Source of the DNA: Nitrosospira sp. Nsp2
GTDB taxonomy: Bacteria > Pseudomonadota > Gammaproteobacteria > Burkholderiales > Nitrosomonadaceae
Assembly: GCF_003050965.1 (NCBI RefSeq)
Contig: NZ_QAOU01000004.1
Location: 1 to 64,000, forward strand
DNA length: 64,000 nt
Reading direction: 5' to 3'
Shown here one piece after another: positions 1 to 64,000 of this stretch. Under the pieces are notes generated by a model. The model had not been told where the DNA came from. It ran no database searches and saw only the letters and a list, made by a program, of their open reading frames with translations. The position numbers were made by a program, and so were the translations under genes. Numbering within the stretch: position 1 is the first letter of the stretch; every line of letters begins with the position of its first letter.

Positions 1-95
1 CCAAATTTGTACCACCTCGAGTCGTACCACAGCGACATGTCGTAATCACGTCCTCCCGACTTCGCCGTGCTCGACGTTTCATAGGTTGTTGCCAT
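1..95 (-). CDS. amoC: Ammonia monooxygenase subunit C, N-terminal fragment (runs off the window)
   Basis: Reading leftwards from an ATG at 95, the 31 visible codons begin MATTYETSS and continue into the block [15 protein letters not shown]. That is the conserved N-terminus of AmoC, the multi-spanning membrane subunit of ammonia monooxygenase that oxidises ammonia to hydroxylamine. A strong ribosome site (AGGAGGA) lies 7 bases upstream of the ATG. The rest of the gene, and any amoA and amoB, would lie left of the window. It diverges from lolA. Whether it belongs to an amoCAB operon or is a single amoC copy cannot be decided here. Confidence 0.9.
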
Positions 96-595
96 ATTCA
101 TTTCCTCCTGTTACTAATAATGAGAGTACAGAAATAGCTTCCAACGATTGTTGGCGGGCAATACCGCCAGCGATTCTTAGACCGCTCTTAATTATAGCAA
201 GTTCGTGATAATTACAACCCCTTTTTCATCAGGGCTAATATAAGACAGTTGCGTTCTGAAAAAGATCAACTTTAGATCTGGGTGTGGGTTATCAAATAGT
301 GCGATTTACAGCATAACAATCGCTGGCTCCGGCCAACAAAAATGTGAGCTTGAGCCCCGCAATTATTACCTCCATAAAACTTCTTTCAAGACGCCGAGAC
401 GCGTCCACTGGCGTTTTTGTTTGCACGCAGCAAGGTTTTTAATGCCAGCAGGCAAGTGCGGAAGCCGGTAAAATTGCATTAATCTATAGGTACATAACTA
501 TATCGTGCAGCAACTGGGTATTGCCGCTTATCCTGTCACAAACCGTGGGGAAGCCGCTTACTCGTTGCCGCAACATTCTTCTTTCAGGGAACAAC
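96..595. other. Divergent intergenic region between amoC and lolA
   Basis: This 500-base stretch separates the two divergent genes. Apart from the amoC promoter candidate and the lolA ribosome site I see no gene, repeat or RNA structure. Short reading frames here have no ribosome sites and no recognisable content. Confidence 0.6.
191..217 (-). promoter_or_regulatory. Candidate sigma70 promoter for amoC
   Basis: On the minus strand a perfect TATAAT (196-191) is preceded by TTGTAA (217-212) with a short 15-base spacer. It lies about 95 bases upstream of the amoC start, which would leave a leader of roughly 90 nt. The -10 is convincing; the -35 spacing is not ideal. Confidence 0.45.
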
Positions 596-1216
596 ATGAA
601 TTTCGTTAAAAGAAGCTGCATATTACTTTTCTGTTTAGCCAGTTCCATTGCCGAGGCGGGGGCGATCGACAGCCTGAAGAGCTTCATTCAGAACGCTCGT
701 ACGGTCCGCGCGGAATTTTCACAGACAGTTCTGGATAAAAATGCGCGCGTGGTGCAAAAGGGAAGTGGGATCATGCAGTTTGAACGGCCGGGCAAGTTCC
801 GGTGGATTTATGAGAAGCCGTATGAGCAGCTGATCGTCGGTGACGGCGCCCGCATCTGGTTTTACGACCAGGATCTCAACCAGGTTACCGTGCGTAAGCT
901 CGACGCGGCTATTGGCAGCAGCCCGGCCGCTTTGCTTGCGGGTAGCGGCAACATCGAAACGGAATTTGATCTTGAGGAACTCGGTTTACAGGGAGATACG
1001 GAATGGCTTGAGGCAAGACCAAAAGCCAAAGAAAGCACTTTTGAATGGGTTCGCCTGGGTTTCACGCGGAAGGGGGCGTTGAAAGCAATGGAACTCCACG
1101 ACCAGTTTGGGCAGACTACGGTCCTGGTATTTGCTGGCCTCGAACAAAACTCAAGACTTGCGCCGGAATTGTTTAAATTCAATCCGCCCCCTGGTGCGGA
1201 CGTAATCAGTGAGTGA
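596..1216 (+). CDS. lolA: Outer-membrane lipoprotein carrier protein LolA
   Basis: LolA is the periplasmic chaperone that takes lipoproteins released by LolCDE and delivers them to LolB at the outer membrane. The 206-residue product starts with a signal peptide (MNFVKRSC, a hydrophobic stretch, then AEAGA) followed by the family's typical start, where a short helix leads into RAEFSQTV and FERPGKFRWIYEKPYEQLIV. The frame is open further upstream to 521, but the ATG at 596 is chosen because it follows AGGGA at 586-590 and gives a proper signal peptide. It overlaps rarA by 8 bases, and lolA-rarA-serS is a common betaproteobacterial order, so the two are probably co-transcribed. Confidence 0.93.
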   Translation: MNFVKRSCILLFCLASSIAEAGAIDSLKSFIQNARTVRAEFSQTVLDKNARVVQKGSGIMQFERPGKFRWIYEKPYEQLIVGDGARIWFYDQDLNQVTVRKLDAAIGSSPAALLAGSGNIETEFDLEELGLQGDTEWLEARPKAKESTFEWVRLGFTRKGALKAMELHDQFGQTTVLVFAGLEQNSRLAPELFKFNPPPGADVISE

Positions 1217-2522
1217 TTTATTTGAAGGGCCGCAACCGGCTGCGCCCCTTGCGGAACGGCTGCGTCCGCGGGAATTGAAAGATGTGGTCGGACAGCAGCA
1301 CTTGCTTGGTCCTGGCAAGCCGTTACGCCTTGCTTTTGAATCCCGCAAGCTGCATTCGATGATTCTGTGGGGGCCGCCCGGCACTGGCAAGACCACATTG
1401 GCCCGACTCATGGCGGTCGCGTTTGATGCTGAATTTATTGCTCTGTCTGCGGTGTTATCAGGGGTTAAGGATATACGCGAAGCGATTGAGCGCGCACGCG
1501 CCGTACTGCAACAATCCGGCCGGCATACGATCCTGTTCGTGGATGAGGTACACCGCTTCAACAAATCCCAGCAGGACGCCTTCCTGCCCTATGTGGAACA
1601 AGGGCTGGTAACCTTCATCGGGGCCACTACGGAAAATCCTTCATTTGAGGTTAACAACGCGTTGTTGTCGCGTGCGCAGGTGTATGTGCTCACCCCTTTA
1701 TCCGAAAGTGAACTCAACATCCTGTTTGAGCGTGCCGCGGGATTCGTGCTGAAAGAACTGGAGTTCCCGGCCGATGCCAGATCACTATTGATCGGATACG
1801 CAGACGGCGACGCCCGGCGGCTGCTCAATTTTCTGGAGCAGATTCAGACTGCCGCGGCTATTGGCGGAATCAGGACCGTCGGCGTGGATTTTATCCGGAA
1901 CGCGCTTTCTCGCGGTTCTCGCCGGTTTGATAAAGGTGGCGACGAGTTTTACGATCAAATTTCGGCGCTTCATAAATCACTGCGTGGTTCGAATCCCGAT
2001 GCTGCGCTTTACTGGTTGTGCCGAATGTTAGATGGTGGAGCCGATCCGCGCTACATCGCCCGACGGCTTATTCGTGCATCTGTTGAGGACGTTGGTCTTG
2101 CAGATCCGCGCGCCTTGCGCGTAGCGTTGGATGCCTCTGAAACATACGAACGCCTGGGCAGCCCTGAAGGCGAACTGGCGCTGGCGCAGGCCACGGTATA
2201 TCTTTCCTGTTCGCCTAAAAGCAATGCCGCCTACGTTGCCTACACACAAACCCGCGCTTTCATCAGCAGCGATAAATCTCGCCCTGTACCTGAGCATTTA
2301 CGCAATGCGCCCACCCGACTGATGAAGGAGCTGGGCTTCGGCCGAGAATACAGATACGCTCATGACGATCCCGAGGCGTATGCTGCAGGAGAAAATTATT
2401 TCCCAGACGATATGCCAGAGGTTAAATTTTACGAACCGCAGATGCGGGGATTCGAAGGTAAAATAGCGGAAAGGCTTGCGCATCTCCGCGCCCTGGATGA
2501 TCAGGTAAAGAAAAAGCCGTAA
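1209..2522 (+). CDS. rarA: Replication-associated recombination protein A (AAA+ ATPase)
   Basis: RarA (MgsA) is a clamp-loader-like AAA+ ATPase that acts at stalled replication forks with SSB and RecA. The 437-residue product has a Walker A motif GPPGTGKTTL near residue 54, a Walker B VDEVHRFNKSQQDAFLP near 105-120, the sensor-1 region IGATTENPSFEVN, and the C-terminal tetramerisation part ending in an AENYFPDDM-type block. Length and domain order match the family. The start is a GTG inside the end of lolA, implying translational coupling. serS follows after 74 bases. Confidence 0.95.
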   Translation: MSDLFEGPQPAAPLAERLRPRELKDVVGQQHLLGPGKPLRLAFESRKLHSMILWGPPGTGKTTLARLMAVAFDAEFIALSAVLSGVKDIREAIERARAVLQQSGRHTILFVDEVHRFNKSQQDAFLPYVEQGLVTFIGATTENPSFEVNNALLSRAQVYVLTPLSESELNILFERAAGFVLKELEFPADARSLLIGYADGDARRLLNFLEQIQTAAAIGGIRTVGVDFIRNALSRGSRRFDKGGDEFYDQISALHKSLRGSNPDAALYWLCRMLDGGADPRYIARRLIRASVEDVGLADPRALRVALDASETYERLGSPEGELALAQATVYLSCSPKSNAAYVAYTQTRAFISSDKSRPVPEHLRNAPTRLMKELGFGREYRYAHDDPEAYAAGENYFPDDMPEVKFYEPQMRGFEGKIAERLAHLRALDDQVKKKP

Positions 2523-2596
2523 AAGCTAAAGCTATGGACCGCTCAATGGCCGCCCTTTGCATTGGGGGCATTAGGCATGCGATTGTTGGAGTTTAG

Positions 2597-3955
<1,359 letters not shown>

Positions 3956-4004
3956 CGTCTTCCATCACATCCAATGATTCTTATCACAAAGGAGTGTTTC
4001 TATC

Positions 4005-4709
4005 ATGCAGAGCGCAACTGGCGGTGAAGTCGGCGGTGGCACAAGCACGGACACCTCCGTGCTTGAAGCGGAAATACGAAATACTGTTGTCCAGGGAAGC
4101 AATGTTCAGCAGGACGTGCACGACCTGACGATAAGGGCTTTGCGCAAGCAACATCGAGATCACGAATCACTGCGGCATGTTATCTCAGCTGTACTTAAGG
4201 GCGCTCGTGAAGGGGCGGAGCAGAAATTGCAACAGACCCCGGTACAGGCGCAAATGGTGCTGAAATCGACCAGGGACGCGGTGGCCGGTCTGGACGCCGC
4301 GCTGGCGCAACTTGCTGAAGCGTCGAAACTGGCTTTGGAGGAAGCAGCGGGGCGGGCACAGAAGTTCTCGAATGAAGAGCTTATGCGCGTGCGCAAAGAC
4401 CTCGAAAGCATTGAGAGTCTGTTTCTGGAAATATTGCAGAGTTCTGCTTCAACTGCTCAGAAAGCGGTCAGTGAAACGTTGCACGATTTGGCCTTGCACG
4501 CTAAGCGGAATGGAACCGCTGTCGGCGCGCAGCTCAAGGATACCCTTAAGGCTTTTAATCAGCAGATCACTTCAGTTGGACACCAACAACTTGAGGCGGG
4601 CATAGAACTGACCCACGCCATCACCAATCTCATGCGTGAAGTCGCTGCGGATGCTCTCAAGAGCATCGCGGAGCGCGTTAACCCTGACAACAAGTCAGAC
4701 AGAGATTAA
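4005..4709 (+). CDS. Helical protein of unknown function
   Basis: I do not recognise a characterised family; the protein resembles conserved betaproteobacterial hypotheticals of the DUF6781 type. The 234 residues are almost wholly helical, rich in Ala, Leu, Glu, Gln and Lys, with no signal peptide and no strong membrane segment. Heptad-like stretches at about 60-130 and 150-225 suggest a soluble coiled coil or an amphipathic helical protein, reminiscent in composition of phasins or apolipoprotein-like proteins, but no motif ties it to them. A clear AAGGAG lies 10-15 bases before the ATG. It follows serS by 50 bases and could share its transcript. Confidence 0.75.
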   Translation: MQSATGGEVGGGTSTDTSVLEAEIRNTVVQGSNVQQDVHDLTIRALRKQHRDHESLRHVISAVLKGAREGAEQKLQQTPVQAQMVLKSTRDAVAGLDAALAQLAEASKLALEEAAGRAQKFSNEELMRVRKDLESIESLFLEILQSSASTAQKAVSETLHDLALHAKRNGTAVGAQLKDTLKAFNQQITSVGHQQLEAGIELTHAITNLMREVAADALKSIAERVNPDNKSDRD

Positions 4710-4892
4710 TACAGCGCTCTTAGTCTCAAGCAGGGGAAGAGAGAGGGCAGCCAGCGGGTTTGCTGCCACAAGCGGTGCTATATTTCACCGCCGAAGCCTG
4801 CTGTTGCGGCGGATTGGCGTATGGTCGGGGCAGATCGCGGCTATTACATGACAAAGAGACGCACCGTTGAATCTCGTCCTCGCGAGAACCGA

Positions 4893-5465
4893 TCAGATGC
4901 TGCATCCGTCCTCGTCACATGCGGCATTTCCCGCATCCGTCCCCGGGTCTGCCGTCACGTCAGGCGCTTCGTCCGTTTCTTCGGAAAGCAGGGCGCCAAT
5001 GGAAAAGCCTAGCGTTAGGTCGCTTACGTGACCGAATTTATGCAAGCGAATGCGCCCTCCCTTATCGATCAGAACAAGGCTTGGCGTTCCTTGCATTTGG
5101 TAAGCGCGCATCGTGAGGGGTACGCCTTGTGCCGGGCCATCGTACTTATCAATCCCGATAGGAAAGCGCAGTCTATATTCGTATACAAATACCTCAAGCG
5201 CGTCACGACCCATGACTTCATGATGTTCAAAAACAGTATGCATTCCGATCACCGCAACCCGGTTCGGATCGAATTCCTGGGATATTCGCTGTGCCTGGGG
5301 AATTCCCATCTGTATGCAACCCGGACAGAAAATCTGAAAGGTATGCAACACAACCACTTTGCCGCGTAGCGAATCAAGAGTTATAGGCTGAGGAGTATTA
5401 AGCCAGCCTGATGTCTGCAACTCGGGAGCCATGCTTGCCCTGAGGGCATCTTTGGTTTCCTTCAT
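4893..5465 (-). CDS. Thioredoxin-fold (redoxin/TlpA-like) protein with CPGC active site
   Basis: The 190-residue protein carries an AhpC/TSA or TlpA-like fold: the strand KVVVLHTF leads into FCPGC (Cys47 and Cys50), and QGTPSLVLIDKGGRIRLHKFG supplies the cis-proline and the following strands. There is no signal peptide, so it appears cytoplasmic. The C-terminus is acidic and contains two further cysteines (NAACDEDGCSI). The pair CPGC, instead of CGPC, is unusual and should shift the redox potential. It lies downstream of the P460 gene and its terminator on the same strand. The substrate is unknown. Confidence 0.8.
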   Translation of the reverse strand: MKETKDALRASMAPELQTSGWLNTPQPITLDSLRGKVVVLHTFQIFCPGCIQMGIPQAQRISQEFDPNRVAVIGMHTVFEHHEVMGRDALEVFVYEYRLRFPIGIDKYDGPAQGVPLTMRAYQMQGTPSLVLIDKGGRIRLHKFGHVSDLTLGFSIGALLSEETDEAPDVTADPGTDAGNAACDEDGCSI

Positions 5466-5495
5466 TCTGATATCCTGAAAAGAAAAAGATGGATG

Positions 5496-5541
5496 AAAAA
5501 AAGCACCCGGCCTTGAGCGGGTTGAGCATCAAGTCGGGTGC
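5496..5541 (-). terminator. Intrinsic terminator behind the cytochrome P460 gene
   Basis: On the minus strand a hairpin with arms GCACCCGACTTGA and TCAAGGCCGGGTGC (one mismatched step) is followed by seven T residues. It sits between the P460 stop and the thioredoxin-like gene, only about 30 bases before that gene's start, so it probably separates or attenuates the two. Confidence 0.7.
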
Positions 5542-5635
5542 AGGTACCTAAGGCAGAGAAGGTCGCGCGCTTTCGGAACTACCACGCCTACCACACGCGC
5601 AGGCTTCTCGCCCGTATCGTTCTTTCCCGTTCCTG

Positions 5636-6235
5636 TTATTTGGGCTTGCCCGCGGCTTTTGCCGCGCGCAGCACGGGATAGTGTTGGGTGAAGACCATGT
5701 CTTCAGCGGCGTTGGCCTTGTGGCAGGCCGCGCACGCGTCGTCCCGCTGCGCCGCGGCGCTTGACTTATCATCAAAGCCGAAATAGGCCCAGTTGTTGGG
5801 CTTGTCCGCAAACCGCTTCTTGTCCTTGACTGTTGCCGCGATACCGAGAAATTCCCCTTGGAAGTATCCATTGCCACTTGCCGAGCTCTTCGTGCCAACG
5901 CTGGCCAATTCCTTCACAATAATCGTGCCGCTCCGGAATACCCCGGTCTTTTTATAATGAGCCCAGCTAGCAGGATCGATGTAAACATTATGAAATTCCG
6001 GGAACGCGGGTTTCCCGTCATTCATGTCGTTCGGCGTGACCTGGGCGCCAACGAAAATCCATTCTCTGTAATCGGTCGGTCGAACCAGGTCGCCGACGTT
6101 ATTGAATATCGCATACTCCTTGCCGGGGTGGGAATCGCTATGATCGGAGGCCGTAGCCGTCTGTGCATGCATCCCCGAGACCCCGGCCAGAAGCAGGGTT
6201 AAAAATATTCTTTTTAAAACCTGTTGTTTCAACAA
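5636..6235 (-). CDS. cytL: Cytochrome P460 (periplasmic mono-haem hydroxylamine-oxidising protein)
   Basis: Cytochrome P460 of ammonia oxidisers turns hydroxylamine and nitric oxide into nitrous oxide using a c-type haem cross-linked to a lysine. The 199-residue product has a Sec signal peptide (MLKQQVLKRIFLTLLLAG, then TATA-SDHS) and the family sequence: YREWIFVGAQVTPNDMNDG, NVYIDPASWAHYKKTGVFRSGT, GNGYFQG, and the haem site CAACH at residues 168-172 followed by DMVFTQHYPVLRAAK. The cross-linking lysine is expected in or near HYKKTG. The start is a TTG with AGGGGG about 8 bases upstream. It has its own promoter and terminator, so it is probably monocistronic. Confidence 0.92.
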   Translation of the reverse strand: MLKQQVLKRIFLTLLLAGVSGMHAQTATASDHSDSHPGKEYAIFNNVGDLVRPTDYREWIFVGAQVTPNDMNDGKPAFPEFHNVYIDPASWAHYKKTGVFRSGTIIVKELASVGTKSSASGNGYFQGEFLGIAATVKDKKRFADKPNNWAYFGFDDKSSAAAQRDDACAACHKANAAEDMVFTQHYPVLRAAKAAGKPK

Positions 6236-6296
6236 TATCGCAACCCCCTAATTAATAACCAAAATCCCAGTAGCTTTATCATAGCGATGCGATGCC

Positions 6297-6326
6297 ATAA
6301 TAGACAAAACTCGGCCGTTTCGTCAA
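6297..6326 (-). promoter_or_regulatory. Sigma70 promoter for cytochrome P460
   Basis: On the minus strand TTGACG (6326-6321) and TATTAT (6302-6297) are separated by 18 bases, and lie about 60 bases upstream of the P460 start. Both hexamers are close to consensus. Confidence 0.65.
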
Positions 6327-7009
6327 GGCGGTTTGCCCGGCGACTGCTTCAGGCACCATCTAAGGAGCAAGGTTTGGGTGTTCTGGCTCAATTACTTGTG
6401 AACTTTCCGCGCTACTGAGCCAAAGGTTTTACCAATAAGGCGGCGAAATGCCCCAGAAATGTAGCAACGCGCTCCCGGTTGTGTATCGCCTTGCGTCAGC
6501 GTGCGGTCGGGGCAAAGTTCCAGCTGTTTTTCATGTCCGGTTGGTTCGGTACCACCTCACTCCCCTGGTCCTCTGAAACTGCAGTCCAACGATACGAACG
6601 CCCGTTTACGGGGAGGCGGGGTGGGACATGACGCACGGTTAATTTTTCGTTCCCGGACGATCTTACCCATAATTCCATTAGGGTAAAATCACCACGTTTT
6701 CAAGAGGGAAAAATACCGCTTTTTAGAATAGGGGCATTATTAATTTTGATTAATAAAGATGGTGTTCTTTCTTGTACGGCTAATTTTGCTGTGATAGAAT
6801 TCCGGCCTGTTTTGGTAGGGGCTCACGGGTCAAATAACTAAAACGAATAACGAAGAAAAGAGGGAAAAGCGGAAGCAGCCGAAGCTGTAAACGAGGACTA
6901 ATAAGTGCCTGAATCAGGCGAGATACATGGGTTTCAGGCGAATTCCGATTTTATGCGATTTGCGATTTTTACCGGATTCAGCAATCAGAGTGCATAAATA
7001 GGATTAATT
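6327..7009. other. Non-coding region upstream of the cytochrome oxidase operon
   Basis: No convincing gene lies here; the short frames near 6224-6418 and 6496-6686 lack ribosome sites and resemble nothing. It is AT-rich from 6700 on. It holds the candidate promoter at 6772-6800 and a 13-base perfect palindrome GCCTGAATCAGGC at 6907-6919 inside the presumed leader. Confidence 0.55.
6772..6800 (+). promoter_or_regulatory. Candidate sigma70 promoter of the cytochrome oxidase operon
   Basis: TTGTAC at 6772-6777 and TAGAAT at 6795-6800 are spaced by exactly 17 bases. It points towards coxB but lies about 570 bases upstream, implying either a long leader, a small upstream gene, or a second promoter nearer coxB that I could not pick out. 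Confidence 0.5.
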
Positions 7010-7090
7010 GTGTCAGCGGATGTTGTAGTCGTGGTCTCCAACTTCGTATTACTTTTCGTGGGATGGGGAATCCGATTTTTTAGCTGTTGA
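7010..7090 (+). CDS. Candidate 26-residue single-span membrane peptide in the cox leader
   Basis: A GTG at 7010 opens a 26-codon frame ending in TGA at 7090. AGGA lies 6 bases before the GTG, a normal spacing. The predicted peptide begins MSADVVVVVSNFVLLFVGWG and ends IRFFSC: one hydrophobic helix with positive charge only after it. It lies between the candidate promoter and coxB on the same strand. Small single-span subunits or assembly peptides are common with haem-copper oxidases, but I know no family that matches. It may be a chance frame. Confidence 0.25.
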   Translation: MSADVVVVVSNFVLLFVGWGIRFFSC

Positions 7091-7371
7091 TGATGGTTGC
7101 GCATATTTTTTTTTTAGTTGAAACTTTGAACTTATGGAAATGCGTTTATTCTTAGCGTTTGGTATTCACATAAGCCCATAGAATAACACAATTAACGACA
7201 TTCGCAACGTGGTTATTTTTGCGTCTGACATGAAGAACGGCCGCGCCGAATCAGCAGTTCGGAGGAATCGGAGGCGACCGGAAAGTCAGTCAGTCCAAGA
7301 GGGCCGGTCAATATCGTGGAATTTGGATTTAGTGGCTCGTACTGTAATCAGTAATCAAGTTGGGGGGAAAT

Positions 7372-8511
7372 ATGAGCAGTAAAGCAGCAGCAAGAATAGT
7401 GGGGGTAGTGACGGCTGGGCTGTATAGCGGGCTGGGGATGGCGGCGACGCCCGATCCCTACCAGTTGAACCTGCCCGAACCGCAATCGGTTATTGCGCAG
7501 CAGATATATGACCAGCACACAATGCTGTTATGGATCTGCCTCGTGATATTCGTCGGCGTGTTTGGGGTAATGTTTTACTCCGTGTTGAAGCACCGCAAGT
7601 CGCTGGGTTACCCGGCTGCAAACTTCCATCACAGCACCACGGTCGAGATCATCTGGACCATCATTCCCATCTTCATTTTGGTTGGCATGGCCTACCCTGC
7701 TACCAAGACCATCATTGCCATGAAAGACACCTCCAGCCCGGACATCACCATCAAGGCGACGGGATATCAGTGGAAGTGGGGCTACGACTACCTGACGGGT
7801 GAAGGGGAGGGGATCAGCTTTCTGAGCAGTCTTGCCACCCCCAAGGCGCAAATCGAGAATGCCGCACCCAAGGGCGAGAATTACCTGCTGGAAGTTGACA
7901 ACCGCGTGGTGGTGCCGGTGGGCAAGAAGGTACGCGTACTTCTGACTGCCAACGACGTGATCCACGCCTGGTGGGTACCAGCGCTGGGCGTGAAGCAGGA
8001 CGCCATTCCCGGCTTCATTCGCGATGTCTGGTTCACGGCGGACAGGCCCGGCACGTATCGCGGGCAGTGCGCCGAACTATGCGGCAAGGAGCATGGCTTC
8101 ATGCCGATTATCGTGGAAGCGGTGGAGCCGGCAAAGTATGCCCAATGGGTGAGCGAGCAGAAGACCAAATTGGCGGCGGCGACGGTGGATGTCAACAAGG
8201 AATTCACGATGGATGAGTTGAAAGCCGAAGGCGAGAAGGCTTACGCTGCCAACTGCGTGGCCTGTCACCAAGCCAACGGCAAGGGCATACCCGGCACATT
8301 TGCGGCGCTGGACGGCTCCAAGATCGCGACGGGGCCCAAGGCCGAGCATATCAACATCGTCATGAATGGCAAGGCTGGCACGGCGATGGCGGCATTCAAG
8401 CACCTGTCGGACGTGCAAATCGCGGCGGTGGTCACCTATGAGCGCAATGCCTGGGGCAATACGGCAGGCGATCTGGTGCAACCATCCGAAATCAACCAGT
8501 TAAGAAAATAG
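7372..8511 (+). CDS. coxB: Cytochrome c oxidase subunit II with fused C-terminal cytochrome c (caa3-like)
   Basis: Subunit II receives electrons from cytochrome c at its binuclear CuA centre. The 379-residue precursor has a signal peptide, two membrane helices (about 40-60 and 80-105), and a CuA cupredoxin domain with Cys233, Cys237, His241 and Met244 in CAELCGKEHGFM. An additional class I cytochrome c domain follows, with CVACH at about residue 295 and a late Met in GTAMAAF. The frame is open from a TTG at 7360, but the ATG at 7372 follows GGGGGGA at the right distance. First gene of an operon with coxA 15 bases downstream. Confidence 0.97.
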   Translation: MSSKAAARIVGVVTAGLYSGLGMAATPDPYQLNLPEPQSVIAQQIYDQHTMLLWICLVIFVGVFGVMFYSVLKHRKSLGYPAANFHHSTTVEIIWTIIPIFILVGMAYPATKTIIAMKDTSSPDITIKATGYQWKWGYDYLTGEGEGISFLSSLATPKAQIENAAPKGENYLLEVDNRVVVPVGKKVRVLLTANDVIHAWWVPALGVKQDAIPGFIRDVWFTADRPGTYRGQCAELCGKEHGFMPIIVEAVEPAKYAQWVSEQKTKLAAATVDVNKEFTMDELKAEGEKAYAANCVACHQANGKGIPGTFAALDGSKIATGPKAEHINIVMNGKAGTAMAAFKHLSDVQIAAVVTYERNAWGNTAGDLVQPSEINQLRK

Positions 8512-8526
8512 CATCAGGAGGAAATC

Positions 8527-10110
8527 ATGGCAGCAGTAGATCACGATATAGGACATCACGACGACCACGACCATCATCCGACTGGCTTGATGCGCTGGGT
8601 GGGCGCCACCAACCACAAAGACATTGGCACGATGTATCTGTGGTTTAGCTTCATCATGTTCCTGAGCGGGGGCGTGATGGCGCTGACTATTCGGGCCGAG
8701 CTGTTCCAGCCGGGATTGCAGATCGTTCAACCCGAGTTTTTTAACCAGCTGACTACAATGCATGGCCTGGTGATGGTGTTTGGAGCCATCATGCCGGCGT
8801 TCGTAGGCTTCGCCAACTGGCAGGTTCCGATGATGGTCGGAGCGCCGGACATGGCCTTCGCGCGCATGAACAACTGGAGTTTCTGGCTGCTGCCGCCGGC
8901 GGCGCTGCTGCTCATGAGCTCGTTCTTTGTACCTGGGGGCGCACCAGCAGGCGGCTGGACGATTTATCCGCCATTGTCTGTACAAATGGGCATGGGCATG
9001 GATATGGCCATCTTTGCGCTCCACATAATGGGTGCTTCCTCCATCATGGGCTCAATCAACATCATCACCACCATTCTCAACCTGCGGGCGCCGGGAATGA
9101 CCCTGATGAAAATGCCCTTGTTCGTCTGGACCTGGCTGATCACAGCCTATCTGCTGGTCATGGTGATGCCGGTACTGGCCGGAGCGGTAACCATGCTGCT
9201 GACGGACCGGAACTTTGGCACCAACTTCTTTAACGCGGCCGGCGGCGGCGACCCGGTGATGTTCCAGCATATATTCTGGTTCTTTGGTCACCCGGAAGTC
9301 TACATCATGATCCTGCCCGCATTTGGCATCGTGTCGGAAATTATCCCCACGTTTGCGCGCAAGCCTCTGTTCGGGTATTCATCAATGGTGTACGCCACGG
9401 CATCCATCGCGATTCTGTCCTGCATCGTCTGGGCGCATCACATGTTTACTGCTGGCATGCCGGTCACTGGCCAGCTGTTTTTCATGTATGCCACTATGCT
9501 GATTGCGGTGCCGACCGGCGTGAAGGTGTTTAACTGGACCGCAACCATGTGGCGAGGTTCCATGACTTTCGAGACGCCCATGCTGTTTGCCATCGGTTTT
9601 ATTTTCCTGTTTACCATCGGCGGCTTAAGTGGCGTGATATGCGCGATCGTGCCGATCGATATTCAAGTACAGGACACCTATTACGTAATCGCGCACTTTC
9701 ACTATGTGCTGGTCTCGGGCGCGTTGTTCTCGATCTTCGGTGGGGTTTACTACTGGATACCGAAATGGACCGGGCACATGTATGACGAGACCCTGGGCAA
9801 GTGGCATTTCTGGTTGTCAATGTTCTTCTTCAACCTCACCTTCTTCGTCCAGCATTTCCTGGGCTTGGCAGGAATGCCACGCCGTATTCCCGACTATGCG
9901 CTGCAGTTTGCCGATTTCAACATGATTTCCAGTATCGGCGCCTTCGGCTTCGGGTTTACTCAGCTCCTGTTCCTCTACGTGGTTTTGAAGTGCATCCGCG
10001 GTGGCGTAAAAGCACCGGCCAAACCGTGGGAAGGAGCAAAGACGCTCGAATGGACATTGCCTTCGCCCGCTCCCTATCACAGCTTTACGACCCCTCCAAT
10101 TGTTAAGTAG
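8527..10110 (+). CDS. coxA: Cytochrome c oxidase subunit I (A1-type)
   Basis: Catalytic subunit reducing oxygen to water and pumping protons. The 527 residues form 12 membrane helices. The low-spin haem ligand lies in TMHGLVM (His79), the CuB and cross-link site in GHPEVY (His255, Glu257, Tyr259), the CuB histidines in WAHHMF, the K-channel lysine in PTGVKVF, and the haem a3 and second haem a ligands in AHFHYVL. The Glu in HPEVY marks the A1 subtype. The N-terminus is unusually His/Asp-rich (DHDIGHHDDHDHH). The start has AGGAGG upstream. Confidence 0.98.
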   Translation: MAAVDHDIGHHDDHDHHPTGLMRWVGATNHKDIGTMYLWFSFIMFLSGGVMALTIRAELFQPGLQIVQPEFFNQLTTMHGLVMVFGAIMPAFVGFANWQVPMMVGAPDMAFARMNNWSFWLLPPAALLLMSSFFVPGGAPAGGWTIYPPLSVQMGMGMDMAIFALHIMGASSIMGSINIITTILNLRAPGMTLMKMPLFVWTWLITAYLLVMVMPVLAGAVTMLLTDRNFGTNFFNAAGGGDPVMFQHIFWFFGHPEVYIMILPAFGIVSEIIPTFARKPLFGYSSMVYATASIAILSCIVWAHHMFTAGMPVTGQLFFMYATMLIAVPTGVKVFNWTATMWRGSMTFETPMLFAIGFIFLFTIGGLSGVICAIVPIDIQVQDTYYVIAHFHYVLVSGALFSIFGGVYYWIPKWTGHMYDETLGKWHFWLSMFFFNLTFFVQHFLGLAGMPRRIPDYALQFADFNMISSIGAFGFGFTQLLFLYVVLKCIRGGVKAPAKPWEGAKTLEWTLPSPAPYHSFTTPPIVK

Positions 10111-10122
10111 CAAGGGTTGATA

Positions 10123-10230
10123 ATGTCGAACGAAGCAGAAAGAAGGCGCAGAGCGATCAAAACCGCCCTCTTTCTGTTCGCCATAGTGACGGCGATATTT
10201 GTGGGTGTTCTCTTCAAGAACTGGAAATGA
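10123..10230 (+). CDS. Cytochrome oxidase small assembly protein
   Basis: This 35-residue protein (MSNEAERRRRAIKTALFLFA, then one membrane helix ending in LFKNWK) fits the small assembly protein often found between coxA and cox11 in Betaproteobacteria. It has a basic N-terminal tail and a single transmembrane segment. It starts 12 bases after coxA, with AGGG upstream, and its stop overlaps the cox11 start in an ATGA. Position and composition carry the call; the exact biochemical role is not known to me. Confidence 0.85.
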   Translation: MSNEAERRRRAIKTALFLFAIVTAIFVGVLFKNWK

Positions 10231-10766
10231 ACACGATTCACGCCAACTCGGTAATACTAAAGAAGCTATTGATTTTTACCTTAGTAATGTTTGGCTTTGG
10301 TTTCGCGTTGGTGCCGTTTTATGAAAAGATCTGTGAAGTCACGGGTATCAATAATTTATTGCAGGCAGATACGATAGCGGAAGAAGTCAAGGTTGATACC
10401 GCCCGCTGGGTGACGGTGGACCTGGACGCAAATATCCGCGGATTACCTTGGGAATTCAAGCCGCTACAACGCAACATACGCGTGCACCCAGGCCAATTGG
10501 TTGAGGTTATGTACGAGGTAAAGAATAACTCGGACCGCGAGATCAACGGTCAGGCGATACCGAGCTACAGTCCGCAATTGCTTGCCAAGCATTTGAAAAA
10601 GCTGGAGTGCTTTTGTTTCAGCAAACAGGTGTTAAAGCCAAATGAGACCAGGCAGATGCCGGTTCAATTCATGATTGAATCGACCCTGCCCGCCGATTTC
10701 AACACGGTGACCATTTCGTACACGTTTTTTGAACTTGGGAGTGATCGAGCCGCAAGTGATGGGTAG
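10227..10766 (+). CDS. ctaG: Cytochrome c oxidase assembly protein Cox11/CtaG
   Basis: Cox11 inserts copper into the CuB site of subunit I. The 179-residue product has one N-terminal membrane anchor (about residues 12-32) and a periplasmic immunoglobulin-like domain. The copper-binding motif is ECFCFSKQ near residue 131, followed by the family block LKPNETRQMPVQFMI. The sequence LVPFYEKICEVTGINN after the anchor is also characteristic. The start overlaps the preceding small gene by 4 bases. Confidence 0.96.
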   Translation: MNTIHANSVILKKLLIFTLVMFGFGFALVPFYEKICEVTGINNLLQADTIAEEVKVDTARWVTVDLDANIRGLPWEFKPLQRNIRVHPGQLVEVMYEVKNNSDREINGQAIPSYSPQLLAKHLKKLECFCFSKQVLKPNETRQMPVQFMIESTLPADFNTVTISYTFFELGSDRAASDG

Positions 10767-10781
10767 CCGAGCAAGTCAACG

Positions 10782-10991
10782 TTGAGAGACGACGAGGAAA
10801 AACCGTCCAAAGCAACATTTTTTCAAGCGATGAAGGCTGTTTCGTGGGCTTTTTTTGGAGTTCGGAAACAGAGCGATCACGACCACGATGCAGCGACGCT
10901 GACAATGGGACAGGTCATCATCGCCGGAATTATCGGTGCGGCCCTGTTTGTTCTCGCTGTGTTTTTGCTCGTTAAGTTTGTAACAAGTTAA
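10782..10991 (+). CDS. DUF2970 family small membrane protein
   Basis: The 69-residue product has the DUF2970 pattern: a short basic N-terminus, FFQAMKAVSWAFFGVRKQS, a His/Asp-rich link (DHDHDAAT) and one C-terminal membrane helix. In Betaproteobacteria this family sits between cox11 and coxC, as here; its function is not established. The start is a TTG with no good ribosome site, 15 bases after cox11; a shorter version from an ATG at about 10830 is possible. Confidence 0.8.
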   Translation: MRDDEEKPSKATFFQAMKAVSWAFFGVRKQSDHDHDAATLTMGQVIIAGIIGAALFVLAVFLLVKFVTS

Positions 10992-11023
10992 AGATTAATT
11001 AAATCATACGCAGGAGAAATAGC

Positions 11024-11875
11024 ATGAGCCAAGAAGGGGGTCACTATTATGTTCCAGCGCCGTCGGGCTGGCCTATCACAGGGTCGATTGCGCTGTTGTT
11101 TATGGGTTTCGGTGCCGCATTTTCGGTCAACAAACTACCGTTGGGATATGGATTGCTGGCAATGGGATTCGCCATACTCATCTACATGATGTTCGGCTGG
11201 TTTGGCGTTGTAGCTCGCGAAAGTGAGGGAGGGGTGTATAACCAGCAGGTGGACAAGTCTTTCCGCTGGGGGATGAGTTGGTTCATCTTTTCCGAGGTCA
11301 TGTTCTTTGCCGCCTTCTTCGGCGCCCTGTTTTACATGCGCATCTTTTCGATTCCCTGGTTATCCGATCTGGAGCATAAAATTCTCTGGCCGGACTTCAC
11401 TGGCGATTGGCCCACGGCCGGTCCGGGCATCAGCGAGAAGTTCATGCCGATGGGCCCATGGGGACTTCCGGCAATCAATACCCTGATACTGCTGACATCT
11501 GGCGTAACCGTGACGTGGGCGCACTGGGCATTGAAGCTGAACAAGCGCGGGCAACTCAAGCTGGGGCTGTTTCTCACTTTCGCGTTGGGTTTTCTGTTCG
11601 TCGGTCTGCAGGCATACGAATACGGTCATGCATATTCAGATCTCAACCTCAAGCTGACTACCGGAGCGTATGGCGCGTCGTTTTATATGTTGACGGGCTT
11701 TCACGGCTTCCATGTGACGCTGGGCTCCATTATGCTGCTGGTCATCTGGTGTCGGGTAATGGCGGGTCACTTTACCCCAGAGAACCACTTTGGTTTCGAG
11801 GGCGTCGCATGGTATTGGCACTTCGTTGATGTGGTCTGGCTGGGACTGTTTATTTTTGTGTACTGGCTCATATAG
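11024..11875 (+). CDS. coxC: Cytochrome c oxidase subunit III
   Basis: Subunit III stabilises the catalytic core and proton uptake. The 283 residues form seven membrane helices with the family's conserved parts: HYYVPAPSGWPITGS, FRWGMSWFIFSEVMFFAAFFGA, LLTSGVTVTWAHWALK, TGFHGFHVTLGS and WYWHFVDVVWLGLFIFVYW. CAGGAGAAATAGC precedes the ATG. It ends the structural gene block; the next gene on this strand (surf1) lies 270 bases on, past a small gene on the other strand. Confidence 0.97.
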   Translation: MSQEGGHYYVPAPSGWPITGSIALLFMGFGAAFSVNKLPLGYGLLAMGFAILIYMMFGWFGVVARESEGGVYNQQVDKSFRWGMSWFIFSEVMFFAAFFGALFYMRIFSIPWLSDLEHKILWPDFTGDWPTAGPGISEKFMPMGPWGLPAINTLILLTSGVTVTWAHWALKLNKRGQLKLGLFLTFALGFLFVGLQAYEYGHAYSDLNLKLTTGAYGASFYMLTGFHGFHVTLGSIMLLVIWCRVMAGHFTPENHFGFEGVAWYWHFVDVVWLGLFIFVYWLI

Positions 11876-11896
11876 AAATTCAAGCCGCCACCCCTG

Positions 11897-12085
11897 CTAA
11901 AGCGTTATGAAACCCATATAGGTTCCCAGCATTAGCAGGGTAAACAGAAGAAGCGACAGGCTGATGCGAAGGGTGAGGGACTTTACGGCGCGGGTACCAT
12001 GCCCCTTATCCTTTACCATGTAGTACAAGGCCGACGCCAAGCTGCCGAGTATGAGGAATAGAAACAGTACGGCTGCGATTTTCAC
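11897..12085 (-). CDS. Twin-transmembrane protein, DUF2909 family
   Basis: This 62-residue protein consists of two membrane helices joined by a charged loop (YYMVKDKGHGTRAVKSLTLRIS), the signature of the DUF2909 twin-transmembrane family. That family is regularly encoded on the opposite strand between coxC and surf1 in Betaproteobacteria, exactly as here. Its job is unknown; a role in oxidase biogenesis is suggested only by its place. Confidence 0.8.
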   Translation of the reverse strand: MKIAAVLFLFLILGSLASALYYMVKDKGHGTRAVKSLTLRISLSLLLFTLLMLGTYMGFITL

Positions 12086-12147
12086 GATATATTCCTGTAA
12101 TTATCGGGGTCTGGAATTAAGTTTAGCCGAGTTCTGCATACTATCCA

Positions 12148-12861
12148 ATGACTATTTCAGGCTGGCGGTTCAAGCCGCGATTATGGTCAACAGTGGTCGC
12201 GGCGGTTGTCATCACGATCATGGTGCAACTCGGCAACTGGCAACTTTCGCGCGCCCAGGAAAAGGACTCCAGACAGGAACGACTGGATCATCTTTCGCGG
12301 GAGCCCGCGGTTGCCCTCCCTTCCGCGGAGGTGAAACTTGAGGATTTTCAATATCGTCAAGTGGAGGCGCGCGGGGAGTATGTGTCGGGGCATACCATTT
12401 ATCTTGATAACAAGATTTATAAGGGTGTGGCTGGTTACCAAATCGTCACCCCGCTGAGAATAGGCACAAGCTCCATGCATGTCCTGGTTAATCGAGGCTG
12501 GGCGCCTGCAGATCGAGATCGAAGCAAATTGCCCGAGGTACGTACGCCCCCCGGACCGGTGATTGTCTCGGGTATTGCAACAACGGCAATGCAGAAAACG
12601 CTCGAATTGTCTCAGGACATGGTATCCGGAAGGGTCTGGGAAAATCTTGATCTCAATCGATATCGGGGTGCGACTGGGCTGGCCCTGCAGCCTGTAATGA
12701 TCCTGCAAAAGGACGACGTGCAGGACGGTCTGGTTCGGCAGTGGCCGCGTCCGGATTCAGGCTCCGCCAAAAATCTTGGATACGCGGTTCAGTGGTTTGC
12801 GATGGCTTTAGGCGTATTGATAATTTATCTGGTGTTAAGTGGCAAACGAGAGCGGTCTTAA
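12148..12861 (+). CDS. SURF1-family cytochrome oxidase biogenesis protein
   Basis: SURF1 helps deliver haem a to subunit I. The 237-residue protein has the family layout: an N-terminal membrane helix (about 10-30) ending in QLGNWQLSRAQEK, a periplasmic domain with GEYVSGHTIYLDNKIYKGVAGYQIVTPL and VNRGWAPADRDRSKLP, and a second helix at the C-terminus (YAVQWFAMALGVLIIYLVL). The final 23 bases overlap the next gene, so the two are coupled. Confidence 0.93.
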   Translation: MTISGWRFKPRLWSTVVAAVVITIMVQLGNWQLSRAQEKDSRQERLDHLSREPAVALPSAEVKLEDFQYRQVEARGEYVSGHTIYLDNKIYKGVAGYQIVTPLRIGTSSMHVLVNRGWAPADRDRSKLPEVRTPPGPVIVSGIATTAMQKTLELSQDMVSGRVWENLDLNRYRGATGLALQPVMILQKDDVQDGLVRQWPRPDSGSAKNLGYAVQWFAMALGVLIIYLVLSGKRERS

Positions 12862-13447
12862 AAAAAATAGACGCACACTGATTTTACTGTTCGTCCTGTT
12901 GTGCGCGCCAATTATCGCCTCCTATACGCTTTATTTTCTTGGTGTTCGGCCGGGTGATACTGTTAACTATGGAGAGCTGCTTGAGGTCAAGCCGTTGGCG
13001 GGTTCAGCTCTGAATCAGGCTGATCAAACTATTTTTCGCATCCGCCAGCTTCGCGGAAAGTGGGTGATGGTGATGGTGGATTCCGGGAAATGCGATGACC
13101 AGTGTCAGAAAAAGTTGTATTACATGCGTCAGGTGCGCTTAACACAACACAAGGAAAAAGATCGATTGGAAAGGTTATGGCTGATCGATGACGGGGAAGC
13201 TCCGGCGCCGGAACTTGTGAAGGAGTTCGATGGAATGGTGCTGATCAATGCGAAAGGCAGCGATCTGCTCCCGGAAATTCCGGCCGTCGGTTCCCAGCAC
13301 GATCATATTTACCTCGTCGATCCAATCGGAAATCTTATGATGCGTTTTCCAAAAAACCCCGATCCCGCTCAGATGGCGAAAGATATCAAGCGCTTGTTGA
13401 AAGTTTCTCAACTCGAGCATGCCATGGGGACCGATCAAAAACACTAG
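12839..13447 (+). CDS. Membrane-anchored thioredoxin-like protein with CX3C, SCO-related
   Basis: The 202-residue product has a basic N-terminus, one membrane helix (about 13-33) and a periplasmic thioredoxin-like domain. KWVMVMVDSGKCDDQC (Cys85 and Cys89) has the same CX3C spacing as the copper site of SCO proteins, and DHIYLVDPIGNLMMRFP resembles their late region, though the conserved SCO histidine is not obvious. In other Betaproteobacteria this gene lies between surf1 and cox15. The start is a GTG inside surf1. A role in copper or haem handling for the oxidase is inferred from position. Confidence 0.8.
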   Translation: MANESGLKKNRRTLILLFVLLCAPIIASYTLYFLGVRPGDTVNYGELLEVKPLAGSALNQADQTIFRIRQLRGKWVMVMVDSGKCDDQCQKKLYYMRQVRLTQHKEKDRLERLWLIDDGEAPAPELVKEFDGMVLINAKGSDLLPEIPAVGSQHDHIYLVDPIGNLMMRFPKNPDPAQMAKDIKRLLKVSQLEHAMGTDQKH

Positions 13448-13575
13448 GCCCGCTGAAATGAGCGCATTGCCTAACGAATTGGGGATTAACGCAATAATTC
13501 GAGTTTCAGTTTTCGACCGCAGCCTAAAAACGGGTTAAACACAGGTGTAGGCCTGTATTGAATTAGGAGAAGGTT

Positions 13576-14472
13576 ATGGCTACTACTAGTATCGCCTGGC
13601 AACAAACCGCCTCGCGTGTGCAGCAGTTTTACCGCTTGACCAAGCCCAGGGTTGTTTCCCTTATCGTGTTCACCGCGTTTATCGGAATGTTTCTTTCCGT
13701 GCCGGGTGCTGTACCGCTTAACGCGCTGATATTCGGAACAATTGGAATCGCCCTGGTAGCAGGCGCGGCGGCAGCCGTAAATTGTCTGGTGGAGCAGAAG
13801 ATTGATGCCGTCATGGCGCGCACGCGTGGCAGGCCGCTGCCGCGCGGGCAGGTAACCTCCCCCGAGACGCTTTTTTTTCTGGCACTGATCGGTGGAAGCG
13901 GGCTGCTGATGCTTCATCAGTTGGTGAACCCGTTAACAATGTGGCTTACGCTCGGTACTTTTGTCGGTTATGCGATTATATATACCGTAATACTTAAGCC
14001 GATGACCCCACAAAACATCGTTATTGGCGGCGCTTCTGGCGCTATGCCGCCTGTTTTGGGATGGGCTGCGGTAACGGGAGAAGTAACCGCCGACGCGTTG
14101 CTTTTGTTTCTCATCATTTTTGCATGGACGCCACCTCATTTCTGGGCATTGGCGCTGTACCGCAAGCTTGAATACGCTAAAGTAGGCATGCCGATGCTTC
14201 CGGTTACTCATGGCGAGAAGTATACCCGCTTGCAGGTTCTTCTCTATACCCTGATACTCATTGCCGTAACATTGATGCCCTACGCGACGCAGATGAGCGG
14301 GCTCATCTATCTCGCCGGCGCAGCCGTTCTGGATGGCATATTTCTCTACTACGCTCTGAGAATCTACCTGAATTACAGTGATGAGATCGCTAAAAAAGCA
14401 TTTCGCTATTCCATCGTTTATTTGGCGGCACTGTTTGTGGTACTGCTTGTTGACCACTACGTCCGTTTTTAA
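13576..14472 (+). CDS. ctaB: Protohaem IX farnesyltransferase (haem O synthase)
   Basis: This UbiA-family membrane enzyme attaches a farnesyl group to haem b to make haem O, the precursor of haem A. The 298 residues include [18 protein letters not shown], the first metal-diphosphate site in [21 protein letters not shown], the second in the [18 protein letters not shown] part, and about nine membrane helices. It has AGGAGAAGG upstream. The gene for haem A synthase (cox15/ctaA), usually just upstream in this cluster, is not present in the 130-base gap before it. Confidence 0.96.
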
Positions 14473-14483
14473 CTCGTGGCGCT

Positions 14484-15095
14484 ATGGCGCTTCGTAGAGT
14501 CCACAGCGCGGCGGCCAGAGCCGCCGCGCTTGTTCTGCTGGGTTGCCTGTTAGCAGCATGTAACAATACTGCCAAACCAGTTTTTCTTTCAACGGATATC
14601 ACCGGCGCCAACTTCGGTGCTGATTTCAAGCTCGCCGACCATTCGGGCGCCATTCGAACGCTAGCGGATTTCAAGGGTAAGGTGGTCGTAATATTTTTTG
14701 GCTACACTAATTGCCCCGACGCGTGCCCAACGACAATGGCGAATATCGCTGCGGCCATGCGCAGACTCGGTGATGATGCCAAGCGGGTCCAGGTGCTATT
14801 TGTTACCATAGATCCTGAACACGACACCCCAGAACTCCTCAAGCAGTACGTCTCGAGTTTTGATCCCACGTTCCTCGGCCTATCGGGCGACATCGAAACT
14901 ACAAAGAAAACCGCCGGCGAATTCAAAACGTTTTATCAGAAGCAAATGGCCGCAATGCCACAGCATCCCAGCGTCGACCATTCAACCGGCACATATATTT
15001 ACGATCCCAACGGACGCCTGCGGCTCTATGTAACGAACGAAAAAAGCGCCGAAGTTTTCGCTCATGACCTCGCGGAGCTATTACGGTCTGGCTAA
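14484..15095 (+). CDS. SCO1/SenC-type copper chaperone, lipoprotein
   Basis: SCO proteins load copper into the CuA centre. The 203-residue precursor has a lipoprotein signal (LLAAC, lipidated Cys26), a thioredoxin-like fold with the copper ligands in TNCPDACPT (Cys77 and Cys81), and the third ligand in DHSTGTYIYDP (about His168). It follows ctaB by 11 bases and ends the oxidase cluster. The family assignment is firm; some relatives act in redox defence instead of copper delivery. Confidence 0.94.
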   Translation: MALRRVHSAAARAAALVLLGCLLAACNNTAKPVFLSTDITGANFGADFKLADHSGAIRTLADFKGKVVVIFFGYTNCPDACPTTMANIAAAMRRLGDDAKRVQVLFVTIDPEHDTPELLKQYVSSFDPTFLGLSGDIETTKKTAGEFKTFYQKQMAAMPQHPSVDHSTGTYIYDPNGRLRLYVTNEKSAEVFAHDLAELLRSG

Positions 15096-15112
15096 GACCT
15101 GCCCCCCTCCAC

Positions 15113-16480
15113 CTAAGGAAACAGTTTCCCTGGATTGAGGATGTTATTGGGATCAAACACTTTCTTGATTCCCTTCATAATCGCTAATGTTGGCGGATCG
15201 ATTTCCTTTTCGATGTACGCCCGTTTTTCGCTCCCCACGCCATGTTCTCCTGACAAGGTGCCGTTAAGGCGGATTACAAGATCAAATATCTCATTCAAGC
15301 ACCGATCCGCCCGCGCCAATTCATCGGGAGACTCCGGGTTCACGAGAAGATTGACGTGAATATTGCCGTTGCCGGCATGACCAAAGTTAACATTCGCAAC
15401 GCTGTACTTGGAACTTAGCTGTTCCAATCCATCGAGAAAAACGGGTAATGCGGAAACCGGAACCACCACGTCCTCATTGATTTTTTTTGGCGCAATATCG
15501 CGCAACAGTGGGGACAATGCCTTGCGCGCAGCCCACAGTGAAGCCGCGTCCTGGACCTCTTCGCCTTGAATCAACCCCTTATCACGACAGGCTTGCAGAA
15601 CCGCAGTGCGGGATTCAGCAATGGATTGCTCCGACCCGTCGACTTCGATCATGAGCATTGCAGCAGCCGCGGCTGGCACCATATCCGGAAAGTGGCTGCG
15701 TATTAGCTGGAGTGATCCCGCATCTAGAAATTCAAGCGCGCTAGGCGTTTGGGGGAGTGCCATCACGCGGACGATCGCCGCGGCACAGCTCGATAGATCC
15801 GCAAAAAATGCCGTCACGCCGGCCCGCGCCTGAGGGAGGGGCGTCAGCTTGAGCGTCGCCTCGGTGATGACCGCCAAGGTCCCTTCAGACCCTATCAGCA
15901 GTCGCGTAAGGTCGTAACCCACCACACCTTTGGTCGTATAGCAACCTGTTCTGATCCTCTCCCCACCGCCTGTTACGCCCCTAAGTCCCAGCACATGATC
16001 CCTCGTCGTGCCATATTTCACGGCGTGAGGCCCGCCTGCAGAGGTGGCGAGGTTACCCCCTATACTTGAGTAGGCCGCGCTCGATGGATCCGGAGGCCAA
16101 AAAAAACCATAAGGCCGTGCCGCCTCCTGTATAGAATCGTTCAGGACGCCCGGTTCCGCCACAATTACGCGATTGGCTGGATCGACCGCGATGATCCGCA
16201 ACATGCGTTCGAGGGACAAAGCAATCCCCCCTCGCTCGGGCAGGCTGCCCCCCGCCGTGCCTGTTCCCCGTCCACGGGGGGTGACCGGAACCTTATACTG
16301 ATTGCAAAGCGACAAAACCGCCTGTACCTCCAAGTGAGTGACCGGAAATACAACCGAATCGGGAGGAAAAAACTTGCGGCTGTTGTCATACGCGTAGGCA
16401 AAACAGTCGACCGGGTCGGTAAATACCCGGTCGGTCGGGATCAAGCTGCGTAGCCGCGCGACAAAATCAGGCGAGAGCAT
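15113..16480 (-). CDS. FAD-linked oxidase, GlcD / D-lactate dehydrogenase family
   Basis: The 455-residue flavoprotein has the PCMH-type FAD domain (PRGRGTGTAGGSLPERGGIAL and SSIGGNLATSAGGPHAVKYGTTRDHVLGL) and the C-terminal cap with NVNFGHAGNGNIHVNLLV and SGEHGVGSEKR, the substrate-site histidines of glycolate/D-lactate dehydrogenases. It oxidises an alpha-hydroxy acid and passes electrons to the quinone pool or a partner; which acid cannot be told. No GlcE or GlcF partner is nearby. The frame is open to a TTG at 16498, but the ATG at 16480 starts the usual N-terminus MLSPDFVARL. It converges on the SCO gene with 17 bases between stops. Confidence 0.88.
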   Translation of the reverse strand: MLSPDFVARLRSLIPTDRVFTDPVDCFAYAYDNSRKFFPPDSVVFPVTHLEVQAVLSLCNQYKVPVTPRGRGTGTAGGSLPERGGIALSLERMLRIIAVDPANRVIVAEPGVLNDSIQEAARPYGFFWPPDPSSAAYSSIGGNLATSAGGPHAVKYGTTRDHVLGLRGVTGGGERIRTGCYTTKGVVGYDLTRLLIGSEGTLAVITEATLKLTPLPQARAGVTAFFADLSSCAAAIVRVMALPQTPSALEFLDAGSLQLIRSHFPDMVPAAAAAMLMIEVDGSEQSIAESRTAVLQACRDKGLIQGEEVQDAASLWAARKALSPLLRDIAPKKINEDVVVPVSALPVFLDGLEQLSSKYSVANVNFGHAGNGNIHVNLLVNPESPDELARADRCLNEIFDLVIRLNGTLSGEHGVGSEKRAYIEKEIDPPTLAIMKGIKKVFDPNNILNPGKLFP

Positions 16481-16809
16481 GGGGGATCCAAACAACAAGA
16501 GAAAAGGTGTTTGTAACGGCTTTAATGGCCTGAAAGAACGGCGGATGGGCGCTCATTGCCCGTGCATATGAGTTCCTGGAGCAACCGACAAAATCGCGGC
16601 CGCCAACTAAGCGAACCACGCCACGTCTCATCAATTCGCCTTATCGGCATCCACGGGTTCCAAAAGCGTCCCATCAACAGCTACAGCCTCAATCAGCACG
16701 CCGGCTAAGATGAACGGCCGCCCCGAAAACGGCATCTGTCTCAGCAGAGTGTTTGGCTTAACTGACCATCACCGACGATCGCCGAGGGCCGTCAACGAGC
16801 GGTAGTAAA
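16481..16809. other. Intergenic region with no recognised feature
   Basis: About 330 bases between the BON lipoprotein stop and the start of the GlcD-like gene, both on the minus strand. I see no gene, repeat or clear promoter. Confidence 0.5.
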
Positions 16810-17394
16810 TCAATTCATATATTCAAATACTTTCACGACCTTGCGTACCCCGCTGGTGGACCTTGCGATATCCACCGCGCTCCCCGCTTCATCAGCCGTT
16901 ACAATCCCAAGCAGGTAAACCACGCTGTCCTCGGTCACGACTTTCACATGGTTAATCTGGAACCTCCCTCCATCCATGAAACGGCCCTTGACCTTAGACG
17001 TAATCAGCGCATCGTTGCTGCGCGAGGTATAAGAGCTCGCCGGCGCCACCGTAATTTCATTCGTTACGCCACGCACGTGATCCACATCCCGAACCAGTTG
17101 TTCAATCTCTTTTTTTGCACTCTCAGACGGTACCTCGCCCGTCAGAAGTACGTTACGGTTAAAGCTCGTAACATTGACATGTACATTACTTCCCATTTTT
17201 TCGCTAATGCGACGGTCGCTCTTTAACTCAATTCCCTGATCCTCGACGAACATACCGCCAGTACGTCGATCCTGAGATACCGCCACCCCCGTTCCAACAC
17301 CCGCTACCCCGGTTGCGACCAACAGCGCACAGCCGGAAAAAAAAGGCAGCAGCAGCAAGAGTAAAAGCATCGGTTTCCGATATAAATTCCGCAT
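16810..17394 (-). CDS. BON-domain outer-membrane lipoprotein, DolP/YraP-like
   Basis: DolP-type proteins are outer-membrane lipoproteins with two BON domains that help envelope integrity. The 194-residue precursor has a lipoprotein signal ending FFSGC, then two BON repeats: about residues 60-125 (NRNVLLTGEVPSESAKKEIEQL, VRGVTNEI) and 135-190 (FQINHVKVVTEDSVVYLLG, VRKVVKVFEY). The frame runs open to 17529 into yraN, but the ATG at 17394 follows GAGGGG and gives a correct signal peptide. It lies downstream of yraN as in many proteobacteria; diaA, often between them, is absent. Confidence 0.88.
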   Translation of the reverse strand: MRNLYRKPMLLLLLLLPFFSGCALLVATGVAGVGTGVAVSQDRRTGGMFVEDQGIELKSDRRISEKMGSNVHVNVTSFNRNVLLTGEVPSESAKKEIEQLVRDVDHVRGVTNEITVAPASSYTSRSNDALITSKVKGRFMDGGRFQINHVKVVTEDSVVYLLGIVTADEAGSAVDIARSTSGVRKVVKVFEYMN

Positions 17395-17452
17395 TAAACC
17401 CCTCATTTGATGACTCGCACATAAAAACAATGTTTCCCCCCAATACGTTACA

Positions 17453-17800
17453 TTATTCGCCAAATTCGCCAAAAGCGTCCTTGACCCACTCGATTTCCTC
17501 ACCCTCGCGACCGGACAATAACACCGCATCGAACCGGCATACGGGCTCGACCCTCAGCGAGGCAAGATAGTGCCGCGCGGTGCGAACTATTCTTTCTCGC
17601 TTCAACACCGTAATGCTGCTTGCTGCGCCACCAAAAAGTTCGCTTGCGCGCATCCGAACCTCGACGAACACCAGCGCGGACCTGTCGCGCATGATAAGAT
17701 CAATTTCGCCAAAACGGCAGCGGTAGTTTCTTTGAACCAATACAAGACCATGCTGCTTGAGAAACTCCTCGGCACACCGCTCCGCATCGCTACCGGTCAA
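17453..17800 (-). CDS. yraN: YraN family (UPF0102) nuclease-fold protein
   Basis: The 115-residue protein shows the UPF0102 pattern: GSDAERCAEEFLKQHGLVLVQRNYRCRFGEIDLIMRDRSALVFVEVR, a restriction-endonuclease-like fold with the E-x-D...E-V-R active-site arrangement. No definite biochemical role is established. The start is a TTG; AGGAGG lies 9 bases before it. It is divergent from rsmI, the standard arrangement, with the two starts about 120 bases apart. Confidence 0.9.
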   Translation of the reverse strand: MTGSDAERCAEEFLKQHGLVLVQRNYRCRFGEIDLIMRDRSALVFVEVRMRASELFGGAASSITVLKRERIVRTARHYLASLRVEPVCRFDAVLLSGREGEEIEWVKDAFGEFGE

Positions 17801-17918
17801 TCCAGCAAACCTCCTTAGTGCCCGCGCGCAACCTTAAACTGAGAAAACCGGCGCAGAGGAAGGGGCAAAAACGTATTTTACCGCAACCCGGGCCCTAGCC
17901 ATAAGCTGAACCTCAATA

Positions 17919-18779
17919 ATGCATCCAGCTAATACAATTACGCCGGCGACCCTATATATCGTAGCCACGCCGATTGGCAATCTGCGCGATATTACGCTGC
18001 GCGGCCTGGATGTGCTCGCGGCCGTCGACGTGGTTGCCGCCGAGGATACCCGCACTACACGCCACTTCCTGGCACATTTTTCGATCACAAAAAAAATGAT
18101 TGCCGTGCATCAGCACAACGAGATGAAGGCTGCCGAAAGGGTTGTCAATCTACTAGGTACCGGGACGACAGTAGCGTTCGTTACTGACGCGGGCACCCCG
18201 GGAATTTCAGATCCTGGGGCGACGCTCGTAAAGTTCGTGCGGGAGAAAGGATACAACGTAGTGCCCGTCCCAGGCGCCAACGCCGCAATATGTGCGCTAT
18301 CGGCATCCGGCATTCACGCGCCGCGCTTCCTTTTCTATGGCTTCCTGCCCGCTAGTCCCGGACCGAGGCGGAGGGAACTGGAAGAGCTTAAATTATATCC
18401 ACACAGCGTAGTTTTTTACGAAGCGCCCCACAGAATACTTGAGTCCGTCTCTGACCTCGCCGATGTGTTCGGCGCACATCGTCAGCTCGCAATCGGGCGG
18501 GAATTGACGAAATTATTCGAAAGCATTCATACCTGTACTCTCGGCGACGCTGTCGCCTGGCTCCAGGCTGATCCCAACCGTCAGAGAGGCGAGTTCGTTC
18601 TCATTCTTTCCGGAGCCGAGGCTGCTCCATACCGCGGACTGAGTGACCAGACTCTACGCACCTTAAAGCTGTTACTAAAAGATTTACCATTAAAACAGGC
18701 AGTGAAAGTTGCGGCAGAGATCAGCGGGCAGAGCAAAAACAAAATATATTCAGTCGCACTAACCCTGAAGCCCGATTAG
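17919..18779 (+). CDS. rsmI: 16S rRNA (cytidine-1402-2'-O)-methyltransferase
   Basis: RsmI methylates the ribose of C1402 in the decoding centre of 16S rRNA. The 286-residue product has the tetrapyrrole-methylase fold: TLYIVATPIGNLRDITLRGLDVL at the start, the SAM site around VAFVTDAGTPGISDPG, and PRFLFYGFLPASPGPRRREL and FYEAPHRILESVSDL in the middle. The C-terminal HTH-like tail (SGQSKNKIYSVAL) is complete. It is divergent from yraN. Confidence 0.96.
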   Translation: MHPANTITPATLYIVATPIGNLRDITLRGLDVLAAVDVVAAEDTRTTRHFLAHFSITKKMIAVHQHNEMKAAERVVNLLGTGTTVAFVTDAGTPGISDPGATLVKFVREKGYNVVPVPGANAAICALSASGIHAPRFLFYGFLPASPGPRRRELEELKLYPHSVVFYEAPHRILESVSDLADVFGAHRQLAIGRELTKLFESIHTCTLGDAVAWLQADPNRQRGEFVLILSGAEAAPYRGLSDQTLRTLKLLLKDLPLKQAVKVAAEISGQSKNKIYSVALTLKPD

Positions 18780-18917
18780 ATTAAGAGGAATCCAGACAAG
18801 GCGAAAATTCTATAACTACTTTAATTCCTCAGTGCTTTCCACCAATGGAGCGGAGCTAGCCTATGACTGCCATCGTCACTGAGAGAAAAGGGTTAGACGC
18901 ACGAGTCACGGATTCAA

Positions 18918-19109
18918 TCATTGCGGGATGGAAGCAGGTACCCGCCCAGCGCACTGCTTTTCTCCAGCCATAAAACCTTTGCTCCGTAAGCCGACCCGCG
19001 GCTCACCTCCCTCCACCGGCATCCCACCCTCAGGTTCCTTCAGCACTGCAACGATCTGCTCCACAGCAAGCGGTTTTTCTTCATGCAAAACTCCTTTCTT
19101 TAAAGGCAA
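18918..19109 (-). pseudogene. Relic of an IS3-type transposase OrfA
   Basis: The minus-strand frame reads HEEKPLAVEQIVAVLKEPEG followed by GMPVEGGEPRVGLRSKGF. This resembles the start of IS3-family OrfA proteins, which typically read FTEEQIVAVLKEAEAGMPV and then a helix-turn-helix. The match fades after about 35 residues, no OrfB is present and I find no terminal repeats, so this is a decayed remnant if the reading is right. The flanking DNA (18780-18917 and 19110-19447) holds no other gene I can support. Confidence 0.45.
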
Positions 19110-19447
19110 GTTTCGCGGACCAACATTGTCGCCGGCTACATTTTTGCAGAGTCGATCACAATAGACTGCAACGCATTAATGCAGCCAATCTATGGGCGCC
19201 TGCCGGTAATCGTGCGGTCCGGCTACCCTGATCGTCGTGGGTTATGCGGTCGAATAGGCGCAGCGGCGGGAACAAGGGCTGGATGAACCTGCCGACCGTG
19301 CAAACGTTCCACCCTCAGCGCTAAGCTGGTTGCTGCTCGAGCGCAGCGCAAGCCCGATAGCTGTTGGTGGACCAGGCCAGAATTCTTGTGCGAGTGTAGC
19401 CACGACGGTCAGTCAATCATAGCCCGCCAATTCATGCCGCTTCCCAT
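19110..19447. other. Intergenic region beside the transposase relic
   Basis: About 340 bases with no supported gene, between the OrfA-like remnant and the smbP stop. Its base composition is like that of coding DNA, so it may be decayed former coding sequence, but I cannot assign it. Confidence 0.4.
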
Positions 19448-19837
19448 TCATTTTGCGTGCTCTTTCTCCCTTAAATGATCGGACGCCCGTTCCAGAGCTT
19501 CGACAGCTTGCTGGGAATGCCCTTCCTTGGCTTCATCAATGGCAAGGTCCATTTCCTCGAAGACTTCCCTGTCGTGTTCTGCCTTTTCATGCTCTCCGTA
19601 AATAGGCTTCTGGAGGTGGGTATAAGGATGCTCTTTATTCTGTTCTATCAATTCCTTTTTGGCTTCTTCGGTATGGCTGACCACGCCTTGAGTGCTGCCT
19701 TCTTTACCGCTTCTAATGGCCTCTTCCAGATGCTCAGAAGTCTTTTTGCTATGGTCATCTGCATATGCGATGCCAAGGCCTGCAGCAAAAGCAGCCAGAA
19801 CGGCTGCCACGTTAATAGCATACACAATCATTTTCAT
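19448..19837 (-). CDS. smbP: SmbP-like small periplasmic metal-binding protein
   Basis: SmbP was described in Nitrosomonas europaea as a small periplasmic protein of helical repeats that binds several divalent metals, copper in particular. This 129-residue precursor has a signal peptide (MKMIVYAINVAAVLAAFAAG, then AYADD) and a mature part rich in His, Glu and Lys: SKKTSEHLEEAIRSGKEGST, VVSHTEEAKKELIEQN, EHEKAEHDREVFEEM, GHSQQAVEALERASDHLREK. Histidines recur at helix-turn spacing, as expected for a four-helix metal-binding bundle. No cysteine is present in the mature part. The repeats are less regular than in the described protein. The gene stands alone. Confidence 0.8.
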   Translation of the reverse strand: MKMIVYAINVAAVLAAFAAGLGIAYADDHSKKTSEHLEEAIRSGKEGSTQGVVSHTEEAKKELIEQNKEHPYTHLQKPIYGEHEKAEHDREVFEEMDLAIDEAKEGHSQQAVEALERASDHLREKEHAK

Positions 19838-20242
19838 TTACTACTCGTGATGGATTATTGGGCGCTGCCGATCTTATGATTGAGTTCGATAATCGCCTGC
19901 AACACGCCGCAATATGTTCGCGATGGTGGCCTTAGCACTGACCAGATGCCCTTACGCAGAGGCTCTGGCTAAATCACAATAGCAACAAACTCAACTGTAA
20001 AAACCCTTAAGCGATCAGCGTTTTTTTTTTTGCTCTCCAGAGGCATGATTCGGTTACGCCATGCCACACAACCAAGAACTAGATGGCCGGCTTTATAAAA
20101 ACAAATCGGCATCGAGCAATTGACGTCGGGAAGCTTACGCACAAATTTGCTCATTCCAGAGAAAGCCGAGGTTGCTCCGATATGACTATCTCGAACTGCA
20201 AGGTCGATCTTTATGTTACCAGCCTTTCAAAGGATTAGATAA
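19838..20242. other. Divergent intergenic region between smbP and the porin gene
   Basis: About 400 bases that must hold both promoters. There is a T9 tract near 20022-20031. I see no gene and no clear -35/-10 pair. Confidence 0.45.
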
Positions 20243-21565
20243 ATGAACAGCACAGCAATAAACAAAACCGAGGCGTTGTTTGCCGCGATAAGTCTCCTAT
20301 TGTTCGCCAGTTTCAACGTAAGTGATGTGCATGCCAACAACTTAACCAACCGGTTCAAGGAAAGCGGTTTCGAATTGGGCGGCTGGATCAACGGCGGCAC
20401 TACCTATAACGCAAATAACCCGTCGGATGGATTCAATGGAACCGTTACCTTCGCCGATCGGGCCAACCGATTCCAGTTAAACCAGTTCAATGTATTTTTA
20501 CAGCGGCCGGTGGTGTCAACAGGCAAAGAATGGGACATCGGAGGCCGTTTCGATTTTCTGTTTGGCACGGACGCCATTTATGCTCAGGCTTTCGGCGTTT
20601 CCGCGTTCGATGAGAATACCGGCGCACCGACCGACAGGGGCGAGTGGGATCTTAATTTGTGCTGTAAATCGACCCGCACCTATGGCATAGCCCTTCCACA
20701 GGCTTATGTGGAGGCTTACGTGCCCCTTGGTAACGGCCTCAATATTAAGGCGGGACATTTCTATACGCCACTTGGTTATGAAACCGTTCCTGCTCCCGAT
20801 AACTTTTTCTATACCCGTGCTTATATCCTTAACAGCGGCGAGCCCTTTACGCATACGGGATTGATGGCGAATTATTCCGTCAACCAAAATTGGTCGGTTA
20901 TAAGTGCCGCAACCACGGGCAGCGCAACCGGGGGTTGGGATGGCGGATTTGATAAACAGCTGGACAATTGGGGTGCATTAGGTGCCCTCCTTTGGAGCAG
21001 TGACGATAAAAGAAGCTCGGCCACCGTTGGTGGCACATACGGTCGCACAGCAACAAATGACCCCTGGCTCATGTATAGCGTGGTCCTGCAGCATCGGATC
21101 ACTCCCAGAACCCATATGGTCGTGCACCATACGCACGGCTGGGCGGCTAATATCAATCTGCCCGGGGGGATTCAGAATGCGGAATGGTATAGCATCAACA
21201 CACACTTAACCTATGACCTTCTCCCTGACCTCTCCATCGGCGTACGTGCGGAGCGGTTTAATGATCGAGATGGCTGGCGTGTCTTTTCACCCTACCGCAT
21301 ACTTTCCGCGCTTAACAACAGGGGCGTCAGTTACGCGGGAAACGTCCCTTTCATCAGCGCGCCGGCCGATTACTATGCGGTCACGCTAGGGATGAACTGG
21401 AAACCCGCCAAGCGGTTGCGGATTGACTGGAAGTCAATGCAAAAGGTGAATATTCGCCCTAACATCCGTTACGATCGTGCCGATGGCATCGATATGGCTT
21501 TCCGGCCGTTTGATGGGAGAAAGGATCAGTTTCTATTCTCCCTAGACGCCACAATCCCGTTCTAA
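20243..21565 (+). CDS. Outer-membrane beta-barrel protein (OmpL-like, BBP2 family)
   Basis: The 440-residue product has a signal peptide (about residues 1-31, ending VHANN) and alternating aromatic/polar strands throughout, ending in the aromatic residue of ATIPF as outer-membrane barrels do. Passages such as GFELGGWINGGTTYNANNPS, NVFLQRPV, PQAYVEAYVPLGNGLNIKAGHFYTPLGYETV and LTYDLLPDLSIGVRAERFND fit the putative beta-barrel porin-2 (OmpL-like) family. What passes through it is unknown. AAAGGATT lies upstream of the ATG. Confidence 0.82.
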   Translation: MNSTAINKTEALFAAISLLLFASFNVSDVHANNLTNRFKESGFELGGWINGGTTYNANNPSDGFNGTVTFADRANRFQLNQFNVFLQRPVVSTGKEWDIGGRFDFLFGTDAIYAQAFGVSAFDENTGAPTDRGEWDLNLCCKSTRTYGIALPQAYVEAYVPLGNGLNIKAGHFYTPLGYETVPAPDNFFYTRAYILNSGEPFTHTGLMANYSVNQNWSVISAATTGSATGGWDGGFDKQLDNWGALGALLWSSDDKRSSATVGGTYGRTATNDPWLMYSVVLQHRITPRTHMVVHHTHGWAANINLPGGIQNAEWYSINTHLTYDLLPDLSIGVRAERFNDRDGWRVFSPYRILSALNNRGVSYAGNVPFISAPADYYAVTLGMNWKPAKRLRIDWKSMQKVNIRPNIRYDRADGIDMAFRPFDGRKDQFLFSLDATIPF

Positions 21566-21937
21566 CCTAAAATGCTGCCCCAGCCTTTGCCTGGGTGAAA
21601 CCACATGGTCCTCGGCGGGCAGATAGCGCTCGGCAATCTCACTCTTAAGTTCGGAGGAAAACGCATAGGGCTCCAGGAAAACAGCCCAGTGCTTGCGTTG
21701 CTTCATCTTCAGATAAGAATTTCCCAGAAAGAGAAAAAGTACCAGAATAAAAATCACCGGCCAAAAACGGCCTGTTGAGAGAAAGGACATCAACGACGCG
21801 TACAACGTAAAGCCAATAGTTGCAGAAAGGAACAGCCAGCATGCCAAAGGCACTTCGAAAGAATGCTCGTTGTGTCTACCAAAACGCGGGGTCAACCCAG
21901 TCTTGCCATTTGTAGAAATGTCTTCTAGTACGTTCAT
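21542..21937 (-). CDS. Small inner-membrane protein of unknown function
   Basis: The 131-residue protein has two membrane helices (VPLACWLFLSATIGFTLYAS and WPVIFILVLFLFLGNSYL) and a charged C-terminal tail of about 55 residues. I recognise no family. The ATG at 21937 follows AGGA at 6-9 bases; the frame is open to 21964. Its last 24 bases overlap the end of the porin gene in convergent orientation. Confidence 0.6.
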   Translation of the reverse strand: MNVLEDISTNGKTGLTPRFGRHNEHSFEVPLACWLFLSATIGFTLYASLMSFLSTGRFWPVIFILVLFLFLGNSYLKMKQRKHWAVFLEPYAFSSELKSEIAERYLPAEDHVVSPRQRLGQHFRLERDCGV

Positions 21938-22020
21938 GATTTCCTGTCCCGTTGCGATTAGCATCTAATTGGTAATAAGCTATTACAGCCAGCATTTCCG
22001 AATCGTCTACCGAGAGTCGG

Positions 22021-22446
22021 CTACAGTCCACTTAGCGCATCAGGAGTCCGAGCTTCGGCGGAAACAGGACTGTCTTTTAGCCTTGCAGCGATCTGTCGAT
22101 GCATCGTGGCAGCTTGCAGGTTTTTCCTGACAGTCTTCTCGTAATTGCGGATTAATGCTTGGGTGTGCGATTTCAGGTCCTGAGCCTGCCTGCCAAAAAG
22201 ATAACTTTTATCCTCGTAGTGTTCTAGCAGTTCCATTTTTTCCGCTAACTTTGCCTGCAATTCCGTTGCGGCATCTTCATATTGCTTTGCCACGGCCTCA
22301 TGATCGCTTTGCGTAATGGCGCTCTCGGCCGCCGCGCGAATCTCAGCAGCTCCAACCGGTTGCGACGCCACCGCAAAAGGGCTCAACGAAGCAAGCAAGC
22401 CTGCCATTGATAACGCAGCCATAATATTTGCTAAATTTGTCTTCAT
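22021..22446 (-). CDS. Periplasmic helical protein of unknown function
   Basis: The 141-residue product begins with a signal peptide (MKTNLANIMAALSMAGLLAS to FAVASQ) and continues as a helical, Ala/Glu/Lys-rich protein. SAITQSDHEAVAKQYEDAATELQAKLAEKMELLEHYED looks like a coiled coil. No cysteine and no obvious metal site. The ATG at 22446 is used because it gives the signal peptide; the longer frame to 22509 does not. It is followed after 80 bases by another small envelope gene on the same strand. Confidence 0.7.
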   Translation of the reverse strand: MKTNLANIMAALSMAGLLASLSPFAVASQPVGAAEIRAAAESAITQSDHEAVAKQYEDAATELQAKLAEKMELLEHYEDKSYLFGRQAQDLKSHTQALIRNYEKTVRKNLQAATMHRQIAARLKDSPVSAEARTPDALSGL

Positions 22447-22820
22447 GATCGCAATAATCCAAATGGGATACGGGTAGTTTCGTCCTAATCCAGCTAATGC
22501 AACCGGCATATTGGGGAAAGTCTGGTTTTATACTAGGGAAATCTATTAGCGATAGAAACGTATAAACATCGCCCCACCTGAGACACAGCTTACCAACCCC
22601 TCCTTACTTTGTCAACTTTTATATGTGTAAAGTATCGAATCAACGAACCTTGCAGCTGGCGCGCCGCTTTCTCGCCACCCAGATACTCCGCAGGGAAGCC
22701 AATTGTCTGCTGGCGCAAGGGGAGGGCTGCGTTTATAATCTCGCTGTCGCGCTTCCGGCTAACCGTTTGCGCGGCGTGGGTAGGCCCCACCGACATTTTC
22801 ATTTTATTGGAGAGAGATTT
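22447..22820. other. Divergent intergenic region
   Basis: About 370 bases between the helical periplasmic protein gene and the small thioredoxin-like gene. A TATAAT at 22734-22739 on the plus strand is a possible -10 for the latter, without a good -35. The open frame running into the thioredoxin-like gene from 22623 is not believable as protein. Confidence 0.45.
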
Positions 22821-23060
22821 ATGAAAACAACCGCTACCTTTTATCACGCTGGCTGTCCCGTGTGTGTGGACGCCGAGCGGCAGATTGCAGATGCTTTAGA
22901 CCCGGACCGTTACGACGTTGAACTTGTTCATCTTGGCGAACAAAAGGACCGGATTTCTGACGCTGAAGCCGCTGGCGTAAAATCCGTCCCAGCGCTGGTA
23001 ATCAATGGAGCGCCTTTCCATATCAATTTCGGCGCGCCGATGTCCGCGCTGAAGTCTTAA
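22821..23060 (+). CDS. Small thioredoxin-like protein with CPVC
   Basis: The 79-residue protein is a minimal thioredoxin/glutaredoxin fold: TFYHAGCPVCVDAERQI (Cys12 and Cys15), then VELVHLGEQKDRI, then VKSVPALVINGAPFHINFG with the cis-proline. No signal peptide. GGAGAGAG lies directly upstream of the ATG at 22821. The frame is open about 200 bases further upstream, but that part is not protein-like. Its partner is unknown. Confidence 0.75.
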   Translation: MKTTATFYHAGCPVCVDAERQIADALDPDRYDVELVHLGEQKDRISDAEAAGVKSVPALVINGAPFHINFGAPMSALKS

Positions 23061-23070
23061 TCGCAGAAAT

Positions 23071-23095
23071 GGCGGGCGAGATGCCCGCCGTTCCA
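23071..23095 (+). terminator. Weak intrinsic terminator after the small thioredoxin-like gene
   Basis: A perfect 7-base-pair hairpin GGCGGGC-GAGAT-GCCCGCC sits 10 bases after the stop codon. The tail is only GTT, so termination would be weak. Confidence 0.35.
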
Positions 23096-23367
23096 CATCC
23101 TCCCCTTTCAGGTCCGATCGTTACAGTAGACCGGAAAATTCCTCTCGCCCCATTCCCAACCCTTCGAACCTCTAAAAACCCGAACCCCAACGCAACAATT
23201 AACCCGAATTCGGGTTTATAGTAATCCCCGCCGCTGATTCCCGAAACTCCTGCGTAGTATGATTTCACCCCCATGCTGGCCCGCAGACGAGCAGGGTCCT
23301 TTTATACTCTATAATGAATATGTTCAGATGTGGAACAGCTGCTTCACTTCAACTACGTGGAGGAAAG

Positions 23368-23820
23368 GTGGAACTCATTTTATGGCGGCATGCCGAGGCT
23401 GAGGAGGGTGCGCCCGATAGTTCTCGTAAACTCACCGGCAAGGGGAAAAAGCAGGCGCAGCTCATGGCTGAATGGCTCAAACCCAGGTTACCTGAGCATA
23501 CTCGCTTGATTGTCAGCCCGGCCACGCGGGCCCAGCAGACCGCCACGGCGTTGAGTAACCAATTTGAGACGCTTAAGGAAATTGGGCCGGGCGCGCATCC
23601 AAAAGCGCTCCTGGCTGCGGCCGGCTGGCCCGAGGGCAAAGGCGCGGTCCTGATCGTGGGCCACCAACCAACGCTCGGAGAAGTCGCTGCCCTACTCATG
23701 TCTGGATCGCCCCAAGGCTGGAGTATGCGAAAGGGCGCTGTGTGGTGGTTCAGTCACAAACAAAAGGAATTATCAGCGGAATTGCTGCTGCGCTCGGTCA
23801 TATCGCCTGATCTGGTATGA
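23368..23820 (+). CDS. sixA: Phosphohistidine phosphatase SixA
   Basis: SixA removes phosphate from histidine in phosphotransfer proteins, including HPr-like proteins of the PTS. The 150-residue product has the histidine-phosphatase signature LILWRHAEAEEG at its start, SPATRAQQTATAL in the middle and VGHQPTLGEVAALLMSG near the end. The GTG at 23368 is chosen because GGAGGAAAG lies directly before it and SixA proteins begin within a few residues of the RHAEA motif; the frame is open to 23314. The phosphorelay PTS at 45.9-48.3 kb is a possible substrate system. Confidence 0.9.
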   Translation: MELILWRHAEAEEGAPDSSRKLTGKGKKQAQLMAEWLKPRLPEHTRLIVSPATRAQQTATALSNQFETLKEIGPGAHPKALLAAAGWPEGKGAVLIVGHQPTLGEVAALLMSGSPQGWSMRKGAVWWFSHKQKELSAELLLRSVISPDLV

Positions 23821-23867
23821 CGGACAACGACCGGCCCGCACGATCTTGTCGGCTGACGGGGCCCATG

Positions 23868-26382
23868 CTATTTTTTGGCATCAACAATCAGGATGAATCG
23901 ATCCCAGGCGCCATAACGACTTTCAATGGGGCCACGGGGCAGCGCGAGCAGAATCAGTAGCACACCGCAGATAACGCTCGCAGTTGCAGCAAGACTGGAA
24001 TAACCCGTTAACAGGATAGGCGCCGCAATCAGCCAAGCTCCCAAGGGGACGTTGGCGAAACGAAGCGGGCGTCCCACTTCGCTCAATGCCATGATCGAAA
24101 ACGTCACTACAAGCAATCCGATCACATGATCGCTGTCCGCAGCAGCCCCAGCTGTACCAAAGGTGACGCGCGAGAACATCAACGTGATGGCGATAGCAAT
24201 GCTTGCGGCCATGGTCCATGTAAAACGAACGCCGGTCCGCAGTATCTGGCGCAACACGGCTGTAAACGATCCGCCAAATTCATTCGCCTCGTCCATGCTG
24301 CCAGCTTCCATGGTGTCTCCATGCCATAAGACATGCCAAATAGATTTGCCCTGCCGCCGTCGGTCTTTTAGAAACTGCAGCGTGGCAAGAATTTCATCGA
24401 ACGAATAGGGTATCTGGAGCAGCATTGCCAACGACGCGACAAGGCACAAGGTACACCAAGTACCGATTACAATAGGCTGGATAATAATAAAGAAAATGCT
24501 AACCACACCCAGCGGTACGATCAATATTCCAAAAAACAGAACTACCCGCGGCATGGTGCGCCAACGCCGCTTATCCCCGATGACACCGGTTACGATTTCC
24601 AACGCATAGACTGCGGCGCCTAACCCCGCATCAGCCACGGGCCATGCTTCAGACACCTCCGAAGTAATGATCTTCGCGGTTCCATCGCCAAAGAACGGAT
24701 CCCAGACGGAATCTATATGACCCAGTTGAAAGGCGGCCATATAGCGGGAGATGAGCAGCCCTACAACCGCAAGCGCCACGATCGGTATTCGATTAATCAT
24801 ACCCGACGGAGTGTAACTCCAGCCAGGCGGGATATCAGGCCCTGTCATGCGTGCAAGAGGACTGACGCCGGGCGGTGGAGAAATCACTACCGCAAACAAT
24901 ATAACGAGTATACCCACGAGCGTGTCGATGGCGTACGTCGCGGCGCTCGTTGTCCAGAAGAAAAGGGGGGCAAAAAACAGCCAGACTCCAGTAGGGCCGT
25001 TATCCAGCGCGCCCAGCCGTAGTCACGCGCGATCGAAAGGCAAGCGAAGAGAATGATTAACAGTCCGGTAACGACATCATTCGCCGTCATCCACGTGTCC
25101 AACAGAGGCAGGCCGCGCTGAGTTGGAGATGCCATGGCTCCGGATTCCATCCAGTTTTCGGCGAGCCCAAAAGTAAACGGACTCGATAGCAACCATAACC
25201 CAAGTCCTATGTTGGCGAAGTGACACCACAGCGTTTGCCGATGTTCATCAAGCTCTTTCTTATTACTCTGTGCAATCAGGAGCGTAGTGGGAACAGCACT
25301 TTTTTCGATATCCTCAAGCCATCGAGGCGGCGGAATTTTATTACGGATGTACCACGCCTCGGGGCTGCGTTTCAGATGTTCCGTAATCTCCGGTAACGTC
25401 TCGCGTAACGTATGCGCTGGTCTCCAATGCAGAAGTCGCCTCGCGCGCGAATATCCAGTTCAAAGTGATCATCCGATAACGCCACCATGAAAGGTTTTAC
25501 GAATGGTTCGGTTCCCCGATCTATTACATTGGGGATAACATCTTCCATTTTGTTCTGCAGCCAGGCGCCCGCCACGGCGACCGTTTTGGTACCTGATGGG
25601 TGGGCCAAGGTTCGGCGTAAATGAGCTGCCCGATCAAGTTCTGTAGTCCTTCATAGCTTTCTGTTCGCGGTTCACCGATCAATAGCTGGCTTCCTGGGGC
25701 AATTGCGAGCGCTTATCAACAGCAAGGCGAAATGCGTGCGCGACGTCATCCATATGTACAAACGCTTGACCAGGGATGGATTGCCAGGGAATACATGGCT
25801 TTGCAGCTGGCGCTCGTAAATGCGTTGAATCTGGGTACTCAATGACGGAACTTCCCCCCATTCGGTATACACCCCCGCTAATCGCATTATTACAAATGGA
25901 ACGCAGCCGTGATGAATGCTTACCTCAGTTTCTGCTACGGCTTTGGATTCGGGATAAGGCCATTTAGGCTCCAAGGCTCCATCTTCCGTTATAGGCAAGC
26001 CCGGCGCGGTCGGAGCATGCACCAGCATCGTGCTGGCATAAATGAACTGCTCGACGTCAAACGCTTGAAGTGACTTCAGGAGTCGCCACGTTCCCTTTAC
26101 GTTGACTTCTTCATGCAGGGGATTTGGCGTATCGGAGAAGTCGTAAAACGCCGCCAGGTGAATGACCTATGAAATTCGGGACCCGTAGCCATGGCGTAAT
26201 TGCTCGCACGCTCTGGACATGGCTTCGTCAGATGAGATGTCGACAGCAATGCAGTTTGAGTCGGTGTCACATTTCTGCTCGAAACCGACAACTATATAGT
26301 CATCGCCCAGCTCTGCCGCAATTGCCTTACCGATTCTGCCTTCCGAACCAGTGATAAGAGCGAGGGGTTTCTCCGTAAGCAT
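23868..26382 (-). pseudogene. Broken fusion gene: NAD-dependent epimerase + SPW repeats + VKOR-like membrane domain
   Basis: Read on the minus strand, the pieces assemble into one protein of roughly 835 residues. The N-terminal part is an extended SDR epimerase: ALITGSEGRIGKAIAAELGD, VIHLAAFYDFSDTPNP, WPYPESKAVAETEV. Then come SPW-type membrane segments (LWLLSSPFTFGLAENWM, DVVTGLLIILFACLSIARDY) and a vitamin K epoxide reductase-like membrane domain with a CTLC pair (TWCTLCLVASLAMLLQIPYS). The frame is broken by an in-frame TAG at 26169-26167 and by five apparent single-base losses near 25773, 25683, 25610, 25448 and 24989. Only the last 350 codons (from about 24917) are open. Sequencing error at the short homopolymers is possible, but six lesions in one gene with clean neighbours favours decay. 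Confidence 0.8.
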
Positions 26383-26650
26383 CCCACTGACCTTAACCGG
26401 CGGATGCGTTCAGCAACCCATGTTTTAACACTTCGTCTGATATGCGTGTCACGTGTGGCTTCCCCTCAGTAGCTCATGTCCGGCTCCGCCCCCGCAATGG
26501 ATAGAGGCTACGCCCGTTCCCGAAGAACTCTGGGATTAAGCAGCCACGAGGAGGCGCCAACGCCGTCAAGCGACGGCACTATTCTGAACCGAAATCCGAG
26601 ATATCTCGTCCGATTCTCCCCGGCCCGATCACGCCGAAACGCCCAAGGAA

Positions 26651-27154
26651 TTACGTGACTCGCCCGGAATTGGGATTGGCCGTCTGCGTGATGGTGTAGG
26701 GGGTGTCCTCATATGGGGTGTCCGGCGTGTCCTCGGGTTGCGTCGCAGGTTCTGTGTAGGATTTGGTTCCGTAAAAGGAATGAATCGTGTTCTGCCAGCT
26801 TAGGTCCGTCATGTCGGGCCAGTTATCCTTGGCAAAGCCGGGAGCAGTTTCGAGGCGCTCCTTATCCACATTGAGAATGAATCGCTTGTTCTCGGTATCC
26901 AGCTTCAGCGCACTCCACGGCACCGCAAAGAGCTTCTCGCCCACGCCCAACAAGCCGCCGAAGGACAACACGGCGTAGGCAACTTTGCCGCTATCCATTT
27001 CCAGCATGATTTCCTCGATGTCACCCAAATCTTCGTGCTTATGATTGTACACATCCTCCCCAATGAGCGTGCCGGCGCCCATCAGGCGGGGCCCTGGCCC
27101 CTTCTTGTCGTAGCGTTTGTACATGCCATAAAGATCGCGATTTTCGTAGCTCAT
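26651..27154 (-). CDS. PRC-barrel domain protein
   Basis: The 167-residue soluble protein carries one PRC-barrel: LMGAGTLIGEDVYNHKHEDLGDIEEIMLEMDSGKVAYAVLSFGG through GEKLFAVPWSALKLDTENKRFILNVDKERLETAPGF. This fold occurs in stress-associated single-domain proteins as well as in photosynthetic H subunits and RimM. The C-terminal 40 residues are Pro/Thr-rich and low in complexity (PATQPEDTPDTPYEDTPY). The ATG at 27154 follows GGGGGA. It stands alone; its role is not known. Confidence 0.85.
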   Translation of the reverse strand: MSYENRDLYGMYKRYDKKGPGPRLMGAGTLIGEDVYNHKHEDLGDIEEIMLEMDSGKVAYAVLSFGGLLGVGEKLFAVPWSALKLDTENKRFILNVDKERLETAPGFAKDNWPDMTDLSWQNTIHSFYGTKSYTEPATQPEDTPDTPYEDTPYTITQTANPNSGRVT

Positions 27155-27640
27155 GATCGTTTCCCCCAAGAGTAAATGCCAAAATAGTTCAGGGCACGCC
27201 GCCGATTCATCTCACGATTCCAAGACGCGCCGATCCGACAAGAATAGGGCCGATGACCATCGCAATCAGTACGGTAACCCACACAAACGGAACATTGCAG
27301 TCGCATGTTTCACCAGAATCCCATGTCCAATACGCATAAGTGCTTACGCGCAATAGCGGTAGGAATTGTGCTGCTGGACCCGCGGAGTATCCCTTTGTGT
27401 CATTGTTAAATGGGTCGTGTACAATATCTTACGTGCTGTCCGATTGCTGGGTCGGCAAAGCACGCCCGCACACAGGCATCGAGGGAGTGCGGTGCGAAGG
27501 CATAAACTCCCGGATTTCCTGAACAGAACAGCCCGCCACCGAACGTTACGGTCTCGGTGATTTCATGGGCCTTCTTCCTCTATGTATTATCTTTCCTTGT
27601 CATTCCGCAGCAAGATAAACTTGCCAATTCCTGGACGATC
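27155..27640. other. Intergenic region upstream of kup
   Basis: About 490 bases with no supported gene. Short frames from 27153 to 27560 lack ribosome sites and family resemblance. I see no clear promoter and no riboswitch that I can name. Confidence 0.45.
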
Positions 27641-29539
27641 ATGACGACCCAAGACACGGAGCTGGAATCGGGCGTGGGCCACCAATCTCTCGGCTTATTA
27701 AGCTTGGCTGCGCTGGGCGTGGTCTATGGGGATATCGGAACAAGTCCGCTGTATGTAATGAAGACTGTTTTCGATCCGGTCCGCGGACTTGCTGTCAACG
27801 AAGCCAACGTCATCGGCGTCATCTCGCTCATTTTTTGGGCGCTCATGATTGTGGTGTCTGTCAAGTACATCAGCTTGATCCTGCGCGCAGACAACCGTGG
27901 CGAGGGCGGCATCATGGCGTTGTTATCACTCGCAAGTTCGTCGGTCCCCAGCCGTCCGCGTTTGCGCAGCGGGCTCTTTCTCATCGGCGGGTTTGGTGCA
28001 GCCCTCTTCTACGGCGACGGAGTCATAACCCCCGCCATCTCTGTCCTGAGCGCGGTAGAAGGGCTGGAGGTGGCGACGCCGCTCCTCCAGCCGTACGTGC
28101 TGCCAATTACACTAGCCGTACTGATCGCGCTATTCCTCGTGCAACAGCGTGGTACAGGGGGGATCGGCGCAGTATTCGGGCCGGTGATGTTGATATGGTT
28201 TAGCACGTTGGGTCTCGCCGGACTGGCAAACATCACCCTCGCGCCCGGGATATTGGAGGCATTTAGCCCGTTGCAGGCTCTTGCATTTTGCATGAATAAC
28301 GGATGGCTCGCGTTTGTTGCCTTCGGCGGTGTAGTGCTCGCGGTTACAGGGGGAGAGGCGCTCTATGCCGACATGGGACACTTTGGCGCGAAACCCATTC
28401 GCCTGGCGTGGTATGTGTGCGTCCTTCCCGCGCTGACGCTGAATTATCTCGGGCAGGGGGCGCTCCTGCTGGCGAATCCGTCAGCCATTTCAAATCCGTT
28501 TTATCTATTGTTTCCCTCGTGGGCGCTGTACCCCGCGGTAGGATTAGCCACTGCCGCCACCGTTATCGCCTCGCAAGCAGTAATCTCGGGCGTTTTTTCC
28601 GTAACCAAGCAGGCAATCCAGCTGGGATTTCTACCGCGTATGCAGATCAGGCACACTTCAGACCGGAGGATAGGTCAGATATACATCCCCTTCGTCAACT
28701 GGACTCTGCTCGCAGCCGTGACGATGGCTGTAGTGGGGTTTGGTTCCTCGTCCAGTCTGGCGTCGGCATACGGCGTTGCCGTCACTACCACCATGGTGAT
28801 AGAAACCATACTGACGTTTTTCGTTTTGCGCTATGCCTGGAACTACCCTTTGATTCTGAGTCTATTAGCGACCGGATTTTTTTTGACGATCGATACCGCG
28901 TTTTTCGCTGCCACCATGCTTAAAATCGCGCAGGGCGGCTGGTTTCCCCTTGCGATCGGCGCCGTTATCTTTTTTGTCATGGCAACCTGGAACCGCGGGC
29001 GTCAAATTCTGGTGGAGCACTTGCGTTCGGCTGCCATACCGCTCCTGCCATTCCTGGAATCACTGATTGCACATCCGCCTGCGCGCGTATCCGGAACGTC
29101 GATTTTTCTGACCGCAAATCCGGAAGGAGTGCCCCATGCGTTACTACATAACCTGGCGCATAATCAGGTCTTGCATGAGCGCGTGGTGTTCCTGACCGTG
29201 AGTTACCTTGAAACACCGCGGGTTCCTGAAGAAGAGCGCGTCTCAGTAAAATCACTGCCAGGAAACTGTTACCAGATAACGGTCCAATACGGCTTCAAGG
29301 ATGAACCCAACTTACCTGCTGTGCTTGAAAAGTGCCAGCGATATGGACTTGAGTTCGAGCCGTTGAAAACATCTTTCTTTCTTAGCCGTGAAATTGTGGT
29401 CCCATGTCCTGGGGGCGGGATGGCGCTGTGGCGGGAGCGGCTTTTCGCAACAATGGCGCGCAATGCCAGCAATGCCGCAGAATACTTCAAGTTACCCGCA
29501 AATCGGGTTCTTGAATTGGGTGCGCGGGTCGAAATTTAA
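27641..29539 (+). CDS. kup: Low-affinity potassium transport system protein Kup
   Basis: Kup is a K+/H+ symporter of the inner membrane. The 632-residue protein begins with the highly conserved LSLAALGVVYGDIGTSPLYVMKTVF, contains ILRADNRGEGGIMALLSLA and GGFGAALFYGDGVITPAISVLSAVEG, has about 12 membrane helices and a hydrophilic C-terminal domain. The upstream frame is open from 27557, but the ATG at 27641 gives the family's normal length. The gene stands alone. Confidence 0.95.
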   Translation: MTTQDTELESGVGHQSLGLLSLAALGVVYGDIGTSPLYVMKTVFDPVRGLAVNEANVIGVISLIFWALMIVVSVKYISLILRADNRGEGGIMALLSLASSSVPSRPRLRSGLFLIGGFGAALFYGDGVITPAISVLSAVEGLEVATPLLQPYVLPITLAVLIALFLVQQRGTGGIGAVFGPVMLIWFSTLGLAGLANITLAPGILEAFSPLQALAFCMNNGWLAFVAFGGVVLAVTGGEALYADMGHFGAKPIRLAWYVCVLPALTLNYLGQGALLLANPSAISNPFYLLFPSWALYPAVGLATAATVIASQAVISGVFSVTKQAIQLGFLPRMQIRHTSDRRIGQIYIPFVNWTLLAAVTMAVVGFGSSSSLASAYGVAVTTTMVIETILTFFVLRYAWNYPLILSLLATGFFLTIDTAFFAATMLKIAQGGWFPLAIGAVIFFVMATWNRGRQILVEHLRSAAIPLLPFLESLIAHPPARVSGTSIFLTANPEGVPHALLHNLAHNQVLHERVVFLTVSYLETPRVPEEERVSVKSLPGNCYQITVQYGFKDEPNLPAVLEKCQRYGLEFEPLKTSFFLSREIVVPCPGGGMALWRERLFATMARNASNAAEYFKLPANRVLELGARVEI

Positions 29540-29617
29540 ACCGATTCTGGGCTGGCTACCTCGACTGGGCTTGGCATTCGGCTCATGCTCGCGCCCATGG
29601 ATCACGCCAAACGGAGC

Positions 29618-30970
29618 TCAAAATTGATGGTTGAGTTGAACGGAAAGGATGTGCACCGACGTGTTGAACGAGCCACGGACAATCTGAAGCGCCGGGTTAT
29701 TGTTCGTGGGCCGGTTTATCTCGGCGCTGTCGAAGAATATATGGGCATATCCTAGGTCGATAGATGTTTTCTTGCTAATCTTCTGGTTGACGCCCACTCC
29801 CAGCCAGAAGCGGTCAGAGTCAGGAAGACGCACAGTTCGGTCCGCCGCCTTCTGCGTTGGCGACTGATCCCAGGCGAATCCTGCCCGTAGCCGGAGGGTG
29901 TCGCTGTATTGATACTGGGTCCCCACACCCACGCGGTAGGTGTCCTTGAAACCCAACGGCTCAAGTGACAGAACGGACCCGGTAGCGCGGCTCTGGACTG
30001 ACAACGCGGGAATATGACTCCAGCCCATCCATGTAAAATCGCCGAGAAGCTGGAGTCGGTCATTAACCATGTGTGACACTGCTGCGGACACCGTGTTGGG
30101 CAGCTCAACCGAAACAGATGCTGGTATTTTGTTACCAGCAATCTCGGCATCTCCCCTGACTTTCAGGTCTATTGTTGACCGGTACGTCAGACCGATGCGC
30201 GTTGCCGGCGTTAGCTGGAACATTGCGCCGAGATTATAGCCGAACCCTATATCATCGCCTTTTACTCGTGTTTGAGCATCCACTCGAGCGGGCAGCATGG
30301 AAGTTGCCGGTGTCATACTGCGCAAATCCGCGTCAAACCGCACGACATTAAGACCGGCGCCGAGCGAAATCATGTCATTTACCCGCCAGGCAATGCTGGG
30401 ATTGGCGTTGATACTACTGATTTCTGAATGTATCCCTTGGTAGCGGCCAACAAAAGTATTGCTCCACTCGGTAGCATTGCCAAAGGTCGGCGAAATGCCC
30501 AGGCCGGCGCGTATCGCGGGCGTGATTGCCATGCTCCAGTAAACAGCAGGAACGGCGGCCCAGCCTCCGCCTTGGCCGCCATTATCGCCGACCGGGTAGA
30601 CCAGTAGCGGGTCGCTACCCGTGTCTTTGAACTTCAATGATCGTGCGAGTAAGCTCCCGGCGCCAGAAATGTGATGTCCAGGAGCGAGGTAGGTCATCCC
30701 GGCAGGATTGAAGTAAATAGTTGAAGCATCCTGCGCTACTGCCGCTGCTCCTGCGTAGGCGTATCCTGTCCCGGCGCCGTTCTGATTTTGTAACGCGAAT
30801 CCAGCCGCTGTTGCGCCGCCCGTGATGGACATGCTACCCACCATTAAGAATACAAGAAATAAGGTGGAATGATAGCGGAATCCTCGGTTAAAACCCGGAC
30901 GGTGCACGAATAATAAGAAATCGCTGACGCGCGCCTTTGGGACACATATGGTTTTAAAGTATAAAATCAC
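29618..30970 (-). CDS. FadL/OmpP1 family outer-membrane channel
   Basis: FadL-type barrels import hydrophobic compounds such as long-chain fatty acids. The product (up to 450 residues) shows the family's N-terminus after the signal, AAGFALQNQNGAGTGYAYAGAAAVAQDASTIYFNPAGMTYL, and the typical SLGAGLNVVRFDADL, PATRIGLTYRS and YRVGVGTQYQYSDTLRLRAGFAWD blocks, ending in VQLNHQF with the terminal Phe. The true start may lie about 35 codons inside the frame, before a shorter signal peptide. In an autotroph the substrate is unclear; hydrophobic molecules other than fatty acids are possible. Confidence 0.9.
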   Translation of the reverse strand: MILYFKTICVPKARVSDFLLFVHRPGFNRGFRYHSTLFLVFLMVGSMSITGGATAAGFALQNQNGAGTGYAYAGAAAVAQDASTIYFNPAGMTYLAPGHHISGAGSLLARSLKFKDTGSDPLLVYPVGDNGGQGGGWAAVPAVYWSMAITPAIRAGLGISPTFGNATEWSNTFVGRYQGIHSEISSINANPSIAWRVNDMISLGAGLNVVRFDADLRSMTPATSMLPARVDAQTRVKGDDIGFGYNLGAMFQLTPATRIGLTYRSTIDLKVRGDAEIAGNKIPASVSVELPNTVSAAVSHMVNDRLQLLGDFTWMGWSHIPALSVQSRATGSVLSLEPLGFKDTYRVGVGTQYQYSDTLRLRAGFAWDQSPTQKAADRTVRLPDSDRFWLGVGVNQKISKKTSIDLGYAHIFFDSAEINRPTNNNPALQIVRGSFNTSVHILSVQLNHQF

Positions 30971-31490
30971 CTTGCTCCAGGGGTATCACCCATCTCAACG
31001 GCAGAGCATGCAGAAACATGAAATATAGCCGCTTATATAAAAACAATGACATAGCGAAGGGCGAACGCTAACGGCTTCGGGAGTCCATCCCTGTAACGGC
31101 AAGTTTTATGATTTTACTTTTTGGCTAGCTTCGTCCGTTCGCTATCCCGCATAAGGAGGCCACGCAACCCTATTCCCATCGCGATTCCGCCGGGAGGCGA
31201 GCCTCAGCGGTTTACTCTTGATGGAATAGCGCTAGCGCTTACGCCACGTCGAAGTTATTGTAGTATATCCATACTACCGCTTGACCTTTGCATACACGCG
31301 ATACCTGGTTGTGCTATTACCAGGCATAGTCAATATCAGCTGAACAGAAACAGGTTCATTGGCTTATCATACGTGAAGCGGCCAAGCAGAACGCGCCGCA
31401 GCTATTGTTACTGCGGGCGGGCGGGTGTCACTTGGCAAGACGCACTCACAGAGGTTTTCCCGTTAAAAAGAAATAAGGCGGAGGGCACTT
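30971..31490. other. Intergenic region between fadL and an orphan gene
   Basis: About 520 bases, divergent. A frame at 31121-31504 has no ribosome site and atypical composition, so I leave it out. A short palindrome AGCGCTAGCGCT lies near 31229-31240. No other feature seen. Confidence 0.45.
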
Positions 31491-32093
31491 ATGGCAACAG
31501 CTAAGCCTCGTGTTGAGCGCCAAACTGGCGAGCAGGTGAAAGATATTCAGTTCGACGAATCGCAAGTCGCGATGCTGCGTTCCATAAAGAACGACGATGC
31601 TTTCGTAAATGATATTTGCAGCATTGCTACGGTCTATCGTTTTCTTTGTAGGAGCGAGCCGGACGAGCTGAGCGCTGGCGAGTTCAATGCCACACTTAAC
31701 GACCTGAAGCAGAATGCGACTTCCCTGGCGGAAAAACTCGAAAATATTCCGCAAGGCGTGAACGTGGCATTGTGGGGCCTCAGCTATAGACGAGATTCCC
31801 CGCCTGTAATAGAAAATCTGAGGACATTGCTTGGCTACCTTATAGAGGAAATAGCGGGAGTGCTTGACAAGGAGCCAGGTACTGGCAATGCAGGAAGAAA
31901 ACCAGCTACTGCGAATTGGTATGCAGCTAATTCGCTAATGCGGTGTTTTGAATCATACGGACTGTCCGTGGCCGTAAATTCAACGGAAGACTCAGCGATG
32001 TCTGCGGCAAGCTCGTGCCTTGAGTTAATATTTGCAAGTAGTGACCGGCGCCTGTCGCGTAGCGCAATTGAAGAGTATCTAAAAAAAGGTTGA
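31491..32093 (+). CDS. Orphan protein of unknown function
   Basis: I do not recognise this 200-residue protein. It is soluble, mostly helical, mildly acidic, with no signal peptide or metal motif; cysteines occur in VNDICSIATVYRFLCRSEPD and SLMRCFES. A good GGAGG lies before the ATG. It stands alone beside the 3' end of tRNA-Arg, a common integration target, so it could be a leftover cargo gene, but there is no integrase or att repeat in view. Confidence 0.6.
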   Translation: MATAKPRVERQTGEQVKDIQFDESQVAMLRSIKNDDAFVNDICSIATVYRFLCRSEPDELSAGEFNATLNDLKQNATSLAEKLENIPQGVNVALWGLSYRRDSPPVIENLRTLLGYLIEEIAGVLDKEPGTGNAGRKPATANWYAANSLMRCFESYGLSVAVNSTEDSAMSAASSCLELIFASSDRRLSRSAIEEYLKKG

Positions 32094-32269
32094 GGAAATT
32101 GCGCCAATTAAGACCAAAGGAAGCGGAGTAAAAAGCAAAACAGGCTTCCAGATTTCGCTCCCGGGTTTCATTTCCGAGATAGTAACAAAAAACTTATTAG
32201 CGGCCGTGCTGGCCGGTACTGACGGGTGCAATCCGAAGGGGATTCGCAGGAAGATAACTTTTGATTAGG

Positions 32270-32346
32270 TGGCGCGCCCAACACGATTCGAACGTGTGAC
32301 CCCCGCCTTCGGAGGGCGGTACTCTATCCATCTGAGCTATGGGCGC
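32270..32346 (-). tRNA. tRNA-Arg (anticodon CCG)
   Basis: The minus strand folds into a full cloverleaf. The acceptor arm GCGCCCA pairs with TGGGCGC, the D arm lies around GCTCAGATGGATAGAGT, the anticodon stem is CCGCC/GGCGG with loop CTCCGAA (anticodon CCG, reading CGG codons), and the T arm is CACACGTTCGAATCGTGT. The discriminator G and the CCA end are encoded. 77 nt. Confidence 0.96.
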
Positions 32347-32487
32347 GAAGAAAGTGCTGATGGGGTAGTACTTTGAAGCAGCGATAGGATAGCTTTTTTT
32401 GATTCGTCCGTCCAACCTAATCAAGCCGCCTTTTGCGTCAATAGACCCGAACCTATACAATAACCATTTTTTTTTTGGGGAGTTATT

Positions 32488-33045
32488 GTGAGCAACAGCG
32501 AAGAAGATGAAGATCATTCCTCGGCGATCAGAACACCGGGCCAATTGATAACGGCGCTTGTAGCGGCTTTTGTGTTTCCCGTCACAATTTTTATGCTGTT
32601 GGGACAATATGTGACAGGCGACCAACCAATCGATCCAAATAGTCCAGCTTATTCGAATGAAGCCGTGGTTAAGCGCCTGAAGCCGGTGGGTGAACTGGTG
32701 TTAGCAGACGAATCGACGCCGCAGGCTGAGGCCCAATCAACGGGAGCATCGGGTCAAGCGACGCTGTCGGCAGAAGCGCCAGCGGGACCCGCGGAGGCTG
32801 GGGAGGAGAGAATCAAGTCGATCTATACGGCGAGTTGCGCGGCGTGTCACGCCAGCGGTGCCGCAGGTGCTCCCAAACTTGGTGACAAAGTTGCATGGGC
32901 CGCGAGAATCAAGACCGGTAGCGAAGGGCTCTACAATAGCGCGCTCAAGGGAAAAAATGCGATGCCTCCCAAGGGTGGAAACGCCAGCCTATCCGATGCC
33001 GAGGTCAAGGCAGTGGTCGATTATATGGTGAGTCAGTCGAAATGA
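32488..33045 (+). CDS. Membrane-anchored cytochrome c5-like protein
   Basis: The 185-residue product has a cytoplasmic N-terminal tail, one membrane helix (about 20-43), a low-complexity Ala/Pro/Glu linker (residues 70-105) and a C-terminal mono-haem cytochrome c. The haem site is CAACH at about residue 115, followed by GAPKLGDKVAWAARIKTG and the axial Met in NAMPPKGG, the pattern of the cytochrome c5 / CycM-like group. It could carry electrons to a periplasmic oxidase. The start is a GTG after a GGGGAG site. Confidence 0.9.
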   Translation: MSNSEEDEDHSSAIRTPGQLITALVAAFVFPVTIFMLLGQYVTGDQPIDPNSPAYSNEAVVKRLKPVGELVLADESTPQAEAQSTGASGQATLSAEAPAGPAEAGEERIKSIYTASCAACHASGAAGAPKLGDKVAWAARIKTGSEGLYNSALKGKNAMPPKGGNASLSDAEVKAVVDYMVSQSK

Positions 33046-33240
33046 GCCTCTGAGGGTCGAGAATCCCGAGTTCGCACAGTCTGGCGCTGGTATTGTCCTT
33101 GTTATTTGAACACATCTGTGCAGGTGGGGGTCGGCCTGCTTTTGTCCGAAAATAGCGCTAGGGTTTTCAGTTGGTCGTCGCTCACACCCGGGCTATATAA
33201 CTATGGAACGCATCGTCCGCCCCGTCAATGATTTAACAAT

Positions 33241-34068
33241 ATGGCTATATTTGCAATCGGGGACCTACAGGGATGTTACCGGCCGTTCAGGGAGCTGTTG
33301 GATCTGATTGGCTTTGACCGCACGAAAGACAGGCTGTGGCTGGTGGGCGATATCGTCAATCGCGGCCCGAACTCGCTCCGGGTATTGCGGTTTGTAAAAG
33401 GTCTCACCGACGCAGTAACAATGGTGCTTGGCAACCATGATCTGCATCTGCTCATGGTGGCGGAAGGATGCTCCTCCTTGAGCCGGAACGACACCATACA
33501 GGACATACTCAGCGCACCCGATAGAGAAGAGCTTCTCCACTGGTTGAGACAACAGAAACTGCTGCACGTGGAGGGGGGTTACGCAATGGTACACGCGGGC
33601 TTATTGCCGTCGTGGAGCATCGACCAAGCGTCTGAGCTTGCGAGGGCGGTAGAGGCCATGATCCGTGGCGAGGATTTTCATGAATTGTGCGCCCATATGT
33701 ATGGCGATCAACCGGATCATTGGGATGAGGGTCTGTCCGGTTACGCGCGGCTGCGTGTGATCATTAATGCCATGACGCGCATGCGTGTGTGTGCGCCTGA
33801 CGGAAAAATGGATTTTAGATTCAAGGGCATGGTCAAGGATATACCGGACGGCTATCTACCCTGGTTCGAGGCGCCGAATCGCGCCAGCCGCGAAGCTACC
33901 ATTATTTTCGGCCATTGGTCTGCGTTGGGATTGCAGTTACGAAACAATCTGCTCGCCCTGGATACCGGCTGTCTGTGGGGTGGAACCCTTACTGCGGTTC
34001 GCTTGGACGATCGGAAGGTGTTCCAGGTGCCTTGTGGGGGACAGGAAGCGACAAGGCGCTTGCAATAG
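33241..34068 (+). CDS. apaH: Bis(5'-nucleosyl)-tetraphosphatase, symmetrical
   Basis: ApaH cleaves diadenosine tetraphosphate to two ADP and removes Np4 caps from RNA. The 275-residue protein has the metallophosphatase motifs: GDLQGCYRPF, GDIVNRGPNSL, LGNHDLHLL, then MVHAGLLPSW, and a late GHWSALGL with LDTGCLWGGTLTAVRLD. Length matches the family. The last 80 bases overlap the 3' end of the convergent acyltransferase gene. Confidence 0.96.
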   Translation: MAIFAIGDLQGCYRPFRELLDLIGFDRTKDRLWLVGDIVNRGPNSLRVLRFVKGLTDAVTMVLGNHDLHLLMVAEGCSSLSRNDTIQDILSAPDREELLHWLRQQKLLHVEGGYAMVHAGLLPSWSIDQASELARAVEAMIRGEDFHELCAHMYGDQPDHWDEGLSGYARLRVIINAMTRMRVCAPDGKMDFRFKGMVKDIPDGYLPWFEAPNRASREATIIFGHWSALGLQLRNNLLALDTGCLWGGTLTAVRLDDRKVFQVPCGGQEATRRLQ

Positions 34069-34816
34069 CGTGTTCCGCACCGCGCGCGAGTTCCCGCCGA
34101 TTTTTCCCGCTACTGTTAATGGGATTACCGAAAATCAGTTCAACATTAATCCACGGTTCCCTCAATATCCGACGCAGAGACTCCATCATTGAGATATTTA
34201 CAAAGGGCGCTTCCGTGCTGATCTCCCCCGTTATATTCGTATAGCGTATTGCGACCGGGTACAACATGGCTCCGACGTTTACCGCGGGTTGCAGGAGCGA
34301 GGCATGGAAATGCATGAGTGCCCTGCCGTCGCCAGTGGTGCCCTCGGGAAATACCGCGACCCGGTCGCCAATTGCCAGCGCCTCGCCGATATGCTTGTTT
34401 ATTCGGGCGGTGTCGCTGCGTTTCGAGCGCTCAATGAATAACGTTCCCGCATTTCGGCTTAACCAGCCCAACAGGGGCCAGCCGCGAATTTCAGCTTTGG
34501 CCACGAACCGGCCCGGACTTACCGTCTGGAGAGAGTAAACGTCCAGCCAGGATACATGATTGGCCGCCAACATCGCTCGCGGTATTTCAGGGGGAGGGGG
34601 CGTTCCCTGATAGCGTAGCCGGATGCTTAGAATCGACAGGAGGCGGGCGGACCAGATTCTAGCCATGCGGCGTTGCCATGGCTGGTTGAGATGAGGATAG
34701 ATAGCTGACTGGATCAATCCGGAAATGATGTGCAGCAATAAGCGGACCGCACGAAAAGTTTGCGTCAGATGATGAGTGGTGGTAGGGGTCGTGGCGCTAG
34801 TCTCAGAGGTCGGCAT
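33989..34816 (-). CDS. 1-acyl-sn-glycerol-3-phosphate acyltransferase (PlsC family)
   Basis: The 275-residue membrane-associated protein has the acyltransferase block NHVSWLDVYSL (HX4D), the second motif GTLFIERSKR and the third FPEGTTGDG, with one N-terminal hydrophobic segment. It adds an acyl chain to lysophosphatidic acid or a related acceptor; whether it is the main PlsC cannot be told. The last 80 bases overlap the end of apaH in convergent orientation. Confidence 0.88.
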   Translation of the reverse strand: MPTSETSATTPTTTHHLTQTFRAVRLLLHIISGLIQSAIYPHLNQPWQRRMARIWSARLLSILSIRLRYQGTPPPPEIPRAMLAANHVSWLDVYSLQTVSPGRFVAKAEIRGWPLLGWLSRNAGTLFIERSKRSDTARINKHIGEALAIGDRVAVFPEGTTGDGRALMHFHASLLQPAVNVGAMLYPVAIRYTNITGEISTEAPFVNISMMESLRRILREPWINVELIFGNPINSSGKNRRELARGAEHAIASALSLPVPHKAPGTPSDRPSEPQ

Positions 34817-35043
34817 GCCACTATATTACCGCATCGACGTGGCAATAGCTCTCGCAGGAACGCGAGTGGGAAAGGTTCAGAGATGTCCCGACATTCCGTC
34901 GGGGTTGCGCGAAGCGCCATCTCCGCCCGTAATTCTGTGGCTACCAGGTTTGATTCCCTGACGACTCCCTATGTTATTGGCAGTCAGTTAGAAGTACTGA
35001 CGACCAGGAACCATCGTCGCGGATCAGTGGTCCATACTCTTGG

Positions 35044-35979
35044 CTAAAAAACGCGGCTGCCAAAAATTTCAAAATACCGTTGACCTATTTCATCCTTGGT
35101 GAAGCTATGATTCTGCCCGCCGCGTTGCGTTATTTTGAGAGCTCCCATGAGCGAACCGAGTTGCCCAGTACTCTGCCAATCCATATCATGCGTGATTCCA
35201 TACAGTAACCCGGCACGGTAAGCGTCTCCGCAACCCGTGGGGTCAACCAGCCTGTCTGGCCTGGCGCTGGGTATCTGGACCTGCTGACCATCAGCGTGAA
35301 TAACGGACCCTTCAGCGCCCTTCGTGACAATCAAGCCCTTAACGAGTTTCGCGAGCGTTTCCAACGAACGCCCTGTGCGCTCGTGCAGAAGCTGGCCCTC
35401 GTAGTCGTTAACGGCGACATAATCTGCTTTGTGGATAAAATCCAGCAGTTCTTCCCCCGTAAACATCGGCAGCCCTTGACCGGGATCGAACATGAAGGGA
35501 ATGCCAGATTCATGGAACTCGCGCGCATGTTGCACCATGCCTTCGCGTCCATCCGGAGCTACGATGCCAAGATTTACATCGTTTGCGTCGGCAATATGAT
35601 TTTCATGAGAAAAATTCATCGCCCCGGGATGAAAGGCCGTGATCTGGTTATCTGCGAGATCAGTTGTTATAAATGCTTGCGCCGTGAACGCGCCGTTCAC
35701 CTGGCGTACGTGATCTTGTGCAAGCCCGAGATCCTGCAAGCGGCCCGCATACGGCGAATAGTCGTCCCCGACGGTGGCCATGATCAAGGGGTGGCCCCCT
35801 ATCATTTGCAAGTTGTAAGCAATATTGCCGGCGCAGCCGCCAAACTCCCGGCGCATATCGGGTACGAGAAAAGCAACATTTAGAATATGGATCTTTTCAG
35901 GAAGAATGTGGTTCTTGAAGTGATCCTTGAACACCATAATAGTGTCATAGGCAATAGAGCCGCAGATGAGTGTATGCAT
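35044..35979 (-). CDS. PfkB-family sugar/nucleoside kinase (adenosine-kinase-like)
   Basis: The 311-residue protein has both PfkB signatures: REFGGCAGNIAYNLQMIGG near residue 45 and the catalytic DPTGCGDAYRAGLLYG near 245. The N-terminus MHTLICGSIAYDTIM is like that of bacterial adenosine or ribo-kinases. The substrate is not certain. It is the last gene of the glycine-cleavage operon, 49 bases after gcvPB, so it probably shares the riboswitch-controlled transcript. Confidence 0.85.
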   Translation of the reverse strand: MHTLICGSIAYDTIMVFKDHFKNHILPEKIHILNVAFLVPDMRREFGGCAGNIAYNLQMIGGHPLIMATVGDDYSPYAGRLQDLGLAQDHVRQVNGAFTAQAFITTDLADNQITAFHPGAMNFSHENHIADANDVNLGIVAPDGREGMVQHAREFHESGIPFMFDPGQGLPMFTGEELLDFIHKADYVAVNDYEGQLLHERTGRSLETLAKLVKGLIVTKGAEGSVIHADGQQVQIPSARPDRLVDPTGCGDAYRAGLLYGITHDMDWQSTGQLGSLMGALKITQRGGQNHSFTKDEIGQRYFEIFGSRVF

Positions 35980-36028
35980 GAGTGGGCTCGGGTTGGCTTG
36001 GAAGAAAAGGACTGGTTTTGACCCTAAC

Positions 36029-37477
36029 TTAAGCTGGCTTCCACACTAAATCCAGTTCTCGCGCAGCTCGCACATCATCCAGCTTTCGCACCGGTGTGGT
36101 GTGAGGTGCATTTTTTACCAGATCCGGCTGAGTGTGAGCTTCCTCAAGGATTTCCTTCATCGAGCCGACGAATGCATCAAGGGTTTCCTTCGATTCGGTT
36201 TCTGCCGGTTCAATCAGGAGGCACTCTGGCACTAGGAGCGGAAAATAGGTCGTTGGGGCATGGTAGCCCTTGTCCAGCAGCCGCTTGGCAACGTTCATTG
36301 CGTTTACGCCGGTTTTTTCCTTTAAGTCTTTCAGGGTGACAATGAACTCGTGACTGGCACGACGAGTCGGATACGCTATCTCAAAACCGGCCTTGCTTAA
36401 TTCCGCCATCAGGTAATTAGCATTAAGCGCAGCGAATTCCGCTACCCGATGCATGCCCTCTGACCCTAGCAGGCGAACGTAGACATAGGCACGGAGCAGC
36501 ACACCGGCATTACCCATGTGAGCCGAAAGTCTGCCGATGGACTTCGGTATATCCTTTTCCGTCAGCCATCGATACTTCCCTTGCTCCATGGCTACTATCG
36601 GCACGGGCATAAATGGCAATAAACGCTCAGCAACCCCTACTGGGGCAGAACCGGGCCCGCCGCCCCCATGGGGCGTGGAGAAAGTCTTGTGCAAGTTGAT
36701 ATGAATGACGTCAAAGCCCATATCGCCGGGTTTGACCTTGCCAAGTATAGCGTTAAGGTTTGCGCCATCGTAATACAGCAATCCGCCCGCCTCGTGGACG
36801 ACTTTGCTCATTTCCGCGACATTCTTTTCGAACACCCCAAGCGTTGACGGGTTCGTCAGCATTAGTCCCGCTGTTTGAGGGCCAACCGCTGCCCTCAGTG
36901 CGTCCATATCAACATCGCCTTCCTTGTCGGTGGCTATTTCAACTACTTTGTAGCCACACATTACGGCCGTGGCAGGGTTCGTGCCATGAGCCGCATCAGG
37001 TACGATGATTTCCGTTCGCGCTATATCGCCGCGCGCCTCATGGTAAGCGCGTATCATCGCAATGCCGATCAATTCACCCTGTGCCCCTGCCATCGGAGTA
37101 AGGCTGACTCCAGCCATGCCCGTTACATCTTTCAAGATTTCCTGCAACTCGTACATGCACGCTAAAAACCCCTGACCGGTGCTTTCCGGCGCACGTGGGT
37201 GCCGTGCGAGAAACTGAGGCAGCATCGCAAGAGAGTTACACGCCCGGGGGTTATACTTCATCGTGCAAGAGCCAAGCGGATAGAAGTGCGTGTCAATTGA
37301 AAAATTCTTCTGCGATAGCCGGGTGTAATGGCGTACTGCATCCATCTCGGATACTTCCGGGAGCAACGGCGGCGCCTTTCGCAACAACATTTCAGGAATA
37401 CCTGTCGTCGGCGTTGGGGTGAGTGGAGATTGGGAATAATTGCGCCGTCCGGGACGGGAATGTTCAAATATCAGCAT
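36029..37477 (-). CDS. gcvPB: Glycine dehydrogenase (decarboxylating) subunit 2
   Basis: The PLP-binding half of the two-part P-protein, which decarboxylates glycine and passes the aminomethyl group to GcvH. The 482-residue protein has the PLP lysine in [18 protein letters not shown] and family blocks such as [33 protein letters not shown] and [17 protein letters not shown]. Here the P-protein is split in two genes, and tpx lies between the halves. It is followed by the PfkB kinase. Confidence 0.96.
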
Positions 37478-37555
37478 TATGAGATGTGTTTTGCGGTTAG
37501 GTTAAGCTTTTATTCCAAGGGTAATTCTCAAACATCGGGCGTAGAATGCGGGCGA

Positions 37556-38050
37556 TTATTGCAGGGCAGCCAAGGCCGCATCATAGTTAGGCTCATCCTT
37601 GATTTCAGGCACGAGCTCACTATGGATTACCTTGTTGTTTTCATCCAGCACGATCACAGCGCGAGCCGTGATGCCGCCCAGTGGACTATCGGTTATCGCG
37701 ACGCCGTAATTTTTCATGAACTCCGACCCCCGCATGGTTGAAAGCGGCACAACCTTATCCAGTCCTTCGATATCGCAAAAGCGGCTCATCGCGAATGGCA
37801 AGTCAGCGGCAATGATCAGTACAACTGTGTTGTCCATATTGCTGGCTTTTTCGTTAAATTTGCGCGTGGACATGGCACAGACGGGAGTGTCGAGACTTGG
37901 AACGATATTGAGTACTTTTTTCTTGCCGGCAAAATCGGCCAGCGTAACATCCTTCAGGTCCCGGTTCACCAGTGAGAAATCCGAAGCTTTATCGCCTGCT
38001 TTCGGAAAAGTACCTTCGACTTTAATGGGATTGCCGGCTAGAGTAACCAT
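37556..38050 (-). CDS. tpx: Thiol peroxidase (2-Cys peroxiredoxin)
   Basis: Tpx reduces hydrogen peroxide and lipid hydroperoxides using thioredoxin. The 164-residue protein has the peroxidatic site [17 protein letters not shown] and the resolving Cys in [13 protein letters not shown], with [20 protein letters not shown] at the start. AAGGAG lies 7 bases before the ATG. It lies between gcvPA and gcvPB with gaps of 56 and 78 bases on the same strand, so it appears to be part of the gcv operon. Confidence 0.95.
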
Positions 38051-38106
38051 GCTGTTCTCCTTGCTTTCGGTGGTTAATGGATGATAGAGCGAAACAAATT
38101 ATATGG

Positions 38107-39462
38107 TCAGCCGTTGATAGCTTTTTTCAAGTGTTCGGCATAATTTTCGAGATCGGAAGAGGTTTTCGTCTCGGTGGCGCACACAAGCATCGCACTGCCA
38201 AGGTCCGGATAAAAGTCCTCAAGGTTCAAGCCGCCTAGTATCCGCTCGCCTCTGAGTTTGTCGAGCACCTCCCCGGCGGGAGCGGGCAGTGATATTACTG
38301 CTTCATGGAACATCGGGCCGTTGAAAACTCTTTTTACTCCCGCCACCGTTTCCAATTTTTCCACCAGGGCAAGCGTGTTGGCATGCGATTGGGTAGCGAT
38401 TCGGCGCAAGCCTTCTGGCCCCACCAGCGCCATATAAATGGTGGCGGCCGTGACCATCAGGCCTTGGTTGGTGCATATATTGGAAGTGGCTTTGGACCGC
38501 CGGATGTGTTGCTCGCGCGCCTGAAGCGTAAGCACAAAGCCGGGCTTGCCTTCCTGGTCCTTGGTACGTCCGATGATCCGTCCGGGCATCTGGCGCACCA
38601 GCGCCTGCTTGCAGGCCATGAAACCGAAATAGGGTCCCCCGCTCGATAGTGGGATTCCCAATGGCTGCCCTTCACCAACCGCAATATCCGCGCCCTTTTC
38701 GCCCCATTCGCCGGGAGGGGTGAGGACCGCCAGCGCCGTCGGATTGACGACTCCGATGGCCAATGCACTTTTGCTATGCGCCCAATCGGTAAGCGCATCG
38801 ACATCTTCGAGCACGCCGAAAAAGTTCGGTTGGGGGATGACGAGCGCCGCAAAGTCTTCTTTGCCAAACTCATCCAAAGCATCCGCATGGGTCTGGCCCG
38901 ACTGCCGCGAATAAGGCACTTCAACTACATCAATGCCCTGATTCGCCACAATCGCGCGCACAACGCGACGATAGATAGGGTGAACAGTAGCAGGAATCAG
39001 GATGCGACGCGCCGACTTGTGGGAGCGCACCGCCATCAATGCCGCCTCCGCCAGGGCAGACGCGCCATCGTACATGCTGGCATTGGACACATCCATTCCA
39101 GTCAGCGAGGCCATCATCGTCTGGTACTCATACAGCAGTTGCAGCGTACCTTGGCTGGCCTCGGCCTGATAAGGGGTATACGAAGAATAGAACTCGCCGC
39201 GCGTCGTGATTTGCCACACCGCCGCCGGAATATGATGCTCATAGGCGCCCGCACCGATGAAGCTGAGGTAACGCCCATCCGCTTCCGCGCGCTCCAGCAT
39301 TAAGCGTGTGATGTCCATTTCGCTCATACCTGGCGGGACCTGTTTCAGGCCCCCACTTATCAGCGACGGCGGAATCTCATCGAACAGCTCATCAATGGTG
39401 TTTGCGCCAATGCTCGCGAGCATTGCGGAGATATCTTCTTCAGTATGGGGAATGAACGGCAT
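38107..39462 (-). CDS. gcvPA: Glycine dehydrogenase (decarboxylating) subunit 1
   Basis: First half of the split P-protein of the glycine cleavage system, which dimerises with GcvPB. The 451 residues begin [19 protein letters not shown] and contain [53 protein letters not shown] and [26 protein letters not shown], all typical of GcvPA. No PLP lysine is expected in this half. It follows gcvH by 95 bases. Confidence 0.97.
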
Positions 39463-39557
39463 GGTTTGATCTGAAACTCATAAAATAAACGGGTGAAAGG
39501 CGCAAGCGTGCAGACCCGGGCGTGGGCCCGTCCGGTTCCTGCTTTCCTTGCGAATGA

Positions 39558-39947
39558 TCAGTGGTCTTCGCTTTCAATAAGATTTTGATAACCGGCGGCG
39601 TCGAGGAGGTTATCCAGATCAGATACATTGTCGGGCTTTAGCTTGAAAAGCCATGCTGCATAGGCGTCTTCGTTGATCTTCTCGGGGGCCGATTCAAGCT
39701 CTGGGTTAACGGCTGTTACTTCTCCCGCGATGGGGGCGTACGCATCTGCTGCCGCTTTAACCGACTCGACCACGGCGCATTCTTCACCCTGCTTGAGTTT
39801 ACGTCCTACTGCCGGCGTTTCTACGAACACCATATCGCCCAGTAATTCTTGCGCATGCTGGGTAATTCCAACAGTCGCGGTGCCGTCATCTTCGAGCCTC
39901 ACCCATTCGTGGGATTTGGTGTACTTGAAATTGCTTGGAATACTCAT
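39558..39947 (-). CDS. gcvH: Glycine cleavage system H protein
   Basis: GcvH carries the aminomethyl group on a lipoyl arm between P, T and L proteins. The 129-residue protein has the lipoylation site in [14 protein letters not shown], with [15 protein letters not shown] at the start and [16 protein letters not shown] near the end. It lies 43 bases after gcvT in the same operon. Confidence 0.97.
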
Positions 39948-39990
39948 GTTTTCGCTCCAGAATTAAACGAGATTGGCTAGAGGTTGGCTA

Positions 39991-41088
39991 CTAAGCCACA
40001 TCCATCAGAATTTTGCCATTGCGCACGAACGGATACTTCACGATCTTCGCACGCAGTGCCTTGTCACGCACTGCTACTTGTACTTCGTCTCCGGGGGATA
40101 CGTTCAGCGGCAAGCGCGCCAGTGCAATGGATTTGTTCAGTGTGGGGGAAAACCCGCCACTCGTGATTTCGCCTTCGCCTTCATTCTGCGCATGCGTCGC
40201 TGCGACTTTCTGATGACTGCGGAGCACGCCACGATCAGTCAGAACGAGGCCGATCAGCTGCTTCTTTACCGGTGCTTCCAGAAGCGCCTTTTTACCGATA
40301 AAGTCGCGATCGGTTTTCAAATCAACGGTCCAGCCCAATCCTGATTCCAGCGGATTAGTGGTTTCATCCATATCCTGACCATAGAGGTTCATGCCGGCCT
40401 CGAGCCGCAACGTGTCACGCGCGCCGAGTCCTGCCGGCACTACACCAGCGGCATATAAGGCGTTCCAGAACTCTGCCGCGTCTGTCGACGGAAGCATGAT
40501 TTCGAAGCCGTCCTCGCCGGTATAGCCAGTACGCGCGATGAAATACTTATCTACGAGTTTTGCCTGGAACAGCTTCAGCTGTTCGGTTTCGGCCTGCGCT
40601 CCGGGAATGACCTTCCAAACCTTGACGCGGGCATTCGGCCCCTGAATCGCGATCATCGCGAGATCACGACGCGGAGTAATCGCCAGCCCCGGCGCAAACT
40701 CATCCCGTTGGGCCTGCATCCACGCCATATCCTTGTCTGCCGTGCCCGCGTTCACGACCATGCGAAAATGCGACTCCGTCATAAAGTAAATGATGAGATC
40801 GTCTATTACTCCGCCTTGGGGATTGAGCATGCAGGAGTAGAGTGCTTTGCCCGGCTGTGTCAGTTTATCTATATTGTTTGCGACCAGCCGTCGAAGGAAA
40901 GCACGCGCGTCTTGACCTTCTATATCCACGGCAAGCATATGAGAAACGTCAAACATGCCCGCATCACTTCGCACCTTATGATGTTCATCAAGCTGTGACC
41001 CGTAATGGAGAGGCATATCCCAGCCGCCGAAGTCGACCATCTTGGCCATCATGTCGCGGTGAGTTTGATTGAGAGCGGTTGTTTTCAA
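39991..41088 (-). CDS. gcvT: Glycine cleavage system T protein (aminomethyltransferase)
   Basis: GcvT moves the methylene group from the aminomethyl-lipoyl arm to tetrahydrofolate and releases ammonia. The 365-residue protein has [56 protein letters not shown] and [19 protein letters not shown]. The start is the TTG at 41088: it has GAGG 9 bases upstream and gives the family's usual N-terminus ([11 protein letters not shown]). The ATG at 41121 lies inside the riboswitch terminator hairpin and cannot be the real start. First gene of the gcv operon. Confidence 0.95.
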
Positions 41089-41100
41089 AGATCGATACCT

Positions 41101-41139
41101 CAAAAAAAGGGGTGAAGTCATGTTTATGACTTCACCCCT
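41101..41139 (-). terminator. Riboswitch expression-platform terminator before gcvT
   Basis: A perfect 14-base-pair hairpin, arms around GGGGTGAAGTCAT and ATGACTTCACCCC with a 4-base loop, followed by seven T residues on the minus strand. It directly follows the glycine riboswitch and precedes the gcvT start, so it is the likely control element of the switch. Confidence 0.85.
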
Positions 41140-41337
41140 CTGTCCTTTTTACCTGAGAGATTTCGGAAGTTCTGTTCCGTATGCCCCTTCGGTGGCCGAA
41201 CGCAACATCGGCACTCTCCAGATTGCCTTTCGCAAGCAGTTCTCAAGGATCAAAACGACGTGATCTACGCCTGAGCGATTCCGGGGGGTTGCGCCTTCGG
41301 CGGCGACGATATAACTGACGCGCTCTTCCGCTTGGAA
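41140..41337 (-). promoter_or_regulatory. Tandem glycine riboswitch
   Basis: Two aptamers are visible on the minus strand. The first runs from GGAAGAGCGCG through CGCCGAAGGCGCAA to CGCTCAGGC. The second runs from CTGGAGAGTGCC through CACCGAAGGGGCA to TCTCTCAGGTAAAAAGGACAG. These are the conserved glycine-aptamer elements (GGAGAG, CCGAAG, CTCAGG, AAAAGGACAG). Glycine binding normally turns on gcv expression, here probably by preventing the terminator at 41101-41139. Confidence 0.9.
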
Positions 41338-41355
41338 AAATATGGCAGAACTTGA

Positions 41356-41385
41356 ACTATACTCCACCCACCGGTATCAAGACAA
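41356..41385 (-). promoter_or_regulatory. Sigma70 promoter of the gcv operon
   Basis: On the minus strand TTGTCT (41385-41380) and TATAGT (41361-41356) are 18 bases apart. Transcription would start about 10 bases before the first glycine aptamer. Confidence 0.65.
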
Positions 41386-41587
41386 GGCATTTTGTTTATG
41401 TTCCGGGTTAGCTCGAGCTTGAAGCAAATGCACCGGCAGGCATTCGCTGTGTCAACGCTCGTTTGCCCCGGCAAAGGTGTCCCTATATCCGTTTTTGAAT
41501 TTATAGTGAATAATTGCTCAGGCCGCTGCGCGCGGGGAGGACCGGTATAAGGGTTTTCCCACAAAACGACGCCGAGCGATAATCCGA

Positions 41588-43162
41588 ATGCGAGGCATGA
41601 TGTATCTTAGCCACTTTGGACTCTCTGAACACCCATTCAACCATCGGACAGGCAGCAATTTTTTTTTCGAGGGAGGCAATCGGGGCGCGACGTTGGATGC
41701 GCTGATTTACCTGCTTACGCGTGGCGAGGGAGGTGAGGGCATTGTAAAGGTGATCGGCGAGGATGGCAGCGGCAAAACGACGCTGTGCCGGTTATTGATG
41801 CAAAGATTGCCCCCCAGCGTGGAGCTCATATATTTAGCCCAACAAAATTTGTCCAGAGAAGTGTTCCTCCATACCCTATCGGAAAAACTGGGTTTTGAAT
41901 CAAGCGGAAGCCGTGCCATTCCTGCTCCCGCTGTGAATGGAATGAATGAACCGGAAGATGAGCTCCAGCGCGTGCTGACCCAGATGCTCTCCATGGGCGC
42001 CCAGATCGTGCTATTAATCGATGAGGCCCATGCGTTGCCCGAGGAAACGCTGGAAGCGTTGGAGACGTTATCCGAACGGCAGTCGCGTCACAAGGCTCTT
42101 CGAATTATCCTCGTCGGTCGAACCCGACTCGATGAGACGCTTGCTTTGCCACAAATGCGCAAGGTCAGGGATCAGGTAACTCATCACTTTTCCTTGCAAC
42201 CATTTACCGCTAAAGTGGTGAAGAACTATCTGACATGGCGGCTGTGCGCAGTTGGTTATCGTGGTTCCGATATATTCGTTCCTCGGGCCATAAGGTTGAT
42301 CACGATGGCCTCCTGGGGGCGTATTCCGCAATTGGACGTACTTGCGACCAATTCGCTTCGGGTAGCATATGCCGACCAAAGCCCGGTAATTGACGCAAGC
42401 CACGTCAAGGCAGCAATCAAGGATGTAGGAATCAAGCACGGTCTTAGCTGGCGAAATTGGCGTCTTGCGCAGGATTTGCCCGATCGTCGCAGAGGCGGTG
42501 CGGGGGCGGTTTTATCCGTAATGCCTTTGGCGGCGGCCGCCCTGCTGGGCTGGAATGTTTTGCGAAGTCCTGCTACGAGTAATTCCGCTGCGACTGCTCC
42601 GGTGCCGTTCGAGGCGTCCGCATCCGCGCCGCTTCTGGCCCCTGTTCCTTCCTCCGCCTATCCGTCAACAGTAACAGGTGTCATTTCCAGTTCTCCGCCT
42701 TCAGCCACGGCTGCAGTGGTTCCATCCAATGTCGCAGCGGAGACGAAGGCACACGTGCTGGTACCTACTCCTGACAAGCAGCCCGCCCCAGCTGTGCAAC
42801 ATAGCACCACAGCTTCTATTGGAGGAGTGAAATTAACAGGGTACGAGTTGCTGGAGCAGCGCGTTGAGGCGACTGCAAAAGCGTTCGGCACGACAGCTCG
42901 AGACGCTTACACGATCCAGCTTTTTTCCACCGACAACGTGCAGCCCGACAGAATGGAGCGATTTCTCTCAAGGGCCCGCAGTTTGGTGGACTTATCCGAT
43001 CTGTATGTTTACCCGGTAACGAATGGCGGCAAGGCCAAATTTAGAGTCACATATGGCGTTTATGCGAGCCGCGACCAGGCGACCGCAGCAGTAGCCGTGC
43101 TCCCGGAAAAATACCAAGCGTCGTTTCAGCCGGAAATTTACGCCGTGAGCGAAATAAATTGA
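41588..43162 (+). CDS. AAA ATPase with C-terminal SPOR domain, DamX-like
   Basis: The 524-residue protein has an N-terminal ExeA/GspA-like AAA ATPase (YLSHFGLSEHPFNHRTGSNF, Walker A GEDGSGKTTL at 58-66, Walker B VLLIDEAHALPEETLEALETL), one membrane helix at about 305-325, a Ser/Ala/Pro-rich periplasmic linker of about 100 residues, and a C-terminal SPOR domain (YTIQLFSTDNVQPDRMERFL to the end) that would bind denuded peptidoglycan. This architecture matches DamX of the cell-division apparatus. The true start may be the ATG at 41597 or 41600, where ExeA-type N-termini begin. Confidence 0.85.
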   Translation: MRGMMYLSHFGLSEHPFNHRTGSNFFFEGGNRGATLDALIYLLTRGEGGEGIVKVIGEDGSGKTTLCRLLMQRLPPSVELIYLAQQNLSREVFLHTLSEKLGFESSGSRAIPAPAVNGMNEPEDELQRVLTQMLSMGAQIVLLIDEAHALPEETLEALETLSERQSRHKALRIILVGRTRLDETLALPQMRKVRDQVTHHFSLQPFTAKVVKNYLTWRLCAVGYRGSDIFVPRAIRLITMASWGRIPQLDVLATNSLRVAYADQSPVIDASHVKAAIKDVGIKHGLSWRNWRLAQDLPDRRRGGAGAVLSVMPLAAAALLGWNVLRSPATSNSAATAPVPFEASASAPLLAPVPSSAYPSTVTGVISSSPPSATAAVVPSNVAAETKAHVLVPTPDKQPAPAVQHSTTASIGGVKLTGYELLEQRVEATAKAFGTTARDAYTIQLFSTDNVQPDRMERFLSRARSLVDLSDLYVYPVTNGGKAKFRVTYGVYASRDQATAAVAVLPEKYQASFQPEIYAVSEIN

Positions 43163-43338
43163 CTACCTGGGTCTGTAAACCTATCTCCGATTCGATCTGC
43201 ATGCTTTACTGACGGGTTGTTTACAGATACGAAAAATGGTTTCCAAAGCGTTCACCATTTTCTAGGCCTCCCACTTCACGGAAAGAAGAACGCCTAATGT
43301 TACAATGGCCATAGCACGACTAACGTCATATTGATTAG

Positions 43339-44723
43339 ATGCCTGCCCCTCATCTTTCTGCTGCCCTGAGCGATCCAATTCTGGACTTGGAGAGATGCAT
43401 CCTGGATGCGATGCCTTCGGTCGAGCATTGGCTCCGCAATCAATGGCAGAAGCACGCGGTGCCATTTTATTGTTCGATCGATCTGCGCAACAACGGTTTC
43501 AAACTGGCGCCCGTGGACACCAACCTGTTTCCCGGTGGTTTCAATAATCTCAACCCTGAGTTCATGCCGCTTTGTGTACAGGCAATGCTGGCGGCGGTTG
43601 AGAAAATATGCGCAGCGGCGCGTCGCATCCTGCTGATTCCCGAAAGTCACACCCGAAGTATTTATTATCTGGAGAACGTCGCCACGCTAGTTGCCATCAT
43701 GCGTCATGGGGGGTCGATATCCGTATCGGTTCGCTGCTGCCGGAGATTACGGAGGCGACCGAGATCAAGGGTGGGGATGGGAGCAAGCTCACGCTGGAAC
43801 CGATTCAATGCCAGGGCAATCGCCTTATGCTGGACGGATTCGACCCATGCGCCGTGCTCCTTAACAATGACCTTTCGACAGGTGTGCCGGCAATTCTGCA
43901 AGACCTCGAGCAGGTACTCATCCCCCCTTAATGCGGGATGGGCGGCACGACGCAAATCCAGGCATTTCAGCGCTTACGATAACGTGGCGCGCGAATTCGG
44001 CGGATTGATTGGCATCGATCCATGGCTCATCAATCCGTACTTTGCCTCGTGCGGAAAAATCGATTTCCGCGAGAAGAAAGGTGAAGATTCCGTTGCGAGC
44101 ACCGTGGATGAAATTCTGCGTGATATTCGCGAAAAATATGCCGAATACGGCGTCAAGGAGGACCCTTTCGTCATTGTCAAGGCTGACGCCGGCACTTATG
44201 GAATGGGCATTATGACGGTTAAGGACGGTGCCGAAGTGCGTACGCTCAACCGTAGGCAGCGCAACAAAATGGCAGTAGTAAAAGAAGGCTTGCAAGTGAC
44301 AGAAGTGATGGTGCAGGAAGGGGTATACACCTTCGAACGGGTCAACGAAGCCGTCGCTGAACCGGTCATATATATATGGTAGATCGCTACGTCGTGGGCG
44401 GGTTCTACAGGGTACATAAAGGCCGAGGTATCGATGAAAACCTTAATGCCCTGGGTATGCAGTTCGTGCCGCCCGCTTTTGAAGACACATGCCTGTTGCG
44501 GCATCGGGAGCCGCGGCCGGGCTGCGGAGCCAACCTGTTCTACGCTTACGGCGTAATAGCCCGGTTGGCGTTGCTGGCGGCGGTGCAGGAGCTGGAAAAA
44601 AGCCCGATCCCCACTAGCGCCATTATTGAATATGCGAAGCAGGATAAGCTTCCTCCCCCACTTTTAAGCTCAGTTGAGGGTCTTTGCGATGCATTGGTCA
44701 ATACGACCCTTTTGTGGCGATGA
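43339..44723 (+). pseudogene. gshA: Glutamate-cysteine ligase (proteobacterial GshA type), broken by three frame lesions
   Basis: GshA makes gamma-glutamylcysteine, the first step to glutathione. Pieces in three frames join to a normal protein of about 430 residues: SIDLRNNGFKLAPVDTNLFPGG and ESHTRSIYYLENVATLVAIMRHGG; then VDIRIGSLLPEITEATEIKG; then FGGLIGIDPWLINPYFASCG and IVKADAGTYGMGIMTVKDG; and lastly MVDRYVVGGFYRVHKGRG to the end. Breaks lie in a run of six G (43708-43713), a run of six C (43922-43927) and an AT repeat (44367-44379). One more G, one more C and one AT unit fewer would restore the frame. It may be a true pseudogene, a slippage variant, or sequencing error. gshB downstream is intact. 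Confidence 0.85.
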
Positions 44724-44864
44724 GTTCTGTTTACACCGAGCGACACGAGTTTTAGAAATTGTCGTTCAGGAGGAGACGGCTCACATGGCTGCAGGAGGCG
44801 CACGCGTTGCCCTGGTTGGGGAAAGCATACTCGTGCCATAAATGGATAATAACCGGGGAGGCTC

Positions 44865-45821
44865 ATGGTGATGGAACTCGCTTTTATTCTCGACCACCTC
44901 GATTCAATCAAGACTTACAAAGACTCAAGCTTTGCCATGATGCGCGAGGCGGTGTTCCGCGGCCACAAGCTCTTCGCTATGCAACAAGGCGATTTGGCGT
45001 GGAGCAGGGGGGAAGCGTTTGGACTCGCGCGCGCGTTGGAGTTAACCGGGGACAAAGATGAGGCACGTCGCTGGTATCGTGTCGATGAGCCGGAGGAAAT
45101 TCCACTGCGGCAGTTTGACGTGGTGTTAATGCGCAAGGATCCGCCTTTTGATATGGAGTATGTCTATAGTACCTATTTGCTCGAATTAGCCGAAAATTCC
45201 GGTGCTCATGTCATCAATAGCCCCCGGGCGGTGCGGGATCATAACGAAAAGCTCGCGATAGCAAAGTTTTCCCAATACACCCCCCCTACGCTCGTCACCA
45301 GGCAAGAATACCTGATCCGCGATTTTCTTGAAGAACACGGCGATATCGTGCTCAAACCGCTGGACGGCATGGGGGGGGCGAGTGTGTTTCGCATCCACCG
45401 CGCGGACCACAACATAGGGGTAATTATAGAAACCTTGACCCATTACGGCATGCGCACGATTATGGCTCAGCGGTACGTCCCGGAAATCACTCGCGGTGAC
45501 AAGCGTATTTTGCTCATAGCAGGCAAAGCTGTGCCCTACAGTCTCGCCCGCATTCCCCGGCCGGGGGAATCGCGTGGCAACCTCAACGTGGGTGCTACGG
45601 GAGTCGCGCAGCCGCTTACCGAACGCGATCGGGAAATTGCAGATGCGTTGGGCCCGGTCTTGGCGGATAGCGGTTTGATGCTGGTTGGGCTGGACGTGAT
45701 AGGGGATTATCTCACCGAGATCAATGTCACCAGCCCGACGTGCATGCGGGAAATCGAGGACCAGACCGGTTTCAACGCCGCGGGGATGATGATGGATGCG
45801 CTCGAAGAAATGTTTAGCTGA
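44865..45821 (+). CDS. gshB: Glutathione synthetase
   Basis: This ATP-grasp enzyme adds glycine to gamma-glutamylcysteine. The 318-residue protein has LAFILDHLDSIKTYKDSSFAMM at the start, RKDPPFDMEYVYSTYLLE, VLKPLDGMGGASVFRI and VGLDVIGDYLTEINVTSPTCMREI, all intact. Start choices are ATG 44865, GTG 44868 and ATG 44871; GGGGAG at 44855-44860 allows any of them. It follows the broken gshA by 140 bases and precedes the PTS genes. Confidence 0.96.
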   Translation: MVMELAFILDHLDSIKTYKDSSFAMMREAVFRGHKLFAMQQGDLAWSRGEAFGLARALELTGDKDEARRWYRVDEPEEIPLRQFDVVLMRKDPPFDMEYVYSTYLLELAENSGAHVINSPRAVRDHNEKLAIAKFSQYTPPTLVTRQEYLIRDFLEEHGDIVLKPLDGMGGASVFRIHRADHNIGVIIETLTHYGMRTIMAQRYVPEITRGDKRILLIAGKAVPYSLARIPRPGESRGNLNVGATGVAQPLTERDREIADALGPVLADSGLMLVGLDVIGDYLTEINVTSPTCMREIEDQTGFNAAGMMMDALEEMFS

Positions 45822-45859
45822 CGTGGTTTACCTCATATAGGAAGGAGTCCGTTTCCAAC

Positions 45860-46267
45860 ATGATCGGAATTTTAATTATCTCTCACGGTAGTCTCGGCGA
45901 TAGTCTTGTGCATTGCGCTAATCACGTGCTGGGAGATAAAGCGCCCCGCTTGATGGAGCTGAGTATTACCACCAAGGACGATCCCGATGTTGCCGAAGAG
46001 AGGGCACGAAAATTGATTCAACAGCTCGACGTTGGAGATGGGGTGCTGATGCTATGTGATATTTGCGGTGCCACCCCTTGCAATATAGCGACCCGGTTGG
46101 TTGTTCCAGGCCGAGTGGAGTGTCTCGCCGGGGTAAACCTGCCGATGCTGGTGCGGGCCCTTACGTACCGCAATGAACCGCTGGCAATGGTAGCGGAGAA
46201 GGCATTGAACGGCGCCAGGGATGGTGTTATCCGTCTTTCTCCGACAGGAGCGCAGGATGCAGTATAA
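45860..46267 (+). CDS. PTS mannose-family EIIA component
   Basis: The 135-residue protein is an EIIA-Man domain: MIGILIISHGSLGDSLVHCA holds the phosphorylated His9, and LMLCDICGATPCNIATRLV and CLAGVNLPMLVRAL follow. No EIIB or EIIC permease is encoded nearby, so it most likely serves a regulatory phosphorelay with HPr and EI. The end overlaps the HPr gene by 11 bases. Confidence 0.92.
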   Translation: MIGILIISHGSLGDSLVHCANHVLGDKAPRLMELSITTKDDPDVAEERARKLIQQLDVGDGVLMLCDICGATPCNIATRLVVPGRVECLAGVNLPMLVRALTYRNEPLAMVAEKALNGARDGVIRLSPTGAQDAV

Positions 46268-46526
46268 AGAGGTGAAGATAGAAAACAAATTAGGGCTGCA
46301 TGCGCGTGCTTCGGCAAGGCTCACGCAGCTTGCCTCCCGCTACCGCAGCGACGTGTGGTTGTCGAGAAATGAACGCAAAGTTAATGCGAAAAGCATTATG
46401 GGCGTGATGATGCTGGCGGCAAGCCAGGGGGTCACGTTGGGAATAGAAACGACCGGCGTAGACGAGATTGAAGCGATGCAGGCGCTGGTCAGCCTGATCG
46501 AGGGTCGTTTTGGAGAAAGTGAATGA
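46257..46526 (+). CDS. ptsH: Phosphocarrier protein HPr
   Basis: The 89-residue protein has the active His15 in KLGLHARASARLTQLA and the regulatory serine (Ser46) in VNAKSIMGVMMLAA, the target of HPr kinase where one is present. The ATG at 46257 is preceded by AGGAG and overlaps the EIIA gene; its stop overlaps ptsI. The frame is open upstream but only this start gives a normal HPr. Confidence 0.95.
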   Translation: MQYKEVKIENKLGLHARASARLTQLASRYRSDVWLSRNERKVNAKSIMGVMMLAASQGVTLGIETTGVDEIEAMQALVSLIEGRFGESE

Positions 46527-48250
46527 GCTTTGCGTTATATGGGGTGGGTGTTTCCGGAGGCATCGCGATAGGGCGTGCCCATCTCGCCTCCCACGCTGCT
46601 CTGGAAGTGGCCCATCATACGGTGCCGAAGGATCAGGTCAGTAACGAGATAGCCCGGCTCGACACCGCTTTCAGCGCCGTTCGTGAAGAGCTTGAGGCGT
46701 TACATGCATCGGTAGTAAGCGGTCCGGCAGCTGCGGAGTACGGCGCATTCCTCGATTTGCACCGCATGATCCTCGACGATCCCACGCTTTCCACCGCGGC
46801 CAAAACGTACATTGCCCAAAACCAGTGTAACGCCGAGTGGGCTATTACACAGCAGATGGAAGTGCTTATGGCGCAGTTCGAGGAGATTGAGGATCCGTAT
46901 CTCCGCGAACGGAAAACTGACGTGATTCAGGTAGTCGAGCGGGTTCTGAAAGTTCTGCTGGGGCACCCCGGTTATGTGCCTGTGCAACCCAAGCGGGACG
47001 GCGACAGCATCCTGGTTGCTCATGATTTGAGTCCCGCCGATGTGATTCAGTATAAGCAGCATGCATTTACCGCATTCCTTACCGATTTGGGAGGCTTGAC
47101 GTCGCATACGGCAATTGTCGCGCGCAGTCTTAACATCCCCTCCATTGTGGCACTTCACCTTGCGCGCCGACTCATCCGCGACAATGACGTTCTGATAGTA
47201 GACGGGGGACAAGGCGTAGTGATCGTCGATCCCGACGAACACGTATTGTCGGAGTACCGGCTGCGTCAGAGCCAGCTTGAACTAGAAAAGCAGAAGCTGA
47301 AGCGCCTTAAAACTACAATTGCGGCGACACTTGATGGCACAGTGATAGAGTTATATGCAAACATCGAATTACCCCAGGATGTTGAACAAGTAAAAGAAAA
47401 CGGGGCCACCGGGATCGGTCTGTTTCGTAGCGAGTTCCTGTTTCTCAATCGCGCGAGTTTGCCCGACGAGGATGAGCAATTCGAGGCCTACCGCATCGTA
47501 GCGCGTAAAATGCGGGGTTTACCGGTTACGATTCGGACGTTCGATCTGGGTGCGGACAAAAATCTTGACAGCGCCAAGCGCGTGGCCGCGAATCCAGCGC
47601 TGGGGTTGCGCGCAATACGGTTATGTCTGGCTGAACCGCAGATGTTCAATACGCAGCTACGTGCAATTTTGCGCGCCTCGCGGTACGGGCAGATTCGTAT
47701 TCTGGTACCGATGCTCTCCAGCATTTCAGAAATCACCCAGACATTGCACCTGATAGAGAACGCCAAGCAAAGCTTGCGTAACGACAGGATTCCTTTCGAT
47801 GAGAAGATCCAGGTCGGTGGAATGATAGAAATTCCTGCGGCAGCGCTGTGTTTGGATATGTTCATGCGCAAGCTGGATTTCCTGTCCATCGGCACCAATG
47901 ATTTGATTCAATATACGCTCGCGATAGACCGTGCTGACGACACCGTGGCATATCTCTACGACTCGTTGCACCCGGCAGTGCTGCGTCTGGTGGCTCATAT
48001 CATAAGAAGTGCCAACCGAACGGGAACGCCCGTAGCGGTGTGCGGCGAGATTGCAGGGGATATCGTGTTTACCCGGCTGCTGCTGGGTTTTGGGCTCCGA
48101 ATGTTTTCAATGCATCCGGCACAACTGCTCACGGTGAAACGAGAAGTCTTAAGAACTAATCTGCCGGATATCATCGCGCTGGCACAAAAGATTCTTAAAG
48201 CCGATGATCCGGACAGAACGCACACGTTACTCGCCAAGCTGAATAGCTGA
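46523..48250 (+). CDS. ptsI: Phosphoenolpyruvate-protein phosphotransferase (enzyme I)
   Basis: Enzyme I passes phosphate from PEP to HPr. The 575-residue protein has the phosphohistidine site GGLTSHTAIVARSLNIPS, the PEP-binding TIRTFDLGADKNLD and GLRAIRLCLAEPQMF, and the C-terminal FLSIGTNDLIQYTLAIDRAD with the catalytic Cys in VAVCGEIAGD. It overlaps HPr by 4 bases. With EIIA-Man but no permease it forms a typical regulatory PTS of Betaproteobacteria. Confidence 0.97.
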   Translation: MSFALYGVGVSGGIAIGRAHLASHAALEVAHHTVPKDQVSNEIARLDTAFSAVREELEALHASVVSGPAAAEYGAFLDLHRMILDDPTLSTAAKTYIAQNQCNAEWAITQQMEVLMAQFEEIEDPYLRERKTDVIQVVERVLKVLLGHPGYVPVQPKRDGDSILVAHDLSPADVIQYKQHAFTAFLTDLGGLTSHTAIVARSLNIPSIVALHLARRLIRDNDVLIVDGGQGVVIVDPDEHVLSEYRLRQSQLELEKQKLKRLKTTIAATLDGTVIELYANIELPQDVEQVKENGATGIGLFRSEFLFLNRASLPDEDEQFEAYRIVARKMRGLPVTIRTFDLGADKNLDSAKRVAANPALGLRAIRLCLAEPQMFNTQLRAILRASRYGQIRILVPMLSSISEITQTLHLIENAKQSLRNDRIPFDEKIQVGGMIEIPAAALCLDMFMRKLDFLSIGTNDLIQYTLAIDRADDTVAYLYDSLHPAVLRLVAHIIRSANRTGTPVAVCGEIAGDIVFTRLLLGFGLRMFSMHPAQLLTVKREVLRTNLPDIIALAQKILKADDPDRTHTLLAKLNS

Positions 48251-48568
48251 CATCCCGCTGATAATTTGTCTCTGCGGCGAAAAAAAGCGCGACTGCGCGA
48301 GTGGCAATGCATGCAACATTTTTCGCCGGCCAGTGAAATTGGTGAGCTTGTGCTCGCAGTTGGATTTTTTAGGGCTTGTTTGACTATAATTGCCGGTCAC
48401 ATGTCGTCCCGGACTATCACATACTATTTGCCTTATATCAGCTCGATGACGTAAAAGTAAAAAACCCAAAACCATTTATTGTTATTTTTTTTGAGCGCCG
48501 CCCCAAAACACCGTTTAATTTGCATATACAGCACCGGCAACACTCCTGAAGAAAACGCTTTCACGTTA
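48251..48568. other. Intergenic region and presumed leader of metX
   Basis: About 320 bases. TATAAT at 48385-48390 with TTGGAT at 48360-48365 (19-base spacer) could be the metX promoter, leaving a leader of about 170 nt. The leader holds A- and T-rich tracts near 48450-48490 but I cannot fold it into a riboswitch I know. Confidence 0.4.
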
Positions 48569-49696
48569 ATGCAAGATCCTAATTCGACCGGTATCGTTAC
48601 ACCGCAAATCGCCCATTTCAATGCACCTCTGCACTTGAAGAGCGGAGCCGTACTCGACAACTACCAGTTGGTATATGAAACCTACGGTGAACTCAACGCG
48701 GCCAAGTCCAACGCCGTGCTGATCTGCCATGCGCTATCCGGCAATCATCACTTGGCGGGCGTTTATGAAGACAGCCCCAAGAGCGTGGGATGGTGGAACA
48801 ACATGATTGGCGCCGGCAAGTCCATTGATACCGAGAAGTTTTTCGTGATTGGAGTGAACAATTTCGGCGGGTGTCATGGTTCAACCGGCCCCGCCAGTAT
48901 CAATGTAAAAACCGGCAAATGTTATGGCGCTGACTTTCCAGTGGTTACGGTAGAAGACTGGGTGCAGGCGCAGGCTCGGCTAGCCGACTATCTTGGCATC
49001 GAACAGTTCGCCGCGGTGGCGGGTGGCAGTCTTGGGGGTATGCAGGCATTGCAGTGGGCACTCGATTTTCCCCAAAGGGTGCGGCACGCTCTGGTTATTG
49101 CCGCTGCCGCGAAGTTGACCGCCCAGAATATCGCGTTCAACGACGTCGCCCGCCAAGCAATCATTACCGATCCGGATTTTTACGGTGGAGACTACTATTC
49201 GCATGGAGTAGTGCCCCGCCGGGGCCTTCGGCTTGCCCGCATGCTGGGGCATATTACGTACTTGTCGGATGACTCCATGGCAGCCAAATTCGGGCGGGAG
49301 TTGCGTAACGGCGTGCTTGCGTTCGGCTACGATGTGGAGTTTGAAATAGAATCATATCTCCGCTATCAGGGTGACAAGTTTGCTGACCAGTTCGACGCCA
49401 ACACCTATCTGTTGATGACAAAGGCGCTGGATTATTTCGACCCCGCATTCGAGCACAATAACGATCTCAGTGCCGCATTTCGTGTGGCGAAGGCTAATTT
49501 CTTGGTGCTTTCTTTTACTACCGACTGGCGTTTTTCGCCCGAGCGCTCGCGTGCCGTCGTGAGAGCATTGCTGGATAACGAGCTTAACGTCAGTTATGCA
49601 GAGATTACGTCCAGTCACGGACATGACTCCTTCCTGATGGAAGACCGTCATTATCACAAACTGGTGCGGGCATACATGGACAATATTGCTAGATGA
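48569..49696 (+). CDS. metX: Homoserine O-acyltransferase MetX
   Basis: MetX activates homoserine for methionine synthesis by acetylation or, in many Betaproteobacteria with metW, succinylation. The 375-residue alpha/beta hydrolase has [19 protein letters not shown], the nucleophile in [21 protein letters not shown]-type positions, and the catalytic His in [12 protein letters not shown]. The ATG at 48569 gives the family N-terminus ([10 protein letters not shown]); the frame runs open to 48479. It overlaps metW by 4 bases. Confidence 0.95.
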
Positions 49697-50358
49697 CACA
49701 ATTTCCCGTTACGCAGCCCCTTCTCGAGCAGAATTTTGAAGGCATGAATGAATTGACTGTGCCCTCGTCTCCCGTTTCCAGGCCGGATTTCGCCGTCATT
49801 GCAGAGTGGGTGAAACCGGGCGCGAAAGTGCTCGACCTGGGGTGCGGGGATGGATCGCTGCTGTGTTTTTTACGCGATGCTCGTAACATTCGCGGCTATG
49901 GGGTGGAAATTGACGACTCGAATGTGTTGGCCTGCTTCAGTAATGGAGTAAACGTAATTCAGAGTGATCTCGAGTCAGGGCTGCAAAGTTTTGAATCGGA
50001 TTCGTTCGACTACGTAGTTCTGTCACAAACCCTGCAGGCGGTAAAACATACCGAAGGCATCATTAAAGAGATGTTGCGGGTCAGCAAGGAAGGAATCGTC
50101 TCGTTTCCCAATTTCGGATATTGGAGAAATCGATTGCAAGTCTTGGCTGGCCACATGCCTGTGTCCGAAACGCTGCCCTATCAGTGGTTTGACACGCCGA
50201 ACATTCACAACTGCACGCTTGGAGACTTTGAAGAATTCTGTCGCCAGCACGGCGCGCGCATTCTCGAACGCAGGGTCATGAATGGGGGGCGTCAAATTAC
50301 CCTGCTACCAAATTCATTAGGGATGCTAGCCTTTTACCGTTTTGAACAGCAGAAGTAG
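49693..50358 (+). CDS. metW: Methionine biosynthesis protein MetW
   Basis: MetW is a SAM-methyltransferase-like partner of MetX. The 221-residue product has [51 protein letters not shown] and [22 protein letters not shown], all characteristic. The start overlaps the metX stop; an internal ATG at 49744 would give a more usual N-terminus and is possible. Coupling with metX suggests the two proteins work together. Confidence 0.93.
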
Positions 50359-50366
50359 TGGACGCA

Positions 50367-51752
50367 CTAGGCTATATCAGGGGGCTTAGCGGACTCGAAT
50401 CTCGCCCGGCCGGCCAGCCATACCAGCGCGAGCACGGGAACGCCCAGTAGCGCAGTGGCGGTAAAAAAGCTGGCATAACCGTAGGCATCGACGAAGTCTC
50501 CGCTGAATCCAGCGATAAATTTTGGCAATAACAGCATCACCGAACTGAAAAGTGCGTATTGCGTAGCGGAATAAGCCGAATTGGTTAGTCCGGAGAGATA
50601 GGCAATAAAGGCGGAAGAAGCGATTCCGCCCGAAAGATTATCGGCAGAGATGGTGAATATCAGTCCTGTCAGGTCATGGCCGCGTTGGCTGAGCCAGACA
50701 AATAGCAAATTTGTCGTGGCTGATAACACCGCTCCCAGAAAGAGCGTGCGCATGATGCCAATTTTTGCTATCAGCACCCCGCCTATGGCCGCGCCGGCGA
50801 TCGTCATCATGACGCCATAAACCTTGGAGACGGTCGCGACCTCATCCTTTGTATATCCCATATCGACATAGAAAGGATTGCTCATGACACCCATTACCAC
50901 ATCCGAAATTCGGTACATGGCAATCAGGCCCAGGATCAGAAATGCGTGTCCACCATGACGCACGATAAAGTCCCGGAACGGCGCCACCACTGCGCCATAC
51001 AGCCAGGCTAACAGTTGCGCGAGCCGGACGTTCAGATTCCAGTGCGCAATGGCTTCCCTGGCGCGATCTTCGTTTTCCGAGATCAGGCGGTTAACGGGAA
51101 CGTCCGGCTCGCGGATGATGAGCGTCGTAACAATCCCGACCGCCATAAATGCGGCCATGGCGAGGTAGGCGGTACGCCATGGAGCATAGACATAGGTGGT
51201 GGCTGACGGGTCAACCGCTGCGGCAATCCAAAGCGCTCCAGCAGAAGCCAGAATCATCGCCATGCGATAACCGGCCTGATAGGTGGCTGCCATCGCTCCT
51301 TGAAGCCGCGGTGCTACGGCCTCGATCCGATACGCGTCAAGCGCAATATCCTGAGTCGCTGAAGCGAAAGCGACTGCCAGGGCGAAAAATACGGTATGGG
51401 TCAGGTTCTCAACCGGATCAGTCGACGCCATGCCCACCAACGCGGCGGCAATAACAACTTGAGATAGTAGAAGCCAGGCACGCCGCCGCCCCAGCAGGCG
51501 GGTTAATAGTGGTAGTCGCAGGCGGTCCACCAGCGGCGACCACATCCATTTAATACCATAAGCCAGCCCGATCCAGCTCAGGTGACCGATAGTTGAGCGA
51601 TCGATTCCCGCTTCTCGTAACCAGAAGGAAAGGGTGCCCATTACCAGCAACAGCGGTAATCCGGCCGAAAAACCAAGCGATAGCATACCCAACACCCGCG
51701 GGTGGGTGTATATGCGAAAAGCGTGAAGCCAGCTGGACAGCGCCGTTGACAT
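50367..51752 (-). CDS. ampG: AmpG-type major facilitator permease
   Basis: AmpG imports anhydromuropeptides from the periplasm for cell-wall recycling. The 461-residue protein has 12 to 14 membrane helices and the AmpG pattern: LSLGFSAGLPLLLVMGTLSFWLREAG, GLAYGIKWMWSPLVDRLRLP, FASATQDIALDAYRIEAV and SADNLSGGIASSAFIAYLSGL. It converges on metW with 8 bases between the stops. Confidence 0.92.
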   Translation of the reverse strand: MSTALSSWLHAFRIYTHPRVLGMLSLGFSAGLPLLLVMGTLSFWLREAGIDRSTIGHLSWIGLAYGIKWMWSPLVDRLRLPLLTRLLGRRRAWLLLSQVVIAAALVGMASTDPVENLTHTVFFALAVAFASATQDIALDAYRIEAVAPRLQGAMAATYQAGYRMAMILASAGALWIAAAVDPSATTYVYAPWRTAYLAMAAFMAVGIVTTLIIREPDVPVNRLISENEDRAREAIAHWNLNVRLAQLLAWLYGAVVAPFRDFIVRHGGHAFLILGLIAMYRISDVVMGVMSNPFYVDMGYTKDEVATVSKVYGVMMTIAGAAIGGVLIAKIGIMRTLFLGAVLSATTNLLFVWLSQRGHDLTGLIFTISADNLSGGIASSAFIAYLSGLTNSAYSATQYALFSSVMLLLPKFIAGFSGDFVDAYGYASFFTATALLGVPVLALVWLAGRARFESAKPPDIA

Positions 51753-52262
51753 TATCGTCGAGGGCGTATTCGGGCGGCGCAGGAGCTATCCAGCACACTG
51801 TTGACAGAAGGTTCACCGCCGTGCGGAGAAACTATGGGAGGTAAATATGAGTCTCCCGTATCGCAGACTCTTGGTCCAGTTGTGCGCCGCGAAGACGTTG
51901 TGGTCCATTTCATAAGTTGGTTACCTGAGAGCGGCTCAAGTGGCGAAAATTATTGTTCGGATTGCGTAGCTAAGGAACCCTGAACAGTACTCCGCACAGC
52001 CCGCTGCGGGTAAAATCGGGATGATCACCAGCTGCCCAACGTCCCGTGCAGGCGGTCGTGTTCTCTTGGTCGACAGGCGCCAAGGAGCGCAACGCCCCAC
52101 GCATGTCGCGTTCGATTTTGCTGCAAGGCGAAGCGACGTGGCTTGCCTGCGGCCTGCTTTGTCACGCTCCTAGATAGGGACCGATCATTGGATCAGCCAT
52201 TCGCGTAGTCGCCTTTCGCGCATTGCTTCCGGCAACGCCTGCCCTCGCATACGTGAGGCAGA
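51753..52262. other. Intergenic region between ampG and xthA
   Basis: About 510 bases. The part 52000-52180 has coding-like GC content but no frame with a start signal or known product. Nothing else seen. Confidence 0.45.
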
Positions 52263-53036
52263 TTAAAGGTCGTAGTCGTAGTCAATAATAAGAGGTGAAT
52301 GATCAGAGAAGCGTTCCGTTTTGTAAATCGAGACTGCAGTAGCCCTGGCGGCAATTCCTGGCGTGGCAATCTGGTAATCAATGCGCCAGCCCACGTTCTT
52401 TGCCCAAGCCTGTCCTCGGTTGGACCACCACGTATATTGCTCCGGCTGTTGGTTGATGCGCCTGAATATGTCTATAAATCCGAGGTCCTGAAAGACCTCG
52501 CTAAGCCAGAGGCGCTCTTCCGGCAGAAAGCCTGAGTTTTTCTGGTTCGAACGCCAGTTCTTCAGATCAATTTCTTTATGGGCAATGTTCCAATCGCCGC
52601 ATAAGATAATCTCCCTGCCGCAGTCTGCCAGGTTTCGCAGCATAGGAAAAAACCGATCCATGAAAAAAAACTTGGCGGCTTGTCGGTGCTCGCCGCTGGA
52701 ACCGGAAGGAAAGTAGATCGATATCACGCTCAAGGGACCGAAGTCGGCTCGCAAATAGCGCCCCTCGGCATCTATTTCAGGCACGCCGACTCCTTCCATG
52801 ACATTATCCGGCTGACGCCGCGCATATATTCCGACACCGCTGTATCCCTTCTTTTCCGCGCAGTGGAAGTAGCTTTGGTACCTATCCGGCGAGGCAATTT
52901 CGCCGGTAATATCTCCAGCCTGAGCTTTTAGCTCCTGCACGCACACAATATCGGCCGCTTGCATGGGCAACCACCTGAAAAACCCCTTGCTTGCGGCAGA
53001 GCGCACGCCATTTACGTTAAGCGTTATAATCCGCAC
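52263..53036 (-). CDS. xthA: Exodeoxyribonuclease III / AP endonuclease
   Basis: The 257-residue protein is of the XthA family: [74 protein letters not shown] and [10 protein letters not shown], ending in the catalytic [12 protein letters not shown]. It cuts at abasic sites and digests 3' ends in base-excision repair. The start is a GTG; its start lies only 27 bases from the pyrE start on the other strand. Confidence 0.95.
53025..53030 (+). promoter_or_regulatory. Likely -10 box of pyrE, inside the xthA start
   Basis: TATAAT at 53025-53030 lies 34 bases before the pyrE ATG. No good -35 stands at 17 bases; the box overlaps the first codons of xthA on the other strand. Confidence 0.4.
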
Positions 53037-53063
53037 GTCGTTTTTTTCCGGTTTGTCATAGCC

Positions 53064-53717
53064 ATGTCAGATTTCCGGCAGGAGTTTATCAAGTTTGCTA
53101 TCAGCCGAGATGTGCTCTGCTTCGGCGAATTCAAAACCAAAGCAGGGCGATTATCGCCATATTTCTTTAATGCCGGATTATTCAATGACGGCGACTCTCT
53201 CAGAAAGCTGGGGCAATTTTACGCCAAAGCGATTTTAGCTGCCCAGCTTCCGTTCGATATGCTATTTGGGCCCGCCTACAAGGGCATTCCGCTGGTCAGC
53301 GCGGTAGCAATTGGGCTGGCGGAGCTTGGATACAACTATCCCTTCTGCTTCAATCGCAAGGAGATAAAGGATCATGGGGAAGGTGGAAACCTTGTGGGTG
53401 CGCCGCTTTCGGGGCGGGTGCTGATCGTGGATGATGTGATCTCCGCCGGTACTTCGGTGCGCGAATCGGTTGGGTATATTCGGGCTTCCCACGCTACGCC
53501 AAGTGGCGTCATCATTTCCCTTGATCGGATGGAACGTGGGAATGGCGAACTCTCGGCTATCCAAGAAGTTTACGAGTCCCATGGGATTCAAGTCGCAAGC
53601 ATCGTCAGTCTGGACGACATCGTAAGATACCTCAGGAATGAAGTGGATCTGGCGCACAATCTGCCTGCGTTGGAAACATATCGTGCGCGTTACGGCGCCG
53701 GTGATCCACCGGTTTGA
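53064..53717 (+). CDS. pyrE: Orotate phosphoribosyltransferase
   Basis: PyrE joins orotate to PRPP in pyrimidine synthesis. The 217-residue protein has [58 protein letters not shown] and the PRPP loop [18 protein letters not shown]. The ATG at 53064 is used because the upstream frame would run antisense through xthA. It is divergent from xthA. Confidence 0.96.
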
Positions 53718-53782
53718 TTACCGTAGCCGCTGGATTCAGGGGTGGCATTCTATCGAACTTGACCTAACGCTGCTGGGCCAGG

Positions 53783-54280
53783 TTATTGCTCTTCTGGGCG
53801 CATGTCCGCTGCCCGGGCGGCAGGCAAGGTGAGTTCGCCGGTGGAATCGAAACGGCGTCCACCGGCGAGTCCCGGTCCGCCCAGTCGACCACGTAACTGA
53901 TAGTCGACCTTGGTCATGGCACCGGTTCGCTCGCTTGTGGCCATCTGAAACACATGACGCAGAATGGCGGTCGCAGGGACGGTTACGGGTACTGTAATTA
54001 CCGTTTCTCCAAAGCGGGGTATGGCGCCGCGCTGGTCGCTGACCCCGCTGGCGAAACTGGTTCCGCGTAAATCCAGGTCGAGTGCAATACCGTCATAATC
54101 CAGTGGCTTGTCACTATGGTTCTGAATTCTGAGCTGTACCGCGAAGCGCGCCTCCATGCCTTTACCCTCCAGGGGCTGCATTCCAGCCACGGAAATTCGG
54201 AGTGGCTCACTTTGCTTGAGTGCTGCGCAACCGGTGAGGATGAAGACCAGTCCCGAAACGAGCAGTATGCGCATGTTCAT
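53783..54280 (-). CDS. LEA type 2 (WHy-domain) lipoprotein
   Basis: The 165-residue precursor has a lipoprotein signal (FILTGCAALK) and one water-stress/hypersensitive (WHy) or LEA-14-like domain: GMEARFAVQLRIQNHSDKPLDYDGIALDLDLRGTSFASG and GETVITVPVTVPATAILR. Such proteins occur in many betaproteobacterial envelopes; the role is unknown. It converges on pyrE. Confidence 0.85.
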   Translation of the reverse strand: MNMRILLVSGLVFILTGCAALKQSEPLRISVAGMQPLEGKGMEARFAVQLRIQNHSDKPLDYDGIALDLDLRGTSFASGVSDQRGAIPRFGETVITVPVTVPATAILRHVFQMATSERTGAMTKVDYQLRGRLGGPGLAGGRRFDSTGELTLPAARAADMRPEEQ

Positions 54281-54396
54281 ACGGTCACCAAGGCAAATAC
54301 TTAATCATACTCGAATATCAGCGAACGCGAGTGACCGAGGGTTGGCGCGTTTCCGCCGTCCAGTCAAATACAGAGCGGAGTTCGGGTTCTGGGAGA

Positions 54397-54425
54397 TTGC
54401 TCATCCCCTCTGGTTGGGATATGAT
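54397..54425 (+). promoter_or_regulatory. rnpB promoter
   Basis: TTGCTC (54397-54402) and TATGAT (54420-54425) with a 17-base spacer. The first base of the RNase P RNA fold is 7 to 8 bases after the -10, as expected for a stable RNA. Confidence 0.75.
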
Positions 54426-54432
54426 CCCCCTC

Positions 54433-54730
54433 GAAGCTGGCTAGACAGTCGCTGCCCGCCTTTCGATAAGAGAGGCGGGGGGAGGAAAGTCCGGGCTCCA
54501 AAGAGCAGGATGCCGGTCAACGGCCGGCCGCCGCGAGGCGAGGAACAGGGCCACAGAGACGAGCGTATTAAGTTACGGTGAAACGCGGTAACCTCCATCC
54601 GGAGCAAGACCAAATAGGCAGGCGATGATGCTGCTCGCTGAGCCTGCGGGTAGGTCGCTTGAGCGCCCGGGTAACCGTGCGTCTAGAGGAATGACTGTCC
54701 ATGACAGAACCCGGCTTATCGGCCAGCTTC
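54433..54730 (+). ncRNA. rnpB: RNase P RNA (bacterial type A)
   Basis: The catalytic RNA that trims the 5' ends of tRNA precursors. The ends pair as GAAGCTGGC (5') with GCCAGCTTC (3'). Conserved parts are in order: GAGGAAAGTCCGGGCTCC, the AACAGGGCCACAGAGACGA part, GGTGAAACGCGGTAACCTCC, the AAATAGGCAGG segment, CGCCCGGGTAAC, and AGAGGAATGACTGTCC followed by GACAGAACCCGGCTTA. Complete. Confidence 0.96.
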
Positions 54731-54752
54731 ATTCTGTTTTCTCATTTCCTAC

Positions 54753-54795
54753 AAAAAAAAGCGGCTTCAACTTTCGTTGAAGCCGCTTTTCATTT
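54753..54795. terminator. Bidirectional terminator between rnpB and nirK
   Basis: A perfect hairpin with arms AAAAGCGGCTTCAA and TTGAAGCCGCTTTT around a 6-base loop. It is flanked by A residues on the left and T residues on the right, so it can stop transcription from rnpB (plus) and from nirK (minus). Confidence 0.85.
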
Positions 54796-54815
54796 TTGGA
54801 GCTTAAGCTTTGCTG

Positions 54816-55916
54816 TTAGTGATCCATTGCCGGGGTTGAATTCTCGTTTGGTTTCTTGAGTTGTATCATGAGATCGTCGTCCCATTTACCCTCGACATTC
54901 ATGTGCGCTGCCGCACCCAGTAATACCGCCTCGATCAGGTTGTGGCTGAGGTACACGTACAGGCCGGGTTGCTTGAATTCATACAACGCCGCCACTGCAG
55001 AACCGCCGGGAACGAACCAGGTTTCCTGATTGGTAATCGGTGTATCGGCAAATGAGCCGCCAACCCATACCAGGTCGCCATGGCCACCAATCAGGTGAGG
55101 CCTGGAATCGCGGTTGGCCTGGGCGTGAACGAACAGCACTTTCTCGCCCACTTTGGCCTTGAGCGCATTATCCCCGGTCAGAGCACCCACTGCGCCATTG
55201 AAGACGACATGGGTCGGGATAAGTCCCTTGGACAGTTCAAGCATCTCATGCATGCCTTCGGCAGGAGAGCCATAGGTCTTGAATTTGCCATCCGCACCCT
55301 TGGGCAGGTAGAGGTCCTGCTCGCCGACATAGTAGACGCGGTCATAGCGCACAGGCTTGCCCTTGGCATCCTTCAGGCCATCGCGCGGCAATACCATGAT
55401 GGCTCCATTCATGCCGGAGATGACGTGAAACGGGATCATGGTGCCGCCAGGGGCGCAGTGATAGACAAATACCCCAGGCTTGGTGGCTTTCCACCGCACT
55501 ACCACATCTTCACCCGGTGCAACCAGGGTCAGGCCAGCGCTGCCCAAGGCGCCAGTGGAGGCGTGAAAGTCAACATTGTGCGACATGCTGCTGGTCTTGG
55601 GGTTGACCAGCGTCAGTTCAACATAGTCATCCTGATGCACGACAATCAGCGGGCCCGGAACGGTACCGTTGAACGTCAGCGCCCACATCTTGGTGCCATC
55701 CGGTGCAACATCCACCAGCTTCTCGATGGTCTCCATGCGGATCTTGACTACCTTGGGTCCACCCTTGGCCACCTGGTCGTGCTTGGGCGCAAAGGGCGGC
55801 GCTACCAGTTCCTGGGTTACCACCGGTAATTTGGAAACGTTGGTCGCCGCTACGGCCGGGACAGCGCTCATACACAGCAATCCCAACCCGACAACCCCTT
55901 GAACAACTTTGTCCAT
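54816..55916 (-). CDS. nirK: Copper-containing nitrite reductase (NO-forming)
   Basis: NirK reduces nitrite to nitric oxide in the periplasm. The 366-residue precursor has a signal peptide (to AVAATN) and two cupredoxin domains. Type 1 copper ligands are His113, Cys154, His164 and Met169 (in [26 protein letters not shown]); type 2 ligands are His118, His153 and His325 (LSHNLIEA); Asp116 and the His of HLIGGHGD form the catalytic pair. All key residues are present. The ATG at 55916 follows GGAGGGAAG; the frame is open to 55943. It has no ncgABC-like neighbours. Confidence 0.95.
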
Positions 55917-56008
55917 GTCTTCCCTCCATATATTGTTTATCACCGCGCATCATCCTGTGCGCCATTCCATCTGCCGTTCAATCCTGACTGCTCACCCTTT
56001 TCTGAAGA

Positions 56009-56179
56009 GCATCTCTAAAAATTCAAACCCCGCAGGCGCAATAGCGCCTGCCGACGATCGCGCCCGCCAAGACGCCATCATCCCGCAAAAAGGCTGAGGC
56101 AATATATATTCGCAGGGGGAGAAAAACATTTTTCTGAACGACAACGAGGTATGCGCGAATTTCGAATTTTTAGAGATGC
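56009..56179. mobile_element. MITE-like element with 16-bp terminal inverted repeats upstream of nirK
   Basis: GCATCTCTAAAAATTC at 56009-56024 is repeated exactly in inverted form at 56164-56179; the match continues imperfectly inward (AAA) and outward. The 171-base unit has no reading frame and holds a perfect internal hairpin GCAGGCGC-AATA-GCGCCTGC (56032-56051). This is the layout of a small non-autonomous transposable element. No clear target-site duplication could be fixed. It lies between 93 and 263 bases upstream of the nirK start. Confidence 0.45.
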
Positions 56180-56540
56180 CCTTAAGAGCGAAGGCCCGGC
56201 AACTATACAGCTTTACAATTTACATGTCCATGGTGCGTCCAGTCGCGATGTAATACTGCTGTCGCGTCCCAAAACGGGCATTAACAGCTCTGAATGAAAT
56301 GCCGGTCGTGTAGGAAGAATAGGCAACAGGCAAGCTTATGGCCGCTCTTCAATCGCGTTTCGATAAGTACGCGCGCAAACGCCGATTTTTACGTTGGGGC
56401 CATTTTCGTCAACGCTTTATCCCAGGTTGAGCTTGGGTATACTCTGTTTCTATTCTCCGATAGTTTGTTATACAATCCGCGATTGTTCCCGCCATGGGCG
56501 TACGATTAATTTGATTTGCGGATTAGAAACTGGAGGCATC
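56180..56540. other. Remaining intergenic region between nirK and the His/Gly-rich protein
   Basis: About 360 bases. It probably holds the nirK promoter on the minus strand and a promoter for the next gene on the plus strand; GTTATACAATCC near 56468-56479 is a possible -10. No gene is supported; the frame opening at 56394 is not protein-like before 56541. Confidence 0.45.
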
Positions 56541-57137
56541 ATGGATAAAACTGTTGAGTGGATCGTTAGACTGGCATGCGCTACGCTGATAGCAATGGCA
56601 ACTCTGCCCACCCATGCGCAGCTAATGCTGGCCCACGAAGGTCATCATTCAGGAGACTGCGCCATCAAAACGGGGGCTTTTCCTGTAGCCTTCAGTGCTT
56701 ATGAAAAGCCCAAGGGCGCGCTACCGCCAACTCATGCGTTTTGTGATCATGTTCCGGAACCTGGGGAATTGCATCTCACCGTTGATCTGACAGATCCGGA
56801 CTCGCGCGAGATCCCCATCGCGGTGCGTCTGGTAATGGAAGGGCATGGGGAAGGGGGGCACGAGATCGTGTCTTTGCCTGCCAAGGCATATCCGTCCGGA
56901 AGTATTACCTTTGGAGCGAATCTTGAGGATCTGGGCCAATACGCACTGTTGCTGGAGACGGAGAAAGACGGCAAGATGACTACGGCAGTGCGGATTCCGA
57001 TACACGTCGGAGGCGGAGGCGGTCACGGCAGCCATGGGGGCGGGATCGGTGTGACGGAAATAGCCCTCTTGGTAGGCGTGGCAGGCATTGGCGCCTTCCT
57101 GTGGTCGCGCAGGCGACCAAGCCCGAAGGCGTCCTAA
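56541..57137 (+). CDS. Exported His/Gly-rich protein with C-terminal membrane anchor, unknown function
   Basis: I recognise no family. The 198-residue precursor has a signal peptide (MDKTVEWIVRLACATLIAMA to THAQ), a His-rich start (MLAHEGHHSGDC), a beta-rich domain with two Cys (GDCAIK and AFCDHVPEPGELHLTVDLTD), the tail HVGGGGGHGSHGGGIG, one membrane helix and three arginines (SRRRP). It would be held on the periplasmic face. The histidines and the two Cys suggest metal (copper) binding, but this is inference. GGAGG is 6 bases before the ATG at 56541. It is divergent from nirK. Confidence 0.75.
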   Translation: MDKTVEWIVRLACATLIAMATLPTHAQLMLAHEGHHSGDCAIKTGAFPVAFSAYEKPKGALPPTHAFCDHVPEPGELHLTVDLTDPDSREIPIAVRLVMEGHGEGGHEIVSLPAKAYPSGSITFGANLEDLGQYALLLETEKDGKMTTAVRIPIHVGGGGGHGSHGGGIGVTEIALLVGVAGIGAFLWSRRRPSPKAS

Positions 57138-57281
57138 ACGTCAGTCCAGACGGGGCTGGTGATCATTTAAATCTGAGCCAGCCCAGCGGCGAGACTTATT
57201 GTGAAGTAAAGGTCCGGACCGTCCATTCTCTATAAGCAGCTGTAAGTGGATTAGCTGTAGAGAGGAACGGGTGATTGGGTA

Positions 57282-58469
57282 TTACTGAAAAATAGTTTTT
57301 CGCAACCCGGCAAAAGCCTCACTTACATAGTCGATCTGCTCACTAGTATGGGCCGCGCTCACGCTGCAACGCACCAGCGACTTCCCGTCGGGCGCGGCTG
57401 GCGGTAATATCAGGTTGACGTAAATGTCGTGTTCGAGCAGGCCCCGCCATAGCGCTAGCGCTTGCTGAGGTGTATCCAGTATGGTTGCGATAATCGGGCT
57501 GGGTTCCGGGCCGAGCTGATAGCCGAGCTCCTTTAGCCGGGTGTAAAGCTGGTGAGCGTTACTCCAGAGCTGTCGACGTAACTCTACACCTTCACGCAGC
57601 AATTTGAGTGCTGCCCGAGTCGATGCAATGGTAGCGGGCGTCGGGGAGGCAGTGAAGATGTAAGGGCGGCTGACATAGCGTAACTGATCAAGTTGGGGGT
57701 GATTGCTGACGCAATATCCTCCAATACTGCCGAGGCTTTTACTGAAAGTGCCGGTGATGAAATCGACTTCGTCAATAAGCCCGGTTTCTTCGACCAAGCC
57801 TTGCCCGATTCTGCCCAGAACGCCCAGAGAGTGGGCCTCATCCAGAAGAAGCGTACTTTTGTACGCAGTTTTTAACCTGACAATCTCCGCCAGTGGCGCT
57901 CGATCCCCCAGCATACTGTAAATACCCTCAACGATGATGAGAGTTGAGCGCGAACGATCTCCCAAACGGCGGAGGCGCTTCTCCAAATCTTGGGTATCAT
58001 TATGGCGAAACCTGATAATTTCAGCGCCACTCAAGCGGCACCCATCATAAATACTCGCATGCGAGTCGCCATCGATCAGAATGACATCCCCCGCTCCTGC
58101 GAGACCGGAGATCGTGGCCAGATTGGCTTGGTAACCGGTCGTGAAGACGATGCATGAGTGGCAGCGATAAAACTCCGCAAACTCCCGCTCTAGCGCTCGA
58201 TGCCCGGAATAGCTACCGTTCGCCATTCGAGAACCGGTGGTACCTGTGCCTTCACTATCAATCGCCTTATGAGCGGCTTCCAGGCATTGTGGCGCAAAGG
58301 TGAGTCCAAGATAGTTGTTCGTGCCCAAAAATAGTATGCGGCGATCGCCGATCTTTGCCGCCGTCGATGAATACACCTCTTCTATGGGCGTTCCAAAAAC
58401 TTCGACCCCTTCTGGCAGGAGCGCTTTTCTTGCGGCAGCAACAGCATCAAGCTTATCTAGCAGGCTCAT
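57282..58469 (-). CDS. spt: Serine palmitoyltransferase-like alpha-oxoamine synthase
   Basis: PLP enzyme of the AONS/KBL/SPT family, condensing an amino acid with an acyl thioester. The 395 residues have NNYLGLTFAPQ, the aromatic/His site DGDSHASIYDGC (His137), DEAHSLGVLG (Asp210, His213) and the PLP lysine Lys244 in ITGTFSKSLGSIGGYCV. The GTFSKSLGSIGGY form is that of serine palmitoyltransferases, whereas biotin synthases have GTFGKA and KBL has GTLGKA-like motifs. It overlaps the ACP gene by 4 bases. Neighbours support ketosphinganine synthesis from serine and an acyl-ACP. No biotin genes are near. Confidence 0.85.
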   Translation of the reverse strand: MSLLDKLDAVAAARKALLPEGVEVFGTPIEEVYSSTAAKIGDRRILFLGTNNYLGLTFAPQCLEAAHKAIDSEGTGTTGSRMANGSYSGHRALEREFAEFYRCHSCIVFTTGYQANLATISGLAGAGDVILIDGDSHASIYDGCRLSGAEIIRFRHNDTQDLEKRLRRLGDRSRSTLIIVEGIYSMLGDRAPLAEIVRLKTAYKSTLLLDEAHSLGVLGRIGQGLVEETGLIDEVDFITGTFSKSLGSIGGYCVSNHPQLDQLRYVSRPYIFTASPTPATIASTRAALKLLREGVELRRQLWSNAHQLYTRLKELGYQLGPEPSPIIATILDTPQQALALWRGLLEHDIYVNLILPPAAPDGKSLVRCSVSAAHTSEQIDYVSEAFAGLRKTIFQ

Positions 58470-58720
58470 TGTTGGGCAGATCTTATCTGATGAATCAAGT
58501 TTGTGAGTTCGTGAACAGTCTGAACATCTGCGAGAGCATTCAGGGGAACGGAAATATCGAACTCGTCTTCAATTTCCATAACGAGGTTCAAGAGCTTGAC
58601 AGAATCAATGGCAAGCTGATTAATGAGATCAGTTTCAGGTGTTATTTCAATATCAGGCGGGCAAAATTGCTTTAGATGCTCGCGCAGCTTCTGCAGAATG
58701 TCGTCGTAATTGTTTGCCAT
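58466..58720 (-). CDS. Dedicated acyl carrier protein
   Basis: The 84-residue protein is an ACP: helices around ILQKLREHLKQFC and the phosphopantetheine site DLINQLAIDSVKLLNLVMEI (Ser40), then FDISVPLNALADVQTVHELTNLI. The site reads IDSVKLL rather than DSLD, as in specialised ACPs. It lies between the epimerase and the SPT-like gene and would present the acyl chain loaded by the AMP-ligase. Confidence 0.93.
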   Translation of the reverse strand: MANNYDDILQKLREHLKQFCPPDIEITPETDLINQLAIDSVKLLNLVMEIEDEFDISVPLNALADVQTVHELTNLIHQIRSAQQ

Positions 58721-58750
58721 GAATGAATCCCAACTAATTGCGTTTTAGAA

Positions 58751-59665
58751 CTATATTGCCTGAGATAAGGCATCGCGCAACCGGACACGCGGATGCCAAT
58801 CAGGAAGCGCACGAGTTAGCGGAGTGATATTGCACACCCAGTCCGGATGTTGCAGTTCTCTCACTTTTCCAGGGGTTAGCATTGGCGAATAACGGAGAAA
58901 GCGGGCCGCCCATAAATTAATGTTTGCTACCAGCGAGACAAGTGACGCAGGCAGAAAAACGCAGCGTACCGGACGGCCCCAAACCTCCTGGGCAATAGCC
59001 GCCACGGATTTGCCGTCATAACCCCCTGGCATTCCATCGTCAAGCTCGTACACGCCCTGGACGGGAACGGGGCTTGAAAGCCAGCACAGCACAGCCGCAA
59101 CCAGGTCGCTCACGTGCAATAATCCGAAACGCATCGCTGGCTTTCCAACCATGGGCAACACCCCAAGGCGGGTCGCCTTGAATAAAGGCTTCATTTCCCT
59201 ATCACCCGGACCATAGACAGCAGTCGGACGAAAAATCGTAAACGGAAGGGACGGCGAGTGGTTGACGACCAATAGCTCAGCCATGCGCTTGCTGGTCGCA
59301 TACCAGGAGAGTTCGGGATTTCGGGCAGCTAAGGAAGAGATAAGGAGAAAGCGGGGCGGCGTAGTTTGCTGAGCGGAAGCGCGCAAGAGATTACCCGTGC
59401 CTTCAACATTGGTATGGATAAAATCTTCAAGCGACCTTCCCTTAACCTGGCCAGCGCAATGTACAACGGCGAACACATCCTTGACCAGCCTACTCAGTGC
59501 ATCAGAATTATTCAGGTCGCCTTCTATCCATTGCGTGGATTCATCATCTGCCTGAGGATACCTTGTAAGGGCCTTGATTTTCCATCCTTGCTCGATCAAG
59601 GACTGTAACAACGCACGACCAATAAAGCCGGTGGCACCGGTTACTGCCACCCATGACCCAGACAT
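58751..59665 (-). CDS. NAD(P)-dependent epimerase-family reductase (CerR-like candidate)
   Basis: Extended SDR protein of 304 residues: VAVTGATGFIGRALLQSLIEQG at the start, FAVVHCAGQVKG, SSLAARNPELSWYATSKRMAELLV (catalytic Tyr and Lys), and TIFRPTAVYGPGDREMKPLF. The ATG at 59665 is used because it starts the Rossmann fold and follows the ligase stop by 7 bases. In known bacterial ceramide operons an epimerase-family protein reduces the keto group; this one is the natural candidate. A sugar epimerase is the alternative. Confidence 0.88.
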   Translation of the reverse strand: MSGSWVAVTGATGFIGRALLQSLIEQGWKIKALTRYPQADDESTQWIEGDLNNSDALSRLVKDVFAVVHCAGQVKGRSLEDFIHTNVEGTGNLLRASAQQTTPPRFLLISSLAARNPELSWYATSKRMAELLVVNHSPSLPFTIFRPTAVYGPGDREMKPLFKATRLGVLPMVGKPAMRFGLLHVSDLVAAVLCWLSSPVPVQGVYELDDGMPGGYDGKSVAAIAQEVWGRPVRCVFLPASLVSLVANINLWAARFLRYSPMLTPGKVRELQHPDWVCNITPLTRALPDWHPRVRLRDALSQAI

Positions 59666-59672
59666 ATCCCCG

Positions 59673-61499
59673 CTATTTGTCCCCAGACTCGGCTGATAGC
59701 TGGTCTGCCAAATTGGTCCGCTGTATAAAACCTTGGCGGGCTGCAAAACGCGATAGCTTTCCGGATGAAGTCCGCGGCAACGTGTGCGGAGGCACTAATT
59801 CAACCAGGCAATTAACCCCGAATGCCATATAAACGAGCCGCTGCAAGCGACCGGTAAGGGACTGTCTATCTGTTACAGATGTAAGACGGCACTCGATGAC
59901 CAAAACGATTGTTGTAATATCGTTCGCATCGGTTATACCAAAGGCAGAGGCTTCCCGAGTCCTAACTTCAGGTTGTTGTTCCGCGAGTTCTTCGATGTCT
60001 TGGGCGCGAATATTGCGCCCATTAACGATAATAACGTCCGTACGACGCCCCGTAACGTATAGATCACCCTCGAACACGAACCCCAGATCACCGGTATCCA
60101 GCCAATTGCCAGGCTTTAACGTCTTCTGGGTATCTTCCGGGTTATTATAGTAACCCGTCATGATACTGCTGCCTTGCACCAGTACGCTCCCTACCCTGAG
60201 ATCCGACAACTCCAGGCCCGCATCGTCAACCACTTTCACAGTGTGCCCAGGCAAGGGGCGTCCACAGTTGACGAACTCGCTAAATTTTCGTCCCTCTGCT
60301 TGTAGCCGAACCGCCATTTTTTTGTCAACTAGCGTCCCGGCATCAACACGCAAACTATCAAAACCCTCACCGACTTGAGAAAAAGTTACTGCGAGCGTTG
60401 ATTCAGCCAATCCATAGCACGGAAGAAAAGCGCGTGCATCGAACCCGGCGGGTGCAAATTTTTCTGCAAAATTTCGCAAGGTATCAGGGCGAATCATCTC
60501 GGCGCCTACCCCTGCCGCACGCCAACTACTAAGGTCAAGATCTTCCAAATCCGAATCACGAACGCGCAACGTGCAAAGCTTGAGGCCAAAAGGCTGGCTA
60601 AACGCGACGGTTGCACGATTTCGGCTAATCAGCCGCAGCCATTGCAGAGGTCTGATCGCAAAATCCCGGGTGGCCAGATAGTCGACCGAGACTTGGGCAA
60701 CCATCGGCGCCATCACCATGCCGACCAATCCCATATCGTGATAAAAAGGCAACCACGACGCGCACCGGTCGCCGGAATGTATCTCCAATCCATGACGGAC
60801 AATTCCCTGGAGATTGCTCATCAAGGCGCGCTCCGTAATGACCACTCCGCGCGGAAGACGTGTGCTCCCCGACGTAAATTGCAGATACGCGATTTCGTCA
60901 GGAACGTTTGACTCTAACGCTACATCGGGAACCGAAAAATCCTCGAGCTGTTCTGGCGTGCCGAACCAGCGCAATAGTTGCGATCCTTCAGCAGCCTCTT
61001 GCAAAAAGCCAATGTAGTCGGTATTAGCTACGGCCGCACTTGCTTGGCCAGCCTCTAGCATTCCCCGAAGTTGTTGAACATATACGGCATGACTACCAAG
61101 GTTGACTGGTACGGGCATCGCATAAGGAATCAACCCTGCATAACGGCAGGCGAAAAACAACTCGACAAATTCCGGGCTTGTATCGGCGATAATAGCCACC
61201 CGCTCACCGCGCGCAAGTCCAAGCCCACTAAGGCGCTGGGCGGAGGTACGGGCATTTTGCCGTAGGGCGTGGTAAGGGAGGACTGAACGCAGGTTGCCTT
61301 TGGCATCGTAAAAGTTATACCCAGCGGTCCCGGACGCAGCGTATTCCAACGCAGCGGTCAGTGTGTCGAAGTCAGCTAATCTCTGAACCTGGGTGTTATA
61401 CGTTGGCGTTGGCGTTAGCGATATGTCTGATTCGCTTGATAATCGAGGGTTAAACGCTTGCGGTAGCGGAGCGTTCAACTTCGCTATTGTTGAACTCAA
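59673..61499 (-). CDS. Fatty acyl-AMP ligase / acyl-ACP synthetase
   Basis: The 608-residue protein of the ANL superfamily is FAAL-like. It has YLQFTSGSTRLPRGVVITERAL, ASWLPFYHDMGLVGMVMAPM, LPCYGLAESTLAVTFS, NWLDTGDLGFVFEGDLYVTGR and the late lysine motif PRTSSGKLSRF. The typical FAAL insertion (residues about 360-400) appears present. It would activate a fatty acid and load it on the ACP two genes downstream. I place the start at the TTG at 61499: GGAGGGG lies 6 bases upstream, whereas the ATG at 61532 has no ribosome site. It is the first gene of the operon. Confidence 0.88.
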   Translation of the reverse strand: MSSTIAKLNAPLPQAFNPRLSSESDISLTPTPTYNTQVQRLADFDTLTAALEYAASGTAGYNFYDAKGNLRSVLPYHALRQNARTSAQRLSGLGLARGERVAIIADTSPEFVELFFACRYAGLIPYAMPVPVNLGSHAVYVQQLRGMLEAGQASAAVANTDYIGFLQEAAEGSQLLRWFGTPEQLEDFSVPDVALESNVPDEIAYLQFTSGSTRLPRGVVITERALMSNLQGIVRHGLEIHSGDRCASWLPFYHDMGLVGMVMAPMVAQVSVDYLATRDFAIRPLQWLRLISRNRATVAFSQPFGLKLCTLRVRDSDLEDLDLSSWRAAGVGAEMIRPDTLRNFAEKFAPAGFDARAFLPCYGLAESTLAVTFSQVGEGFDSLRVDAGTLVDKKMAVRLQAEGRKFSEFVNCGRPLPGHTVKVVDDAGLELSDLRVGSVLVQGSSIMTGYYNNPEDTQKTLKPGNWLDTGDLGFVFEGDLYVTGRRTDVIIVNGRNIRAQDIEELAEQQPEVRTREASAFGITDANDITTIVLVIECRLTSVTDRQSLTGRLQRLVYMAFGVNCLVELVPPHTLPRTSSGKLSRFAARQGFIQRTNLADQLSAESGDK

Positions 61500-61535
61500 G
61501 GTCTTCCCCTCCAAATTAATCGTACTAGTCATCTT

Positions 61536-61561
61536 TTTATAATGTAAAGGATTCCGGTCAA
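61536..61561 (-). promoter_or_regulatory. Weak promoter candidate of the lipid operon
   Basis: On the minus strand TTGACC (61561-61556) is followed by TATAAA (61541-61536) with only 14 bases between. With a start near 61528 the leader would be about 30 nt and would include the GGAGGGG site. The short spacer makes this weak or activator-dependent. Confidence 0.3.
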
Positions 61562-61664
61562 ACCAATATTAATTCTGGTCGCAATCATTACCGCTTGGCT
61601 CGAAATGCCTGGAGTGAGAAAAACCAGACTCGGAAAACAATAAAAGTAATTAACTAATTATCAT

Positions 61665-61687
61665 CGAGCTAATATTACATTAGCTCG
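61665..61687. promoter_or_regulatory. Palindrome upstream of the lipid operon
   Basis: CGAGCTAAT-ATTAC-ATTAGCTCG is a perfect 9-base-pair inverted repeat, about 165 bases upstream of the ligase start. It could be an operator for a dimeric regulator or an RNA hairpin. No regulator gene is adjacent. Confidence 0.35.
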
Positions 61688-62158
61688 CACGTTGGCAACA
61701 CAACATCATGCGCATGCCCATATCCAAGCTAAGTCCCTGAAAATAGCAGGTTTCCACCGACAGAAAATGACAATGAAATGACCGGGAGACTCTTCCTTAC
61801 GGCTTGCATGGGCGACAGGTTCCATTCTGTACGAGTTGTGAGCCAATATAAAGAAATTTTGGAGAACGAGTTAGAAATGTGTGGCTTTTTTGCAACAGTT
61901 ACTAATTCACCTATTGCTGGTTTGCGCGGCGGGATATTTCCGGCTGAGTTTCAGCTTTGCGCCGGTGTCTTTAACGCCTTCGCATCCCCTTGCTTCCTTT
62001 TATTAGTGAAGGTTCTTTCGCTGGGATATTTGTTCGAGAGAACGCGGAATTAAATTACGCAATCCTCTATGGAGTTACTGCTGGGGATGGGCTTCCCCAG
62101 CGAGAGTGCCAAGGGTTGGCACATGAGTGCCGGTATGAGAGGCTTGTTCAGTAATGAC
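61688..62158. other. Intergenic region with no supported gene
   Basis: About 470 bases. A 91-codon frame at 61778-62053 has no ribosome site and no likeness to any family I know, so I do not call it. Confidence 0.45.
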
Positions 62159-62503
62159 CTAAGCTTCCAGCCATGCCTTCGCATCTGCGTAGTTGCTGAA
62201 GACTCTGATGTCTGCATCAACAAACAGATTGAAGACCCATGCAGCCCAGGCCCGCCACTGATTATCGGTAATGATCGCAATCCGCCTGAAATCGTTGCCG
62301 TGCTCGCGAATAAATTTGATATCTTCCCATGCGACATCGACGGTGTAGTCCAGCATGTCGCGCCAATCAAACAGTACATCCACTTTGCTGTCCACACGGG
62401 ATTTGTAGAGCACCTGCTCTTCGAATTCCTTAAAATCTGCCAAAGTGAATTCACCAAAAACAGCAACGCTGATCAGATTGTCGGCTTCTTGAATGGTAAT
62501 CAT
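62159..62503 (-). CDS. SpoIIAA-like (STAS-related) protein
   Basis: The 114-residue soluble protein has the SpoIIAA-like pattern: MITIQEADNLISVAVFGEFTLADFKEFEEQ, VDVLFDWRDMLDYTVDVAWEDIKFIREHG, and IAIITDNQWRAWAAWVFNLFVDADIRVFSNYADAKAWL. These proteins resemble anti-sigma antagonists and lipid-binding CRAL-TRIO-like folds; no function is known for this branch. It lies 40 bases after the Rieske gene on the same strand. Confidence 0.8.
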   Translation of the reverse strand: MITIQEADNLISVAVFGEFTLADFKEFEEQVLYKSRVDSKVDVLFDWRDMLDYTVDVAWEDIKFIREHGNDFRRIAIITDNQWRAWAAWVFNLFVDADIRVFSNYADAKAWLEA

Positions 62504-62543
62504 GGATCAATCTCAACGAGGGTACATGGGCCAATTATTACCA

Positions 62544-63644
62544 CTACAAAAGATGGGGGTCGATTTCACGTCTCAGAAATTCGTGAAAGTGTACCATGCC
62601 ATCTTCCATCGGTGACTGATACGGACCTGTTTCGCTCATTCCCTGTTCATGCAGGGCGCGGCGTCCCTCACTCATCTGCCTGCAGATTTCATCATCTTCG
62701 ACGGCTGTTTCATGATAGGCGGCCTGTTCCGCCTCGATGAATTCCCGCTCAAACAAAGCGATCTCTTCTGGATAATAAAATTCCACTACATTAACGCACT
62801 GCTCTGTTCCAGCCGGATGCAGCGTGCTGATAATCAGCACATGAGGATACCATTCAAGCATGACGTTAGGATAATAAAGCATCCATATCGCACCCTGCCG
62901 CGGCACCTCTCCTGCCGTCTGGCGCAGGAGTTGCTCCTGCCACTTCGCATAGACCGCTGTACCAGGGCGTGTGAGACCATGATTGACGCCGACGGTCTGG
63001 ACGTTGTACCACTCGCCAAATTCCCATCTCAGTTCGGCGGTATTGACGAAGTTCCCCAAACCGGGGTGGTAGGGTTCAACGTGGTAATCTTCCAGATACA
63101 CTTCAATAAACGTTTTCCAGTTGCAGGCATATTGTTCCACCTGCACTCGTTCTAGGACGTGGCCTGAAAAATCAAAATCCTTCAGAACGCCTAGCTGTCC
63201 CAGATCGCGCGCGACATTCCGCTTTCCCCCGAACAGGAGCCCGTTCCAGTTTTGCAACGGTGTAGTGCCGAGATTAAGGCAGGGATTTTGCGCAAAGTGG
63301 GGCGCACCCAGCAGTTTGCCGGTCAAATCATAAGTCCAGCGGTGTATCGGACAAACGATGTTCCTGGTATTGCCCCGCCCTTTCAGGAGCAAAGATTGCC
63401 GATGGCGGCAAACATTAGACAATAGTTCGATACCATCATGGTTACGGACCAGCATCTTGGCGTGACTCATCCATTCCGGGACGTAGTAATCGCCGATATT
63501 AGGGACCATAATCTCGTGTCCGATATAGCCCGGACCGGCGTCAAACAAGATGCGTTTTTCTAAATCGAGAATATCGGAATCGAGATACCAGCCGACGGGA
63601 AGTTGCGTGGGTGTCGATTGGGAGAGATCAACTAAGTGGGACAT
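62544..63644 (-). CDS. Rieske-type aromatic-ring-hydroxylating oxygenase, alpha subunit
   Basis: The 366-residue protein has the Rieske 2Fe-2S site CRHRQSLLLKGRGNTRNIVCPIH (CXH...CX2H) and a catalytic domain with the mononuclear iron histidines in VYLEDYHVEPYHPGLG. It lacks a nearby beta subunit or reductase gene. The position next to xseB is shared with other Betaproteobacteria, where the substrate is not known to me. Confidence 0.88.
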   Translation of the reverse strand: MSHLVDLSQSTPTQLPVGWYLDSDILDLEKRILFDAGPGYIGHEIMVPNIGDYYVPEWMSHAKMLVRNHDGIELLSNVCRHRQSLLLKGRGNTRNIVCPIHRWTYDLTGKLLGAPHFAQNPCLNLGTTPLQNWNGLLFGGKRNVARDLGQLGVLKDFDFSGHVLERVQVEQYACNWKTFIEVYLEDYHVEPYHPGLGNFVNTAELRWEFGEWYNVQTVGVNHGLTRPGTAVYAKWQEQLLRQTAGEVPRQGAIWMLYYPNVMLEWYPHVLIISTLHPAGTEQCVNVVEFYYPEEIALFEREFIEAEQAAYHETAVEDDEICRQMSEGRRALHEQGMSETGPYQSPMEDGMVHFHEFLRREIDPHLL

Positions 63645-63869
63645 ATCGATACGTAAGACCTTTCGAGGGGCAAAAAAGACAGTTGATATACGAAAAGCCT
63701 CAAGAAGTGCAATAAGCTTAGCAGAAACAGCACGCTCTCTTTCCTGGAAAGCCTATAATCCCGACTAGGAGGGTCGGGTTAAGGGAAAGTTTCATGGATT
63801 TAATTGACCTATACCAGCTAATTGCGTTATTTTTGCAGTTTCCCGGCAATTCACGTCTTTCGTAACATC

Positions 63870-64000
63870 ATGCTTATCATGACAAACCCCTCCAACGGCG
63901 TCAAATTTTTGCCTCCGGCGAGCTTTGAGGCCGCCTTGACGGAACTTGAAAGTATCGTGGGCGAAATGGAAGCAGGACAATTGCCACTGGAAGATTCGCT
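63870..64000 (+). CDS. xseB: Exodeoxyribonuclease VII small subunit, N-terminal fragment
   Basis: The first 40 or so codons are visible. LPPASFEAALTELESIVGEMEAGQLPLEDSL is the XseB helical hairpin start. ATG codons at 63870 and 63879 are both in frame; the second gives the more usual N-terminus. No good ribosome site is seen. The gene runs off the right edge; ispA and dxs often follow. Confidence 0.9.
   Translation, partial: MLIMTNPSNGVKFLPPASFEAALTELESIVGEMEAGQLPLEDS

Follow-up and report, generated by a model that had tools for sequence, protein, structure and literature searches.

The operon and its surroundings

The window analyzed in this study is a stretch of 64,000 nucleotides at the start of contig NZ_QAOU01000004.1 of Nitrosospira sp. 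Nsp2. Four genes, aasR, cerR, acpR and spt, lie on its minus strand (Table 1), and the four-gene operon is confirmed as it was first described: all genes run in one direction, with the order, range and tight spacing given in the initial annotation. Seven bases separate aasR from cerR and 30 bases separate cerR from acpR, while acpR and spt overlap by 4 bases. The best start of cerR is the ATG at 59665, and an alternative TTG at 59746 gives a longer form overlapping aasR. Both sequence motifs claimed initially, IDSVKLL in the acyl carrier protein and GTFSKSLGSIGGY in the PLP enzyme, were found. The family assignments made at that time also hold, since the matches to Pfam AMP-binding, Epimerase, PP-binding and Aminotran_1_2 all exceed their cut-offs, as do those to the NCBIfam models NF006624 and NF047599.

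Table 1. Genes of the operon and the bCerS homologue encoded elsewhere in the Nsp2 genome
Gene	Product or homology	Length	Position	Strand
aasR	Putative specialized acyl-ACP synthetase of the fatty acyl-AMP ligase family; opens the operon	619 aa	59673..61532	-
cerR	NAD-dependent epimerase-family reductase (putative 3-oxosphinganine or oxidized-ceramide reductase)	304 aa	58751..59665	-
acpR	Putative dedicated acyl carrier protein with IDSVKLL	84 aa	58466..58720	-
spt	Predicted serine palmitoyltransferase	395 aa	57282..58469	-
bCerS homologue	50% identity over 375 aa to E. coli BL21 YghO		G000:C3:232403-233578	

The best 80 of at least 573 confirmed stretches were taken as named loci with an spt relative, and in 71 of these 80 the four genes are found together within 4.5 kb with order and strand conserved, indicating that the arrangement is not due to chance. 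Among the other nine, spt lies 230-1195 bases from the contig start in five, and four (L138, L141, L148 and L157) are arranged differently. Promoter-like sites occur at chance level (3 found, 4.6 expected). Terminator-like sites are above chance (12 found, 6.1 expected, sd 2.3) and all lie inside genes; the same scan found none after spt.

Genes for a Rieske oxygenase and a SpoIIAA-like protein are present upstream of the operon. They adjoin it in 10 of the 71 four-gene loci (drawn from the best 80 of at least 573), namely loci titled Nitrosospira or Nitrosovibrio plus one unassigned betaproteobacterial bin. Given this count and the distance of about 630 bases from aasR, the two genes were set aside as pathway members.

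Operon products and the predicted ceramide pathway

AasR scored 859 bits against the NCBIfam fatty acyl-AMP ligase model NF006624 (cut-off 600) and shares 46% identity over 557 aa with the aasR gene product of E. coli BL21; its best relative among solved structures is the fatty acyl-adenylate ligase 3pbk. CerR matched Pfam Epimerase with 99.8 bits and is 42% identical to BL21 CerR over 300 aa. The Rossmann motif GATGFIG of CerR starts at residue 10, too near the N-terminus for a classical signal peptide to precede it, whereas CerR of Caulobacter has been reported to be periplasmic (PMC11087976). AcpR matched Pfam PP-binding with 45.7 bits, shares 49% identity over 49 aa with BL21 AcpR, and hit 16 NCBIfam carrier-protein models, each below its cut-off.

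The PLP enzyme belongs to a superfamily that Spt shares with other alpha-oxoamine synthases. It could accordingly be a capnine synthase that uses cysteate, or an enzyme of the AONS, KBL or CqsA type, and would then make a non-sphingoid amino-ketone. The enzyme does match the models for bioF (333 bits), KBL (317 bits) and the CqsA-type hydroxyketone synthases (220 bits, with a cut-off of 428), all below cut-off. However, among the 13 NCBIfam models that it matched, SerpalmtaseBetaP (NF047599) alone is exceeded, with 596 bits against a curated equivalog cut-off of 500, in the same band as Spt of BL21 (599 bits) and Rahnella (613 bits). The enzyme is 54% identical to BL21 Spt, and E. coli B likewise keeps spt in synteny with acpR, aasR and cerR. 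In a tree of 30 rows, a branch with 100/99 support parted 25 Spt rows, including that of Nsp2, from BL21 KBL, BL21 BioF, the other alpha-oxoamine synthase of Nsp2 and two from its genus, with KBL and BioF forming long branches. The best solved structures are serine palmitoyltransferases (375-410 bits), in contrast to 194 bits for cysteate-C-fatty acyltransferase. Placement with AONS, KBL or CqsA, which the initial annotation had named as evidence against its reading, was not seen for AONS and KBL in either tree or models, nor for CqsA, which was compared by model only. The KBL, AONS, CqsA and capnine-synthase identities were therefore rejected on models, tree (CqsA aside) and structure ranking, and a synthase other than Spt is very improbable.

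Since Spt, AcpR, AasR, CerR and a bCerS homologue are all encoded in this genome, synthesis of 3-oxosphinganine and ceramide would be expected. The genome shows the marks of the Rhodobacteria-type ceramide pathway, with acpR immediately preceding spt and with aasR, CerR and a bCerS homologue encoded, and we consider it highly likely that the operon is the core of such a pathway. AasR would activate a free fatty acid to acyl-AMP and load it on AcpR, Spt would condense the acyl-AcpR with L-serine to 3-oxosphinganine, and ketone reduction by CerR would precede or follow N-acylation by the bCerS homologue. We infer these activities of the five proteins from homologues tested elsewhere. The initial proposal of a ketosphinganine-type product from serine and an ACP-bound acid is thus supported at its core by the gene set, whereas two further parts of that proposal, that sphingolipids would be unexpected in this group and that they would matter for its intracytoplasmic membranes, did not stand.

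Regarding the first of these, the operon is already known in kind. The same operon was reported earlier in Nitrosomonas eutropha C91, a member of the same bacterial family but of a different genus, in which aasR-epi-acpR-spt carry the consecutive locus tags Neut_0458-0461 and aca/cerS (Neut_1100) lies away from them, as in Nsp2; production of CPG and CPG2 was predicted for this species (PMC9386255, PMC11324152). Moreover, Spt exceeded the NF047599 cut-off in 100 of 101 Nitrosomonadaceae genomes and in all 23 genomes of the genus. A bCerS match was likewise found in 100 of the 101, a single genome (G066) being without both. With the operon in print and Spt carried across the family, sphingolipid genes are not unexpected here.

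Related clusters occur on plasmids in gamma- and alphaproteobacteria, and Spt was found in only 2 of 384 genomes sampled from the rest of Burkholderiales. A recent horizontal acquisition by this strain, with no conserved role, could be supposed from the plasmid-borne clusters. This is contradicted by the presence of Spt throughout the genus and in nearly all of the family, by the similar G+C contents of operon (52.7%) and window (53.2%), and by the tree, in which a supported set of 11 (100/98) unites Nsp2 Spt with nine Nitrosomonadaceae rows and one unassigned betaproteobacterial bin. Strain-specific transfer was therefore ruled out and is, in our estimate, exceedingly unlikely.

A second locus with a bCerS homologue, LptF and LptG

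The initial annotation correctly placed bCerS outside the window, and a different contig of Nsp2 carries its homologue (Table 1). The related YghO was grouped with CC_1154 and Neut_1100 in PMC9386255. The E. coli BL21(DE3) ceramide cluster (yghO, ECD_RS14830 to ECD_RS14845) shares the gene order aasR, cerR, acpR, spt with Nsp2, but yghO directly adjoins the four genes there. The bCerS homologue of Nsp2 is surrounded by genes for a MobA-like nucleotidyltransferase, LptF, LptG, a DAGK-family lipid kinase and a protein of unassigned family. The last of these follows the kinase and shares 39% identity over 274 aa with the product of a neighbor of the lipid kinase gene in a Roseomonas Spt cluster. 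In all 23 genus genomes cerS is followed by the nucleotidyltransferase gene, and in 22 of them lptF comes next.

Nsp2 encodes one copy each of LptF and LptG, whereas BL21 has a second lptF/lptG pair, directly downstream of its four genes, besides the canonical one. LptF of Nsp2 is closer to the sphingolipid-cluster LptF2 of BL21 and Rahnella (173-199 bits) than to canonical BL21 LptF (79 bits), and LptG is closer to LptG2 of the same strains (184-202 bits) than to canonical BL21 LptG (139 bits). The lipid kinase matched DAGK_cat with 61 bits (Pfam cut-off 23.6), reached no NCBIfam cut-off and is 24% identical to the Roseomonas kinase; where Nsp2 has a DAGK-type kinase, the BL21 cluster holds genes annotated as dTMP kinases. 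The kinase-like YghT of the BL21 cluster had no match in the Nsp2 genome in a search run without a positive control. The CpgA-like CDP-alcohol phosphotransferase of Roseomonas matched none of the three PF01066 proteins encoded in the genome, nor anything in the 71% of the sequence that was searched, so a second phosphoglycerate (CPG2) finds no support.

Caulobacter crescentus, an alphaproteobacterium, has the same pathway for ceramide and ceramide phosphoglycerate (CC_1162-1165 and CC_1152-1161), and there too cerS, a CofC-like nucleotidyltransferase gene and lptF/lptG lie near each other (PMC11324152). The bCerS locus of Nsp2, its lipid kinase included, resembles this ceramide phosphoglycerate and export set. 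C. crescentus has LPS and second copies of LptC, LptF and LptG, and, in contrast to Nsp2, its genes form one contiguous 17-gene region. The nucleotidyltransferase, LptF, LptG, lipid kinase and Roseomonas-shared protein encoded at the bCerS locus suggest that ceramide is probably converted to an anionic phospho-sphingolipid of the ceramide phosphoglycerate type, which would then be exported by an Lpt machine, probably as a substitute for LPS. We infer this head group and export route from gene content.

Lipid A genes and a possible replacement of LPS

LpxC is required for lipid A. A profile search with E. coli, Caulobacter, Synechococcus and Bacteroides as positive controls, none of them a betaproteobacterium, found LpxC in 0 of the 101 family genomes, Nsp2 included. 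The order ftsZ-DciA-M23-secA in Nsp2 leaves no lpxC between ftsZ and secA, in contrast to ftsZ-lpxC-secM-secA in BL21, which has the gene. LpxA, LpxB, LpxD and WaaA gave no good tblastn match in 71% of the genome; Tsf and FabZ were not found in this portion either and BamA was weakly matched, so the lpxD-fabZ-lpxA-lpxB region probably lies outside it. Nearly all lipid A genes were reported missing in N. europaea and N. multiformis in 2010, with one left in each species (lpxK, lpxA; PMC3087551).

Spt and bCerS present with LpxC not found is the pattern of 100 of the 101 family genomes. Because the operon is near-universal in the family and LpxC was found in none of its genomes, sphingolipids may stand in for LPS. 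We therefore favor, with some reservation, a reading in which an anionic sphingolipid has naturally taken the place of LPS across the family. The ancestor of the betaproteobacterial ammonia-oxidizer family would have lost lipid A synthesis, the five ceramide genes would have become fixed, and the LptF/LptG pair, the sole one in Nsp2 and close to bCerS, would deliver sphingolipid, not LPS, to the outer membrane. The survival of Caulobacter without LPS partly depends on CPG2 (PMC12275187). Alternatively, the sphingolipid might be no more than a minor or stress lipid, located for example in the inner or intracytoplasmic membranes, with no connection between it and the lipid A loss. Caulobacter has LPS and sphingolipids together (PMC11324152), so the ceramide pathway does not require LPS loss. 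This alternative sits poorly with a pathway that is near-universal where LpxC was not found, and with the position of the sole LptF and LptG of Nsp2 close to bCerS; we regard it as rather unlikely. The tie to intracytoplasmic membranes drawn initially found no support; the lptF and lptG neighbors of bCerS and the missing LpxC instead point to the outer membrane.

In the literature searched we met no link between lipid A loss and sphingolipids in ammonia oxidizers, and a prior mention in the N. multiformis or N. europaea genome papers is possible. The terms LPS and lipopolysaccharide do not occur in PMC9386255, section 9 of PMC11324152 does not mention LPS in N. eutropha, and sphingolipids are mentioned nowhere in the text of the 2010 paper on lipid A loss (PMC3087551). 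The pairing that matters is a ceramide pathway that is nearly always present with an LpxC that was not found, in a globally important family of nitrifiers. If the proposed replacement is true, these bacteria would be a natural counterpart of the laboratory Caulobacter mutants that an anionic sphingolipid helps to survive the lack of LPS, would offer a route to learning what Lpt machines carry when LPS is missing, and would give reason to re-examine the ammonia-oxidizer cell envelope. Heptosyltransferase-like matches are present at C3:164-171 kb in Nsp2, so some saccharide surface polymer is possible.

The four-gene operon and its PLP enzyme

Gene calls on the minus strand reproduced the order, common direction and spacing that the initial annotation gave for the operon aasR-cerR-acpR-spt, in which the first two gaps are 7 and 30 bases long and the last two genes overlap by 4. 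In other Rhodobacteria, AasR loads AcpR and Spt prefers acyl-AcpR as substrate (PMC9386255). The annotation had also considered sphingolipids unexpected in this group, which does not hold, since the operon (PMC9386255) and, later, a prediction of the ceramide phosphoglycerates CPG and CPG2 from gene content (PMC11324152) have been published for N. eutropha. The window operon is therefore a further example of an already described system rather than a new kind of system.

The window PLP enzyme passed the serine palmitoyltransferase model NF047599, on which Spt of Escherichia coli BL21(DE3) (BL21) and Rahnella scored 599 and 613 bits, and fell below the cut-offs of two other Spt models and of the bioF, KBL, ALA-synthase and hydroxyketone-synthase models (NCBIfam). 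Its top solved structures were serine palmitoyltransferases (375 to 410 bits), compared with at most 220 bits for KBL entries and 194 bits for cysteate-C-fatty acyltransferase. A 30-row tree was built from the window Spt, 21 Spt hand-picked for taxonomic spread from 80 named loci (the best 80 of at least 573 stretches with an spt relative), Spt of BL21, Rahnella and Roseomonas, KBL and BioF of BL21, and the other alpha-oxoamine synthase of this genome with two from its genus; CqsA was absent from it. One branch (support 100/99) placed all 25 Spt rows to one side, separating the window enzyme from KBL and BioF of BL21 and bearing out its assignment apart from KBL and AONS, with long branches for KBL, BioF and the Roseomonas row. 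The window Spt belonged to a set of 11 rows (100/98), the others being nine from Nitrosomonadaceae and one from an unassigned betaproteobacterial bin. Its nearest named relatives among the matches listed were Nitrosovibrio sp. Nv4 and Nv6 and Nitrosospira sp. NpAV, at 88% identity, which marks the source as a bacterium of Nitrosospira/Nitrosovibrio type. Spt from bins titled Moraxellaceae (L090), Bacteroidetes (L122) and Klebsiella pneumoniae (L127) was 85, 78 and 69% identical to that of the window; these bins are probably mislabelled or contaminated.

The Rossmann motif of the window CerR starts at residue 10 from its ATG. CerR matched in 75 of the best 80 of the at least 573 loci, the motif was found in 71 of these 75, and 60 of the 71 have an ATG 5 to 13 residues ahead of it. 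A start so near the motif means that no classical signal peptide is encoded, which fits a cytoplasmic CerR, with unusual export a possible alternative. The order of the CerR and bCerS steps is disputed (PMC11087976, PMC11324152).

Upstream of the operon lie genes for a SpoIIAA-like protein and a Rieske oxygenase, a pair that adjoins it in 10 of the 71 named loci holding all four genes, none of the 10 being titled Nitrosomonas. Elsewhere in the window, an ORF resembling glutamate-cysteine ligase has a seemingly out-of-frame internal stretch.

Features of the window and of contigs C3 and C4 of the same genome (L062, L220 and L279 are stretches of these contigs)
Feature	Location	Strand	Basis or content
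aasR	window 61532-59673	-	Pfam AMP-binding; NCBIfam fatty acyl-AMP ligase NF006624, 859 bits (cut-off 600)
cerR	window 59665-58751	-	Pfam Epimerase
acpR	window 58720-58466	-	Pfam PP-binding
spt	window 58469-57282	-	Pfam Aminotran_1_2; NCBIfam NF047599, 596 bits (cut-off 500)
SpoIIAA-like protein	window 62159-62503	-	
Rieske ring-hydroxylating oxygenase	window 62544-63644	-	
Glutamate-cysteine ligase-like ORF	window 43339-44382	+	by eye
bCerS	C3:232460-233572; L062, first in order		YghO match
NTP_transf_3 (MobA-like) protein	L062, directly after bCerS		Pfam
LptF	L062, third		TIGR04407, 337 bits (cut-off 230)
LptG	L062, fourth		TIGR04408, 323 bits (cut-off 240)
DAGK_cat protein	L062, fifth		Pfam
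Protein without Pfam or NCBIfam match	L062, sixth		by eye nucleotidyltransferase-like
Genes convergent to bCerS cluster	L062:15970-19240 (C3:238969-242239)	-	HAD hydrolase, NAD epimerase, 2-hydroxyacid dehydrogenase, HpcH/HpaI aldolase
dcw cluster end	C4:245987-251487 (L279:1987-7487)		ftsZ (C4:245987-247150), DciA, M23 peptidase, secA (from 248746) in succession
RfaC/RfaF-like places (three)	C3:164555-170952 (L220)		22-26% identity

A candidate ceramide and head-group locus

YghO of BL21, listed as corresponding to the N-acyltransferase of Caulobacter (PMC9386255), had a single match in this genome, on C3 (50% identical), and one match per genome in all 23 genus genomes. A nucleotidyltransferase gene comes next after cerS in all 23 genus loci; lptF then follows in 22, the remaining locus (L050) having an LptG-like match in that place. 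LptF and LptG, each present in one copy in this genome, are nearer to the sphingolipid-cluster pair of BL21 and Rahnella than to canonical LptF and LptG of BL21. Caulobacter has a comparable grouping of CC_1154 (CerS), CC_1153 (CofC-like nucleotidyltransferase) and CC_1155/1156 (LptG2/LptF2), and its ceramide kinase is CC_1160 (PMC11324152); the likeness is in the clustering of CerS, a nucleotidyltransferase and an Lpt pair.

The sixth protein of the cluster shares 39% identity over 274 aa with the product of a gene in a Roseomonas Spt cluster, likewise without a Pfam match, which adjoins a lipid kinase and a CDP-alcohol phosphotransferase. Weak homology hints at a CPG-type head group. CpgA, the CDP-alcohol phosphotransferase for CPG2, was not found with a single Roseomonas CpgA-like query in the stretches read (71% of this genome) and three PF01066 loci. 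The genes convergent to the cluster could conceivably provide a glycerate-type supply for the head group.

Judged from homology, the window operon and bCerS very probably constitute a ceramide pathway. AasR, AcpR and Spt, with activities ascribed from tested homologues, would yield 3-oxosphinganine, CerR and bCerS would complete ceramide, the kinase and nucleotidyltransferase would add an anionic head group, and LptF and LptG would carry the product to the outer membrane.

Family distribution and lipid A genes

Among 101 Nitrosomonadaceae genomes at least 90% complete, 100 had Spt over the cut-off and 100 a bCerS match, which in G078 is just the portion on a contig end. G066 (91% complete) had neither, nor LpxC by profile, and represents either an assembly gap or a cell with neither lipid. 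In an evenly drawn sample of 399 Burkholderiales genomes, Spt passed in 17, comprising all 15 family members sampled and at least 2 of the other 384, in principle a lower bound since scoring took in no more than four candidates from each genome. The Spt trait marks the family.

The LpxC profile (PF03331) matched nothing in this genome (99.96% complete) or in any of the 101 family genomes, LpxC being the sole lipid A gene checked family-wide; it matched its positive controls E. coli, Caulobacter, Synechococcus and Bacteroides, a set without betaproteobacteria. The dcw cluster of this genome runs from ftsA and ftsZ through the DciA and M23 peptidase genes to secA, with no lpxC between ftsZ and secA. 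In BL21, lpxC directly follows ftsZ, ahead of secM and secA. Betaproteobacteria other than this one typically have lpxC after ftsZ and before the genes for DciA and the M23 peptidase. BL21 LpxA, LpxB, LpxC, LpxD and WaaA found no good match in the 71%; the best (LpxD, 27% identity over a partial stretch, E 5e-4) was read as a generic hexapeptide-repeat acyltransferase. Because Tsf and FabZ were not found and BamA was found weakly in the same 71%, the expected lpxD/lpxA/lpxB region probably lies in the other 29%.

A 2010 survey found all lipid A genes but lpxM in some Betaproteobacteria, including Bordetella and Dechloromonas, lpxK alone in N. europaea and lpxA alone in N. multiformis, and read the loss as consistent with genome reduction (PMC3087551). 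We lean towards the boldest reading, in which an anionic sphingolipid replaces LPS across the family; Caulobacter cells lacking LPS owe their survival in part to CPG2 (PMC12275187). The string 'sphingo' does not occur in the text of the survey, nor do LPS, lipopolysaccharide or outer membrane in that of the sphingolipid paper PMC9386255. This genome, with no LpxC match, has three RfaC/RfaF-like places on C3 whose products may make some other surface glycan.
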